Assembly (NCBI GenBank): GCA_020072655.1 | Contig: JAIQGH010000008.1 | Span: 1 to 50,883 of the forward strand | Direction: 5' to 3' | DNA from: Terriglobia bacterium | Lineage (GTDB): Bacteria > Acidobacteriota > Terriglobia > UBA7540 | DNA: 50,883 nucleotides | Part shown: positions 1-50,883 of the stretch, piece by piece | Numbering within the stretch: the first letter of the stretch is position 1 | Layout: every line of letters starts with the position of its first letter | The notes under the pieces: model-generated | The model's input: the letters and a program-made list of their open reading frames with translations, nothing else | What the model was told of the DNA's origin: nothing | Databases searched by the model: none | Translations under genes and position numbers: made by a program

Positions 1-18
1 GCGCTACCGGCTGAGACG

Positions 19-1386
19 CTAGGCGGGGGTTGGCACCCCGACCCCCGAGGTCTTGCCGCCCCGGGGCGCGTAAGCGGAGTAAAGGAGAGTGCGCTGGGAA
101 AAGGGCAAGGAAGCCAGACCGACTACAAACAATAACGCCAGCCATTCGATTTCCTGGAAAAGCAAGAGCGGAGCCATCGCCCACACCATGTCGAGCAGGG
201 CGATGAACGGAAAGAGCCGTCGGAACAGGCGACCCGAATCGGCGTAGTCGAAGCCCACCGCCGCCAGGAAGTAGAGGCGGACTGCCGCGCCAATCAAAGC
301 CAGGAAGGGGACGGCCAACGCCGCCTGTCGCGCCCCAAAGACCATCTGGATGCGGTCGAGGTGGCGCGGAAGGTAATGCGCCGTCGCCGCATAGAGCGCC
401 AGATAGCCTATTTGGATGACGAAGAAAAGAATCCGGGCAAAAGTTCGCGAGACGGTGAGCGGCACGTCGGGTGAAGGAGCGGTGGGCGCCGGCTTCACCT
501 CTGAAGGGCGAGAAAGATCGCGCCGCAGGTTTGTAAGATCAACAAGGAGTTCATTCGCGGATTGGTAGCGTTCCTCGCGATTCTTCCGCAAGCATTTCCG
601 GATAAGCCGGTCGAGTTCAGGAGGGGACACCGGGCTCCGTTCCGAGAGGGGCGGCGCGTCCCGTGTCAGGATGTTGGCGATGGTCGAGGTGGGCTCATTG
701 CCGCGAAAGGGATTTACGCACGCCACCATTTCGTACAGGATCAGCCCAAGCGCGTAGAGATCAGTGCGGTGGTCGGCCGGCTCCATCCGAACCTGTTCCG
801 GGGCCATATAATCGATGGTCCCGATGATGGCCATGCCGGTGGTCGTAATGCTGCCCGTCGGGGCCTCGTCGGCCTGGCTGGCCTGCGACAGGTCGACCAG
901 CTTCAGCCGCTTGGCCAAACCAAAATCCAGAATCTTGACGCGCCCCGCCCCTTCGGGGCGGGGAGTGATCATGATGTTTCCAGGTTTAAGATCGCGATGG
1001 ACAAAACCTTGCGCGTGGGCGGCGGCCAGAGCGTCGGCAACCTTGATTCCAACCTCCAGGACTTCCGCGCTCGTGAAGCGCTTCTGGGTGAGGAGTTCGG
1101 CCAGCGTCACGCCTTCAACAAACTCATAGACGACAAAGCACTCGTTCCCGTCGTCAACGAAGTCCGACGCCTTGGCAATCCCCGGGTGGGTAATGGCAGC
1201 CGCTGCGCGCGCCTCGAGTGCCATCCGGCGACGAAACTGCGTGTCGTGAAGGTGCTCAGGCTTGATCACTTTCAAAGCCACGCTGCAATCCAGTCGAATA
1301 TCACGGGCGCGGTATACTACGCCCATCCCCCCTTCATCGATCTTCCCCTCGACTTTATAGCGGTCGGCTTTTAGCTCGCCTTCCAT
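19..1386 (-). CDS. Membrane-anchored Ser/Thr protein kinase (PknB-like)
   Basis: Eukaryotic-type Ser/Thr kinase that would phosphorylate proteins on the cytoplasmic face of the inner membrane. The 455-residue product starts MEGELKADRYKVEGKIDEGG. The glycine loop GGMGVVYRARD, the lysine in VALKVIK, the catalytic HRDLKPGN, DFG and YMAPEQ all lie in order within the first 280 or so residues, so the kinase should be active. The C-terminal third has about four hydrophobic helices and no visible sensor domain. The open frame runs about 116 codons further upstream, but that stretch is low-complexity Arg/Pro/Ser sequence with no kinase homology, so I chose the ATG at 1386. It follows the tandem Usp gene on the same strand. 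The substrate is unknown. Confidence 0.88.
   Translation of the reverse strand: MEGELKADRYKVEGKIDEGGMGVVYRARDIRLDCSVALKVIKPEHLHDTQFRRRMALEARAAAAITHPGIAKASDFVDDGNECFVVYEFVEGVTLAELLTQKRFTSAEVLEVGIKVADALAAAHAQGFVHRDLKPGNIMITPRPEGAGRVKILDFGLAKRLKLVDLSQASQADEAPTGSITTTGMAIIGTIDYMAPEQVRMEPADHRTDLYALGLILYEMVACVNPFRGNEPTSTIANILTRDAPPLSERSPVSPPELDRLIRKCLRKNREERYQSANELLVDLTNLRRDLSRPSEVKPAPTAPSPDVPLTVSRTFARILFFVIQIGYLALYAATAHYLPRHLDRIQMVFGARQAALAVPFLALIGAAVRLYFLAAVGFDYADSGRLFRRLFPFIALLDMVWAMAPLLLFQEIEWLALLFVVGLASLPFSQRTLLYSAYAPRGGKTSGVGVPTPA
26..42. repeat. Short GGGGTTGGC(A/G)CCCCGAC repeat, copy 1
   Basis: A 17-bp motif able to form a small GGGG/CCCC hairpin, here within the last codons of the kinase gene. 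A second copy differing at one base lies at 39902-39918, just after the monohaem cytochrome c gene. Both sit at the 3' ends of genes, as REP-like repeats often do. Confidence 0.5.
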
Positions 1387-1612
1387 AGGTGTCCGGCCCG
1401 CATCAGGGCACCAAGCAGGGAAAAGTACCGTGCCTTTCGCGGCAGCATCCCGCGCTAGGCCGAATGCTACGCGCGGCAGTCGAGATTGTAAAGGCCGCGA
1501 ATAGGCGAGACCACAAGCAGGGTAGCGCGCGCCTCGTTTCTGAGGTTTGTGGATCTTCCACCGAGCAATCTGCCTGCGGAGCCCAGCCACGGACCTAGCA
1601 ACCAGGTCTGCC

Positions 1613-2479
1613 CTACCCCTTGTGGCCCGGCGGCTGGACGATCGAGAGAACCGGGCAGGCTGCGCTCCGAATGACCGCCTCGGTGGTCGAACCGAACACC
1701 AGCCTGCCCAGGGAGCTGCGCGGCCGGGCACCAAGCACGATCAGGTCGGCGTGCGACGTCTTCGCCTCCGCGATGATGCGTTCGGCAGGCTTCCCTTCCC
1801 GGACCACTTCGCGCACTGTACAGTGCGTTCTGGCCTCCGGAGGTACCCAGTCACAAAGCGCGCTGGTCGCCTGGCCCTCCTCAGCCGGCCGCTCCAATAT
1901 ATGGACGGCAATCACCTCCGCCTTTGCCTTCCCCGCCAGCGCCACCGCCAGGCTCAGAGTTTCCCGCGACGATTCGCTGAAGTCGATCGGAGTCAGCACG
2001 CGCCGGATGGAACCGAGCGGCGACACCTTCGCCCCCGGCCCCACCGTGAGTATTGGACCCCGGATCTGTCGCAAAACGCTTTCCATCACGGAGCCCAGGC
2101 GGATGCGGGTTAGTCCGGTGCGTCCGTGCGTGCCCATCACCAGAAGGTCAGCGCCCCACTCTTTGTGCATCTTGAGAATCGCCTCGACCGGGTCCTGCTC
2201 CACCACGCGCACGGACCACGGAAGACCTTCGGGGAGGTGACGGCTGGCGAAATCTGCCACGAATTCGCGCGCCGACCTCAGGCTTCGCCGCAGTTGCGTC
2301 TTGAGTGCCTGCAATTGCGCTGAGGTGAAATAGACCGGTGCCTCGAGCCGCTGGGCATGAAGGACGCGGACCTCAGCGCCGAAGAGCTGGGCCACTGCCC
2401 CCGCCACCCGTAAGGCCGCGGCGGATGTCTCGCTGAAATCAATTGGACAAAGGATTCGTTGGGGCAAAAAACCGGCCAT
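1613..2479 (-). CDS. Tandem universal stress protein (two UspA domains)
   Basis: Cytoplasmic stress protein of 288 residues made of two UspA folds in tandem. Domain 1 begins ILCPIDFSETS and ends with the nucleotide-binding signature GTHGRTGLTRIRLGS. Domain 2 begins VLTPIDFSESSRE and ends with GARPRSSLGRLVFGS. Both keep the G-x2-G-x9-G-S/T pattern typical of ATP-binding Usp proteins, so binding of ATP is inferred for both. The first ATG fits the start of the fold. It lies downstream of the DUF2892 gene, separated by a hairpin-rich spacer, and upstream of the membrane kinase, all on one strand. Confidence 0.9.
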   Translation of the reverse strand: MAGFLPQRILCPIDFSETSAAALRVAGAVAQLFGAEVRVLHAQRLEAPVYFTSAQLQALKTQLRRSLRSAREFVADFASRHLPEGLPWSVRVVEQDPVEAILKMHKEWGADLLVMGTHGRTGLTRIRLGSVMESVLRQIRGPILTVGPGAKVSPLGSIRRVLTPIDFSESSRETLSLAVALAGKAKAEVIAVHILERPAEEGQATSALCDWVPPEARTHCTVREVVREGKPAERIIAEAKTSHADLIVLGARPRSSLGRLVFGSTTEAVIRSAACPVLSIVQPPGHKG

Positions 2480-2545
2480 GCTCCCCCCTTTCTATCGAGC
2501 GCGCGTGCTGGCTTTTCCCTACCACGGCGGTCTACGGCCATCACA

Positions 2546-2612
2546 TAGGGGAGCCCTTCTATCGGCGGTCTCACGCGGGAGCGCGAAGCGCTCCCCTACT
2601 TTATCCGCGCAC
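2546..2612. repeat. REP-like hairpin spacer
   Basis: The spacer between the DUF2892 gene and the Usp gene contains a strong inverted repeat, GGGAGCGCGAAGCGCTCCC, beside a TAGGGGAGC word. The same TAGGGGAGC/GCTCCCCTA words recur at about 11989-12058. These look like copies of a dispersed palindromic repeat and could also act as an mRNA 3' end. Confidence 0.55.
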
Positions 2613-2789
2613 GCCGAGCTTGCGCAGAAACGTCATCATCGGGCACCAGTTCGTGAACGCCGACTGGAACAGGTTCAGCCCAACGAAGACCGTGAAGAGA
2701 TACCACTTAGGACTTACGAAGTATCCCAACGCGACGCTTGCCGTGACGAATGCCCCGGCGACCAGTCTGAGCAACCGATTTACGTCCAT
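2601..2789 (-). CDS. DUF2892 (YgaP-type) small membrane protein
   Basis: Inner-membrane peptide of 62 residues with the DUF2892 pattern: NRLLRLVAGAFVTASVALGY, a second hydrophobic segment, and the family signature NWCPMMTFLRKLGV at the end. In many bacteria this domain is fused or adjacent to rhodanese sulfurtransferases, so a link to sulfur handling is plausible but inferred. The start at MDVNRLL is set by a GGAGG box six bases upstream. It lies 36 bp after the RND pump gene and is probably co-transcribed with it. Confidence 0.8.
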   Translation of the reverse strand: MDVNRLLRLVAGAFVTASVALGYFVSPKWYLFTVFVGLNLFQSAFTNWCPMMTFLRKLGVRG

Positions 2790-2825
2790 TTCATCCTCCG
2801 TGTGAAACCACAAAATGCCCGCGTC

Positions 2826-5800
2826 TCAGGCGGGACGAATAGTTTCGTGTAAGTCTGCTTTCCCCTCTGCTTGGGCATGGAGGTAATAGAGAACCGGCAC
2901 GGCCATGCGCGAGAGGAACGTCGAGGCAACCTCACCCGCCATCAATGAGACCGCCAGCCCCTGGAAAATCGGGTCGAATAAAATGACGAACGCGCCAACC
3001 ACCACCGCCGCCGCCGTGAGCAGCATGGGCCGGAAGCGCACGGCACCTGCATCCACGACAGCCTCCTCCAGCGGCATTCCCTGCTTGCGGCGCAACTCAA
3101 TGAAATCTACGAGGATGATGGAGTTCCTCACGATGATTCCCGCCCCGGCGATGAAGCCGATGATGGAAGTGGCGGTGAAGAACGCTCCCATCAACGCGTG
3201 CGCGGGCAGAATGCCCACCATCGTCAGCGGAATCGGCGCCATGATGACCAGGGGCACGCGGAAGGACTGGAACCACGCGACGACGATGACGTAAATCAGC
3301 ACCAGGACGACCGCAAACGCAAACCCGAGATCGCGGAACACTTCATAGGTGATGTGCCACTCGCCGTCCCACTTCATGGAGACCTTGTCGGTCATGAACG
3401 GCAAGTGCGTAGCGTAGCGCTCGATGCTGTAGCCCTCGGGCGCGCGCAGTTTGTCGAGCGATTGGGAGAGTTTCAGAATCGCATAGACCGGGCTCTCTTC
3501 ACTGCCCGCGACGTCGCCGGAGACGTAAACAACGCGCTTCAGGTTCTTGTGGTAAATGCTCTTCTCGATGGTGTCCTTTTCGATGCGGGTCAACTCGCTC
3601 AGCGGCACCAGCGCGCCTATGGCCGAGGCGACGCGAATCTCCCCGAGGTCGGTCAGGTCGGTCTTCTGCTCCCGCGGGAGTTCGAGGACGATGGGAACGT
3701 CCTCTTTCTCCTTCGGCTGGTGGGCCAGGCCCACTTCGGTGCCGCTCAGCGCCAGGCGTAGCGTGCTCGCAATCTGGTCGGCTGACACGCCGTTCAGCGC
3801 CGCCTTCTCCTTGTCCACAACGAAGCGGTATTGGGGCTGAGGGTCCTCGACCGTCCAGTCAACGTCCACGACGCCTGGTGTCTTCTTGAACTCGTCGCGG
3901 ATCTTCTCGGCGACGGCGATCTGCTGTCCATAATCGGGCCCGTAAACTTCCGCCACTAAGGTCTGATAGACCGGCGGCCCGGGAGGGATCTCCGCCACCT
4001 TCAGTCGCGCGCCATACTTCGCGCCAATCGGGTCGATGGCCAGGCGAACCCGCTTGGCGATGTCGTGACTCTGCGCGCTCCGCTCGCCCTTGGGAAGCAA
4101 GTTCACCTGAATGTCGGCTTCATTCGATGCCCGGCGCAGGAAATAGTGACGCACCAGCCCGTTGAAGTTGTAAGGCGCCGCGGTGCCCGCATAAATCTGG
4201 TAGTTGACGACTTCCGGCTCCTGCGCCACCCGCCGCGCAATCTCGCGCGCGACGCGCGCGGTCTGCTCGAGGGTCGTTCCTTCGGGCATGTCGATGATGA
4301 CCTGAAACTCGCTCTTGTTGTCGAAAGGCAGCATCTTGACGCGCACGATCTTAAGCAACGGCAGCGCCATGACGAGGAGGAACAGCATCACCACACCGAC
4401 CAGAAACATCCGACGCCTTTTGGGATCGCGGATGAGCGGGGTCATCGCCCGCCGGTAGAGGCGCGTCGTCCAGCCCTCTTCACCTTCTTCGCCCTTTTCG
4501 TGATGGCTCGTTCCATGGGAAAGCATGCGCAGCGCGGCCCACGGCGAGATAACAAAGGCAATTAGCAACGAGAACAGCATCGCCACCGAAGCGCCGACAG
4601 GGATCGGCCGCATGTAAGGACCCATCAGGCCGCCAACGAAGGCCATCGGCAGGATGGCGGCGATCACCGTCCAGGTGGCAAGCGTCGTGGGATTGCCGAC
4701 CTCGTCCACCGCCTCGACGGCGACGTCGGCGATGGGCCGACCCTTGTTCTCGGGGAGATGGAAATGGCGGGTGATGTTCTCGACCACGACGATCGCGTCG
4801 TCCACGAGGATGCCGATAGAAAAGATCAGCGCAAAAAGCGTCACGCGATTGAGCGTGTAGCCGTAGATGAAATACAGGAACAACGTCAACGAGAGCGTCA
4901 CCGGCACGGCCGCCAGCACAACCATCGACGACCGCCAGCCGAGCGCGAGCGCGATGAGGGCGGTTACGGAAAGGGTCGCGAGCAGCAGATGCTTCAGCAG
5001 TTCATTGGATTTTTCCTGCGCGGTCTCTCCATAGTTTCGCGTGACGGTGACCTGGACTCCCGCCGGGATCACGCTTCCCTTCAGGTCTTGGACTTTTTCA
5101 AGGACAAGTTCGGCCACGGTTACAGCGTTTTTCCCTTTGCGCTTGGCGACCGTCAGAGTCACGGCCGGAAGCTCACCCGTTCCGGCGGCGAGCTTCTCGC
5201 GCGCGCCGCGGCCGCGCCCGAAGAGGACGTAATTCGACGGCTCTTCCGGCCCGTCCCGCACTTCCGCCACGTCGCGCAAGTAGACGGGCCGCCCCGCGGG
5301 AACGCCCACCACCACGTCGCCAACCTCTTCAGCATTGCGCAGGAAATCGCCGGTCTCGACCGCGTACTCTTGATTGGCGGCGTCGAAGGCCCCGGATTGC
5401 AGCCGCTGGTTGGCCCGCTCGACGGCGGGCATGAGCGTGGCCGGAGCGACGCCGTAAGCTGCCATCTTCGACGGGCTGAGCAGCACGCGGATCTGCCGCC
5501 GCTCGCCGCCGATCAGTTGGGTCTCTGAAACATCATCGATGCTTTTGACCCGCCCCTCGAGCTCCGCCGCGATGCGGCGCAGTGTATACCCGTCGTAGCG
5601 ATCGCTGGAGAGCGTCACGGCGAGGATCGGCACTTCATCAATCGAGCGCGGCTTGATGAGCGGCTTGGAAGCGCCCGGGGGAATGAGATCGAAATGCGAA
5701 TACATCTTGTTATAGAGCTTGACGATCGAGTCTTCTTCGTTCTCGCCCACCTTGAAACGCACGATGGCCATGCTCAAGCCAGGGCGCGTCGTGGAGTAGA

Positions 5801-6062
5801 TGTATTCGACACCGGGGATTTCCCAGATCAACTTCTCCATCGGCGAGGTGACACGTTCCTCGACTTCCTGCGCCGTCGCGCCCGGCATCTCCACGAAGAC
5901 GTCCATCATGGGAACGATGATTTGCGGTTCCTCTTCGCGCGGCGTGAGGAGAATGGCGAAGGCGCCGAGGAGAACGGAAAACAGCATGGCCAGCGGCGTC
6001 AGCTTGGAATTGATGAAGTAGTGGGCCACGCGGCCGGCGAAGCCCAGCTTGCCTCGAGTCAT
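2826..6062 (-). CDS. RND-family efflux transporter permease
   Basis: Proton-driven inner-membrane pump of 1078 residues, the normal size for the AcrB/CusA/HAE-1 superfamily. It shows the first helix near residues 18-37, the first porter region ([19 protein letters not shown]), the TM4 motif [18 protein letters not shown] with the two adjacent aspartates used in proton relay, and the repeat half including the late [21 protein letters not shown] segment. Its start overlaps the adaptor stop by 4 bp (ATGA), indicating translational coupling. With the adaptor and TolC genes it forms a complete tripartite system. The metal-binding methionine triad of CusA was not evident, so the substrate is left open. 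Confidence 0.93.
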
Positions 6063-7210
6063 TGCTCCTCCACCCGCGCGCCGTCGCGCAGCCGGTCAAC
6101 TTGCGAGGTGGCGACGCGATCGCCTTCAGCAATTCCGGAGAGGATCTCCACACGTTCACCGAGCTCCTTGCCCGCCTTCACCAGCCGGTACTCGAGAACG
6201 CCTTCGGGGTTCGCCACAAAGACGCCTTCCAACTCGCCATGTTCGATTAGCGCGCTTCGGGGAACGGAAAGTCGCCGCTCCTCACCCACTGTAAAGCCGG
6301 CCGTTCCGTACTCGCCGGAGCGGCAGGCGCAATCCTTCGGCAAATCCAGCTTGACGAGGAAAGTGCGGCTCGCTACATCGGCCGCAGGAACGATCTCCGC
6401 AATGCGGCCCTGGAACTCGCCCCGCTCCGTGCGGATACGGACGGCCGTTCCCAAGCTCACCTTGAGGAGAAGCTGCTCGGGCAGGCTCGCTTCCAGCCGA
6501 TAGCGCGTCGTGTCTTCGACGGTCAGGAGTAGCATGCCGGGCATGACGACGGTGCCCGGGTCGACGGACTTCTCCGTCACCACGCCGTCAATGGGCGAGG
6601 TGACCCGCGAGTAGCTGAAGAGCGTCTGCGCGGAGGCTTGCTGCGAGCGCGCCTGCTCGCCGCGCGCTTCAATCTGTTTCTTCTTCGCCTCGACGGCGCG
6701 CTCATTGGCGAGCGCCGCTTTGTATTTCGTTTCTACATCGTCAAATTCCTGCCGGCTCACCGAATTCTTGGCGAGCAATCCCTGATAGCGCCGGTAACTG
6801 GCTTCGGCGAATTGCCGCTCCGCAGCGGCCGCTTGGATTGCCTGCTCGACTTCCGCCAGACCTTGCACGGCTTCCTCCACGCCGGCCTGCGCGGCGGCGA
6901 CCTGGGCGCGCGGGCCGCGGTCGTCAATCGTAGCCAGAAGCTGGCCGCGCCGGACGCGATCGCCCGCCTTGACGCGTACTTCCAGGACGGTCCCGCTAAT
7001 TTGCGTGCTCAGGACGCTGGTGGTTGCCGAGCGCACGGTCCCGGTCGCTTCGTAGAAATCCGGCAGCGGCTGAAGGCGCACAGTCTCAAGCCGCACGCCG
7101 CGGATCGTCTCGGGTTGCGCTTCCTTCGCCTTCTCCGTCGAGCCACACGCCGCGAACAAACCGCCTGCCAATAAGATGAGAATTCCGCCTGTGATCGTGT
7201 GCTTTTCCAT
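6059..7210 (-). CDS. RND efflux periplasmic adaptor lipoprotein (MFP/HlyD)
   Basis: Periplasmic adaptor of 383 residues that links the RND pump to the outer-membrane channel. The N-terminus has a lipoprotein signal with lipobox LFAAC (Cys22). The lipoyl/barrel half [20 protein letters not shown] is followed by a long alpha-helical hairpin (about residues 95-190) rich in Ala/Gln/Glu, then the second lipoyl half [18 protein letters not shown] and the beta-barrel. It ends in a 4-bp overlap with the pump gene. Upstream, between it and tolC, lies a 90-bp repeat element. Confidence 0.92.
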
Positions 7211-7249
7211 GGTTGCTTGTATCCCTTGACCTTAGGAATTCCGGTTAGT

Positions 7250-7340
7250 GGTAGCGCGGACCCCGATGCCGTTCATCGGGGTCCGCGGTTCTTCGCCATC
7301 CAGAGCCGCAGACCTCAACGGCGGAGGTCTGCGCTACCTT
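7250..7340. repeat. About 90-bp dispersed palindromic repeat, copy 1
   Basis: This intergenic element begins GGTAGCGCGGACCCCGATGC, contains a CCCCGATgccgttcATCGGGG hairpin and a second AGACCTC/GAGGTCT hairpin, and ends GCTACCTT. A nearly identical copy lies at 41923-42013. It sits inside an apparent operon between tolC and the adaptor gene, so it may shape mRNA stability between them. Confidence 0.8.
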
Positions 7341-7345
7341 GCTGC

Positions 7346-8722
7346 TTAGCGTGCGACCGCCTGGGAATCGGCAGCGAGTTCGCCCGTCGCCAATTCCAGG
7401 GCCGCAAATCCCAATCGGTAATCAAACATGGCATTCAAGAAACTCCTTTGCGCGGCCGTGCGCGCAGTTTCGGCGCGCAGCAGGTCAGTGATGGTCGCGA
7501 GCCCCGCCTCATAGCGGTTCTGAATGATGCGCAGGCTCTCTTCCGCCTGCGAGGCCGCCCCACGCGAGACATCCACGCGGTCGCGCGCTGTGGTCAGATT
7601 GAGAAACGCCTGGCGCACTTGCAGGCGAATTGCCGAGAGGAGCTGGCTCCGTAGCGCTTCTGCTTGCCTTTGGCGCGCCTGCGATTCCTTGAGCCGCGCA
7701 CGGTTCGAGCCGCCGTCGAAAAGGTTGAAGGTGAGCGTGGCGCCGAGCGCCCAGTTGTTCCCGCCGCGCGTCAGGAACGTCTGGTTGTCTTCCTCCCACG
7801 ACCCGAACAGGTTCACTTTAGGCAAGAATTCCGCGCGCGCCATGCGGACGCCGTTGGCCGCGCGCTGGTTGCCGATTTCGGCCTGCTGAAAATCGGGGCG
7901 CGCCTGAAGCGCCTTCGCCTGGCGCTCCTCGAGCATGCCGGCTTGGAACGTCACTTCGCCAAGCTGCCCTTCAACGGCCACCGGCGCTTCTTCCGAAAGG
8001 CCCATGGCGACGTTGAGCGCCGCGTCGGCCAAGGCGACGGCATTCTTGGCGCGGAGCAGGTTTTCCTGGGCTTGCGCGAGTTGCACCTGGGCGCTGAGCA
8101 GGTCCGACGGCACGGCCAGCCCTTGCTCCTGTCGCGCCTGCGCCCGCCCCAGATCCGCTTGCGCGGCGTCGACGGCGGCCTGCGCGACGCGGACGTTTTC
8201 ACGCGCCAGCAGACCATCGAGATAAGCCTGGATGACGTTGAAGATCACTTCCTGCCGCGTGCGATCGCCGGCGTGGGCCGCGCTTTTGGCTTCGAGCCGC
8301 GCATCGCGGACGCGTCGGGAGGTTTGACCCGCGTCCCATAGAGGCATCGAGGCGGTGAACTGCGTCCGGAAGTTATCCAGCGGCGGCGGAGTGTTCAGAA
8401 AGCCCAGCTCGAAGTTCTGCGCCGCGAACTGGCGCTGGGTGAGCAAGCTGCCGAAGACGTACACGGGATTATTGCCGCGCACCACGCCCTCGGAGAAGTC
8501 AAGGCGAGGCAAGCGCCCGGAGGCGGCGATGGTGATTCCCTCCTTCACCGCGTCGGCGTAGGCGTCGGCGGCCTGGACGGTCGGATTGTTCTTAAGGGCG
8601 ACGGCAACCGCGTCCTGAAGCGTCAGCGGCTTGGCGCCGCTCGTGGTCTGGGCGCGGATCGTCCCCATTCCGGAGATGAGAATCATCAGTGCAAGGAGAA
8701 GGGCCTGTCGGTATCTCATCAT
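7346..8722 (-). CDS. TolC-family outer membrane efflux protein
   Basis: Outer-membrane channel of 458 residues. The signal peptide runs to about residue 24 (ILISGMGTIRAQT). Two OEP repeats follow with the usual long coiled-coil helices, for example QAYLDGLLARENVRVAQAAVDAAQ and the later QVRQAFLNLTTARDRVDVSRGAASQAEESLRIIQNRYEAG (quoted as two short motifs: QAFLNLTTARDRV and NRYEAGLATI). It completes the tripartite pump with the downstream adaptor and RND genes. The start ATG overlaps the osmC stop by 4 bp, so it should be translated from the same message. Confidence 0.92.
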   Translation of the reverse strand: MMRYRQALLLALMILISGMGTIRAQTTSGAKPLTLQDAVAVALKNNPTVQAADAYADAVKEGITIAASGRLPRLDFSEGVVRGNNPVYVFGSLLTQRQFAAQNFELGFLNTPPPLDNFRTQFTASMPLWDAGQTSRRVRDARLEAKSAAHAGDRTRQEVIFNVIQAYLDGLLARENVRVAQAAVDAAQADLGRAQARQEQGLAVPSDLLSAQVQLAQAQENLLRAKNAVALADAALNVAMGLSEEAPVAVEGQLGEVTFQAGMLEERQAKALQARPDFQQAEIGNQRAANGVRMARAEFLPKVNLFGSWEEDNQTFLTRGGNNWALGATLTFNLFDGGSNRARLKESQARQRQAEALRSQLLSAIRLQVRQAFLNLTTARDRVDVSRGAASQAEESLRIIQNRYEAGLATITDLLRAETARTAAQRSFLNAMFDYRLGFAALELATGELAADSQAVAR

Positions 8723-9165
8723 GCAGCCTCGGCACTAGGTTGAATACTGATTTCCGGCAAGATCTCGAATGTGGTCTCGATTTTGGCGGTCTTCGAGATC
8801 ATTGCACCCACAGAGCAGTATTTCGTCTCGGAAAGATGAATGGCGGTCTTCACGGCTTCCGGATCGATTTGGCCGCGAAGCTTGTGCTTGATCTCGACGC
8901 GCGTAAAGTAGTTGGGAGGCTCCGCGCGCTGCTCTGCGCTCAACTCGATTTCGTACCCGGTCACGACCTGCCGCTTTTTGCGCAGGATGTTGATCACGTC
9001 GAAGGCCGTGCAACCGCCCAGCGCCAGCAACGCGAACTCGATAGGCTTAGGGCCGGTTTTCCCTTCCCCATCGTCCATCACGAAAGCGTGGCCGGTGCCC
9101 GACTCCGCGACAAATTGCCTTCCTGTTCCTTGAAGGGTGGTCAAACATAGTTTGCCTTGTATCAT
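8719..9165 (-). CDS. OsmC/Ohr-family thiol peroxidase-like protein
   Basis: Cytoplasmic OsmC-fold protein of 148 residues, normally reducing organic hydroperoxides or handling persulfides with two cysteines. Cys52 lies in LLALGGCTAFDVINIL and Cys117 in ETKYCSVGAMI, the canonical pair, and both are ordinary cysteine codons. The start MIQGKLCLTT is preceded by GAGGTG at a good distance. A longer frame to 9240 is possible but lacks a ribosome site. It is translationally coupled to tolC, an unusual pairing that ties efflux to peroxide or sulfane-sulfur stress. Confidence 0.88.
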   Translation of the reverse strand: MIQGKLCLTTLQGTGRQFVAESGTGHAFVMDDGEGKTGPKPIEFALLALGGCTAFDVINILRKKRQVVTGYEIELSAEQRAEPPNYFTRVEIKHKLRGQIDPEAVKTAIHLSETKYCSVGAMISKTAKIETTFEILPEISIQPSAEAA

Positions 9166-9197
9166 TACGCACCTCGGTCCCTGAACTCTCGAGTTGC

Positions 9198-9217
9198 CAA
9201 GGACGATCCGTTCCTTG
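9198..9217. promoter_or_regulatory. Short inverted repeat upstream of osmC
   Basis: CAAGGA and TCCTTG arms separated by 8 bp lie 33-52 bp before the osmC start. The size and place fit a repressor site, but no regulator can be assigned from sequence alone. Confidence 0.3.
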
Positions 9218-9281
9218 CAGTCATAAATGCAATTGCGCACGAAAGGTAACAGAAATTCCCGGAGGAAGATTCGGCCGCGGG

Positions 9282-9367
9282 ATCGACTTGTGGACCATAG
9301 AACCGCCTAAAGTGTGCCGGGAGCAAATGTGCGGCATTGTTCCTCACGCCTCGGCCCACAAGTCGAT
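9282..9367 (-). promoter_or_regulatory. Long stem-loop in the osmC leader
   Basis: The 302-bp gap between the DUF2269 gene and osmC has no gene. It holds a perfect 12-bp inverted repeat (ATCGACTTGTGG at 9282-9293, CCACAAGTCGAT at 9356-9367) that extends past one mismatch to 14 of 15 pairs. Inside is a smaller TGCCG/CGGCA stem. It may be a structured leader or a transcript end for the upstream genes. No T-tract follows, so a classical terminator is unlikely. Confidence 0.45.
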
Positions 9368-9467
9368 TGCTCTCAGAGTCTGGAAGGCCCAATAGGGGTA
9401 TGGCGGCCCGGCTTGGGTTTTCACGGCCGCTCGGACGAGCGCCGTTTCTCAGTCCAGCCAAAGCCTG

Positions 9468-10049
9468 TCAAACCCACCCGTAAGGAATGTTGGTCTTGTA
9501 CACGTGCCAGGAGAACAGCGCCGCCAATGATACAAGCAAACCTGTCAAGAGCGGGTGGAAATGCACGAACACTTGGAGGCCCAGCAGGACAATCGTAATG
9601 ACGAAGAATAGGCAAAAGCCAGCCAGCTTCTTGCGTCGCGCGCGCCACGGCCGAAGTTGCTCAACAACGGCAGCAGGTATTTCGTCGCTCTGAACCTGTG
9701 CGAGCAGGGCTTCAATCCGTGGTTGAATGGCAAAGTGGACGTACGAGAGAAGAAGGCTGAGGACCAGCAGCAAAAGGAGTTTTGCCAGGAGGACCGGGTT
9801 TGTGAAGAGCGAGCTCAGCGGCAGCCCTGACAGAAGGATCAGCAGGATGCCAGTGACGAGCGCCGTACTCTGGAAGACGAAGCATCGCCCAGCATTGCTT
9901 TTGATCAGGTTCTCAAAGTAACGGTCAACCACATAGGGGGCTTTTCCGAAGCGAAGCCGCTCGTTGACGATGATCAGGTTGTATAGGGGGGCCGCCATAA
10001 ACACCACCGTCAGGATGTGCAAGAACTTAACCGCGTTGTAAGCGCTCAT
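9468..10049 (-). CDS. DUF2269-like integral membrane protein
   Basis: A 193-residue protein with four or five hydrophobic helices: MSAYNAVKFLHILTVVFMAA at the N-terminus, FQSTALVTGILLILLSGLPL, LAKLLLLLVLSLLLSYVHF, and two helices after residue 140. The first-helix pattern KFLHILTVV and the overall layout resemble the DUF2269 family, whose role is not established. A charged cytoplasmic loop (about residues 112-142) separates the helix pairs. It sits 43 bp after the candidate selenoprotein gene on the same strand and probably belongs to that transcript. Confidence 0.7.
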   Translation of the reverse strand: MSAYNAVKFLHILTVVFMAAPLYNLIIVNERLRFGKAPYVVDRYFENLIKSNAGRCFVFQSTALVTGILLILLSGLPLSSLFTNPVLLAKLLLLLVLSLLLSYVHFAIQPRIEALLAQVQSDEIPAAVVEQLRPWRARRKKLAGFCLFFVITIVLLGLQVFVHFHPLLTGLLVSLAALFSWHVYKTNIPYGWV

Positions 10050-10092
10050 TGCTCACCTCGTCCCCGAAACCACTCCGGGTTCGTCTCACCTG

Positions 10093-10443
10093 CTAGAACA
10101 TCACCACGGAGCCGCTCTCCTTCGTCCAACGCGCGAGATCGGTCATGTGCCCAATCTCCACCCCTTCGATGAGTTCTTCTTGGCCAAGGCCCCTGGCCGC
10201 GCAACACGTCGCTCAGGTATTCACTTTGACGCCCTTGGCAATGAGGTCTTTCAGCATATCACCCGCGTTGTAGTACCCCGTGGGGGTTTTCTGCCCCGCC
10301 TTGCCCGTAAGCACACCGTCGGCTAAAAGGAACAGGCTGACACTGACCCCGCTCGCCACCAGGGCCGAGGCGTACCGCAAAGCGTTGTACGCCTTCTCCG
10401 TCCCATAGGGCGGATCGTTCAATATGATCGTAAGCCTTTCCAC
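10093..10443 (-). CDS. DsrE-family protein with in-frame TGA: candidate selenoprotein
   Basis: A DsrE/DsrF-like small sulfur-transfer protein of 116 codons read through one TGA. The GTG start at 10443 has a GGGGAGG box upstream. The N-terminal part (VERLTIILNDPPYGTEKAYN ... GQKTPTGYYNAGDMLK) is typical of the family. Codon 77 is TGA (plus-strand 10213-10215). After it the same frame continues ATCCAARGLGQEELIEGVEI and GHMTDLARWTKESGSVVMF to a TAG, matching the conserved tail of relatives, which normally have a cysteine pair reading CGTC. Here that becomes U77-A-T-C80. DsrE-like selenoproteins have been reported from marine metagenomes, so readthrough as selenocysteine is the best explanation. 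Alternatives are a nonsense mutation or a sequencing error. The selA, selB, selC and selD genes are not in this window. Confidence 0.82.
10182..10198 (-). promoter_or_regulatory. Candidate bacterial SECIS stem-loop
   Basis: Directly after the in-frame TGA the message contains GGCCAGGGGCCUUGGCC, which folds into a GGCCA/UGGCC stem with inner G-C and G-U pairs and a GGC tip. The tip starts about 21 nt after the TGA and its first two bases are G. These distances and the tip G agree with the general bacterial SECIS rule. I judged this by eye and did not compute a folding energy. Confidence 0.6.
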
Positions 10444-10508
10444 TTGAGGACGCCTCCCCGCGCGTTGCCTGCCTGCGAGCCTCCACAACCAAGGCGCAAA
10501 GAAAGGGA

Positions 10509-10847
10509 CTACCCCACTGCCCGCGACGCAACTTCCCACTTCCGGGTGATCCGCACGCTTTGATCGAGATGCTCCGTCAGCACTTCGCGCATTAGATTGC
10601 ACGCCCGGATGATCTTGGGATTCGCTACCCGATAATAGACATTCAACCCTTCCCGCCGGGCTTTCACTACGCCGCGGGAACGGAGCAACGCGAGATGTTG
10701 CGAGACGTTCGCCTTGGGCAGCCCCAGGATTCGCACCAATTGCGCCACGGAGACTTCGCCGTGTCGCAAGGCATTCAGAATCTCCAGCCGCTTGGGGTTC
10801 GCCAGGGTCTTGCAGATCTCGGCGTGAAGGACAAAGAGTTCGTTCAT
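10509..10847 (-). CDS. ArsR/SmtB-family transcriptional regulator
   Basis: A 112-residue winged-helix repressor. The start MNELFVLHAEICKTLANPKR is the usual beginning of the family; the frame opens 17 codons further upstream within the promoter. The DNA-reading helix is in LGLPKANVSQHLALLRSRGV, followed by the wing KARREGLNVYYRV. Cys12 and Cys83 (helix alpha-5, RACNLM) are the only cysteines and could form a metal- or sulfur-responsive pair, though they are not at the positions known from SqrR/BigR/YgaV. It stands first in the transcript 65 bp before the DsrE gene, so it likely controls that gene and those after it. Confidence 0.9.
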   Translation of the reverse strand: MNELFVLHAEICKTLANPKRLEILNALRHGEVSVAQLVRILGLPKANVSQHLALLRSRGVVKARREGLNVYYRVANPKIIRACNLMREVLTEHLDQSVRITRKWEVASRAVG

Positions 10848-10879
10848 GATCGGTTGCCTGGTTGCGATGTTTCGAAACA

Positions 10880-10908
10880 AGGATACTTGATCCAGCATCC
10901 TTCGTCAA
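10880..10908 (-). promoter_or_regulatory. Sigma-70-type promoter with overlapping operator for arsR-dsrE
   Basis: On the minus strand TTGACG (10908-10903) and TATCCT (10885-10880) are separated by 17 bp, a strong match to a housekeeping promoter. A 20-bp imperfect palindrome at 10881-10900 (GGATACTTGATCCAGCATCC, 16 of 20 positions symmetric) covers the spacer and the -10 box, where an ArsR-family repressor would block RNA polymerase. Autoregulation is inferred. Confidence 0.6.
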
Positions 10909-11039
10909 GAGAAAAGTATCAGGGGGCTTCCCGCAGGGCACCGTCCTCCCTGACTTTCCAGGGTTTGGTCACGACCGTCGCGGGCTGTGTTAGTATCGAA
11001 TTGACGGACACAACAGCCGTTGTCCGGTTAGAGACATAG

Positions 11040-11624
11040 ATGAACGCGCAAGTCGAGCAAGCACTCGAAATCCTCAGAGGCGGCGACCCGCAAGCCCTCG
11101 ACCGCGCCATCGAGTCGCTGCAGGGCGCGGTCTACTCATTTGGAATGAAGGTCTGCGGGAATCCCCACGACGCCGAAGACACCGCCCAGGAAACACTGAT
11201 CCGCTTGGCCCGCTCGCTCAAGGACTTTCCTGACGCCCGCGCTCTGGCCGTCTGGCTTTACAAGGTGGCCAAGACGCAATGCCTGATGAGCCGGCGGAAG
11301 AGCAAGTTCGCTCCGGCCGAGATGCTTTCGCTTGACGCCCTGATGCCCGACCACGGCGCGGCAAGCCCGGCGGCGTCGAAATCCTGGGCCATCACGCCGG
11401 AGGAAGTGGTCTTACACCGCGAGTCGCGCGCGCGGCTCGAAGAGGCTGTCCTCGCCTTGCCCAAGTCCTATCGGCTGGTGCTCATCCTTCGCGACATGGA
11501 GCAGTTGAACACCCGAGAGGTCGCGGAGGTTCTGGAAATCTCCGAAGAGACCGTCAAGATGCGCCTCCACCGCGCGCGGGCGTTCGTGCGAAATGCGTTG
11601 GAGAAGTATTTTCGGGAGGCGTAG
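11040..11624 (+). CDS. ECF-like RNA polymerase sigma factor
   Basis: A 194-residue sigma-70-family factor with only regions 2 and 4. Region 2 shows VYSFGMKVCGNPHDAEDTAQETLIRLARSL (key motif DAEDTAQETLIR) and region 4 shows ALPKSYRLVLILRDMEQLNTREVAEVLEISEETVKMRLHRAR (key motifs LRDMEQL and TVKMRLHRAR). It should direct RNA polymerase to a small stress regulon. A zinc-type anti-sigma gene follows 114 bp downstream, the usual arrangement. The target promoters cannot be told from this sequence. Confidence 0.92.
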   Translation: MNAQVEQALEILRGGDPQALDRAIESLQGAVYSFGMKVCGNPHDAEDTAQETLIRLARSLKDFPDARALAVWLYKVAKTQCLMSRRKSKFAPAEMLSLDALMPDHGAASPAASKSWAITPEEVVLHRESRARLEEAVLALPKSYRLVLILRDMEQLNTREVAEVLEISEETVKMRLHRARAFVRNALEKYFREA

Positions 11625-11738
11625 CGCCGGGCGGAACTCGTCCCGACGATGTCGAGAGCCCGACACACGAGATCTCAAGCAGTTGCCGCCCTGCCGGCAA
11701 GGCCGGGACAGGTTCCGGGCGGCGCTACGACGAAAATT

Positions 11739-11978
11739 ATGACTGATCGTCGCTGCAAACAAATCTTCGCGGCGCTGTCCGAGTATCTCGACGGCGAATT
11801 GCCGGTCAAGAACTGCCGCGAGCTCGAACGCCACCTCAAAGACTGCAAGCCCTGCCTGGCTTATCTCGAGAACCTGAAAACCACCATCCAGGCCTGCCGC
11901 GACCTTCGCGTGAGCAAAATCCCCCGCCCTGCCGCGCGCGTCCGCGCCGCCCTGCGTAAAGCCGTGCTCGAACGCTAG
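11739..11978 (+). CDS. Zinc-finger anti-sigma factor
   Basis: A 79-residue soluble protein with the zinc anti-sigma motif H-x3-C-x2-C in LERHLKDCKPCLAYLENL, preceded by YLDGELP as in many anti-sigma (ZAS) domains. There is no membrane helix, so it would hold the upstream sigma factor in the cytoplasm and release it in response to a thiol or zinc change. The ATG at 11739 is chosen because the upstream part of the open frame is repeat-derived Ala/Pro/Arg sequence. Confidence 0.85.
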   Translation: MTDRRCKQIFAALSEYLDGELPVKNCRELERHLKDCKPCLAYLENLKTTIQACRDLRVSKIPRPAARVRAALRKAVLER

Positions 11979-11985
11979 TCCGCGA

Positions 11986-12058
11986 AGGTAGGGGAGCACC
12001 TTCATGGTGCTCCCGCAGTGGAAGGCCCGGGCGGGGGGACCGCAAGGGTCCTCCCCTA
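11986..12058. repeat. REP-like hairpin pair after the anti-sigma gene
   Basis: Two adjacent hairpins, GGGGAGCACCttcatGGTGCTCCC and GGACCgcaaGGGTCC flanked by TAGGGGAG/CTCCCCTA, occupy the space between the anti-sigma gene and the convergent small cysteine-rich gene. They could end transcription from both sides and share words with the repeat at 2546-2612. Confidence 0.55.
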
Positions 12059-12152
12059 CTCGCCCCCTGAAACGATATGATTGGGCTTTCACCGCAGCCC
12101 CCGGCGTCGGCCAGTACACGGCCCGCCGCGCAACGCTCCGGCAGACGCGGGC

Positions 12153-12332
12153 TCAGCGGGCCTGATCCTGGGTCTTGTAATCGCAGGCTTCGCGGCAGTC
12201 CACGCAGTAATACTGGCCGTCCTCACAGAGCCGCGGCCCATAATCGGATTGGCAGAGCGCGCAGTATTTGTGGCAGGTGCAGCGCTCCTCAGTCTCGCCG
12301 CAGACGATGCACTTGAACTCTACCCATTCCAT
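12153..12332 (-). CDS. Small cysteine-rich (zinc-ribbon-like) protein
   Basis: A 59-residue frame on the minus strand beginning MEWVEFKCIVCGETEERCTC and continuing HKYCALCQSDYGPRLCEDGQ, YYCVDCREACDYKTQDQAR. It has ten cysteines, in the arrangement C8-x2-C11, C18-x-C20, C24-x2-C27, C36, C43-x2-C46 and C50, with His21. The even spacing and compact size argue for a real metal-binding protein and not a chance frame. Two treble-clef or zinc-ribbon sites, or an Fe-S cluster, are possible. It has no strong ribosome site. It is convergent to the anti-sigma gene and divergent from gcvT. I cannot assign a function. Confidence 0.65.
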   Translation of the reverse strand: MEWVEFKCIVCGETEERCTCHKYCALCQSDYGPRLCEDGQYYCVDCREACDYKTQDQAR

Positions 12333-12470
12333 GCGTTCGATGCCTCGCCTTTCCGCTGGGATTGGCAGCGCCGTCCGCGCCCATTGTGGGCCAACGGAGA
12401 ATCAAAATCAACCGCCGATCCCCTCACCAAACGCTGCGGGAACGTCCGGATTCCAGTTTACTCCGCTTGC

Positions 12471-12500
12471 TTGACCCTTTCTTCCCGGCTGTGTTAGCTT
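12471..12500 (+). promoter_or_regulatory. Candidate promoter of the gcv operon
   Basis: TTGACC at 12471-12476 and a weak TAGCTT -10 box at 12495-12500 give a spacing of 18 bp. Transcription from here would start near 12507, which supports the TTG at 12544 as the gcvT start and not the TTG at 12499. I looked for a glycine riboswitch in the leader and saw none. Confidence 0.35.
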
Positions 12501-12543
12501 GGCAAGTCGGCTCAGCGGCAGAATCTTGAGGGTAAGGAACAGT

Positions 12544-13653
12544 TTGCCCACGTCGAAGGCAATCGGACCAAAACGCACGGCCCTCAACGCCGTTCACAAG
12601 GCCGCCGGCGGGCGGATGGTGGAATTCGCCGGCTGGGAGATGCCCATCGAGTACGCCGGGATCACCCAGGAACACCTCGCGGTGCGCACACGCGCCGGGC
12701 TATTCGACGTGAGCCACATGGGCGAAATCGAGGTAAAGGGGCCGGAAGCGCTCCGCCTGCTGCAGTGGGTGACCTCGAATGACGTCTCGAGGCTTCAGGA
12801 CGGGCAGGCCCAGTACTCCGCGCTGATGTATCCCCAGGGCAGCGCGGTGGACGACTGCATTGTGCACCGCTTTGGACAAAATCATTATTTGCTCTGCGTG
12901 AACGCCGCCAACACGGACAAGGATTTTGCCTGGATCGCGGAGCACAACACTTTCGGCGCCGAGGTTTCTGACGTTTCGGACGAGTACACGCAGCTTGCCG
13001 TGCAGGGCCCGCGCGCGGCGGCCATCCTGGCCCGGGTCACGGCCGCGGAGATCTCGGCCTTGCGCTACTACTGGTTCATACCCGCGACGTGTTGCGGGGT
13101 CGAAGGAATTCTGGCCCGCACCGGATACACCGGCGAGGATGGATTCGAGTTCTATTTTCCGCCCGGCGAATCAGAACGTGTCTGGAAGGAATTGCTGGAA
13201 GCCGGCAAGCCCGACGGGTTGATTCCCGCCGGTCTGGGCGCGCGCAACACCTTGCGTCTCGAAGCCGGTTACGCGCTCTACGGCCATGAGCTCGATGCGG
13301 AGACCACGCTGCTCGAGGCCAACCTCGGCTGGATCGCCAAGCTCGAGAAGGGCGACTTCCTGGGGCGCGAAGTGCTCCTCCGGCAAAAACAGAAAGGGAC
13401 GCGCAAGAAGCTGGTTGGCTTCGAGATGACGGACCGGGGCATCTGCCGGGACGGGTTCAACATCCTGGTCGACGGCAAGGTGGCGGGAAACGTCACGAGC
13501 GGCACCTACGCCCCCTTTTTGAAAAAAAGCGTCGGCCTCGGCTACGTGCCTCCCGCGCTCGCCGAGGTTGGACGGGAGATTCAGATCGACATTCGCGGCA
13601 AGCCGGCGCCCGGCCGCATCGTGCGGCTACCGTTTTATAAGAGAGCAAGGTAA
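12544..13653 (+). CDS. gcvT: Glycine cleavage system T protein (aminomethyltransferase)
   Basis: Transfers the one-carbon unit from the aminomethyl group on H-protein to tetrahydrofolate, releasing ammonia. The 369-residue product has the family landmarks VEFAGWEMPIEY, GLFDVSHMGEIEV, YTGEDGFEFY, GLGARNTLRLEAGYALYGHE and the C-terminal SGTYAPFLKKSVGLGYV. The folate-binding aspartate region lies near SNDVSRLQDGQAQYS. The TTG start is chosen because AAGGA lies six bases upstream and it lies after the likely promoter. It is first in gcvT-gcvH-gcvPA-gcvPB. Confidence 0.95.
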   Translation: MPTSKAIGPKRTALNAVHKAAGGRMVEFAGWEMPIEYAGITQEHLAVRTRAGLFDVSHMGEIEVKGPEALRLLQWVTSNDVSRLQDGQAQYSALMYPQGSAVDDCIVHRFGQNHYLLCVNAANTDKDFAWIAEHNTFGAEVSDVSDEYTQLAVQGPRAAAILARVTAAEISALRYYWFIPATCCGVEGILARTGYTGEDGFEFYFPPGESERVWKELLEAGKPDGLIPAGLGARNTLRLEAGYALYGHELDAETTLLEANLGWIAKLEKGDFLGREVLLRQKQKGTRKKLVGFEMTDRGICRDGFNILVDGKVAGNVTSGTYAPFLKKSVGLGYVPPALAEVGREIQIDIRGKPAPGRIVRLPFYKRAR

Positions 13654-13761
13654 TTATGAATTGTGAATTCTGAATTATGAAATGACCATCCTATGGGCCA
13701 GCGGGCCGTAGGGTACGAAGGAACGATCACAAGCATTTCCTCATTCAGAATTCATAATTCG
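13652..13761. repeat. Heptad tandem repeat forming a nested inverted repeat between gcvT and gcvH
   Basis: The left arm is four 7-bp units of ATTNTGA (about 13654-13681) and the right arm at 13741-13761 is the reverse complement of most of it, with one unit missing. Between them CCTA/TAGG and GGCC/GGCC form a second stem. It splits a co-transcribed pair of genes, so it may tune their relative expression. Confidence 0.7.
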
Positions 13762-13781
13762 TTTAGCGCGGAGCATAACCC

Positions 13782-14174
13782 TTGAGCTACCCACCAGAAT
13801 TCCTCTATACCAAAGACCACGAATGGATCCGCGTGGATGAGAACGTCGGGACGATCGGGATCACCGACTATGCCCAGAAAGAGCTGGGCGACATCGTTTA
13901 CGTCGAGTTGCCCAAGGTCGGCGACCACGTCACCGCCAAGGAGTCGTTCGGGACGGTTGAATCCGTGAAGGCGGTGTCCGAGATTTACTCGCCCGTGGAT
14001 GGGGAGGTGCTCGCGGCAAACCCCAAGGTCCAGGCGAGTCCCGAGTTGGTCAACGCCGATCCGCACGGTGAGGCGTGGCTCATCCAGGTCCACTTGGTGG
14101 ACCGCAGCGACCTCGAAGGCCTCATGACCGCAGAAGAATACGAGGCATTTATCAGCCAGGAAAAGGCCCACTGA
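13782..14174 (+). CDS. gcvH: Glycine cleavage system H protein
   Basis: Lipoylated carrier protein of 130 residues that shuttles the aminomethyl group between the P, T and L proteins. The lipoyl attachment lysine is in FGTVESVKAVSEIYSPVDGE. The N-terminus YPPEFLYTKDHEWIRVDENV is typical. Translation starts at TTG 13782, with no better codon nearby. The stop codon shares one base with the gcvPA start (TGATG). Lipoate synthase or ligase genes are not in the window. Confidence 0.95.
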   Translation: MSYPPEFLYTKDHEWIRVDENVGTIGITDYAQKELGDIVYVELPKVGDHVTAKESFGTVESVKAVSEIYSPVDGEVLAANPKVQASPELVNADPHGEAWLIQVHLVDRSDLEGLMTAEEYEAFISQEKAH

Positions 14175-15568
14175 TGCGCTATCTTCCCAATTCCCCGGCC
14201 GAGCGGGCCGCCATGCTCGAAGCCACGGGGCGCCGTTCCATCGAAGAACTTTTCAACCAGATTCCCGAATACCTGAAGTTGCGCGGGCAGCTCAATCTGC
14301 CCGGACCGCTTTCGGAACCCGAGATTTTGGAATTCTTCCGCGAGGCGGCCAGCCGGAGCAGCCGCGAATACGTTTCGCTGCTCGGCGCGGGCGCCTACAC
14401 GCACTATCGCCCGGTGGTGATCGACGCGCTCATCTCGCGCGGAGAGTTTTTCACGGCCTACACGCCGTATCAGGCCGAGCTCGCCCAAGGCACGCTGCAG
14501 GCGATGTTCGAGTTCCAAACCCTGATGACGCAGCTCACGGGGATGGAAGTCTCGAACGCCTCGCTCTACGACGGCTCCACGGCCACCACCGAGGCCGTGC
14601 TCATGGCCCTGCGCATCACGCATCGCGAAAAGGTCATCGTCGCGCACACGCTGCACCCGGAATATCGCCAGGTGCTCGCGACATACGTGCAGCAGCAAGG
14701 GATCGAGGTCGCGGAGATTCCCTACGCTCCGACCGGGCAGGTCGACCTGCCAAAGCTGGAGGCGGCGCTCTCGCCCGAGACGGCCGCGGTGGTGGTTCAG
14801 TCGCCGAACTTCTTTGGCGCGCTCGAACCGGTTCGTCAGGTCGCCGAGCTAGCCCACCAACGCGGAGCTCTGCTCATTGTCTCGATTGCCGAGCCGCTCT
14901 CGCTCGGTATCATTCAGCCGCCGCGCGAGGCCGACATTGTCTCGGGCGAAGCGCAATCCTTCGGCGTCCCGGTGGCGTTTGGGGGCCCCTACCTCGGATT
15001 CCTGACCTGCCGCGAGAAGTTCCTGCGGCAAATGCCCGGGCGCCTGGTCGGCCAAACTACCGACGCCGAGGGCCGGCGCGGATTCGTGCTCACGCTCGCC
15101 ACGCGCGAGCAGCACATCCGCCGCGAAAAAGCTACGTCAAATATCTGCACGAACCAGTCGCTTTGCGCGCTGGCGGCCACGATCTACCTGTGCCTGCTGG
15201 GCAAGGGCGGGCTAAAGTCGGTCGCGGAACACAACCTGGCCAAGGCGCATTATGCGGCGGCGCAACTGCGGGCCGTGCCGGACGTCGGCACGCCATTCGC
15301 TGCACCGTTCTTCAACGAATTCGTGGTGAAAGTTCCAGGAAGCGCGGAAGAGCTTCTGGCCGCTCTGCGCGAGGAAAGGATCATCGGCGGCCTGGCCCTC
15401 GAGCAATTCTACCCGGAACTCGAGAGCCATCTGCTCATCTGCGCCACCGAAACCATCGGCCGCGCGGCCATCGACCGGATGTGCGAGGTCTATCGCCGAT
15501 TCCAGGCTCGCGCAAATACGCAAGGCTCGGCGCCCGAGATTCAGTCGGCCCCCGCCAGCCGCAACTGA
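14174..15568 (+). CDS. gcvPA: Glycine dehydrogenase (decarboxylating) subunit 1
   Basis: N-terminal half of the P protein, 464 residues, as found in bacteria with split glycine decarboxylase. It includes RYLPNSPAERAAMLEATGRR, the SLLGAGAYTHYRPVVIDALI motif, YTPYQAELAQGTLQAMFEFQ and GRLVGQTTDAEGRRGFVLTL. It lacks the PLP lysine, which lies in subunit 2. Together the two subunits decarboxylate glycine and load H-protein. The start is fixed by the one-base overlap with gcvH. Confidence 0.95.
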   Translation: MRYLPNSPAERAAMLEATGRRSIEELFNQIPEYLKLRGQLNLPGPLSEPEILEFFREAASRSSREYVSLLGAGAYTHYRPVVIDALISRGEFFTAYTPYQAELAQGTLQAMFEFQTLMTQLTGMEVSNASLYDGSTATTEAVLMALRITHREKVIVAHTLHPEYRQVLATYVQQQGIEVAEIPYAPTGQVDLPKLEAALSPETAAVVVQSPNFFGALEPVRQVAELAHQRGALLIVSIAEPLSLGIIQPPREADIVSGEAQSFGVPVAFGGPYLGFLTCREKFLRQMPGRLVGQTTDAEGRRGFVLTLATREQHIRREKATSNICTNQSLCALAATIYLCLLGKGGLKSVAEHNLAKAHYAAAQLRAVPDVGTPFAAPFFNEFVVKVPGSAEELLAALREERIIGGLALEQFYPELESHLLICATETIGRAAIDRMCEVYRRFQARANTQGSAPEIQSAPASRN

Positions 15569-15573
15569 CGACC

Positions 15574-17064
15574 GTGGAAAACCGCATACGTTACGCCCGA
15601 ACCCACGTCACGCGCAACGAAGACCTGATCTTCGAGCGCACCTCGCCCGGCAAGTCAGGAGTAGCCCTTCCGCCGCTCGACGTCCCGAGCGCGCCCGCAA
15701 ACCAAATCCTAGGAGCGAATCTCTATCGCGATGACGTCGAGGGTTTTCCGGAGGTCTCGGAGCTGGAAGTCCTCCGCCACTTCACCCGCCTTTCCACCTG
15801 GAACTACGGTGTGGACACGGGCCTTTATCCGCTCGGCTCCTGCACAATGAAGTACAACCCGCGGGTGAACGAGGTGGTGGCGCGGCTCGACGGCCTCGCC
15901 ACCGATCATCCCTACACTCCGGAATCACTCGCGCAGGGATGCCTGAAAGTCCTTTACGAAACGGCGCGCTGCCTGGCGGAGATTACCGGCATGGACGCCG
16001 TTACGCTCCAACCCGCCGCGGGCGCCCAAGGCGAACTGACCGGCATTCTGATGATCCGCGCGTGCCTCGCCGAGCGCGGCAACCCGCGCAGGTACATGCT
16101 GATTCCCGATTCGGCGCATGGCACGAATCCCGCGAGCGTCCACACCTCCGGCTACGAGGTCCGCAATATCAAGTCGAACGCGCAGGGCTGCGTGGATCTC
16201 GCCGAGCTCGGACGCGCCATGACCGAGGACGTCGCCGGGCTGATGCTGACGAATCCCAACACGCTGGGGATTTTCGAGGTGCAGATCCGCGAGATCGCCG
16301 ACCGGGTCCATGCGCGCGGCGGCCTGCTTTATATGGACGGCGCCAACATGAACGCGCTGGTGGGCGTGGCGCGGCCGGCGGATTTCGGCGTGGACGTCAT
16401 GCACCTGAACCTGCACAAGACCTTCACCACGCCGCACGGCGGCGGAGGGCCGGGCTCCGGGCCGGTGGCGGTTAAGCGCTTCCTGGAGCCTTATCTGCCC
16501 GCTCCGGTGGTGGAGCAAACCCCGGACGGCCGTTATCGGCTCGATTCCGACCGCCCGAAGAGTATCGGCCGCGTGCGCGCATTCTATGGAAACTTCGGCA
16601 TGGCCGTGCGCGCGCTCGCCTACATCCTGGCCAACGGCCCGGAGGGGCTCCGGCAAACCACCGAAGACGCTGTGCTGAACGCCAATTACATTATGACGCG
16701 GCTGCGGGATGTCTATGAGCTTCCCTACGACCAGCCCTGCTTGCATGAGTGCGTTTTTTCGGACCGTCGTCAGGCGGCGCGTGGTGTGCGCACCATGGAT
16801 ATCGCCAAGCGGCTCATCGATTACGGCTTCCACCCTTACACCGCCGCCTTCCCCCTCATCGTGTCCGGCGCGCTGATGATCGAGCCCACCGAGAGCGCGG
16901 GCAAAGCTGAGCTCGATGCCTTCATCGAAGCCATGCGCGCGATCGCCGCGGAAATCGATGAGGACCCGCAGTTCGTCCTCAAGGCTCCCTACTCGACGCG
17001 CGTCAGCCGGCTCGACGAAGCCACCGCCGCCCGCACACCCATCCTGCGCTGGAAACCGCAATAG
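15574..17064 (+). CDS. gcvPB: Glycine dehydrogenase (decarboxylating) subunit 2
   Basis: C-terminal, PLP-binding half of glycine decarboxylase, 496 residues. The Schiff-base lysine lies in HLNLHKTFTTPHGGGGPG. Other family motifs are YPLGSCTMKYNPRVNE, TLQPAAGAQGELTGILMIRA and DSAHGTNPASV. A GTG at 15574, five bases after the gcvPA stop, is the fitting start; the longer open frame upstream overlaps gcvPA in another phase and is not coding. A GCCGCCC/GGGCGGC inverted repeat follows the gene and may end the operon. Confidence 0.95.
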   Translation: MENRIRYARTHVTRNEDLIFERTSPGKSGVALPPLDVPSAPANQILGANLYRDDVEGFPEVSELEVLRHFTRLSTWNYGVDTGLYPLGSCTMKYNPRVNEVVARLDGLATDHPYTPESLAQGCLKVLYETARCLAEITGMDAVTLQPAAGAQGELTGILMIRACLAERGNPRRYMLIPDSAHGTNPASVHTSGYEVRNIKSNAQGCVDLAELGRAMTEDVAGLMLTNPNTLGIFEVQIREIADRVHARGGLLYMDGANMNALVGVARPADFGVDVMHLNLHKTFTTPHGGGGPGSGPVAVKRFLEPYLPAPVVEQTPDGRYRLDSDRPKSIGRVRAFYGNFGMAVRALAYILANGPEGLRQTTEDAVLNANYIMTRLRDVYELPYDQPCLHECVFSDRRQAARGVRTMDIAKRLIDYGFHPYTAAFPLIVSGALMIEPTESAGKAELDAFIEAMRAIAAEIDEDPQFVLKAPYSTRVSRLDEATAARTPILRWKPQ

Positions 17065-17126
17065 CGCCGCCCTTCCCCAACCAAAGCGCCGGGCCGCGTA
17101 GGGCGGCACCCGAGACGCAATTCACC

Positions 17127-17360
17127 TCAGCGAACTTGCTCCAACAGGTGAAAATACTCGTCGCGCGAAATTCCTGCCGTCTTCAAATTGTGGCGGATGA
17201 TCGATACGGGGACGTCGACATAGGTTGGAATCACGATAGGCCGCAAAGCGCCCTCTTTGACATAGGAGCGGTGGCTGCCTTCCTGGCGGGCAAACCGGAA
17301 GCCGCATGCGAGGAAAACCTTTTCGAGGTCCTTCCAATGGACGGGAGTGATGCGCGGCAT
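17127..17360 (-). CDS. hicA: HicA-family toxin (mRNA interferase)
   Basis: A 77-residue double-stranded-RNA-binding-fold toxin that cleaves mRNA when free of its antitoxin. The catalytic histidine is in the GSHRSYVKEG segment, preceded by LEKVFLACGFRFARQ. The C-terminus NLKTAGISRDEYFHLL is characteristic. It starts 2 bp after the hicB stop, so the antitoxin is made first. Antitoxin-first order is one of the two known arrangements for this family. Confidence 0.88.
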   Translation of the reverse strand: MPRITPVHWKDLEKVFLACGFRFARQEGSHRSYVKEGALRPIVIPTYVDVPVSIIRHNLKTAGISRDEYFHLLEQVR

Positions 17361-17362
17361 CT

Positions 17363-17635
17363 TCAGACGGCAACGGCTGTGGATTGGCTTTCAAAGGCCA
17401 CCGCAGGCGGGGGCGCCCACACGCCATCTCTCAGTTTGTACCCGGCCTCGGTGAGAACTTCCTCGAGAGTCCCCTGGTCTTTCGCCGTGACCACGAAGAG
17501 ACGGACCGCCTCATCAAGCGCCTGGCGAGCGGCATCTGGCGACGGACCGGCGCTCATCACGTCCAGCGGCATCGCATGCGCGACGAAGTAGTTCCCTTCT
17601 TTCCAGATCTGAACCGTGTACTCGATCCGCATCAC
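17363..17635 (-). CDS. hicB: HicB-family antitoxin
   Basis: A 90-residue partner of the toxin. It has the degenerate RNase-H-like HicB fold: YTVQIWKEGNYFVAHAMPLD, then GPSPDAARQALDEAVRLFVV. No helix-turn-helix or ribbon-helix-helix DNA-binding tail is obvious, as in short HicB forms. Two ATG codons begin the frame and either could be used. Confidence 0.85.
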   Translation of the reverse strand: MMRIEYTVQIWKEGNYFVAHAMPLDVMSAGPSPDAARQALDEAVRLFVVTAKDQGTLEEVLTEAGYKLRDGVWAPPPAVAFESQSTAVAV

Positions 17636-17809
17636 AGCTATCCTAGCACGCGACTATTCGGCAGCATAGCCCCGGATCACAGACAAGCCTCCTCTTGCCT
17701 CCCCAAAGCGACCGTCGCCCGTAAGCGCGCCCTGCGCTGGAGACCGCCAAATCGGTGGGGTACCCGCGGCTGCGGCGAGAGACTTTTCCCACCTCCGCCA
17801 TTTTGTCCG

Positions 17810-17838
17810 TTGAATTCTAATGGCAAATATGCTAGTCT
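17810..17838 (+). promoter_or_regulatory. Possible promoter for ndh
   Basis: TTGAAT (17810-17815) and TAGTCT (17833-17838) are 17 bp apart. If used it would give ndh a leader of about 325 nt running through the direct repeats and heptads. Confidence 0.35.
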
Positions 17839-17920
17839 GCAGGTGTACATAGCAAAGGGGCGGGCGCTTGCCCGCCCTTCGGCGTTTCTGGAGGGACCCA
17901 AGACGCCAATTCAAACTCGA

Positions 17921-17952
17921 GGAACGAACCCACGATGTGCTTTAGAATCAAG
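17921..17952. repeat. Direct repeat, copy 1 (partner 18031-18062)
   Basis: The sequence ends GATGTGCTTTAGAATCAA and matches the second copy with one substitution and one single-base length difference. The copies start 110 bp apart. The intervening DNA includes degenerate heptads. Confidence 0.8.
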
Positions 17953-18030
17953 AGGGGGACAAAAAGACCGCGCTCAGAAGCCAGGAGTCAGAAGTGACAA
18001 TGGGAAAGCGAGAAAAACAACGAGGATTGA

Positions 18031-18062
18031 GGAAACGAACCCAAGATGTGCTTTAGAATCAA
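18031..18062. repeat. Direct repeat, copy 2 (partner 17921-17952)
   Basis: Second copy of the element described at 17921-17952. It is followed within 6 bp by a new heptad array based on GGATYNR. Confidence 0.8.
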
Positions 18063-18067
18063 TAAAA

Positions 18068-18116
18068 GGATTCGGGATCAAGGATCAAGGATTCAGGGAG
18101 CGGGAGGAAGGACAGC
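18068..18116. repeat. Degenerate heptad array (GGATYNR)
   Basis: Consecutive 7-mers read GGATTCG, GGATCAA, GGATCAA, GGATTCA, GGGAGCG, GGAGGAA, GGACAGC. The strict 7-bp register is kept while the words drift. Confidence 0.7.
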
Positions 18117-18169
18117 GACTGGTGACAAGCGAAGGGCGGGGCTGCTCGCCGCCGTTCGGAGATGAATCC

Positions 18170-19447
18170 ATGACCCCTTTGGCAAAACCCCAAGTATTGA
18201 TTGTGGGCGCGGGATTCGGCGGGCTCTATGCCGCCAAGGCCTTGAAGAATGCGCCCGTCGAGGTCACCGTCATCGACCGCCGCAACCATCACCTCTTTCA
18301 GCCGCTGCTCTATCAGGTGGCGACGGCGGGGCTCTCGCCGGGCGACATCGCCTATCCCATTCGTGCCGTGCTCGCCCGACAGAAGAACGTGCGCGTGTTG
18401 CTGGGGGAAGCGGTCGGCGTCGATCTCGCGTCCCGCCAGGTTCTCCTGCGCGACGGCCAGCTTTCTTACGACTACCTGATTCTTGCCCCCGGCGTCCGCC
18501 ACGCCTATTTCGGCCACAACGATTGGGAGAAATGGGCTCCCGGCCTCAAGACTCTCGAAGACGCCCTGGAGATACGCCGGCGGATTCTGCTGGCCTTCGA
18601 GCGGGCGGAGCGGGAGACCGACGAGACGCGACGCCGGCAACTCCTCACCTTTGTCATCGTGGGCGGCGGCCCGACCGGCGTCGAGCTGGCCGGAGCCCTC
18701 GCCGAGATTTCCCGGCACGTGATGGTGCGCGACTTCCGGGCCATCGATCCGCGCGAAGCTCGCATTATCCTGATCGAAGGCGGCCCACGCATTCTCGCAA
18801 CTTATCCCGAGGACCTTTCCGCCCAGGCCGAGGCTGCGCTCAAGAGGATCGGCGTCGAAGTGTGGACGGGCTCGGTGGTGACTGGCGTCGATAACTCCGG
18901 CGTCGTTGTGAAGGGTCAGAAGGTTCCTGCCGCCACCACGCTTTGGGCTGCGGGCGTCGAGGCTTCGCCCCTCGCGCGTTCGCTCGGCGTCGAACTCGAC
19001 CGCGCCGGTCGCGTCAATGTTCAGTCCGACTTGACGCTACCGGGCCACCCCGAGGTATTCATCATCGGCGATCTAGCCGCCTTGCGAGACAAGGACGGCA
19101 AGCCGCTGCCAGGCATCGCCCCCGTCGCCATCCAGCAAGGTCGGCATGCAGCGCGAAACATCTCGCGCGCCTGCCGGGGGCTTTCCCCCGAGCCATTCCA
19201 GTACATCGACCGCGGCACCCTGGCGACCATCGGCCGCGCCGCCGCGGTAGCCGACTTCGGATGGATCAAATTTTCGGGGTTCTTTGCCTGGATAACCTGG
19301 CTCTCCGTCCACATCTTCTTCCTGATCGGCTTCCGCAATCGCTTCGTTGTCATGTTCGAATGGGCCTGGGCCTACTTCACCTACCAGCGCGCGGCAAGGC
19401 TGATTACGGGCGACATCGATGGCCGGGGTCCCGCCTCGGAGGGCTGA
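18170..19447 (+). CDS. ndh: Type II NADH dehydrogenase (NDH-2)
   Basis: Monotopic flavoenzyme of 425 residues passing electrons from NADH to quinone without pumping protons. The FAD site is LIVGAGFGGLYAAKALKN near the N-terminus, the NADH site is FVIVGGGPTGVELAGALAEI, and the late FAD contact is VFIIGDLAALRDKDG before GIAPVAIQQGRHAARNI. A hydrophobic C-terminal segment (ITWLSVHIFFLIGFRNRF) should hold it on the membrane. The ATG at 18170 precedes TPLAKPQVLIVGAG; the upstream open frame is repeat DNA. It would feed the quinone pool used by the respiratory module at 33.7-39.9 kb. Confidence 0.93.
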   Translation: MTPLAKPQVLIVGAGFGGLYAAKALKNAPVEVTVIDRRNHHLFQPLLYQVATAGLSPGDIAYPIRAVLARQKNVRVLLGEAVGVDLASRQVLLRDGQLSYDYLILAPGVRHAYFGHNDWEKWAPGLKTLEDALEIRRRILLAFERAERETDETRRRQLLTFVIVGGGPTGVELAGALAEISRHVMVRDFRAIDPREARIILIEGGPRILATYPEDLSAQAEAALKRIGVEVWTGSVVTGVDNSGVVVKGQKVPAATTLWAAGVEASPLARSLGVELDRAGRVNVQSDLTLPGHPEVFIIGDLAALRDKDGKPLPGIAPVAIQQGRHAARNISRACRGLSPEPFQYIDRGTLATIGRAAAVADFGWIKFSGFFAWITWLSVHIFFLIGFRNRFVVMFEWAWAYFTYQRAARLITGDIDGRGPASEG

Positions 19448-19782
19448 GGGCCAGCCGTCCGCTACCACATCTGGGGCCGCCCCCGGAAAAACCCCACAAT
19501 CTTGTGGTTTTTCGCTTTACAAGCCGCCGGTTTCATGCTAGGGTTACCTCGACGTTTCGGGGATCCTCGCGTCAACCACATCTGTGCGCCAGATGGAGTG
19601 ACCGGGTCGAAAAGAAGAGGGATTGAGCGGCAACGTCATTCGCCCAAAAGGCGAAACCCACCGGATATGTCCCCGGCAGGGCTGCTTGTCTCTCTAAAGC
19701 TCCTGGTTACAGGTCCGGTGTGTAAAGTTTCGACAGCTTTGAGCCCACCACGTCCTGGGGGACGGCTGGGGAGGTAAGCGCC
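19448..19782. other. Intergenic region between ndh and smc
   Basis: The 335-bp gap holds no gene. It begins with the ndh terminator hairpin at 19487-19512. It later contains a TTCGCCcaaaaGGCGAA hairpin near 19648-19664. I compared the stretch by eye with common riboswitch signatures (TPP, SAM, c-di-GMP, cobalamin, glycine) and found no match. The ribosome site GGGAGG before the smc TTG lies at its end. Confidence 0.4.
19487..19512 (+). terminator. Rho-independent-type terminator of ndh
   Basis: AAAAACC and CCACA pair with TGTGG and TTTTT around a short ATCT loop, with a two-base C bulge, giving a hairpin that ends in a T-run about 40 bp after the ndh stop. Confidence 0.6.
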
Positions 19783-22700
19783 TTGTACAAGCTCAAAAGG
19801 GTCGAACTCTTGGGGTTCAAGTCTTTTGCGGATCGCACGCGTCTGGAACTCGCCGACGGCATTGCGGCGGTGGTTGGCCCGAACGGCTGCGGCAAGTCAA
19901 ACCTTTCGGACGCCATCAGTTGGGTGCTCGGTGAACAGAGCGCCCGGTCGCTGCGCGGCGAGCGCATGGCCGATGTGATTTTCAACGGCACAAGCGCACG
20001 CCCGCAAACCGGCATGGCGGAAGTCAGCTTGACGCTAGTGAATCCCGAGTACACGCAAGCCGATTCTGGCGAGAGCGAGCTGAACCCATCGCTTTTTCCT
20101 GGGACCGAGGGCTCGACGGCTGACGCGGAGCCTGGATCGAAGGGCGATCATCCGGCCGCTGACCGCGCGCCCGCGATTCCCCATCGCGCCGGCGAGACGG
20201 TGGTCACGCGGCGACTCTTCCGCTCCGGCGAGAGCGAATACCTCATCAACGGCGAAGCCTGCCGCCTGCGCGACATCCAGGACCTGTTCATGGGGACGGG
20301 TCTCGGGCCGGAGTCGTACGCCATCATCGAACAGGGCCGCATCGGACAGATCCTGAGCTCCAAGCCGTCCGACCGCCGCGCCATCATCGAGGAGGCCGCC
20401 GGCGTTTCGAAATTCAAGACGCGCAAGCGCCTGGCCGAGGCCAAGCTCGAATCCTCGCGGCTGAATCTGGCGCGCATCACCGACATCCTCGAGGAAGTCA
20501 CCAAGCAGGTGAACTCGCTCAAGCGGCAGGCATCCAAGGCTCGCCGGTTCCGCGAAATGCAAGAGGAGCTGCGCGGGCGCCTGAAGATCGTCTTGACTTC
20601 CCGGTTGATGGCGCTCGAGGGGGAATGCCAGCAGCTGCGCGGCGAGCTCGGCGCTCTGCAATCTTCCTGCGCGGAGGCTGCTCAGCACCTGGACGAAATC
20701 GATCGCGAGCAGAAAGCCGCCGCCACCCGCTACGATGACCTCGAAACACTGCTCTCCCAGCTGCGGAAATCCATCTCGCAAGGTGATCTTGAACGCGAAC
20801 GGTTGCAGGCGCGCATCGAGCAGGTCCGCCAGCAGGCCACGAGCCTCGAAGCCCGCGGCGTCGATGCAACGCGGGAAGCCGAGGCCCTGCAAGTCCGACT
20901 CGCTTCGCTTGATCAGGAAGCGGTCGATCGCGCGCGCCAAGCGGAGTCGCTGCAAAGCGAGCTCACGACCGCCCAGGATGCCGCCCGGCAATTGTTAGCT
21001 CGCCAGGAAGAACTGGTCGCGCAAACCGCCCAAGCCGAAGGCCAGATCGAAGCCAGCCGGCAGGCCTTGCTTGTCGCCGTCAGCGAGTCCGCTGAGCTGC
21101 GCAATCAGCTTGTGCAGGCTGAAGAAATGGGCTTGGCGCTCGATCGCCAGGCTGCCCGCTCCCGCGCGGATTGCGAAGCTGTGGAGCAAGCGAGGCTACA
21201 TCTGCAGCGCGAGCTGGAAGCGTTTGCCAGCGAGCAGCAGCGCGGCCACAGCACGCTCGCCGAACTCGTGAACTCCGTGAACCGGACTGCGGCGGCACTC
21301 GAACAAGCGCGGCAGGAGGAAATCACCCGGCGCACGGAGGTGGAAACGCTGCGTCAGGACTTCTCCGGGGCGGTAGCGCGCAAGCAGGCGCTCGAAGAAT
21401 CCCTGGCGCGCCATGCCTATTCGACGGAAAGCGTTCGGAGGCTTCTTTCCGCAAACCGCTCCGGCAGTGGGAACGGATTCCATCCGCTGGGTGTACTGGC
21501 GGACTTTGTAGAAGTCGCTCCCGGCTATGAGGAAGTCGTGGAGGATTTTCTCAAGGCCGAACTCGATTGCGTCGTCGTTGAACGCCACGACGAGGCGCGC
21601 ACGGGAATCTCCTTGCTCAAGAGCGAAGGCACCGGGCGCTCGACCTTCTTCGTGACCCACTTCCCCGCGAACGGTCACACCAACGAAAACTCCGATGCCG
21701 AGATTCGCGCGACCGCGGGAGTGGTGGCGCCAGTGGGCGAGCTGGTTCGCTTCGAACCTCGTCTGGGTCTGAACGGTGGCCTCGCGCTGCCCGAGCTGGC
21801 GAACTCCTATGTGGTCGCTGACGCCGCGACTGCCGAAAGCCTGGCGGCGTCCTATCCCGAGTGTCATTTTCTGACAACCTCCGGCGAGCACTATCACCAC
21901 CGGCTGGTCGAGGGAGGAAAGGGCAAGAGCGCTGGCCCGCTGGCGTTGCGACGCGATTTCCGCGCGCTGGAGCGCCGCCTCGCGGAAGTGGAATCCAAGC
22001 TGCGCGCGGCGGAGGCCGCCTTGAGCGACGTCACGGTCCGCACCGCGCGTCTTGAGGAAGAGCTTCGCGGCCTCACCGCAGCCAAGCTCGAAGCGGAAAA
22101 GAAAGCCGTGGTCGCCGCTGAAAAGCTACGCCAGACGCGCGAGTCGTTCGACCGCACGAGCGAACGCCTGCGGGTCCTGCGCCAGGAGGCCGCGGCACTG
22201 GAATCCGAGCATCGCGCCGTTGCGGAGCGCCAAACCTCCCTGCGGGCTCAGCTCGAGACGGCCGCCAGCGAGCGGGCCCGGCGCGAAGAGCGGGTCGCCG
22301 TCGCCTCCGGCCTAGTCCGCGAACTGCGCGCGCAGCTCGACACGCTCAGCCAGGACATCGTGGACGCGCAGGCGCGGTCGAGCGCGCTCGAAGAACGAAA
22401 CCGCGCGCTCGAAGCCGAGCGCGCGCGCCTCGCTACCCAGGCAGAGGAAGTTCGAGGGCGAATCCGCCGCCTCGAAGAACAGTGCCAGGGATGGCTCGAG
22501 CAGCAGCGCCAGCTCGCGCAGGAAAGCCAGGCCAGCCGGCTGCGCTTCCAGCTCTTGGAGAGCGAACAACGCGCGTCGCGCGAGCGGCACCACCTGCTTG
22601 AGGAAGAGTCGCACACCGTCCGGGCGCGCCGCGACGAGCTCAACCCGCAGATCGAGGCCGCCCGCGCGGAGCTCGATGCGCATCGCGAGAAGCGCTCGGA

Positions 22701-23514
22701 GATTGAGGTGGCCCTGGCGCGCGCGGAATCCAACCAGGCGCATCACTCCGCGCAGTGCCGCCAAGAGCTTCACAGCGAGCCCGCTGCGCTGCTCGCCGAG
22801 CTTCCCGCGGAGCAGGCGCTCTCGGGCGATCCCCTCCTCGCCGCCGAGGAGCAAGTGTGCGAGCTGAAGACGCGCATCGAGAACCTCGGCCCGGTCAACA
22901 TGATGGCGCTCGAAGAACTTCAAGAAGCCGAAGAGCGCTATGACTTCCTGGAAACGCAGCGGCAAGATCTGCTGGCTTCCATCGAGGACACCGCGCAGGC
23001 GATCAAGGAAATCGACCAGGTCTCGCGGCAGCAGTTCCTCGAAGCCTTCCAGGCCATCAACATCTATTTCGCCGAATCCTTCCGGACGCTGTTTGGCGGA
23101 GGCATCGGGGAGATGCGCCTCAGCGATGAGAGCGACGCCGAGAGCGGCATTGACATTGCCGCCCAGCCGCCGGGCAAGCGGCTGCAGAACGTCCTGCTGC
23201 TCTCCGGCGGCGAAAAAGCGCTGGCAGCCTTGGCGCTGCTGATCGCCCTTTTCCGCTACACGCCCAGCCCCTTCTGTATCCTCGACGAGGTGGACGCGCC
23301 CCTCGATGAATCCAATGTCGATCGCTTCACGCGTCTGATCCAGGTGATGAGCCGGCACACGCAGTTCATTCTCATCACGCACAACAAGCGGACGATGGAG
23401 ATCTCCGAGGTCATGTACGGCGTCACGATGGAAGAGCCCGGCGTCTCCAAACTTGTCTCTGTCCGGTTCGATGACGTGGCCCGCGAGCCGGAGGAGGTCC
23501 CCGTCCTCGCCTGA
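19783..23514 (+). CDS. smc: Chromosome partition protein SMC
   Basis: Condensin ATPase of 1243 residues that compacts and segregates the chromosome. The head begins LYKLKRVELLGFKSFADRT (TTG start, GGGAGG box upstream), with Walker A GPNGCGKSNLSDAISWVLGE. Long coiled coils flank a hinge at about residues 555-690 (FHPLGVLADFVEVAPGYE, GKGKSAGPLALRR). The C-terminal head carries the ABC signature LLLSGGEKALAALALL and Walker B FCILDEVDAPLDESN. A low-complexity insertion at about residues 85-140 lies in the N-terminal head. The ScpA and ScpB genes are not in the window. Confidence 0.95.
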   Translation: MYKLKRVELLGFKSFADRTRLELADGIAAVVGPNGCGKSNLSDAISWVLGEQSARSLRGERMADVIFNGTSARPQTGMAEVSLTLVNPEYTQADSGESELNPSLFPGTEGSTADAEPGSKGDHPAADRAPAIPHRAGETVVTRRLFRSGESEYLINGEACRLRDIQDLFMGTGLGPESYAIIEQGRIGQILSSKPSDRRAIIEEAAGVSKFKTRKRLAEAKLESSRLNLARITDILEEVTKQVNSLKRQASKARRFREMQEELRGRLKIVLTSRLMALEGECQQLRGELGALQSSCAEAAQHLDEIDREQKAAATRYDDLETLLSQLRKSISQGDLERERLQARIEQVRQQATSLEARGVDATREAEALQVRLASLDQEAVDRARQAESLQSELTTAQDAARQLLARQEELVAQTAQAEGQIEASRQALLVAVSESAELRNQLVQAEEMGLALDRQAARSRADCEAVEQARLHLQRELEAFASEQQRGHSTLAELVNSVNRTAAALEQARQEEITRRTEVETLRQDFSGAVARKQALEESLARHAYSTESVRRLLSANRSGSGNGFHPLGVLADFVEVAPGYEEVVEDFLKAELDCVVVERHDEARTGISLLKSEGTGRSTFFVTHFPANGHTNENSDAEIRATAGVVAPVGELVRFEPRLGLNGGLALPELANSYVVADAATAESLAASYPECHFLTTSGEHYHHRLVEGGKGKSAGPLALRRDFRALERRLAEVESKLRAAEAALSDVTVRTARLEEELRGLTAAKLEAEKKAVVAAEKLRQTRESFDRTSERLRVLRQEAAALESEHRAVAERQTSLRAQLETAASERARREERVAVASGLVRELRAQLDTLSQDIVDAQARSSALEERNRALEAERARLATQAEEVRGRIRRLEEQCQGWLEQQRQLAQESQASRLRFQLLESEQRASRERHHLLEEESHTVRARRDELNPQIEAARAELDAHREKRSEIEVALARAESNQAHHSAQCRQELHSEPAALLAELPAEQALSGDPLLAAEEQVCELKTRIENLGPVNMMALEELQEAEERYDFLETQRQDLLASIEDTAQAIKEIDQVSRQQFLEAFQAINIYFAESFRTLFGGGIGEMRLSDESDAESGIDIAAQPPGKRLQNVLLLSGGEKALAALALLIALFRYTPSPFCILDEVDAPLDESNVDRFTRLIQVMSRHTQFILITHNKRTMEISEVMYGVTMEEPGVSKLVSVRFDDVAREPEEVPVLA

Positions 23515-23550
23515 CGTCTCCTGACCCAAGAAATGGCCCGCTGATGTGAC

Positions 23551-23590
23551 GCCCCGATTCATCGGGCCAAATGCTTTTTCTTTTGTCAAG
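23551..23590 (+). terminator. Hairpin and T-rich tract after smc
   Basis: CCCGAT/ATCGGG (23553-23566) lies 37 bp after the smc stop and is followed by a T-rich segment, GCTTTTTCTTTTG. It also belongs to the CCCCGAT..ATCGGGG palindrome family seen elsewhere in the window. Confidence 0.5.
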
Positions 23591-23641
23591 ACCCCGCAAA
23601 AATCTGTCGCACCGGAGAAAATCGCGTGCGCGCTTTTTCCA

Positions 23642-23669
23642 TTGACAAGCCGGAGTGTTGTTCTAGAAT
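23642..23669 (+). promoter_or_regulatory. Strong sigma-70 promoter of purC
   Basis: A perfect TTGACA (23642-23647) is 16 bp from TAGAAT (23664-23669), one base from TATAAT. Transcription would begin about 23676, some 11 nt before the GTG start of purC, leaving no room for a ribosome site. The message may be nearly leaderless. Confidence 0.65.
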
Positions 23670-23686
23670 GTGGACTCGCAACCACC

Positions 23687-24595
23687 GTGACAGAATCAAC
23701 CCAATCCTTAGTTCTGCGCGAAACACATTTGCCCGGCGTTCCTCTTCATTCGCGGGGGAAGGTCCGGGACATCTACGAGGCGAGCGATGATGAGCTGCTC
23801 ATTGTTGCCACGGACCGCCTCTCGGCTTTCGATGTGGTCATGGCGCAGGGGATTCCGGACAAGGGGCGGGTCCTGACGCAGCTCTCGTGTTTTTGGTTCC
23901 AGTTCTTCCGGGACGACGTCCCCAGCCATTTCTTGACGGCGGATGTGCAGAAATATCCTGCAGCGCTGCGCCCCTTTGCGGACCAACTGGCCGGGCGCTC
24001 GATGCTGGTGAAGAAAGCCAAGCCCTTGCCCGTCGAGTGCGTGGCGCGCGGTTACTTGGCGGGTTCGGGATGGAAGGACTACTGCGCGACGGGCACCATC
24101 TGTGGCGTGGAATTACCCGCGGGCCTGCAGGAAGCCTCGCGGCTCGACGAGCCGATCTTCACGCCCGCCACCAAGGCCATGTCGGGCCATGACGAGAACA
24201 TCTCCTGGGCCGAAACCGTGGAGATTGTCGGCCTGGCTACGGCTGAGAAAATCCGCAATGACACGCTCCGGCTCTACACGAAAGCCCGAGAGTACGCTGA
24301 GAGCCGTGGCATCTTGATTGCCGACACGAAATTGGAGTGGGGATTGCGCGGCGAGGAGATCATCCTGATCGACGAAGTCTTGACGCCCGACTCCTCACGC
24401 TTTTGGCCCAAGGACGGCTACCAGCCGGGCCGCTCGCAGCCGTCGTTTGACAAGCAGTTCGTACGCGACTACCTGGAATCGCTGCATTGGAACAAGCAGC
24501 CGCCGCCACCGCCGCTGCCGCCCGCGGTGGTCGAGAAGACGAGCGAGATGTACCGCGACGCCTATCGCCTCCTCACGGGACGCCCGCTCCCTTGA
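23687..24595 (+). CDS. purC: SAICAR synthetase (phosphoribosylaminoimidazole-succinocarboxamide synthase)
   Basis: ATP-dependent ligase of de novo purine synthesis joining CAIR and aspartate. The 302-residue size and the motifs HSRGKVRDIYE, DRLSAFDVVMAQGIPDKGRV, PLPVECVARGYLAGSGWKDY and EIILIDEVLTPDSSRFW are typical of the longer PurC form. The GTG at 23687 is chosen from the family N-terminus and the promoter immediately upstream; the 47 codons before it are unlike PurC. It sits alone between smc and the CvpA gene, without other pur genes. Confidence 0.94.
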   Translation: MTESTQSLVLRETHLPGVPLHSRGKVRDIYEASDDELLIVATDRLSAFDVVMAQGIPDKGRVLTQLSCFWFQFFRDDVPSHFLTADVQKYPAALRPFADQLAGRSMLVKKAKPLPVECVARGYLAGSGWKDYCATGTICGVELPAGLQEASRLDEPIFTPATKAMSGHDENISWAETVEIVGLATAEKIRNDTLRLYTKAREYAESRGILIADTKLEWGLRGEEIILIDEVLTPDSSRFWPKDGYQPGRSQPSFDKQFVRDYLESLHWNKQPPPPPLPPAVVEKTSEMYRDAYRLLTGRPLP

Positions 24596-24625
24596 GGGCT
24601 TGGGCCCCTGCTTGGGCAGCGCAGT

Positions 24626-25177
24626 ATGGGGATGGGGAAGTGGCTTGACGGGATTCTGGTCGCTGTGGTGCTGGTTTCAGTTGTCGCGGCGGCCCTCAAA
24701 GGTTTCGTTCGGGAACTGATTTCTCTGGCGTCGGTTCTGGCCGGCCTGGTCATCGCAGCCCTTTGCTACCGGCGGGCCGGCGCGTGGTTTGATGATTTAA
24801 CGAGCTCGCATCAGGTGGCCCTCGGATTGGGCTTCCTGACGTTGTTTGTCGGCGCCCTGGTAGTCGGCGCTGTGGTTTCATTTTTCGCCAAGAGACTTAT
24901 TCAGAAAGCGGGACTGCAGTGGTTCGACCGGTTCCTGGGCGGCGTTTTCGGCCTGGCCCGGGGAATCGTCGTCGATGGTGTCCTGCTGATGGTGCTGCTG
25001 GCGTTCTCCATCAAGGTGGAGGCCGTGCAGCGTTCCACTCTGGCGCCTTACATCGTCCTGGGGGCCCGCGTCATCGTCCTGACGATGCCCGCCGACTTAA
25101 AGGCGGAATTCCAGAGCGGTTTCGGGAAATTCCGGCAGGCACTTATCGAGAACGATCGGAAAGCGAGCGGAAACTGA
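24626..25177 (+). CDS. cvpA: CvpA-family membrane protein
   Basis: An inner-membrane protein of 183 residues with four hydrophobic helices and the family opening WLDGILVAVVLVSVVAAALK GF, followed by the RFLGGVFGLARGIVVDGVLL motif (split here into two short quotes: GLARGIVVDGVLL is the diagnostic one). CvpA proteins are linked to colicin V production and, in other species, envelope stress; purF is a common neighbour, which gives some sense to purC being next door. It starts 30 bp after purC and is likely co-transcribed with it. Confidence 0.82.
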   Translation: MGMGKWLDGILVAVVLVSVVAAALKGFVRELISLASVLAGLVIAALCYRRAGAWFDDLTSSHQVALGLGFLTLFVGALVVGAVVSFFAKRLIQKAGLQWFDRFLGGVFGLARGIVVDGVLLMVLLAFSIKVEAVQRSTLAPYIVLGARVIVLTMPADLKAEFQSGFGKFRQALIENDRKASGN

Positions 25178-25217
25178 CCGCGACCCCCAGCGAGATTTCG
25201 CAACCTGGAGTTCTCCC

Positions 25218-25451
25218 GTGAAAGACCAGCTTGAAGCCCTTGTGTTACAGATGATCGAGCACGATATCGGTTTCGAAGATGCCGTGGCGGAGTTCGAAAG
25301 GCGGTTTATTAAGCGGATCCTGGAGAACTCCAACGGCAATCAGTCGCGAGCCGCCAAAGCCCTCGGCATTCACCGCAACACGCTGAGCCGCAAGATCGAG
25401 ATCCTCGCCCTCGACCAGCGCCCCAACCGCCGCAAGCGCCTTCGACGCTAG
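25218..25451 (+). CDS. Fis-type helix-turn-helix protein
   Basis: A 77-residue protein with a C-terminal Fis-like DNA-binding domain: ILENSNGNQSRAAKALGIHRNTLSRKI, the last helices found in Fis and at the end of NtrC-type activators. The N-terminal 30 residues form one amphipathic helix that could dimerise. It starts with GTG at 25218, 40 bp after the CvpA gene. Its targets are unknown. Confidence 0.85.
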   Translation: MKDQLEALVLQMIEHDIGFEDAVAEFERRFIKRILENSNGNQSRAAKALGIHRNTLSRKIEILALDQRPNRRKRLRR

Positions 25452-25472
25452 ATTAACCTGATGAGGAAGAGG

Positions 25473-25491
25473 TGGCACGCGCCTCTGGCGC
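25473..25491. terminator. Perfect hairpin after the Fis-type gene
   Basis: CACGCGCC and GGCGCGTG pair perfectly around a TCT loop. It lacks a T-run but lies just after the stop codon and before the convergent gene. Confidence 0.45.
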
Positions 25492-25615
25492 GTGATCCGC
25501 GTTGCAGGTGTGCCCGGCACGAGACAGACCTCCGCCCGACGCGGCCTCTTCACCGCGCCGGGGAGGCAGGCCTGAAATGCAGAGAGGGATGAACCGAGGC
25601 TCGCCTCTCGACCGA

Positions 25616-27007
25616 TCAGCCGGTCGTCCGACGAGTCGTCCGTGGTTTCGGCTTCGGCTTGGGCTTCGGCTTCGCCGTGACTTTGGGTTGATCCGGAATC
25701 TCGTCTTCGTTGATCTTCCCGTTGTCAAGCGTAACGACCAGGTTGGGCGTCGCGGCATAGGAGGCTATCGTCCCCTGGAAATGCACCGCGTCGCCTTTGC
25801 TCAGATTCTTGACGTTCGGCTGCGTGGAATCCTTCAACTCGATGTCGTAAACTCCCTCGGCGGTCTTCGACTGGCTTAAAACGTCGATCTTCACGACATA
25901 CGTCCCCGGGTCAGTTCCCCTATCCACGCTCTCCACGAAACCGCCGACCCCGAAGGGCTGTCCTTTGAGGCTGTCCCAGAGCTTCTGGGCGCGCTCGCCG
26001 CCGAGCTTGAGCTGGAAGAAAGTCTGATTGAAAGCGTCGACGCTTGCGTTCCCGGTGGGCTTGGGGGCCTCCATCTGCGCAACCTTAAAGCCTTGGGGAG
26101 GAGTTGGGGAACTGGCGGCTTGCGCAACAATGTCGGCGAGACCCTCATCATTCCCGTGATAGTTGATGTAGACCTGCTTCAGGTACTTGTCAATATCCGC
26201 CTGGGCGGGGTTGTTGGAGGCCTTGGCAAGCGCGGAGGACCGCGCCAGGTTCCAGATGCCGTTATCGTAATCGCGTGGCTCTGACGAGATGTAGGCTACG
26301 CCGAGTCGATAGAACAAGTACGGGTCCGTCGGGTTGTCTTCCACGGCTGGCTTCAGCGAGGTAACGGCCGCGGGATAGTCCTTCCGTTGCAGAGCCACGA
26401 AACCGATCAGGCCGTTAAACACCGCCCGCCGAGCCTTGTTGCTCGTGTTAAACTGCTCGTCGGAGAGGTTGGCCGGCTTCTGAGCCTTCTGCAGCACGTC
26501 CAGTCCTCGCTTGGCGTCGGTCTCGGCGCGCGCGAGCTTGGCGGCGGCATCGGGATCATCCCCCTTGAACACGAAGGGGAACAAATACGCCTCCAGCGTG
26601 TAGGCATCGAGGTTTTGAGGATTCGCATCAATCGCCTTCTGCCCGGCCTCGATCGCCTTGGCGCCGTCGCCCAACTGCTGGTAGGCCTTCATTTCCTCCA
26701 AATAAGCCAGATCCTTGAAATCCGTGGTGGTGAATTTCTGGAGAAAGGCCTCGGCCAGCGAGACCTTCTTAGTGGGGTCCTTCTCGCCCGCCATGGCCTG
26801 GAAGGCGTCATACTCTTCCCGACTCTTCCATTGGGGCGCCTTCGGCTGAGACGCTTGCGGAGCCTGCGGGATTGGGGGCGATGCCGCCCAGGCCGGCGCG
26901 GGCCCTGCGGAGAGGGCCGTCCCTCCTCCCGCGGACGGGCCAGGCGATATGCACAGAGCGGCCACGAGCAACAAGGCGAACGTGAAAAGCGCAGTTGTCT
27001 TCTTCAT
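25616..27007 (-). CDS. Secreted TPR-like protein with C-terminal OB-like domain and Lys-Pro tail
   Basis: A 463-residue protein with a signal peptide (MKKTTALFTFALLLVAALCIS). Residues about 65-300 are helical pairs resembling tetratricopeptide repeats, for example YLEEMKAYQQLGDGAKAIEA and DPYLFYRLGVAYISSEPRDY. The region after about 350 (KGDAVHFQGTIASYAATPNL) looks like a small beta barrel. It ends in a KPKPKPKPKP tail. The ATG at 27007 fits the signal peptide; a longer frame begins at 27046. I do not recognise a specific function. An envelope scaffold is possible. Confidence 0.75.
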   Translation of the reverse strand: MKKTTALFTFALLLVAALCISPGPSAGGGTALSAGPAPAWAASPPIPQAPQASQPKAPQWKSREEYDAFQAMAGEKDPTKKVSLAEAFLQKFTTTDFKDLAYLEEMKAYQQLGDGAKAIEAGQKAIDANPQNLDAYTLEAYLFPFVFKGDDPDAAAKLARAETDAKRGLDVLQKAQKPANLSDEQFNTSNKARRAVFNGLIGFVALQRKDYPAAVTSLKPAVEDNPTDPYLFYRLGVAYISSEPRDYDNGIWNLARSSALAKASNNPAQADIDKYLKQVYINYHGNDEGLADIVAQAASSPTPPQGFKVAQMEAPKPTGNASVDAFNQTFFQLKLGGERAQKLWDSLKGQPFGVGGFVESVDRGTDPGTYVVKIDVLSQSKTAEGVYDIELKDSTQPNVKNLSKGDAVHFQGTIASYAATPNLVVTLDNGKINEDEIPDQPKVTAKPKPKPKPKPRTTRRTTG

Positions 27008-27499
27008 GGAGGGGCTACCTCGGTCATTAGGGTGTGAGTGTTCCAAAGGGCCTCAGGCTCCCGGTGGCGGCCTGCGAAGCTCTTCCTCGCTCCCTCAAGG
27101 GTCGCCCGGCGATCCGGTGTGCCGTAAGGTGCCGCACTCCAAATATCAGGACTTGCAACATTTTTCAAGCACAATTTGCATCTCCACCGCGGGGGCGACT
27201 CAACCCCTATTGGTTGGATGCGAAGTCGCTTGCACCCGTGGCCAACACCCGGAAGGTACATCCTTTCTCTCGCCTGGCCGGCTCCTTGCCGGGAGCTGAC
27301 GCACACCGTAGGTTTTGACGGCCTGCGGTTTCGCGTAATGGCTCTCTTCCCGTGATCCCGCGCAAGTGGCTACCACGCCGCGTCTCTTCCGAGGCTTACA
27401 TTCCCGGCGACTGTAAGCCACACGGCCACTTGGGGGGAGGCGCATCGACGCACCCCACGTATTGAATGCGCTTGAGGCCGTGGGTAGAATCCCAGCAGC
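27008..27499. other. Divergent intergenic region rich in hairpins
   Basis: This 492-bp gap separates two divergent genes and has no credible frame. It holds several stems: GCTCC/GGAGC at about 27281-27295, CCGTAGG/CCTGCGG at about 27306-27328 (one mismatch), and a GGCTTACA/TGTAAGCC pair at 27392-27419. They are closely packed, which suggests a structured RNA. I found no match to a riboswitch class by eye. Confidence 0.4.
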
Positions 27500-28309
27500 A
27501 TGGCAGATGAAGACCTGCGGAATCGCCTGGCCGAGCGCGCCGAGCGGGCGGCGGTGGCGCCGCACCACATGCTCGAGCCTTTCTTCAAGGAGACGGCGAA
27601 GGATGTCCTGCTCGCCCTAGCGCGCAATCCCAACTTGCAGGAGCGCGACCTGCTTCGCCTGCTGGAGCGCAAGGATCTGCCTGGTGAAGTCCTGCGGGAG
27701 ATCGCCGCGCACAAAGAGGCCGCCCGCAACTACAGCGTGAAGCTTGCGCTGGCTCGCCACCCGAAGACCCCTCGGCTCATTTCCCTGCCCATCTTGAAAT
27801 TTCTTTACCTCTTTGATTTGTTGCGCGTGACGCAGACGCCCGCCGTTCCCGCCGACGTCAAGCTGGTAGCTGAGCAGACCATCCTCAAGAAAATCGATAT
27901 GTTGCCGCGCGGGGAGAAAATCACTCTGGCACGCCGTGGCTCGGGACGCGTAGCTGCGGGGCTGATCGTGTCGGAGGACCGCGAGTTGATCCTAGCGGCG
28001 CTTGAGAACCCGTTTCTCACCGAGGGCCATCTGCTTAAAGTTCTGGCGCTCGAAAACCTCCCTGCCCTGGTGGTCGAGCTCATCGCCCATCACCCCAAGT
28101 GGTGTCACCGCTATTATCTCCGGCTCGCCCTGATCCGTAATCCGCGTACGCCTTTCCAGCAGGTATTGGGCTTCATTCCCGACATGGCGGTCAATGATCT
28201 GCGCGACATTTGCCTGGACCGCCGCATGCCCGAGCCGGTGCGCACATACATCCTGGGCCACTGCGTCGAGCGGTTGAGCAAGAAACCGCGTCCCGGCCCA
28301 CCTGCGTAG
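27500..28309 (+). CDS. Conserved helical-repeat protein of unknown function
   Basis: A 269-residue soluble all-helical protein made of short repeats around the pattern LxxLLxxxxLPxEVLxxIAxH: RLLERKDLPGEVLREIAAHK, KVLALENLPALVVELIAHHP. This resembles leucine-rich-variant or HEAT-like repeat proteins such as the DUF2336 class. It has no catalytic motif and no membrane segment. The C-terminus is basic and Pro-rich. A protein-binding role is inferred from shape only. Confidence 0.7.
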   Translation: MADEDLRNRLAERAERAAVAPHHMLEPFFKETAKDVLLALARNPNLQERDLLRLLERKDLPGEVLREIAAHKEAARNYSVKLALARHPKTPRLISLPILKFLYLFDLLRVTQTPAVPADVKLVAEQTILKKIDMLPRGEKITLARRGSGRVAAGLIVSEDRELILAALENPFLTEGHLLKVLALENLPALVVELIAHHPKWCHRYYLRLALIRNPRTPFQQVLGFIPDMAVNDLRDICLDRRMPEPVRTYILGHCVERLSKKPRPGPPA

Positions 28310-28376
28310 CGCCGGCCTTCAGGCACCTGCCGCGATGAATCGCGCCGCCACAAATGCTGTATATTAAGAGAGCCAC

Positions 28377-29372
28377 GTGACAATGCTGATCACACCCGTT
28401 CAACCTTTCGATCTCTCTCTAACGCTGCGCTTCGTCCTCAGCCCGCCGGCGCTGCCGAATAACCGCCAGTTCGCACCCCTGCTCGATTATCTCGAAGATG
28501 GCGAGTATCGGCGGATAGCCCATCTGGGCGATGAGCCGGTTCTTTACGGCGTTCGACAAGAGCGCGATGGAAACAGGACAAACCTTCGGCTGCGCGCAGT
28601 AGCCGGCCTATCCGACGAGCGCGCACTCGGCCAGATCGAAAATCTGGCGCGACGACAATTCTCCACCCACCTTGACCTGCAGCCCTTTTATCGCCTCGTG
28701 GCCGCCGACCCCGTCCTGGCGCGGCTCACGGAGCATTTTTGTGGCATGCGCATCCCGCAGGCCGTGAACATCTTCGAGACACTGATCTCCGCAATTCTCG
28801 AGCAGCAGGTCAATCTCAGCTTCGCCCACCAAGTGAAGCAGGCGCTGATTGAGAATTACGGGATGGGTCTGGAATTCCAGGGCCGCCGATACAACGCTTT
28901 CCCGGAACCGGCCGCCTTGGCCATCTCCACACCGCGCGAGCTGCGCCGGATCCAGGTTTCCGGCCCGAAGGCGCGTTACATCATCGCCATCGCGCGCGCT
29001 GTCGTCGACGGCAGCCTCGACCTGGAAGGCTTGCGCTCGCTCGACCCGCGCGCCGCCGACGCCAAGCTTCGCGCCTACAAGGGCGTGGGGACGTGGACGG
29101 CCCAGTACGTCGGCTTGCGTGCGCTCGGCCATCTCGATTCCCTGCCCGCCGCGGACGTCGGCTTGCAGAAGGCCATCCAGCGCTTCTACGGCCTGCGCAA
29201 ACTCCCCACCCCGGCTCGCGTCGAGCAGATCGCGCGTCGCTGGGCGGGCTGGAGGAGCTACGCAACGTTCTATTTGTGGTTGACTTACTGGGAGGACCGC
29301 GCCTGGAACGAGCGGTTCATCGAGGAGCTCGCGCACTCGCGTCGGTCGCAACGTCGTCAGGCTGGAAATTGA
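28377..29372 (+). CDS. AlkA-like DNA-3-methyladenine glycosylase
   Basis: Base-excision repair glycosylase of the helix-hairpin-helix-GPD superfamily, 331 residues. The N-terminal AlkA-like domain is followed by ETLISAILEQQVNLSFAHQV, the HhH motif LRAYKGVGTWTAQYVGLRAL and the catalytic aspartate in SLPAADVGLQKAI. The C-terminus WAGWRSYATFYLWLTYWE matches the AlkA pattern. No 4Fe-4S cysteine loop is present, unlike Nth or MutY. A TATATT box at 28360-28365 lies so close to the GTG start that the transcript may be leaderless. Confidence 0.9.
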   Translation: MTMLITPVQPFDLSLTLRFVLSPPALPNNRQFAPLLDYLEDGEYRRIAHLGDEPVLYGVRQERDGNRTNLRLRAVAGLSDERALGQIENLARRQFSTHLDLQPFYRLVAADPVLARLTEHFCGMRIPQAVNIFETLISAILEQQVNLSFAHQVKQALIENYGMGLEFQGRRYNAFPEPAALAISTPRELRRIQVSGPKARYIIAIARAVVDGSLDLEGLRSLDPRAADAKLRAYKGVGTWTAQYVGLRALGHLDSLPAADVGLQKAIQRFYGLRKLPTPARVEQIARRWAGWRSYATFYLWLTYWEDRAWNERFIEELAHSRRSQRRQAGN

Positions 29373-29400
29373 AACTGGAAATTCGACACTCGAGACCCGA
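29363..29400. repeat. Degenerate heptad repeat (GAAATTG/GAAACTG words) at the end of the glycosylase gene
   Basis: GGAAATTGAAACTGGAAATT spans the stop codon region and is followed by an ACTCGAGACCCGAGT palindrome. It shares words with the array at 38882-38908, 9.5 kb away. Confidence 0.5.
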
Positions 29401-29453
29401 GTCCCCGCGCGGTGCGCATCGCACATTCGCTCGCGATGCTTCTCGAGGGGCAT

Positions 29454-30959
29454 TCAGCTAAGCCGGTGCAGTTGGCGGGTCAAGAGCACCAGTGTGCCGG
29501 CCGGCACAGGAACACCGTTGATCGTTGCCGCCTGCACCTGATAAAACGCTAGGCCGCGGGCGAGTAGATTGGCCTGGGTCGTGATCTGGCCCAGCCCTGC
29601 CAGATTAAGATAAACCGTGTCCGCGTCCGTCACCACCAAAACCGGCGTCGATTGGAGCAGGGAGAGGGCCGGCGTCAGCCAGAAGGCCCCGCTGCGGCCG
29701 TCCGAGGCGGTCAAGACGGGCGAGCCCTGCAGTGTTCCTTGGAGCGTTTGAATCCGGAGGTAGATGCTGTTGGCGGCGACGGTGGCCGGCTGACCCGTGA
29801 TTACCGCGTATTGGCCGTGGACAATCAATTCCTGGCCCGGGGCAATCGAAGCGCCGTCGAATTGCAGGTTGGCGAAATTGACCGGCGGCGAGGAGAGATG
29901 GAAGGTGGTCGCTGAACCCACGTTCACCACGACCACCGAGTCGAGGGGGACGGTGGTGCTGATGTCCGGCTCCTCTTCGCGAAGAAAGAAACTGAATGAC
30001 CTGACGTTGCCGTTGGCGTCCTTGGCCACCGAAAGGACAGTTCCGAGGAAGGCCAGCTGTTTGTTTTCGACCTCGGCACGGTCTTCAACCTGCACTGTCC
30101 GGGCCACCATGTTTCCGCCACTATCAATGTAGGCGCCAACCTCCACCACCGACCCGGTGGTCATCAGGTTCAAGTTGGCAATGCCGTCAAGCTGCGTGTT
30201 GGGATCCAGATTCACGGACAACGACGGCCCGGTTCCGGAAAGCAGTTGCAGGCTGAAGGCGCCCGTGAAGTTTTGCGTGCCGGGATAAGGCGTAACCTGG
30301 CGGACGAAGCCCACCAAGTCGTCAAAGTAACCAAAGCCGTCAGGATCCGTGGGCACGATGGCAGCACCGGCGGCAACCGGATTCAACTTCCCGGTGACTT
30401 GGCCTTGAGCGTCGACGGCCAGCGACCGGACCATATCGAAATCCATCAGCAGAGCGCTGACCTTGTTTGCCTGGATAACCAGTGGCGGCGAAAGCGGCAT
30501 CACCGGAGCGTGGCCGGAAAGGGTCACCGGCAGCGTGCGGATGGGAGGGTTCTGGGAAGGATCGTACACAACCAGTTCTGCCGAAGTCAGACTCAGGATG
30601 GCTTGGTCGTAGGTTACGGCGGGGATGCTCGACAGATTGAGGATGGTCGATGAATCCCGCAGCGAGGTAAGATTCACCTTCATCAACGATGTCACGTTGG
30701 TCGAGGTGGGGAAGACCGTAACCAGTTGGGTACGCCCCTGCACCCTTAGGTCCAGTTCCGAAACATTGACCCGGAGTGAGAGAATATTACCCACCGGGGC
30801 GTCGCCCATGAGCGCGAAAAGGGCTCCGTTCTGGACCACTCCGCCCCCGCTGCTGCTATTGCCGCCGCCACAACTGGCAAGCGTCAGGGCCGCCGACCCC
30901 AGCGCCAAGCCCACCGCCCACGAGTGTTTGGCTTTCCATCCGCGTCTCGCCGATCTCAT
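29454..30959 (-). CDS. DUF4382-domain lipoprotein
   Basis: A 501-residue surface or periplasmic protein. The signal peptide ends in lipobox LTLASC (Cys near residue 29), followed by a Gly/Ser linker. Residues about 45-190 look like DUF4382 (ALFALMGDAPVGNILSLRVN, then a beta-rich fold with YDQAILSLTSAELVVYD). The rest contains repeated beta units resembling DUF5666 (TGSVVEVGAYIDSGGNMVAR, ELIVHGQYAVITGQPATVAA). Such proteins are common in Acidobacteriota, and their function is not known. Confidence 0.78.
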   Translation of the reverse strand: MRSARRGWKAKHSWAVGLALGSAALTLASCGGGNSSSGGGVVQNGALFALMGDAPVGNILSLRVNVSELDLRVQGRTQLVTVFPTSTNVTSLMKVNLTSLRDSSTILNLSSIPAVTYDQAILSLTSAELVVYDPSQNPPIRTLPVTLSGHAPVMPLSPPLVIQANKVSALLMDFDMVRSLAVDAQGQVTGKLNPVAAGAAIVPTDPDGFGYFDDLVGFVRQVTPYPGTQNFTGAFSLQLLSGTGPSLSVNLDPNTQLDGIANLNLMTTGSVVEVGAYIDSGGNMVARTVQVEDRAEVENKQLAFLGTVLSVAKDANGNVRSFSFFLREEEPDISTTVPLDSVVVVNVGSATTFHLSSPPVNFANLQFDGASIAPGQELIVHGQYAVITGQPATVAANSIYLRIQTLQGTLQGSPVLTASDGRSGAFWLTPALSLLQSTPVLVVTDADTVYLNLAGLGQITTQANLLARGLAFYQVQAATINGVPVPAGTLVLLTRQLHRLS

Positions 30960-31077
30960 CTAAGTGCGCCCGCGTCTCCAGCTCCAGCCCTTCCTCGACT
31001 GGCGGAGCGCTGCGGGATAGACCTCCTGAAAAAAGAATCCTTCCGTCAGATGGTACGCGGCTGTCTCCGGGTTTCCT

Positions 31078-31098
31078 CCCTGATAGATTTCATCGGGG
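31078..31098. repeat. CCCTGAT..ATCGGGG palindrome
   Basis: A CCC(T)GAT and ATCGGGG stem around an AGATTTC loop, nearly identical to the element at 41879-41898. It lies in the gene-free spacer between the DUF4382 lipoprotein and tRNA-Ser. Confidence 0.6.
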
Positions 31099-31234
31099 CT
31101 CGGGCCGAAGAGCGCCCATGAGAAAATATAGTGAATCACCCGAATAAGGCAAGCAAAGAAGCGCGGTCAGGCGGCAAGCGCATTACGCGCCTTCCGGTAT
31201 GACTTCCATGCCGTGGCCGAGTCTCCTTAGAAAC

Positions 31235-31324
<90 letters not shown>

Positions 31325-31407
31325 GCAGCCTAGTGTAGCACGGTCAGCAACACAAAACGGGCTGCCCAGAGAGACACCATCAGCGGCAGCGCGGCCTGCC
31401 AACACTC

Positions 31408-31438
31408 TTGTGTGTTTGCCGACCGGGTTCGGTATAAT
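31408..31438 (+). promoter_or_regulatory. Candidate promoter of the APC permease
   Basis: A perfect TATAAT (31433-31438) is preceded at 19 bp by TTGTGT (31408-31413). The spacing is a little long. It is 40 bp before the permease start. Confidence 0.5.
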
Positions 31439-31477
31439 GGGCCGCTCCGGGCCCGTAAAGAGAATCTGTTGCCCCGC

Positions 31478-32830
31478 ATGCTGACACCGCCACCGACGGC
31501 CACCGCCGCCGCAAGTGAGAGGTCGCTTCCGCGTGCCATCGGCCAACTGGCCTCGACGGCGATGGTGGTGGGCACGGTCATCGGGTCGGGAATTTTCCTC
31601 GTTCCCCACAACGTCGCCCAGCACGTGGGAGCGGTTGGCAGCGTTTACCTGGTCTGGGTCGTGGGGGGACTGCTGTCGCTGGCAGGCGCGCTCTCGATCG
31701 CCGAGTTGGGCGCGGCCACCCCGGAAGCGGGCGGCATCTACATTTATCTCCGCCAGGCTTACGGAAAACTGGTTGCCTTCCTGTACGGCTGGGCGATGCT
31801 GCTCGTCGTCGAGTCCGGCGCTGTCGCCACGCTGGCCGTGGCATTCAGCATCTACAGCGCCAGCTTCTTCCCGTTCACTCCCTTGCAGCAGAAGCTGATT
31901 GCCGCCGGCGTCATCATGTTGTTGACGCTAGTCAACGTTCTCGGCGTGCGCAAGGGCGCGGCCGTGCAGACCATTTTCATGTTCGCCAAGTTGGCCGGCC
32001 TGGCCGTCATCGTGGGATACGCGTTGTTCCCACCCGAGGCCACGCAGGTTTCTGCCTCTCTTCCTCTCCCCACGCCGCACACTACGATGAGCTCGTTTGG
32101 CGTGGCGCTCGTCGGCGTGCTCTGGGCCTATCACGGCTGGCATCACCTTTCCTACGCGGCGGGCGAGGTCAAAGACCCCGGCCGCGTCTTGCCGCGCAGT
32201 TTCCTCTGGGGGACGCTGCTGGTGATCCTGGTCTATCTCGCCGCCAATTTCGCCTACCTCCGTGTGCTCTCCCTCGGCGCGATAGCTGAACACCAGCGCG
32301 TGGCTGCCCGAGCCATGCAGGCGCTCACCGGACCCAGCGGGGCGGCCCTCGTCTCGGGACTGATTCTTTGTTCGATTTTCGGCTCGCTGAACGGCAACAT
32401 CCTAGGCGGCGCGCGGGTGCTTTTCGCGATGGCGCGGGATGGCGTCTTTATCAATGCCGTGGGGCGCGTCCATCCACGCTACGAGACGCCGGCGGTGGCT
32501 TTGGTCATCCAGGGGATTTGGGCGGCCGTCCTGGCGGTGAGTGGCACCTTCGAACAGCTCTATACCTACGTCATCTTCACTGCCTGGATGTTTTATGCGG
32601 GATGTACGGCCGCCGTCGTGATCCTCCGCCGTCGGCGACCGCAGTTGGAGCGCCCTTATCGGGTCTGGGGATACCCGCTCGTGCCGCTCGCCTTCTCCCT
32701 TGCGGCGCTCTCGATTGTGGCCAATACGCTCGTGCGCAGTCCGCGCGAGTCCTTCATCGGCCTCGGGCTCGTCGTCGCAGGCGTGCCGATCTACGCCCTC
32801 TGGAGTCGGCTCCGAGGCCGTGTGCGATGA
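31478..32830 (+). CDS. APC-superfamily amino-acid permease
   Basis: A 450-residue inner-membrane transporter with 12 hydrophobic helices. The helix-1 substrate motif is TAMVVGTVIGSGIFLVPHNV and the helix-6 region is VALVGVLWAYHGWHHLSYAA, followed by GEVKDPGRVLPRSF. Both are signatures of the LAT/AAT branch of the APC family. The ATG at 31478 precedes a short Pro/Ala-rich tail; an earlier in-frame ATG at 31412 overlaps the promoter. The amino acid carried cannot be deduced. Confidence 0.9.
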   Translation: MLTPPPTATAAASERSLPRAIGQLASTAMVVGTVIGSGIFLVPHNVAQHVGAVGSVYLVWVVGGLLSLAGALSIAELGAATPEAGGIYIYLRQAYGKLVAFLYGWAMLLVVESGAVATLAVAFSIYSASFFPFTPLQQKLIAAGVIMLLTLVNVLGVRKGAAVQTIFMFAKLAGLAVIVGYALFPPEATQVSASLPLPTPHTTMSSFGVALVGVLWAYHGWHHLSYAAGEVKDPGRVLPRSFLWGTLLVILVYLAANFAYLRVLSLGAIAEHQRVAARAMQALTGPSGAALVSGLILCSIFGSLNGNILGGARVLFAMARDGVFINAVGRVHPRYETPAVALVIQGIWAAVLAVSGTFEQLYTYVIFTAWMFYAGCTAAVVILRRRRPQLERPYRVWGYPLVPLAFSLAALSIVANTLVRSPRESFIGLGLVVAGVPIYALWSRLRGRVR

Positions 32831-32976
32831 TCGCTCCCTGTGGCGCCGGGCTTCGGTTCGACTTCGCTCACCGCCCCGAGCATGCCGAGGGGGAGCCCGG
32901 CACCCGCCCTCTCAATGAGTTGCCGCCCTGCCCGCCCCGGCCCTTCGATCCGGGAACGGGCCGAGGAAGGGCGGCG

Positions 32977-33522
32977 CTACTTGAGGTTTTCGGGAATCAG
33001 GTACTCGACAATCACCATGTCCTGCCAGCGGCCGTCGAGGTACATGTGTTTGAGGTGCACGCCGACCTCGCGCCAGCCGGTCTGCCGGCAGAGCGTCCGA
33101 CCGGCATCATTGTGGACGACGAAGCGGCCGATGATTTTTCGGTGGCCTGATTCGCGTGCGGCAACCTGCAGTGCCCGCATCAATTCCCGACCGACACCGT
33201 GCCGCCGGAAATCCCGATCGATGTAGATCAGCATCTCCACAACGCCATCAATGTGCGGACGGATTGGATAGGGACTCAAGGAAGCCCAGCCCAAGAGCCG
33301 GCCCGACCACTCCGCCACGAGCAGAGGAAATCTCCCGCGGTGTTCTTCTACCCAGCGCTCGCGCTCGTCGGGCGAGGCCAGGAAGCTCTCAAACGTGGCG
33401 AGCCCGTCTTGCGTCGCCTGATGGTAGATTTGCGCGATTTCCGCCGCATCACGCTTTTCAGCGTTGCGGATTCGCGGCTGCGGGAGGGAATCAACGCGAA
33501 ACGGAGTCGGAATCGTGTCCAT
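32977..33522 (-). CDS. GNAT-family N-acetyltransferase (Pat/Bar-like)
   Basis: A 181-residue acetyl-CoA-dependent transferase. The core reads IRNAEKRDAAEIAQIYHQAT, a beta-4 strand VVEMLIYIDRDF and the pyrophosphate-binding loop RRHGVGRELMRAL (R-x2-G-x-G/A). The segment FVVHNDAGRTLCRQTGWREVGVHLKHMY (short core: NDAGRTLCRQTGW) resembles the phosphinothricin-acetyltransferase group. The ATG at 33522 is chosen by homology; the longer frame is unlike the family. It stands alone, convergent with the permease. The substrate is unknown. Confidence 0.87.
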   Translation of the reverse strand: MDTIPTPFRVDSLPQPRIRNAEKRDAAEIAQIYHQATQDGLATFESFLASPDERERWVEEHRGRFPLLVAEWSGRLLGWASLSPYPIRPHIDGVVEMLIYIDRDFRRHGVGRELMRALQVAARESGHRKIIGRFVVHNDAGRTLCRQTGWREVGVHLKHMYLDGRWQDMVIVEYLIPENLK

Positions 33523-33752
33523 GGGCCCACCGCCAAGATGATAGCAGGAGAGGCCGGATTCACCAAGAACGAAGACTGCCTTCACCCGCGCCGTCGAAGC
33601 CCGCCCTGGCAACACGCCTTTGACCAAAATGTGACCAGGCGATTACGACTTCCCCCGGGGGCGTGGCTTATCTTGGAGTTTACAGGTCGTTTGGTGCCGT
33701 GTAGCATATTAGAGTCTTCTCAGGACTTTGGTCGAAAAGGAACAATCGGCGC

Positions 33753-34367
33753 GTGCTTTCCGGCTCGCAAAGCAGGTGGATTGTCATTTTCGTCGCAGCG
33801 TGTGCGCTTGTGTTCCTGATCTATGTGGGCCGGGCCGATACCCGTTCGCCGCGCGCGGACGAGGACACGCGTGCCCGGGTTTCGCCGGTCTTTACGCCCG
33901 CCCACCGCAGCGTGCTCGACGCGGTGCGGGATTTCTTCAATCGCCGGCCCGTTCCCGTGCAACCCCTTGCCTTCACGCATAAGGTCCACCTGGCGAACGG
34001 GATGCATTGCACGGACTGTCACACCGCTGTAGAGGCCGCCCCCGTGGCGGGCATTCCCGGCGTCGAGCTCTGCATGACTTGTCACCAGATGATCGCGGCG
34101 GACAAGCCCGAGATCAAGAAACTTGCGGCTTACCAAAAACGCGGTGAGGACATCCCCTGGCAGCGGGTTTACGCCTTTAGCCCCACCGTCCACGTGAAGT
34201 TCAACCATGCGCCACACATTCGGGCCGGCGTGGAGTGCAAAACGTGCCACGGGGACATGACACAACAGACGGTGGCCGTGCGCGCCGTCGACCTCAATAT
34301 GGGCTACTGCGTGAACTGCCACCGGCAAAAGCAAGCTTCGACCGATTGCATTACATGCCATTACTAG
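33753..34367 (+). CDS. Five-haem cytochrome c, membrane-anchored (ActA-like)
   Basis: A 204-residue multihaem cytochrome with an N-terminal helix (WIVIFVAACALVFLIYVG) as uncleaved anchor or signal. Five CxxCH sites are present: CTDCH, CMTCH, CKTCH, CVNCH and CITCH, the last almost at the C-terminus. Additional distal histidines lie in LAFTHKVHLANG and VKFNHAPHIRAG. It is the first gene of an alternative-complex-III-like cluster and should take electrons from the Fe-S subunit at the periplasmic face. Translation starts with GTG at 33753. Confidence 0.88.
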   Translation: MLSGSQSRWIVIFVAACALVFLIYVGRADTRSPRADEDTRARVSPVFTPAHRSVLDAVRDFFNRRPVPVQPLAFTHKVHLANGMHCTDCHTAVEAAPVAGIPGVELCMTCHQMIAADKPEIKKLAAYQKRGEDIPWQRVYAFSPTVHVKFNHAPHIRAGVECKTCHGDMTQQTVAVRAVDLNMGYCVNCHRQKQASTDCITCHY

Positions 34368-34375
34368 GAACTGGA

Positions 34376-34410
34376 GGATTTTGGATTTGCGATTTTGGAT
34401 TTTGGATTGA
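34376..34410. repeat. Heptad array GGATTTT/GGATTTG
   Basis: Five 7-bp units: GGATTTT, GGATTTG, CGATTTT, GGATTTT, GGATTGA. They begin 9 bp after the cytochrome stop codon. Confidence 0.75.
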
Positions 34411-34478
34411 CGTGGCGGCGATTTCGCAGCGGCAATGCCCGTGCGGGAGTTTTCAGTTTCGAATTTCACGGCTTGCTC

Positions 34479-34506
34479 GTCACTTGTCACTGGTCACTTG
34501 TCACTG
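34479..34506. repeat. Heptad array GTCACTT/GTCACTG before the molybdopterin subunit gene
   Basis: Four perfect alternating 7-mers, GTCACTT GTCACTG GTCACTT GTCACTG, end 5 bp before the ATG at 34512. The 19-bp word TTGCTCGTCACTTGTCACT here (34473-34491) is repeated exactly at 36788-36806, just before the Fe-S subunit start. Confidence 0.8.
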
Positions 34507-34511
34507 TTCTT

Positions 34512-36654
34512 ATGCAGCGTCGTGACTTCATCAAGATCTCAGCAATAACCGGGGCGACGGCGGCGCTCGACAGTTGCGGCCAGCCGGACGTCCAGCTCAT
34601 TCGCTTCATCCCGGAGGAGGACCTGACGCCGGGCGTGGCCACGTGGAAGCCGAGCATCTGCACGCTCTGCCCCGCCGGCTGCGGAACGCTCGTGAAGGTA
34701 ATGCCCGGCGACGCCGAGGTCCTCCGCAACGGCCGGCTCGGGATCATCAAAATGGGGCTTGCCAAAAAGATCGAAGGGAACCCCAACCATCCGATCAACG
34801 AGGGCAAGCTCTGCCCACGCGGTCAGGCGATGCTCCAGGTCACTTATCATCCCGACCGGATCAAGCATCCGCTCAAGCGCACCGGCCCGCGCGGCTCCGG
34901 CCAGTTTCAGGAGATCAGTTGGAACGAGGCCATCAAAGAGCTGGTCGCAAAACTCCAGGAACTCCAGGCAACGAAGCAGGAGGGTTCGCTGGCCTTCCTG
35001 ACCAAACCCCTGCGCGGCCAGCGCCGGGAACTCGTCCGCCGCTTCCTGGCTGCGTACGGCGCCCCGCCCGTAGTGGAGTTCGAGTTCTTCGAATACGCGG
35101 TGCTGCGCCGGGCGAACGCCCTGAGCTTTGGCCGACCGCAACTCCCCACTTTCGATTTCGCGCAGTCCAATTATGTGCTGTGCCTGGGCGCAGATTTCCT
35201 CGGCACTTGGAACTCACCCGTCGCCCAATCCATCGCCTATGGCCAGATGCGCCAAGGACGGCCAGGCCAGCGCGGCAAATTCGTCATGGTCGAGCCTCGC
35301 GTGTCCCAAACCGGCGCCAACGCGGACGAATGGATACCGGCTCGCCCAGGAACCGAAGGTGTCCTGGCTTTAGGCCTCGCACACGTAGTCATCGACGCGA
35401 AGTTGCGCCCGGCCGCGGCAGCGGGGCGTGCTGGCAACCTGATCCCGGGCTGGTCGGAAGGCCTAAGAAACTTCGTGCCCGCAGAGGTCGAAAAACAAAC
35501 GGGTGTGCCTTCCGCAACGGTCGTTCGGCTCGCCAGGGAAATGGTGGCGCATCCGCCCGCCGTGACAATCGTGGGAGACGCCGCAGTCGCCCAGACCAAC
35601 GGTTTAAGGACTGCCCTCGCCGTGAACGCCCTAAATGCGCTGCTCGGCTCGGTTGAGCAACCGGGCGGGATTCTCTTTACTCCACAACCCAAGCTCAGTC
35701 AGCCCAATCGCGCGCCGGAGGGCCCCAGTCTCGAAGGCTCCTATCCAGCATTCAGCCGGTTGGTAGACCGCATCCTCCAACCTATGAGATCTGGAGTTTC
35801 TTCCGGTCCACTCACCGCTGGAGGCGTGGCTCGACGACGTGCCGGAATCGGGCACGACACAGGCAGTGGCGACTCTCGCTCCCCCCGTGATGCGTCCGCT
35901 GCACGACACGCGGGCGATGCCGGACACCCTGCTGGAAATCGCACCTCAACTCGGCGAGGGTCTGAAGAAGGCCCTCCCGTGGAAAACCTATGAGGAAATG
36001 ATAAAGGAAACCTACAGCGGCTTACGGAATCAAAAAGGCTCCATCCGCGCGAATACCAGCGATGAGTTCTGGACAATGATGCAGGAACATGGCGGGTGGT
36101 GGAGCAGCGAGGGTGTCCCTCTCCCAACACGGACACTAAAGCTCGAGTACAGCTTCGAAAGGTTGTTGAAGGCTGAGTTCTACGAAGAAGAGGGGAACTT
36201 TCCTTTGCATTTTCTTCCCTACCCCTCGCAGTTGCTCTACGACGGTTCACTCGCGCACTTGCCTTGGCTTCAGGAGGCGCCGGACGCACTTTCAACCATC
36301 ATGTGGGGAACTTGGCTGGAGATCAATCCCCAAACAGCCGCGAGGATGGGCATTGCGCAGGGCGACCTCGTTGAGGTGTCGTCTGCGGACGGGAAGTTGC
36401 AGGCCCCCGCCCTGCTCTCACCTGGGATTTCACCTGAAGTGGTCGCTATGCCCGTGGGACAGGGGCACAGCCAGTACACTCGGTACGCTACATCGAGAGG
36501 GGCCAATCCGGTCAAGATTCTGCATCCCCTCGCTGAGTATGAGACCGGCTCCCTCGCCTGGGCGGCGACACGCGTGAAGATTTCGAGAGTCGGCAAGGGG
36601 AAGCTGGCGCTGTTTGCAGGCGGCATGCGCGAGCACCCGCATGAACACCGGTAA
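34512..36654 (+). pseudogene. Molybdopterin-oxidoreductase-family subunit (ActB1-like), broken by internal deletion and frameshift
   Basis: Large Tat-exported subunit of the respiratory complex. The N-terminus MQRRDFIKIS is a twin-arginine signal. A 4Fe-4S site C-x2-C-x3-C with a distant C is present in CTLCPAGCG and GKLCPRGQ, which classical ActB1 domains are reported to have lost. The reading frame is intact to about 35780 (LVDRIL). It resumes in another phase at about 35797 (LPVHSPLEAWLDDVPESG) and runs to 36654, keeping normal family sequence such as PVMRPLHDTRAMPD. About 50-60 residues expected between the two parts are missing. This may be a true lesion or an assembly fault; the protein would not be functional as written. 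Confidence 0.75.
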
Positions 36655-36659
36655 AGGCT

Positions 36660-36811
36660 GTGACGAGTGACAAGTGACGAGTGATGAGAAAACGACCCGG
36701 CAGTTAAGAGTCAAGAGTTGGGAGTGAAAGCAGATGCAGAGGCACGATGCGCCTCTCGACTCTGGACTCTCAACTCTCGCCATTCTTTTGCTCGTCACTT
36801 GTCACTCGTCA
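36660..36811. repeat. Triple nested inverted repeat built from heptads
   Basis: The outer arms at 36661-36681 and 36791-36811 are exact 21-bp reverse complements (units GTGACGA, GTGACAA). The middle arms at about 36707-36727 and 36758-36779 pair imperfectly (AGAGTTG words). The inner stem AGAGGC/GCCTCT lies at 36738-36756. The right outer arm ends at the base before the ATG of the Fe-S subunit gene, so the folded RNA could hide its ribosome site. Confidence 0.85.
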
Positions 36812-37543
36812 ATGGTTCAAACGATGGAATCGAAAGCGCAAAAAAAATGGGCCATGGTGGTGGACCTCGACCGCTGCACGGGCTGCGAGGCGTGCGTGGT
36901 GGCGTGCCATGCCGAGAACAACATCCCAACGGTCGGCGAGGAGCAGGCCGCCATGGGCCGTGCCATGCACTGGATGCGTGTCGAGCGCTATTACCAAGGC
37001 GATTTTCCTAACGTGCGCGTCAAGTTCATTCCGGTTTTCTGTCAGCAGTGCGACGCCGCGCCGTGCGAACCGGTCTGCCCGACCTATGCGAGCTACCACA
37101 CGGCCGAAGGTCTGAATGGCCAGGTCTACAACCGCTGCATCGGCACGCGGTATTGCGCGAACGCCTGCCCCTACAACGTGCGTTTCTTCAATTTCTACAA
37201 CCCGGTGTGGGAGAAACCGCTGCACCTGCAACTCAACCCGGACGTCTCCGTGCGCGAAGTGGGCGTGATGGAGAAGTGCACCTTCTGCGTGCAGCGCATC
37301 AAGGCGGCGGAAATCACGGCGAAGGCCGACAAGCGCGAACTGAAGGATGGAGACGTGCAGCCGGCCTGCGCGCAGTCCTGCCCGCCGAAGGCGTTGGTTT
37401 TCGGAGACCTGAACGATCCCACGAGCGAAGTCTCGCGCCTCGCGGGTTCCAATCGCGCGACTCGATTGCTCGAAGAGTTAGGAACGAAACCGAAGGTCAT
37501 CTATCTGCAACGTGAATCCTGGGGCGATGGAAAAGAGTCCTAA
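36812..37543 (+). CDS. Four-cluster Fe-S electron-transfer subunit (ActB2/PsrB/NrfC-like)
   Basis: A 243-residue ferredoxin-like subunit carrying electrons between the membrane quinol subunit and the cytochromes. The cluster motifs are CTGCEACVVAC, CQQCDAAPCEPVC, CIGTRYCANACPY and the CTFC...C...CP set near residues 155-200. There is no signal peptide; export would be with the Tat-carrying partner. In canonical alternative complex III this is fused to the molybdopterin-like domain, here it is a separate gene. An ATG at 36824 is an alternative start. It overlaps the next gene by 17 bp. Confidence 0.92.
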   Translation: MVQTMESKAQKKWAMVVDLDRCTGCEACVVACHAENNIPTVGEEQAAMGRAMHWMRVERYYQGDFPNVRVKFIPVFCQQCDAAPCEPVCPTYASYHTAEGLNGQVYNRCIGTRYCANACPYNVRFFNFYNPVWEKPLHLQLNPDVSVREVGVMEKCTFCVQRIKAAEITAKADKRELKDGDVQPACAQSCPPKALVFGDLNDPTSEVSRLAGSNRATRLLEELGTKPKVIYLQRESWGDGKES

Positions 37544-38897
37544 CCAGATCACTGAGGACCTGCTGCGGCCTCTGCTGCGGACGTCGCCGAAGTATTATTT
37601 CGCCGTCGCCCTGCTCGCGGCCGTGGTGGTGGTGGCCTTCGCGGCCTTTGGCTACCAGGCTTACAGTGGCCTTGGAGTGTCGGGGCTTCGCCGGCCGGTC
37701 TTCTGGGGATTCTACATCACCAATTTCGTTTTTTGGATCGGCATCAGCCATGCCGGAACCCTTATCTCCGCCATCCTGCGACTCGCCAACGCCACCTGGC
37801 GACGGCCCGTGACGCGCTGCGCGGAGGTCATCACGGTCTTTGCCCTCTCGATCGGCGCGATGTTCCCGGTCATTCACCTCGGACGGCCCTGGCTTGCCTT
37901 CTGGCTGATTCCTTATCCGAGCGAGCGCCAGATCTGGCCCAACTTCCGCTCGCCACTGGTCTGGGACTTCTTCGCGATCAACACCTACCTGATCGGCAGC
38001 GTGGCCTTTCTGACGTTGCCCATCCTTCCGGACTGGGCACTGGTGCGCGACAAAGCCTCGGGCTGGCGTAAGAGGGTCTACGGGTTTCTTTCCCTCGGCT
38101 GGCGAGGCACACCCCGCCAGTGGTCGCGGCTTGAATCCGCCATGCACATCATGGCCATCGTCATCATTCCGGTGGCCGTCTCCGTGCATACGATCGTTTC
38201 CTGGGATTTCGCCATGGCGCCGGTGCCGATGTGGCACTCGACGATCTTTGGGCCTTACTTTGTGGCGGGCGCGATCTTCAGCGGCATCGCCGCGCTCATC
38301 CTCGCCATGGCGTGCTTGCGGAAGTTCCTCCACCTCGAGGATTACTTGAAGCCGCTGCACTTCGACAATCTCGGAAAGCTCCTGCTGATGATGAGCTTGC
38401 TCTGGTTTTACTTCGTGTTCGCCGAGCGGCTGACCACCTGGTATGGGAACGAACCGTCGGAGATGGCGGTCTTCTGGACCACGCAGCAGGGCGCTTACGC
38501 GCCGCTCTTCTGGACGATGGTCTTCTGCAACTTCCTGCTTCCCTTCCCCATCCTGGCCATCAAGCGTCTGCGGACCATTACCGGGACAGTCATCGCCTCG
38601 ACGGCCGTGGTGGCAGGCATGTGGCTTGAACGCTTTCTCATCATTGTACCTTCACTGAGCCACAAGTTCCTGCCATACAACTGGGGAACGTACCGGCCCA
38701 CGTGGGTCGAGATTACCATTATGGTCGGAACGTTTGCGGGCATGGCGCTGCTTTACGCTTTGTTCGCGAAAGCCGTGCCGATCATTTCAATTTGGGAGTT
38801 GAAACTGGGCCTTCACGAGAAGTCAGAAGTCAGAAGTCAGGAGACAGAAGGAAGAGGGAAATTGGCCTTCGGCGGACAAGAGAAACTGGAAACTTGA
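37527..38897 (+). CDS. NrfD/PsrC-type quinol-binding membrane subunit (ActC-like)
   Basis: Integral membrane subunit of 456 residues with about ten helices, expected to oxidise menaquinol and possibly move protons. It begins MEKSPNQITEDLLRPLLRTS and contains NFVFWIGISHAGTLISAILR and IHLGRPWLAFWLIPYPSERQ, both hallmark NrfD/ActC segments. The ATG lies inside the end of the Fe-S gene, so the two are coupled. The last 27 or so residues (EKSEVRSQETEGRGK...) are encoded by a heptad array and are unlike the family, showing repeat invasion of the 3' end. Confidence 0.93.
   Translation: MEKSPNQITEDLLRPLLRTSPKYYFAVALLAAVVVVAFAAFGYQAYSGLGVSGLRRPVFWGFYITNFVFWIGISHAGTLISAILRLANATWRRPVTRCAEVITVFALSIGAMFPVIHLGRPWLAFWLIPYPSERQIWPNFRSPLVWDFFAINTYLIGSVAFLTLPILPDWALVRDKASGWRKRVYGFLSLGWRGTPRQWSRLESAMHIMAIVIIPVAVSVHTIVSWDFAMAPVPMWHSTIFGPYFVAGAIFSGIAALILAMACLRKFLHLEDYLKPLHFDNLGKLLLMMSLLWFYFVFAERLTTWYGNEPSEMAVFWTTQQGAYAPLFWTMVFCNFLLPFPILAIKRLRTITGTVIASTAVVAGMWLERFLIIVPSLSHKFLPYNWGTYRPTWVEITIMVGTFAGMALLYALFAKAVPIISIWELKLGLHEKSEVRSQETEGRGKLAFGGQEKLET
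38819..38860. repeat. Heptad array GAAGTCA inside the 3' end of the nrfD-type gene
   Basis: Six consecutive 7-mers: GAAGTCA, GAAGTCA, GAAGTCA, GGAGACA, GAAGGAA, GAGGGAA. The array is translated as the tail of the membrane subunit. Confidence 0.85.
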
Positions 38898-38972
38898 AAC
38901 TGGAAAATGGTCCTGGGTTTTCGAGTTTCGATCTTCGAATTTCTATTTTCCGATTTCAAGTTTCCAGCTTCT
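38881..38972. repeat. Heptad inverted repeat across the nrfD-type stop codon
   Basis: Arms at 38881-38908 (GAAACTG/GAAACTT units) and 38945-38972 are reverse complements at 25 of 28 positions. The loop continues the 7-bp register with NNTTTCN units. The stop codon of the upstream gene (38895-38897) falls in the left arm. Confidence 0.85.
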
Positions 38973-39011
38973 TGGTGAGGCTGGCGCCAAGCCAAAGCAG
39001 GTTGTTTGACT

Positions 39012-39539
39012 ATGCAGGCGGTATACGGACTCTATTCCGATCCCAGCAGGGCTCAGCGAGCCTTCGATTCTTTGCGCGCGGCAGGGGTTGAAGAGCACGG
39101 CATCGCCGTCGTCTCTTCCGTGCCTTGGGAAGAATACGAATTCGCCCGGCGGGACCGCCGCACACCCATGGCGTGGCTGGCGGCGCTCGGGGGGTTGCTG
39201 GGCGGCGTCAGCGGCTATCTACTGGCCGGCCTCACGCAGAAGGCTTATCCGATCCCAACCGGCGGCATGGCGATCAACGTGCCCTGGACCAATGGAATTA
39301 TCACCTACGAATTGACGATGCTTGGGGCGATCCTCGTGACCCTCATAACTTTGTTGATTAGCGCGCATATACCCGATTGGACCCCCCGAGTCTACGACCC
39401 GGCGGTCGCCGATGGGTGTATTCTGGTGGGAGTGGTCAACCCTCGCCACGATTCCCGCGTCGAGATTGAAAGGTCCCTGCGGGAAGCCGGGGCAGATTCG
39501 ATTAAGGAAGCGAATGTGACCAACAGATGGCGCATCTAA
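39012..39539 (+). CDS. ActD-like (DUF3341) membrane subunit
   Basis: A 175-residue subunit found with alternative complex III. It begins MQAVYGLYSDPSRAQRAFDS, a ferredoxin-fold-like cytoplasmic part, and has two helices (AWLAALGGLLGGVSGYLLAG and ELTMLGAILVTLITLLISAH) joined by the periplasmic KAYPIPTGGMAINVPWTNGI motif of the family. The ATG at 39012 is preferred to a TTG six bases earlier. Its job in the complex is structural or regulatory; this is knowledge from the family. Confidence 0.88.
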   Translation: MQAVYGLYSDPSRAQRAFDSLRAAGVEEHGIAVVSSVPWEEYEFARRDRRTPMAWLAALGGLLGGVSGYLLAGLTQKAYPIPTGGMAINVPWTNGIITYELTMLGAILVTLITLLISAHIPDWTPRVYDPAVADGCILVGVVNPRHDSRVEIERSLREAGADSIKEANVTNRWRI

Positions 39540-39556
39540 CCTCAAGGAGGCTACGG

Positions 39557-39898
39557 ATGAAGAAATTCCAGTTTTTCACGTTGAGCGCCATGATCACGCT
39601 AGGCCTGATTCTCCCCTTGTCCCTTTCTTCCGCGGACAACAAGAAGGTCGCGGACGGCGAGGCCGTCTTCAAGAAGAACTGCAACATGTGCCACTACCCG
39701 GATAAGACCGACAAGAAGCTCGGCCCCGGATTAAAGGGGCTCTTCAAGAATAAGGAGTTGCCTCAGAGCCACAAGCCAGCCACGGATGCTGCCGTGCGCG
39801 AACAGATCGAGAATGGCAGCAAAACGATGCCCGGCTTCGGAAAGAAGCTTTCGGCGGAAGAAATTGGCAGCTTGATTGCGTACCTGAAAACGCTGTGA
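39557..39898 (+). CDS. Monohaem cytochrome c (ActE-like)
   Basis: A 113-residue class I cytochrome c. The signal peptide ends near SLSSA. The haem site is CNMCH, and the likely axial Met is in SKTMPGFGKKLS. A clear AAGGAGG lies before the ATG at 39557. As the last gene of the cluster it should accept electrons from the complex and pass them to an oxidase, which is not encoded in this window. Confidence 0.93.
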   Translation: MKKFQFFTLSAMITLGLILPLSLSSADNKKVADGEAVFKKNCNMCHYPDKTDKKLGPGLKGLFKNKELPQSHKPATDAAVREQIENGSKTMPGFGKKLSAEEIGSLIAYLKTL

Positions 39899-39901
39899 CG
39901 G

Positions 39902-39918
39902 GGGGTTGGCGCCCCGAC
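39902..39918. repeat. Short GGGGTTGGC(A/G)CCCCGAC repeat, copy 2
   Basis: Matches the motif at 26-42 with one difference and lies 3 bp after the cytochrome stop codon, where its hairpin could mark the end of the operon. Confidence 0.5.
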
Positions 39919-40042
39919 GACGTGCATCGGGTCCGGCTCGCGCCGCGACTCATTCTGAGTTCAATGGCGCTCCCGGATGTGGGAATCGTGTGCTTTCGGC
40001 AAGCGTGAGTTAAACAGGCCAGCTAACACGTGCCGAAGCAAA

Positions 40043-40927
40043 TCAGCAGCTTGATCCACCGCCCGTATATATCAGGGTTAGACGGCCAGCTCGAATGCCA
40101 TATACGCGAAAGAAATGCGATTCAGGGTCGCTCACCGCCGTGATCAAGAATTCCCGCCCGTTCTTCAAACAAATCCTCCCGAGCAAGGTCTCTTCCTCGT
40201 CCTCGGTATTCTGTTTCCAATGGAGGAGATGGAACTGGCCTCCGCCCATGGTTCCGATCGCGAAAATCAGCTTGTACCGTCCCGGCTTGTTAGCGATCTC
40301 AGCGTACGCCCTTTGAATCACAACCATGTCGTGGCCTTCGAGACGCAAGGCGAAGACTTGTAACTCCTCTGTAGTATCGACCCTTCGTGGGAGAGACGCA
40401 CTAAGCGCCTTTCGTACAGTGACGCTTTCTCGGTGGTTTAGAAGATCTGGCGGCGCGCTCGCGGCAAAGAATTCGGCAGGGCTAGCTGCAATTGCGGATT
40501 TTCGGATAGCGGCGCCTGAGTAGGTTCCCGTTCCCGTGTAGGAATAGCATTCATCCAGAGTCGTGGGTGCTGCGTGAACAACAGCGCCGTTCCCATCTGC
40601 GCTGACCACTGTGTAGACGCGGGCCTCGCTCAGGTACCCCTGCGCGAACTTGATGCAGTTCTTCCGCCCGGCAGGAGTGTCATCGGTATGAATCGAGCAA
40701 GGCAGTCCGCTCCATTCGCCAAACGGCGTGAGATGAGCCAATGGCTCCACGGCAACAGTGCCCTCGCGGGTCCATTTGATGGGTCCGATCCCTCCCGCAA
40801 GCATGGATTCATCGCGCGAGACGGCGGCTACCGTAATTGTCGTACTTGGCAAGGGGGGCGCCGCGGGCTGTCGGGCCACAGCCGTTGCAACAACACCGAT
40901 AAGTAAAGCTGACCAAAGATGGCTCAC
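40043..40927 (-). CDS. Secreted protein of unknown function
   Basis: A 294-residue product with a short hydrophobic N-terminus (HLWSALLIGVVATAVA) that fits a signal peptide. Cysteines are sparse (near residues 79, 93, 130, 253 and the last residue), and the C-terminal part is predicted beta-rich (HFFRVYGIRAGRLTLIYTGG). I recognise no domain. The frame is long, uses codons like its neighbours and has no competing gene, so I think it is real. Confidence 0.65.
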   Translation of the reverse strand: MSHLWSALLIGVVATAVARQPAAPPLPSTTITVAAVSRDESMLAGGIGPIKWTREGTVAVEPLAHLTPFGEWSGLPCSIHTDDTPAGRKNCIKFAQGYLSEARVYTVVSADGNGAVVHAAPTTLDECYSYTGTGTYSGAAIRKSAIAASPAEFFAASAPPDLLNHRESVTVRKALSASLPRRVDTTEELQVFALRLEGHDMVVIQRAYAEIANKPGRYKLIFAIGTMGGGQFHLLHWKQNTEDEEETLLGRICLKNGREFLITAVSDPESHFFRVYGIRAGRLTLIYTGGGSSC

Positions 40928-41082
40928 GTGTTTGGGTCCTTTCCGCTTTGCGCTTCTGCTCGACGCCCATTTGCTCCGGTGGCGCTCAATCCAAAGTCAA
41001 GCGATCCCTGGCAAACCATTTTCCTGATGGCCTCTGCCGCTGCAGTACGGCTGTCCAGATGCTCGGCCTTATCCCTCTGCGG

Positions 41083-41112
41083 CAGCCACGGTCAAGATTT
41101 TTCTGACCGTGG
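41083..41112. repeat. Partial duplication of the efp 3' end forming a 9-bp hairpin
   Basis: CCACGGTCA and TGACCGTGG pair around AGATTTTTC. About 26 bp of this sequence match the last codons of efp at 41154-41180 with one difference. It could serve as the transcript end of efp, although no T-run follows on the minus strand. Confidence 0.5.
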
Positions 41113-41162
41113 GCTTTTCCCATGACGACGAACCGACGGTCAATTCAAGCGGGTAGCCACGG

Positions 41163-41750
41163 TCAGGATTTTTCTGACCGCTTCAGGTCCGTGCGGACAC
41201 GGTCCACGTACTTATCTGTGGCCACATCGATGCGGACGATTTCCCCGGGCCGAATGAACTGGGGGACCATAATTTCCAGGCCGTTCTCAAGCGTGGCGTA
41301 TTTGTAAGTGTTGTCCTGCTGCTGGTGCACAGGCTGGGCCGTGGTCGCGACCTTGACTTCGACGACCGGCGGAAAGTCGATGCTGACTGGCTCGCCCTCG
41401 TAGGACTCTACGGGAATGTTCATCTCCGGCTTCAGGAATTTCCGGGCCGGCCCGATCGCTTCCAGTGGGATCGAAACCTGGTCGTAGGTGACGGGATTCA
41501 TGAACGTGGCCGAATCGGAGTCGCTATAAAGAAACTCCATCACCTGTTTCTCGAGGACGATGTCCTCCAGCCGCTCCTCCGGCCGGAAGCGTAGCTCCTT
41601 GAACGACCCCTTCCGCACATTGCGGAGCTTGGCGTGGACGCTGCCCGGCATCTTTCCCTGGCCGACGTGGAAGGTCGACTCCTCCACCTTCAACAAGTCC
41701 TCACCGATTTTCAGCACCATGCCCGGACGCAGTTGTGAAGCTATGACCAT
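41163..41750 (-). CDS. efp: Elongation factor P
   Basis: Translation factor of 195 residues that relieves ribosome stalling at proline runs. The KOW-like N-domain begins ASQLRPGMVLKIGEDLLKVE. The tip loop that enters the peptidyl-transferase centre is GQGKMPGS, so the usual lysine is present but the following residues differ from the common GKGGA form. The OB domains end DNTYKYATLENGLEIMVPQF and GEIVRIDVATDKYVDRV. No EpmA, EpmB or EarP gene is nearby, so any modification cannot be judged. Confidence 0.93.
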   Translation of the reverse strand: MVIASQLRPGMVLKIGEDLLKVEESTFHVGQGKMPGSVHAKLRNVRKGSFKELRFRPEERLEDIVLEKQVMEFLYSDSDSATFMNPVTYDQVSIPLEAIGPARKFLKPEMNIPVESYEGEPVSIDFPPVVEVKVATTAQPVHQQQDNTYKYATLENGLEIMVPQFIRPGEIVRIDVATDKYVDRVRTDLKRSEKS

Positions 41751-41878
41751 GGCCGACCTGCCGTGAGATCGTAATTCTCAGGTCTTCGCCTTTTCGAGCC
41801 GAGTATAGCACGCGGGGTGGGTTGGAAGCTTCCTGTGGACCGCATGAACCGTAGCAGGGAGAGATTGAGTAACGCAGT

Positions 41879-41898
41879 CCCGATAGATTCCATCGGGG
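41879..41898. repeat. CCCGATAGATTCCATCGGGG palindrome
   Basis: Member of a family of short palindromes with CCCGAT and ATCGGG stems, also seen at 7261-7281, 23553-23566, 31078-31098 and inside 41923-42013. Confidence 0.65.
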
Positions 41899-41922
41899 CA
41901 CGGCTCACCCACAGGAAGTGAG

Positions 41923-42013
41923 GGTAGCGCGGACCCCGATGCCGTTCATCGGGGTCCGCGGTTCTTCTTAAGGCAGAGCCGCAGATCTCAACGGCGGAGT
42001 TCTCCGCTACCTT
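41923..42013. repeat. About 90-bp dispersed palindromic repeat, copy 2
   Basis: Nearly identical to 7250-7340: same GGTAGCGCGGACCCCGATGC start, same internal hairpins and same GCTACCTT end, with a handful of substitutions in the middle. The two copies lie 35 kb apart in unrelated contexts. Confidence 0.8.
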
Positions 42014-42051
42014 GCCGCTCTCATCCCCCGAAACCGGAGCCCTTCACTTGT

Positions 42052-42501
42052 TCAATCGGCCCAGGCCAGATAGCCGGGCACAATCAAGTTGACGAAGGGC
42101 ACGATCATCAGGATGCCCCACCAATTGGGCTTGCCGCGCGCCTCGGCAATCGCCATCCAAACGATAATCAGAATAACGATGTTAACCAGTGGAATAAAGA
42201 ACAGGATGATCCACCAGAGAGGCTTCTTGGCGATATTGAGCATCAGAATGATGTTGATGATGGGGATCCAAGCCAGCCAGGCGTTCTCCGTGTTAGTCTT
42301 CTTGGCAATCGTCGAGAGTGCCAGCGCCATGTACACGTAAAGCGCGATGAAGATCACAAAGAAGACCATCATGAACGCGCCCAAGAAGGCCAGGCCAGCC
42401 TCTTCGCCTTCTCTCTGCGCCAGAGCGGCCCGGACGGGGACCAATAGCGAAAGCGCACCGAGGAAGAGCCCCACGACTGCGAACCATGTCCGCTTCTTCA
42501 T
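42052..42501 (-). CDS. DUF5684-like small membrane protein
   Basis: A 149-residue inner-membrane protein with a signal-like first helix (MKKRTWFAVVGLFLGALSLL) and three or four more helices. The motif KTNTENAWLAWIPIINIILM and the final GKPNWWGILMIVPFVNLIVP are characteristic of the DUF5684 family. Function unknown. It stands alone. Confidence 0.8.
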   Translation of the reverse strand: MKKRTWFAVVGLFLGALSLLVPVRAALAQREGEEAGLAFLGAFMMVFFVIFIALYVYMALALSTIAKKTNTENAWLAWIPIINIILMLNIAKKPLWWIILFFIPLVNIVILIIVWMAIAEARGKPNWWGILMIVPFVNLIVPGYLAWAD

Positions 42502-42793
42502 TTGTATTCCCTCCGCGTAGATTTTGGCTTGCCGCCCGGGTTACGAACGTCTGCCGCGAGACACACGACCGCCGCTGATGCAGGTGTCCGAGCGCGAAGA
42601 CCAACCCGGCAAGCGTTAGTTTTCAAGTTGGGGTACGGAACTGCTTCGATCTAATCCGGGCGAACTCTATGTTACTCGGGCAGGCTTGTCAAGCGGATGG
42701 GGGAGACCGACCGCGCAGCCGGTCCGCCGACAGATCACAATGAACAGCACGTCCCCTGTGGCCTACGCCCACGAAGATCGGGCTCGCGGCGAC

Positions 42794-43228
42794 TCAGCGA
42801 GGATGCACCGGAGGAATCTGCACGATGACGCGGCAGGGCGTGTGACGCACCACGTACTGGACGGTGGATCCGAGAAGAATCTCCCCCAACGTGTGCGGGC
42901 GATGGTAACCCATGATCAGAGACTCAACTCCCTGCTCCCGCAATTCGTCCACGATGGCTTCGCCCGCCCGGCGCGCGCGGAGCAGCTTGGTCGCAATCGG
43001 GCGGGAAAACTGCTGCGCGGCGACATTCCTGGCACGCTCGAGAATCGCGTGCCCCGGGCGATCGAGGACTTCGTCGTCGGCTTCAATGGGCGTGGCCATG
43101 GGGACTTCGACCACGTGCAGCGCCGCGAGTTCAGCTTCCATGCTGCCCGAAATCTGACAGGCAAGGGTCACCAGACTCTCGACGGACTCCACGTCCCGAA
43201 GCGCCACGAGGATTGTGCTTTTCCCCAC
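42794..43228 (-). CDS. Universal stress protein, single domain
   Basis: A 144-residue UspA-fold protein. It begins MGKSTILVALRDVESVESLV and ends MGYHRPHTLGEILLGSTVQY followed by HTPCRVIV. The G-x2-R/G-x9-G-S ATP motif is modified at its start (MGYHRPH), so nucleotide binding is less certain than in the tandem protein at 1613-2479. Confidence 0.85.
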   Translation of the reverse strand: MGKSTILVALRDVESVESLVTLACQISGSMEAELAALHVVEVPMATPIEADDEVLDRPGHAILERARNVAAQQFSRPIATKLLRARRAGEAIVDELREQGVESLIMGYHRPHTLGEILLGSTVQYVVRHTPCRVIVQIPPVHPR

Positions 43229-43461
43229 TTCGACCTCCGCTATGAATGAAAATATGCAGCAGAATATTCGTCTCGCGGGCGGTTTTCAACCCCGATCCCG
43301 AAACGGGCACCTACTGTGGATTTGCACAAGGTCAGCCACTGGCTCAAACAGGACCAAACTGGCTTGTTCAATTGCTAATTCGGGATTGGGACCAACCTGC
43401 CTTTGCAGGCGTCCGCGCTTTCCGCTTCAACCATCATTGACAGCGGCAGTATGCGCGCCTT

Positions 43462-44427
43462 TTATCGAAACCGCTTGCTGGAGCCCGCGGTGTTGTACAG
43501 GCGGATCAGGGTGTTGATATCCCGCTGGCTTGGCTGTTTGACAAGCGATCGCCAAAAGAGTGGAAGGGGAATTCTAGGCGTGCCGATCTGGCGGATGCTT
43601 TCCTGGACCTGCCAGTACATGATGTCGCCTTTGCTTTCGCTGTGTCCCTTGATCCCCAAGGCGTGACCGATCTCATGTGACATGATGGCCCGCATCTCAT
43701 CTTTCGACCAAAGGCGGCTGAGATCGACCCTAATCAGAGCATACTTTCGGCCCTTCAGCCCGCCTCCTTCATAACGCGTCTGCAGCCAGTCCGATTCCTC
43801 CCCAACGTGTTCCTCCCCGATCATGGACTCATGCCAACCGATCCGAATGTCCGCGCCTTGGGGGAGGGCCACTAATTCCAAAGGGAAGACTTTGCTCCAG
43901 TTGTCGTAGGCTTCGCGCGCGCCCTCCTGCCACTTCAGTTGGGGCGCACTGCCGAGAAAGACTTTGACGGGGAAGCTCGTCCATTCATTGCCCTCCGACT
44001 CGCTGGAAACTGTCCAGTAGTAATCCCCCGCCGCCGAGACATAGTGGCTGGGCTGCATCGGCTCTGGCAACGCCGGCATGGACTCCAGGAGCTGGAGGCG
44101 CGCCCGCGCCCGACCGACGTCGTACTTCAGATCCTCCCGGTTCGCCGCCACATCCAGGAATCGGCGCCATGCCTTGATGGCCTTTTGCCGCTCGATCATC
44201 TCCGTCGCCAGCGCCAGGTTGTGATAGGCCTCGGCGTACTGGGGGTCTTCCGCAATCGCGCGACTGTATGCCGCCGCAGCCTCAGCGAAGCGGTCTTGAT
44301 CGAACAATGCGTTTCCGTCACGATAGGAGGAAACCGCCGCGGCGTGGTCCGCCCTGGCTTCAACTCCTGCAACAACCGTAGCGAGCAAAATCGCCATCAT
44401 TCCAACCGTCGCCGGAAATCGCCTCAT
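43462..44427 (-). CDS. Secreted matrixin-like zinc metalloprotease with TPR domain
   Basis: A 321-residue secreted protein. After the signal peptide (MMAILLATVVAGVEARA) come TPR-like helices (ALFDQDRFAEAAAAYSRAIA, DPQYAEAYHNLALATEM). The catalytic domain has the zinc motif HEIGHALGIKGH at about residues 251-262, of the HExGHxxGxxH metzincin type, followed by the Met-turn-like GDIMYW. It should be an active peptidase. The N-terminal TPR could bind a substrate or partner. Confidence 0.88.
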   Translation of the reverse strand: MRRFPATVGMMAILLATVVAGVEARADHAAAVSSYRDGNALFDQDRFAEAAAAYSRAIAEDPQYAEAYHNLALATEMIERQKAIKAWRRFLDVAANREDLKYDVGRARARLQLLESMPALPEPMQPSHYVSAAGDYYWTVSSESEGNEWTSFPVKVFLGSAPQLKWQEGAREAYDNWSKVFPLELVALPQGADIRIGWHESMIGEEHVGEESDWLQTRYEGGGLKGRKYALIRVDLSRLWSKDEMRAIMSHEIGHALGIKGHSESKGDIMYWQVQESIRQIGTPRIPLPLFWRSLVKQPSQRDINTLIRLYNTAGSSKRFR

Positions 44428-44458
44428 GCTTCACCTCAGTAACCGCTGGGCAACCGAC

Positions 44459-45073
44459 TCACGTGGCTTTGGCTTGAGTCTCACGGCAAACGTCGGCCGT
44501 ATTCACGAGCCGGGCGCCTGCTGCCGTCATCTCTTCGATTGCCTTCCGTCCACCTTCGCTAGTAATAGCTTTGATCGCGTCGAGGACGAGATCCACGGGG
44601 AAGCCGCGCTGGCGAAGGGCCAAGACGTCGGCGCGAACGCAGAATTCCGTCGCTACGCCGAACACGATCGCTCGCCGCGGGCCCAGCGCTTTCAAAACGG
44701 CATCGAAATTGGGATTGTCCGCCGTGTCGTAAGTCGGTTTTTCGAGGATGATCTGGCTTGGCCACTTCGCAGGCGGCACAAACGCGCCTGGCTGGTTGGG
44801 AACGACCGTGGCATCGGCAAATTGCGTCTCCGGAACGCGCCGCTGGCCCGGGCTCCCGATCACGCAGTGTGGCGGCCAGAGCGCGAACTCAGGGTCGCCC
44901 GGAGTATGGGCATCCGCGGAGGATATCACCGGGATGCCATGCCCTCGCGCAAACGACATCAGCTTAATCAGGTTGGGGACGATTTGCTCCGCGCCCGGCA
45001 CGTAGAGTCTGCCGTGCGGAAGCATGAAATCGACTTGCGTGTCGATATCAAAGAAAACCAACGGCTCGCTCAC
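44459..45073 (-). CDS. pncA: Nicotinamidase / isochorismatase-family hydrolase
   Basis: A 204-residue cysteine hydrolase converting nicotinamide to nicotinate. The catalytic aspartate is in VFFDIDTQVDFM, the metal-site residues in SSADAHTPGDPEF and the nucleophile cysteine in GVATEFCVRADVLAL. The fold and size fit PncA. Its gene begins 20 bp after the nicotinate phosphoribosyltransferase gene, which supplies the next step of NAD salvage, and this makes nicotinamidase the most likely of the family activities. Confidence 0.88.
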   Translation of the reverse strand: MSEPLVFFDIDTQVDFMLPHGRLYVPGAEQIVPNLIKLMSFARGHGIPVISSADAHTPGDPEFALWPPHCVIGSPGQRRVPETQFADATVVPNQPGAFVPPAKWPSQIILEKPTYDTADNPNFDAVLKALGPRRAIVFGVATEFCVRADVLALRQRGFPVDLVLDAIKAITSEGGRKAIEEMTAAGARLVNTADVCRETQAKAT

Positions 45074-45093
45074 CGCTGGACCTCCCGGGGCAA

Positions 45094-46464
45094 CTATTTC
45101 ACCCGCGTGGCGCGAGGCGCACTGAGATAACGTTCGCGAGCCTCATCGAGGAGGCGATCGAGCGTCGCGCTTTTTCTGACCGGGTAAATTGGCGCGGCGC
45201 GCAGCGCGTGGTATGGCGCTGGCAGGCAATCGAGATTGACGAGCGTCTGCGCGCGAATCTCGGCAAGGGGCCGCTGCGCTCGCGCTCGCTTCCCGTTCCG
45301 CATGGCCGGGCCGAGCAGTGGTTCGGCGTCGTCGTAATGCTCGCCAGCCCGTGAGACCACGTCCTGCGAATACCGTCCCTCGCGCGGGAATCGGTGGACC
45401 TGTTTACGGCCGGGCCAGTACACCTTCTGGTCGCTGAACTTGGTTGTGTATTCGATGCGACCGTCCCGTTCGATCTCCACCAGTTTGTACACGACGCTCA
45501 GCGCCGGGACATCGCGCGAGGTGGCAAGATCGGTCCCCACCCCGAAGAGGTCGATGGGCGCCCCGCACGCCAGAAGCTCTTCGATCTTGTATTCGTTCAA
45601 GTCGCCGCTCGCGACGATCTTCGTTTTTTGCATCCCGCGCGCGTCCAGGATCTGCCGCACTCGCCGGCTCTTTTCGACCAGATCGCCGCTGTCCAGGCGG
45701 ACGCCCGGGACGGCGCGGCCCAGCGCCGCCGCTGTCTCTGCTCCGAGGAGGGCGTCGTAAGTATCGATGAGCAGGATGGCCTGCTCCGGGAACGTCTCGA
45801 GCAGGGCTTGAAAACTCTCGCGCTCGGTTGGAAAAACCTGCGTCCAGGAATGCGCCGCCGTCCCGGCAAGGGGGACGCCGTATCGGTAGCCGGCCAGGAC
45901 GTTGGACGTGGCCACGCACCCGCCCACATAGGCTGCCCGGGCAGCGCGCACCCCCGCCTCCGGCCCGTGCGCCCGTCGGGTCCCAAATTCCAGCACTCCC
46001 CTGCCCCGCGCCGCCGAAACGACGCGCGCCGCCTTCGACGCCACGAGGGTCTCGAAGTTCACCACCGAGAGCAGGTACGTCTCGGCGACCTGAGCTTCCA
46101 GTACCGGCGCAGTCACCTGCATGATGGGCTCTTCAGCAAAGACCAGCGTGCCCTCTTCCACCGCCTCAACATCGCCGGTGAAGCGGAAACCGCGAAGATA
46201 TGCGAAGAATTTGTCGGAGACCATGCGGAAGGCGGGCTGGGCACGCAGGAACTTGACGTCGCTGTCGGTAAAGTGAAGGTTCTCCAGGTAGTCGAGTGCG
46301 GACTCGATGCCTGCCGCCACCAGATAACTCCGCTCTGTCGGAAGGTGGCGCACAAACAGCTCGAAGGTGGCGCGGCAGTCGATTTGGTGCTCGAAGTAAG
46401 CCGCTGCCATGGTCAGCTCGTACAAGTCCACGAGCAACGCATGCCCGGAATTCGCGTCATCCAT
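45094..46464 (-). CDS. pncB: Nicotinate phosphoribosyltransferase
   Basis: Joins nicotinate and PRPP to give nicotinate mononucleotide in NAD salvage. The 456-residue product has LLVDLYELTMAAAYFEHQID at the N-terminus, EFGTRRAHGPEAGVRAARAA, GTAAHSWTQVFPTERESFQA and GVGTDLATSRDVPAL, all typical of the short bacterial form. A GGAGGGA box before 46464 fixes the start. It leads a two-gene operon with pncA. Confidence 0.94.
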   Translation of the reverse strand: MDDANSGHALLVDLYELTMAAAYFEHQIDCRATFELFVRHLPTERSYLVAAGIESALDYLENLHFTDSDVKFLRAQPAFRMVSDKFFAYLRGFRFTGDVEAVEEGTLVFAEEPIMQVTAPVLEAQVAETYLLSVVNFETLVASKAARVVSAARGRGVLEFGTRRAHGPEAGVRAARAAYVGGCVATSNVLAGYRYGVPLAGTAAHSWTQVFPTERESFQALLETFPEQAILLIDTYDALLGAETAAALGRAVPGVRLDSGDLVEKSRRVRQILDARGMQKTKIVASGDLNEYKIEELLACGAPIDLFGVGTDLATSRDVPALSVVYKLVEIERDGRIEYTTKFSDQKVYWPGRKQVHRFPREGRYSQDVVSRAGEHYDDAEPLLGPAMRNGKRARAQRPLAEIRAQTLVNLDCLPAPYHALRAAPIYPVRKSATLDRLLDEARERYLSAPRATRVK

Positions 46465-46602
46465 TGCGTCCCTCCGGCGGCACACAGCCGCCCGCAGCAC
46501 TCTCGGCTATCGCGCCTCAACTGCCTCTCGGAGGAGCAGCGAAGGCTCTGCTCGCCCTGAAAAATCAGTATGGTTTTGGGTGCGGGGGAAGTCAAGCAGC
46601 GG

Positions 46603-47958
46603 CTATTGACGGCCCATTACCCGATCAATGGCCTGAAGCAACGTGTCCGGAGGCAGAAATTGCCCCGCGGCATTGATGACCACAAAATTGTAATTGGTGC
46701 CTTTCTTGAGCCGGATATGGAACGCGCCGTTCACGGCCATATAGACGGCGTTTTTCCTTGCTTCTCTGACCGAATCGACCGGGATATCGAAGGAGTGCAT
46801 GCCGTTCGCGCTCCTATACTGGATCATCCCATTCCCGATTGTCATGATACCAACGCAATAGTTGGGCGGCGGAGGGCCGTGATCGTGGGCCACGGCAAAG
46901 CTCACAACAGGAAGCGCTGCTGAGGCAGCGGGTGGATTTGCGCCGGACGACGGCGTTGCTTGAGTAGGAAGGGGAGGGAGGGCGGCACGCGGCACAAGCT
47001 GGGCGCGCGTGATCTGAACGTTCTGCCCGTCCGAGTAGGTAATCCGCACGATCGCACCCGGCTGGAACTGGGTCAGCACCTCGATCGCTTGCTGAGGGGA
47101 ATTGATCGCGTGGTCATCGATCGCCAAGATGGAGTAACCTGCGCGCAGTCCCGCCCTTTCCGCTGGACTACTCGGGGCGACGGCGTTGATATACGCGCCG
47201 CGTACGCCCGCGGGGGCCTGCCTAGCCAGGCCCACGCCCAAGGTTGCCTGCCCGAGGGCAGCGGAGGAAGCGGCAGTCCCCGGCGTAGCCCCAGACCCGC
47301 CGACCTGCGGCTTTTCGGCGCGAGACGGGCCAGCAGCCTCAAGGATAGCTGCCACCGGGGTCGTCTCCCCGCGGCTGAGCGTGATGCGTGTCTCGTAATC
47401 GCGGTGACCAGGAGAGGAAAGCCTCACAGCATGCTCGCCAGGCGCAAGGCGGGTCAGTTTGAGGCGCCCCGAGCTGCTCGTGGTTCCGACCGGCTTGTCA
47501 TCGACATAGACCTGCGCCCCACCGGGCGTTGCCTCAATCAAGAGGATCGGCGGGGTCGTCGGTGGCTCGTGAGCCGTGGGCGTTGACGGTGGGGCCGCGG
47601 GAGCCTGAGGACCAAGCTTGCGCAGCGCCTCCACGAGCTCGTCGGTCGCACCGGCATCGCGCAGCTCCGTCTCTACACTGGACGTAATGGTGAACGCCAA
47701 GCCGTACTGGCGCGACAACTCCTCGACGCGCGTCGGCGAAACGCCGCTCTCCAGGAGCTCTATCACCTCGTTTTTGCTGAGGGCCTTGCGGGAGGTCTGC
47801 GCCTGGACGGATGTCAGCTCGAGCGAGTGGAACAAAAGAAGCGCCGCGGCAAGCGCCAGCAGCCCTCGGAGCAGTTGCCGTGGGCGCGCGCGTCCCGGTT
47901 CTCGCTGGAGCGCGGTGCGCACGACGCAAAGTGTACTCGCGCGGTGAGTCATCTTCAA
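46603..47958 (-). CDS. PEGA- and PDZ-domain protein
   Basis: A 451-residue exported protein. After an N-terminal hydrophobic segment (LLALAAALLLFHSLELTSVQ) comes a helical region (about 60-115), then a PEGA-like domain (LIEATPGGAQVYVDDKPVGT, APGEHAVRLSSPGHRDYETR), then a PDZ domain (about 240-320: GAYINAVAPSSPAERAGLRA, GYSILAIDDHAINSPQQAIE). The C-terminal 100 residues (SANGMHSFDIPVDSVREARK) have no assignment. It follows the zinc-ribbon kinase gene directly, and PEGA domains are often partners of such kinases, so a sensor or effector role is plausible. Confidence 0.8.
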   Translation of the reverse strand: MKMTHRASTLCVVRTALQREPGRARPRQLLRGLLALAAALLLFHSLELTSVQAQTSRKALSKNEVIELLESGVSPTRVEELSRQYGLAFTITSSVETELRDAGATDELVEALRKLGPQAPAAPPSTPTAHEPPTTPPILLIEATPGGAQVYVDDKPVGTTSSSGRLKLTRLAPGEHAVRLSSPGHRDYETRITLSRGETTPVAAILEAAGPSRAEKPQVGGSGATPGTAASSAALGQATLGVGLARQAPAGVRGAYINAVAPSSPAERAGLRAGYSILAIDDHAINSPQQAIEVLTQFQPGAIVRITYSDGQNVQITRAQLVPRAALPPLPTQATPSSGANPPAASAALPVVSFAVAHDHGPPPPNYCVGIMTIGNGMIQYRSANGMHSFDIPVDSVREARKNAVYMAVNGAFHIRLKKGTNYNFVVINAAGQFLPPDTLLQAIDRVMGRQ

Positions 47959-48024
47959 GTCTGGGGAATTGGCTTTGCGCGGCGTCGAGTCACTGACCCG
48001 ATCCGCCAGCCATCCCGTCGCAGC

Positions 48025-49808
48025 CTATTGGTTGACTCTCTCTTCCGCAGCCTTGGCGCGTCTGGCGCGCTCGATCCGATCTTTAATCACCTGATTGGTC
48101 GGATCCAGGTGCAAGCCCCGCTGATACTCGGCAATCGCCCCGTCGTAATCGCCGCGCTCCCGCAACAGGTCCCCCACCTTGACCGCAGCGTTGATCTGTC
48201 TGGGATCCACCACTGGTCTCGCCGGAGCGCGCTCGGGCGCGACTTCCCGCGCCGGCAGCAAAGGCTGCGGCCTTGCCGTCCTCGTGGACCCCCGTGACTC
48301 GCTGGGCGAACCAGTGACCGCTGGATGTTCCGGCGCTGGCTGCGCCGCCCGTGTCGTTGAAGGCTCCGGCTGTCCTGCCGACGAGGGAGTTGTTGCTGCG
48401 GGCTGGGTCGCTGAAGGCGTGTTCGCAGCCGGAACCGAAGGCGCTGCAGTGGTCCCTGAAACCGGTGCCTCCGGCAGGCGTGGCGCACTGTGTTCGACAT
48501 AATACCAAGTGCCTCCCCCAAGCCCGACGACGAGGATCACCACTCCTGCCCAGATTCCCCACTGCGACGACCTCGCCGGGACGGGCGCTGGTACAGGCCC
48601 CACCGGCCTCGCAGCGGGACGCGGCTGAGGGGCCGGAGGTGGCGTGGGGGCCGGACGCGCACCGACCGCGGGCGGCGGCGTGGCCACCGCAGCTTGCGAC
48701 CCAGCCCGGCGCAGGGGTGGATTCGCCCGTAGCGCCGACCTGAGCGCCTCAGCAGCCGCGTCAGGGGAGTACACGCCGCGCGGTGTGACCAAGCGGGTTT
48801 CCTCGACCGCCCCCGGCTCGGCCATGGGACCGGCACCGGCCGTCTCCGCGCGCTCAATCTCAGCTATCAACGCCTCTGCACTCGCCGGACGCTGCTCCGG
48901 CTTCTTCGCGAGCAGGCGCATCACCAGGTTGGCAATCGGCTCCGGAATCTGCAGTTCGGGGTGGATCGACCGGATGGGCGTGGGCGGGGTCTGCAGATGG
49001 GCAAGCAGCATCTCCATGGTCGTATCTGCGTGAAACGGAAGATCGCCGGTCAGCATCTGGTACATGACGATGCCCAGCGAATAGAGGTCCGAGCGGCCAT
49101 CGAGCTGGTCGCCGCGCTTCCCCATTGCCTGCTCGGGCGACATGTACTGCGGAGTTCCGATGACCACGCCCGTGCCCGTCAAGGTCATGCCGGAGGTATC
49201 GCTCCGGCGGCTTTCCTTGAGCTTGGCGATTCCGAAGTCGAGAACTTTGGCCTGCTCGCCCTCGGGAGTATCAATCAGAACGATATTATCCGGCTTTATA
49301 TCGCGATGGATCAATCCCAGGCGGTGCGCCGCGTCGAGCGCCGAGGACACCTGCTTGACGACGGAGCAAGCTCGCGGGACGGCCATGGCGCCGCCCTGCT
49401 CGATGAGGCTGCGGCGAAGCCCCTCCGTGAGGAGGCCCCTGAGCTGGAAGATGGCCCCCCAGATTAAACGCCTCTATGACCAGATGCCCGAACCCAAGTG
49501 GGTTATCGCCATGGGTGCCTGCGCCATCAGCGGAGGCATGCTTCGTGCCGGAAGCGCTTGACGAACAGTTGGTCGTTGACCAGCTCCGGGCTGATCACCT
49601 TGATGGCCCGCATCTCGTCGAAGGTAACGTGCAGGGCCTTGTAGACGGCCCCCATGCCCCCTTGTCCGATCTTGTTGAGAATCCGATACTTGCCGCGGAT
49701 GAGGCTCCCGTCGGCCCACGCCCCGGTTTCCACCAGTGGCGTGCCATCCTGTGGGCAGACCGCGAAATTGGTCGGGTAAGTGGCCTGGCAATTCGGGCAG
49801 CTTTTCAT
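48025..49808 (-). pseudogene. Zinc-ribbon Ser/Thr protein kinase, disrupted by an antisense nuoB fragment
   Basis: The start at 49808 gives an N-terminal zinc ribbon (CPNCQATYPTNFAVCPQDGT) and the kinase N-lobe IGQGGMGAVYKALH with the lysine in AIKVIS, up to KRFRHEA at about 49543. The kinase resumes at about 49445 ([18 protein letters not shown]) with HRDIKPDN and DFG, then a Pro-rich stretch, a membrane helix (IWAGVVILVVGLGGGTWYY) and a TPR-like tail. Between these parts, roughly 40 expected residues (helix C to the hinge) are gone, replaced by 90 bp that encode NuoB on the other strand. As written the frame is broken and the kinase would be inactive. Confidence 0.78.
49451..49540 (+). pseudogene. 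nuoB: NuoB (NADH:quinone oxidoreductase subunit B) fragment
   Basis: Thirty codons on the plus strand read [20 protein letters not shown] followed by [10 protein letters not shown], a close match to the conserved core of complex I subunit B that ends in the GACA-S-GGM segment. The preceding codon (Lys) also fits. The match starts and stops abruptly within the kinase gene of the opposite strand. It is too short to be functional and probably marks an insertion, recombination or assembly join. Confidence 0.75.
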
Positions 49809-49897
49809 GGCGTGCGACGCCGGATCAAGCTGGGCGCAGTATACCACAGCTCCCAGAAGGTCAACGCCCTCGCGCCCCAGGCGCCGGGAATGCGACT

Positions 49898-50650
49898 TTA
49901 TGCGCCGCCGCGGGCTAGGCATGCGAACCGGCGAGCGTCTTCGAGCATGGAAAGATTGTTGAAGAGGACGTAGCAGGGGTTGTGGCCCCCCGTGAGCTCG
50001 GCAAGGCGGTGGAGGTCCTCGTCGCTGTACCGGTAACGATAGCCGGCCTTCCCATGCAAGCGAAAGTAGCCCAGCCCCGGGGTCGCGGGAGGTTGCTCGA
50101 ACGGATCCACGCCGTGGACGAGGCCCAATTCTTCGCAGAGTTCGCCCGCGTCTTCCCGTGTCCACTGGCCCCGAGGCTCCCACACGAAAGTGAATTCGCC
50201 TTCGGCTCGCGGACCGGGAAGTTCCCTTCGGATCTCGCGGAAAAACTCGCGCAAGCGGGCTTTGTTTTCTGCCGAAGGCCCGAATCGCGCCGGACACTGA
50301 AAGAGGACCACCCGGCTTCCAAGGGCTCGCGCGCAATCAAGTGTTCGCTTCCAGGCCGAACGCACCGTCGCGTTGAGGCGAAACGATCCCGCTTCGCGGC
50401 GCTGCTGGTCGGAAAGTTTCTCGCGCAAGCGGCGGTAAGTTGGGCTCGACGCTTCGTGAGTAATCAACTGCCAGGCCTTGAGTGTGAACTCAAATTCCGC
50501 AGGCACCGCAGCGCGCCACTTCGCAAGCGTCGGAAGCAGGGGAGGCTGATAGAAAGTTTGTTGGATTTCGACGACCGAGAAGTTCTGCGCGTATCGCGCC
50601 AGTGACAGGGGAAAGCCGCAACAACCGATTCGCAATCCACGCGTCGTCAC
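49898..50650 (-). CDS. DUF72-family protein
   Basis: A 250-residue protein with the DUF72 TIM-barrel pattern: IGCCGFPLSLARYAQNFSVV at the start, VEIQQTFYQPP, FEFTLKAWQLITHEASSPTY, ALGSRVVLFQCPARFGPSAE, then GYFRLHGKAGYRYRYSDEDL and the C-terminal CYVLFNNLSMLEDARRF. The family is widespread and its reaction is not firmly established. It stands upstream of the kinase on the same strand. Confidence 0.88.
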   Translation of the reverse strand: MTTRGLRIGCCGFPLSLARYAQNFSVVEIQQTFYQPPLLPTLAKWRAAVPAEFEFTLKAWQLITHEASSPTYRRLREKLSDQQRREAGSFRLNATVRSAWKRTLDCARALGSRVVLFQCPARFGPSAENKARLREFFREIRRELPGPRAEGEFTFVWEPRGQWTREDAGELCEELGLVHGVDPFEQPPATPGLGYFRLHGKAGYRYRYSDEDLHRLAELTGGHNPCYVLFNNLSMLEDARRFACLARGGA

Positions 50651-50719
50651 ATCTTGCTCTCCGGGTACTTGACGGGTTCGCCTGCTCGTTGCGCCCGGCT
50701 TCAGTCCTCCGATTGGCGG

Positions 50720-50750
50720 ACGTGCCGCCCTGAAGGGCGGCGCTGCTTGC
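50720..50750. repeat. GCCGCCC..GGGCGGC hairpin
   Basis: TGCCGCCCtgaaGGGCGGCG forms a perfect stem. Related TGCCGCC/GGGCGGCGCTAC words flank spacers at 11681-11730 and 32921-32981, indicating another small dispersed repeat. Confidence 0.55.
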
Positions 50751-50752
50751 GC

Positions 50753-50883
50753 TTACCGGCCGGCGCCGAGAGCGCCCGCGGCTTCCAGATCGGCGTAGTC
50801 TGTGGTCATTTTGAGGGAAACCCGCTTGCCATCCCGGGCGATTTCGACGCCCTCATAGCAGAGGCTCGACGGCAGGCGCGCGC
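50753..50883 (-). CDS. 3' end of an unidentified gene (partial, runs off the window)
   Basis: The minus-strand frame is open from the window edge to a TAA at 50753 and gives 43 residues, including SLCYEGVEIARDGKRVSLKM and TTDYADLEAAGALGAGR. It has no internal stop and codon use like its neighbours. It is too short to identify. Confidence 0.5.
   Translation of the reverse strand, partial: ARLPSSLCYEGVEIARDGKRVSLKMTTDYADLEAAGALGAGR

Follow-up and report, generated by a model that had tools for sequence, protein, structure and literature searches.

DsrE-like selenoproteins were described from the Sargasso Sea in 2005, as two sequences (PMC1088965), and from Desulfovibrio vulgaris in 2006 (PMC1794560). 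A 2026 review lists the DsrE-like proteins, with Pfam family PF02635 and a UxxC site, among the bacterial selenoprotein families (PMC13188914), and selenoproteins in Acidobacteria were already known (PMC1794560, PMC12013277). The premise of an earlier sequence-only reading of this DNA, that DsrE-like selenoproteins exist in bacteria, is therefore well founded (PMC1088965, PMC1794560, PMC13188914). The gene described here lies in a window of 50,883 nucleotides, the whole stretch analysed, on contig JAIQGH010000008.1 of a Terriglobia bacterium (Acidobacteriota). It resembles the published DsrE-like selenoproteins in its PF02635 domain, in the predicted selenocysteine (Sec) at the first Cys of UxxC, and in a bacterial-type SECIS element just downstream. 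Since the DsrE-like family with PF02635 and UxxC is already listed, the window gene adds to a known selenoprotein family. In contrast to the published members, as these are described, the Sec sequences compared here come from Acidobacteriota, Chloroflexota, and a Nitrospirae MAG. They belong to a YchN-like subgroup found beside ArsR, which the published members may share. Literature searches returned nothing for YchN with DsrE, nor for DsrE with ArsR and SQR. As far as the cited papers show, the taxonomic range and the gene context of DsrE-like selenoproteins are new.

The DsrE/YchN-like gene occupies positions 10096 to 10443 of the minus strand. The strand was absent from the sequence-only reading and was assigned by frame comparison; the plus-strand frame over 10093-10443 is meaningless, and the minus frame gives a 116-residue DsrE protein. 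The GTG start is at 10443, with GGAGG about 9 nt on its 5′ side by direct reading of the sequence. Codon 77 is an in-frame TGA (10213 to 10215, minus strand) in the place of the first Cys of the family CxxC, and 39 sense codons separate it from the TAG at 10095-10093. The product matches Pfam DsrE PF02635 at 85.6 bits (gathering cut-off 22.7; E 3.5e-24) over residues 3-116. This match runs across the TGA and bears out the claim that the frame continues for 39 codons, with the conserved family tail, up to a TAG. The active-site stretch of the product is KVNT-U-A-T-C-C-AARGLGQEELIEGVEIGHMTDLARWTKES. Cys80, encoded by TGT at 10204 to 10206 (minus strand), is the presumed resolving cysteine of U-x-x-C and is invariant in 17 sequences. 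The gene is an example where standard annotation would truncate a protein ahead of its active site. Judged from sequence, it almost certainly encodes a true DsrE/YchN-family selenoprotein with Sec at codon 77.

By sequence, Escherichia coli YchN (1jx7, E 1.8e-22) is the nearest protein of solved structure, with TusD (2d1p_A) next. The structure predicted from a 17-sequence alignment has a pLDDT of 94.4, and its best PDB match is again 1jx7 (TM 0.92), followed by DsrEFH and TusBCD. In the predicted structure, residue 77 closes a beta strand and the following residues open a helix. The window protein and YchN are equal in length and fold, with 42% identity in the structural alignment, and the fold and the position of CxxC, both as in 1jx7, place the protein in the YchN-like subgroup. 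The two differ in that YchN has Cys where the window protein would have Sec. The TusD/DsrE sulfurtransferase subunits (2d1p, 2hy5) have the same fold, and U77 aligns with a TusD Cys that is presumably the active-site Cys of TusD. In contrast, TusD has no counterpart of the second active-site Cys in the sequence alignment. The window protein reaches 42.4 bits against the TusD equivalog TIGR03012, below its cut-off of 89.25, and no TusBC neighbours were seen beside the gene.

Homologues were sampled from 61 related genomes and 396 genomes of the phylum, and by a search of named genomes. In the first two samples the CxxC site is mostly CGSC, CGTC, or CGGC, which agrees with the C-x-x-C that the sequence-only reading had given for relatives, and a few homologues have a single in-frame TGA exactly at the first-Cys codon. 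The named-genome search added TGA carriers from four Acidobacteria MAG records, three Chloroflexi, and one Nitrospirae MAG; two of the four Acidobacteria records are the same sequences as genomes found earlier. TGA occurs at the identical column in 11 non-identical sequences including the window, and TGC or TGT occurs there in 42 sampled relatives. The alignment thus confirms that the TGA occupies the column of the conserved Cys in DsrE homologues. Over codons 78-116, the differences between the window gene and four Sec relatives are concentrated at third codon positions (5/2/18 at positions 1/2/3 against L072, and 4/4/17 against another), which indicates that the tail is maintained as protein. 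This bias, together with the same TGA column in 10 other non-identical relatives, places the TGA beyond chance. A true stop at this codon would leave a decaying pseudogene or a truncated 76-residue protein. TGA is indeed a normal stop in the source genome, and the DsrE/YchN gene is absent from the only further genome of this genus that was searched. However, the 10 other TGA sequences cover at least three phyla (Acidobacteriota, Chloroflexota, and one Nitrospirae MAG) and keep the tail, the gene has no frameshift or second stop, and truncation would take away the whole active site, so that a true stop is very unlikely.

The selenoprotein reading is also supported by a SECIS-like hairpin, GGCCAGG-GGC-CTTGGCC, at 10182 to 10198 of the minus strand. 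The sequence-only reading had placed a stem with a GGC tip about 21 nt after the TGA. The hairpin and its GGC loop are real, but 21 nt is the distance to the beginning of the loop, and the stem begins after 14 nt. The published model of bacterial SECIS elements comprises a loop of 3-9 nt, a stem of 4-16 bp, a G among the first two loop nucleotides, a distance of 16-37 nt from the UGA, and a minimum free energy of at most -7.5 kcal/mol (PMC13188914). The window hairpin, with a 3-nt GGC loop, 7 bp, 21 nt, and -9.4 kcal/mol, obeys these rules, and the proposed SECIS-like stem is upheld. Because 8.5% of all TGAs in the window pass the SECIS rules, and 2.2% still do so when the loop must follow at 18-23 nt, the hairpin supports the selenoprotein reading and is insufficient alone. 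In each of the 11 TGA members, the loop follows the TGA at 19-21 nt, and the hairpin is strong in most of them and mostly missing in Cys members. At this position the best hairpin averages -9.7 kcal/mol across the TGA members and -1.35 kcal/mol across the Cys members (Mann-Whitney p 5e-8; the test treated related sequences as independent and was designed when the stem was already known). Relatives with the same TGA and no SECIS-like stem, which were named beforehand as evidence against the reading, were not seen; the hairpin is kept throughout and is weakest in L077 and L084. The positioned-hairpin test was substituted for one on the whole 45-nt folding energy, which, against synonymous recodings, gave no separation of Sec from Cys members. 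For the window gene alone, the synonymous-codon hairpin test gave p 0.10, and an Rfam search at the locus found no SECIS family.

In a tree, the window gene falls together with four Acidobacteriota Sec members (99/93 support), to which it is 66-73% identical. These five members, clade 1, have a common GGC-loop hairpin. The tree contains a second Sec clade of three Chloroflexi and two Acidobacteriota members, and the hairpin of this clade has a 6-nt CGGGNU loop and a stem of 6-7 bp at a nearly equal distance from the TGA. Its stem shows covariation, with an internal pair changed from C-G to U-A and an end pair from A-U to G-C, both sides changing in each; the covariation score was equalled by 28 of 500 shuffles, which is moderate support. 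The presence of two Sec clades with, by their sequences, differently built SECIS hairpins is a new detail. An AU test of a single clade of Sec members gives p 0.23, which is compatible with one origin as well as with two. The Acidobacteriota genome G404 has two copies of the DsrE/YchN gene (L062, L065), one with Sec and one with Cys, which fall in different clades.

The source genome, an assembly of 209 contigs that is 96% complete, contains the machinery for selenocysteine. Profile searches found selA (569.7 bits), selB (364.9), and selD (385.3), all above cut-off, and the tRNA-Sec (selC) was found at 67.7 bits with anticodon tca. These genes lie on contigs other than that of the window, and the search for selA, selB, selC, and selD that the sequence-only reading had proposed as a check found the full set. 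The selD gene (L018, G000:C204:29592-30515, minus strand) has its own in-frame TGA in AAG-U-AAKLSP, which we take to be the active-site position of SelD, with a hairpin downstream. This is an independent sign that UGA is decoded as Sec in the organism. The replacement of the conserved Cys by Sec, as first proposed from the letters, is thus supported by the TGA on the Cys column, the hairpin, and the sel gene set. Another genome of the same genus also has a tRNA-Sec, as do several genomes of the family. In the source genome, formate dehydrogenase-like matches have no in-frame stop, and a search for the selenoprotein SQR family NF049943 found no member. A second Rfam tRNA-Sec match, in the window at 31237-31326 (50.4 bits), is an ordinary tRNA-Ser (tga; 31235-31324); its score is above the gathering cut-off, and it is a false-positive trap in genome surveys.

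Alternatively, the UGA could be translated as another amino acid, Trp or Cys, through a suppressor or code reassignment, with Sec machinery playing no part. This is highly unlikely, as the full sel gene set and tRNA-Sec are present, the hairpin is tied to the TGA members, and the TGA lies precisely on the redox Cys. In addition, TGA serves as a stop elsewhere; it ends 10 of the 22 large ORFs in the window and is therefore not a reassigned sense codon. A sequencing or assembly error, with TGC or TGT read as TGA, can practically be dismissed: the window TGA comes from a single assembly, but both the TGA at this codon and the hairpin recur in independent assemblies of other organisms.

The gene encoding the putative selenoprotein is the second in a minus-strand series of ArsR, Sec-DsrE, DUF2269-like, OsmC-like, TolC-like, HlyD-type, and RND pump genes. 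The ArsR-family regulator (10509 to 10898) is directly upstream, and a DUF2269-like integral membrane protein (9468 to 10049; 26.7 bits, slightly short of the cut-off, 28) is directly downstream. The OsmC-like gene (8719 to 9240) possibly belongs to the same transcription unit, and the genes for the TolC-like outer-membrane protein, the HlyD-type fusion protein, and the RND pump follow downstream (2826-8722). Of the 11 Sec members, 7 have an adjacent ArsR gene and 6 have a gene for an SQR-like flavoprotein nearby; the latter also occurs near several Cys members. The SQR-like neighbours in other genomes score below the NF049943 cut-off and have no TGA. A DUF2269-like gene is directly 3′ in three Sec loci, namely the window, L032/L073, and L033/L074, the last two with partners 65-71% identical. 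In a Chloroflexota locus (L084:6366-7472), a rhodanese and metallo-beta-lactamase fusion lies just downstream of Sec-DsrE and resembles persulfide dioxygenase/sulfurtransferase fusions.

The ArsR regulators beside Sec-DsrE (the window copy and those of L072-L075 and L086) have a common Cys near the N-terminus, in HAxxCK/Q. In a comparison with SqrR-type persulfide-sensing ArsR proteins, aimed at their sensing cysteines, the window ArsR matches 13ct/6o8l at 45.9 bits, and its Cys does not coincide with the one Cys in the aligned part, the rest of the 13ct/6o8l protein lying outside the alignment. The HAxxCK/Q Cys possibly represents a different sensor site.

In the proposed mechanism, SelB with Sec-tRNA-Sec would recognise the hairpin just 3′ of the UGA, and Sec would be inserted at position 77. 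The resulting site, U-A-T-C, would stand where the beta strand ends and the following helix begins. Sec77 would be the nucleophile and Cys80 the likely resolving thiol; Sec77 would either take up and hand on sulfane sulfur as a persulfide or selenylsulfide, or reduce a disulfide or polysulfide. The adjoining ArsR regulator may control Sec-DsrE, and sulfide-oxidation or membrane partners may act alongside. The gene context, with ArsR and an SQR-like or DUF2269-like gene, suggests sulfane-sulfur or thiol redox chemistry; from fold and neighbours, our best inference for the chemical function is sulfane-sulfur transfer or disulfide/polysulfide reduction. The chance that Sec77 has a sulfane-sulfur role in sulfur transfer appears about even. 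It is conceivable, though rather doubtful, that the YchN-type DsrE fold acquired Sec on two or more occasions, as the different SECIS loop size and register of the clades may indicate, and in every case inside a sulfide/polysulfide module under ArsR control in which the selenol would be a sulfur carrier beside sulfide:quinone reductase or a DUF2269 membrane partner.

With the window gene and its relatives, a selenoprotein family that has been sparsely sampled gains an Acidobacteriota/Chloroflexota branch with good support. The surrounding ArsR, SQR-like oxidoreductase, and DUF2269 genes point to sulfide/persulfide chemistry and provide a lead on the function of the DsrE-like selenoprotein family.
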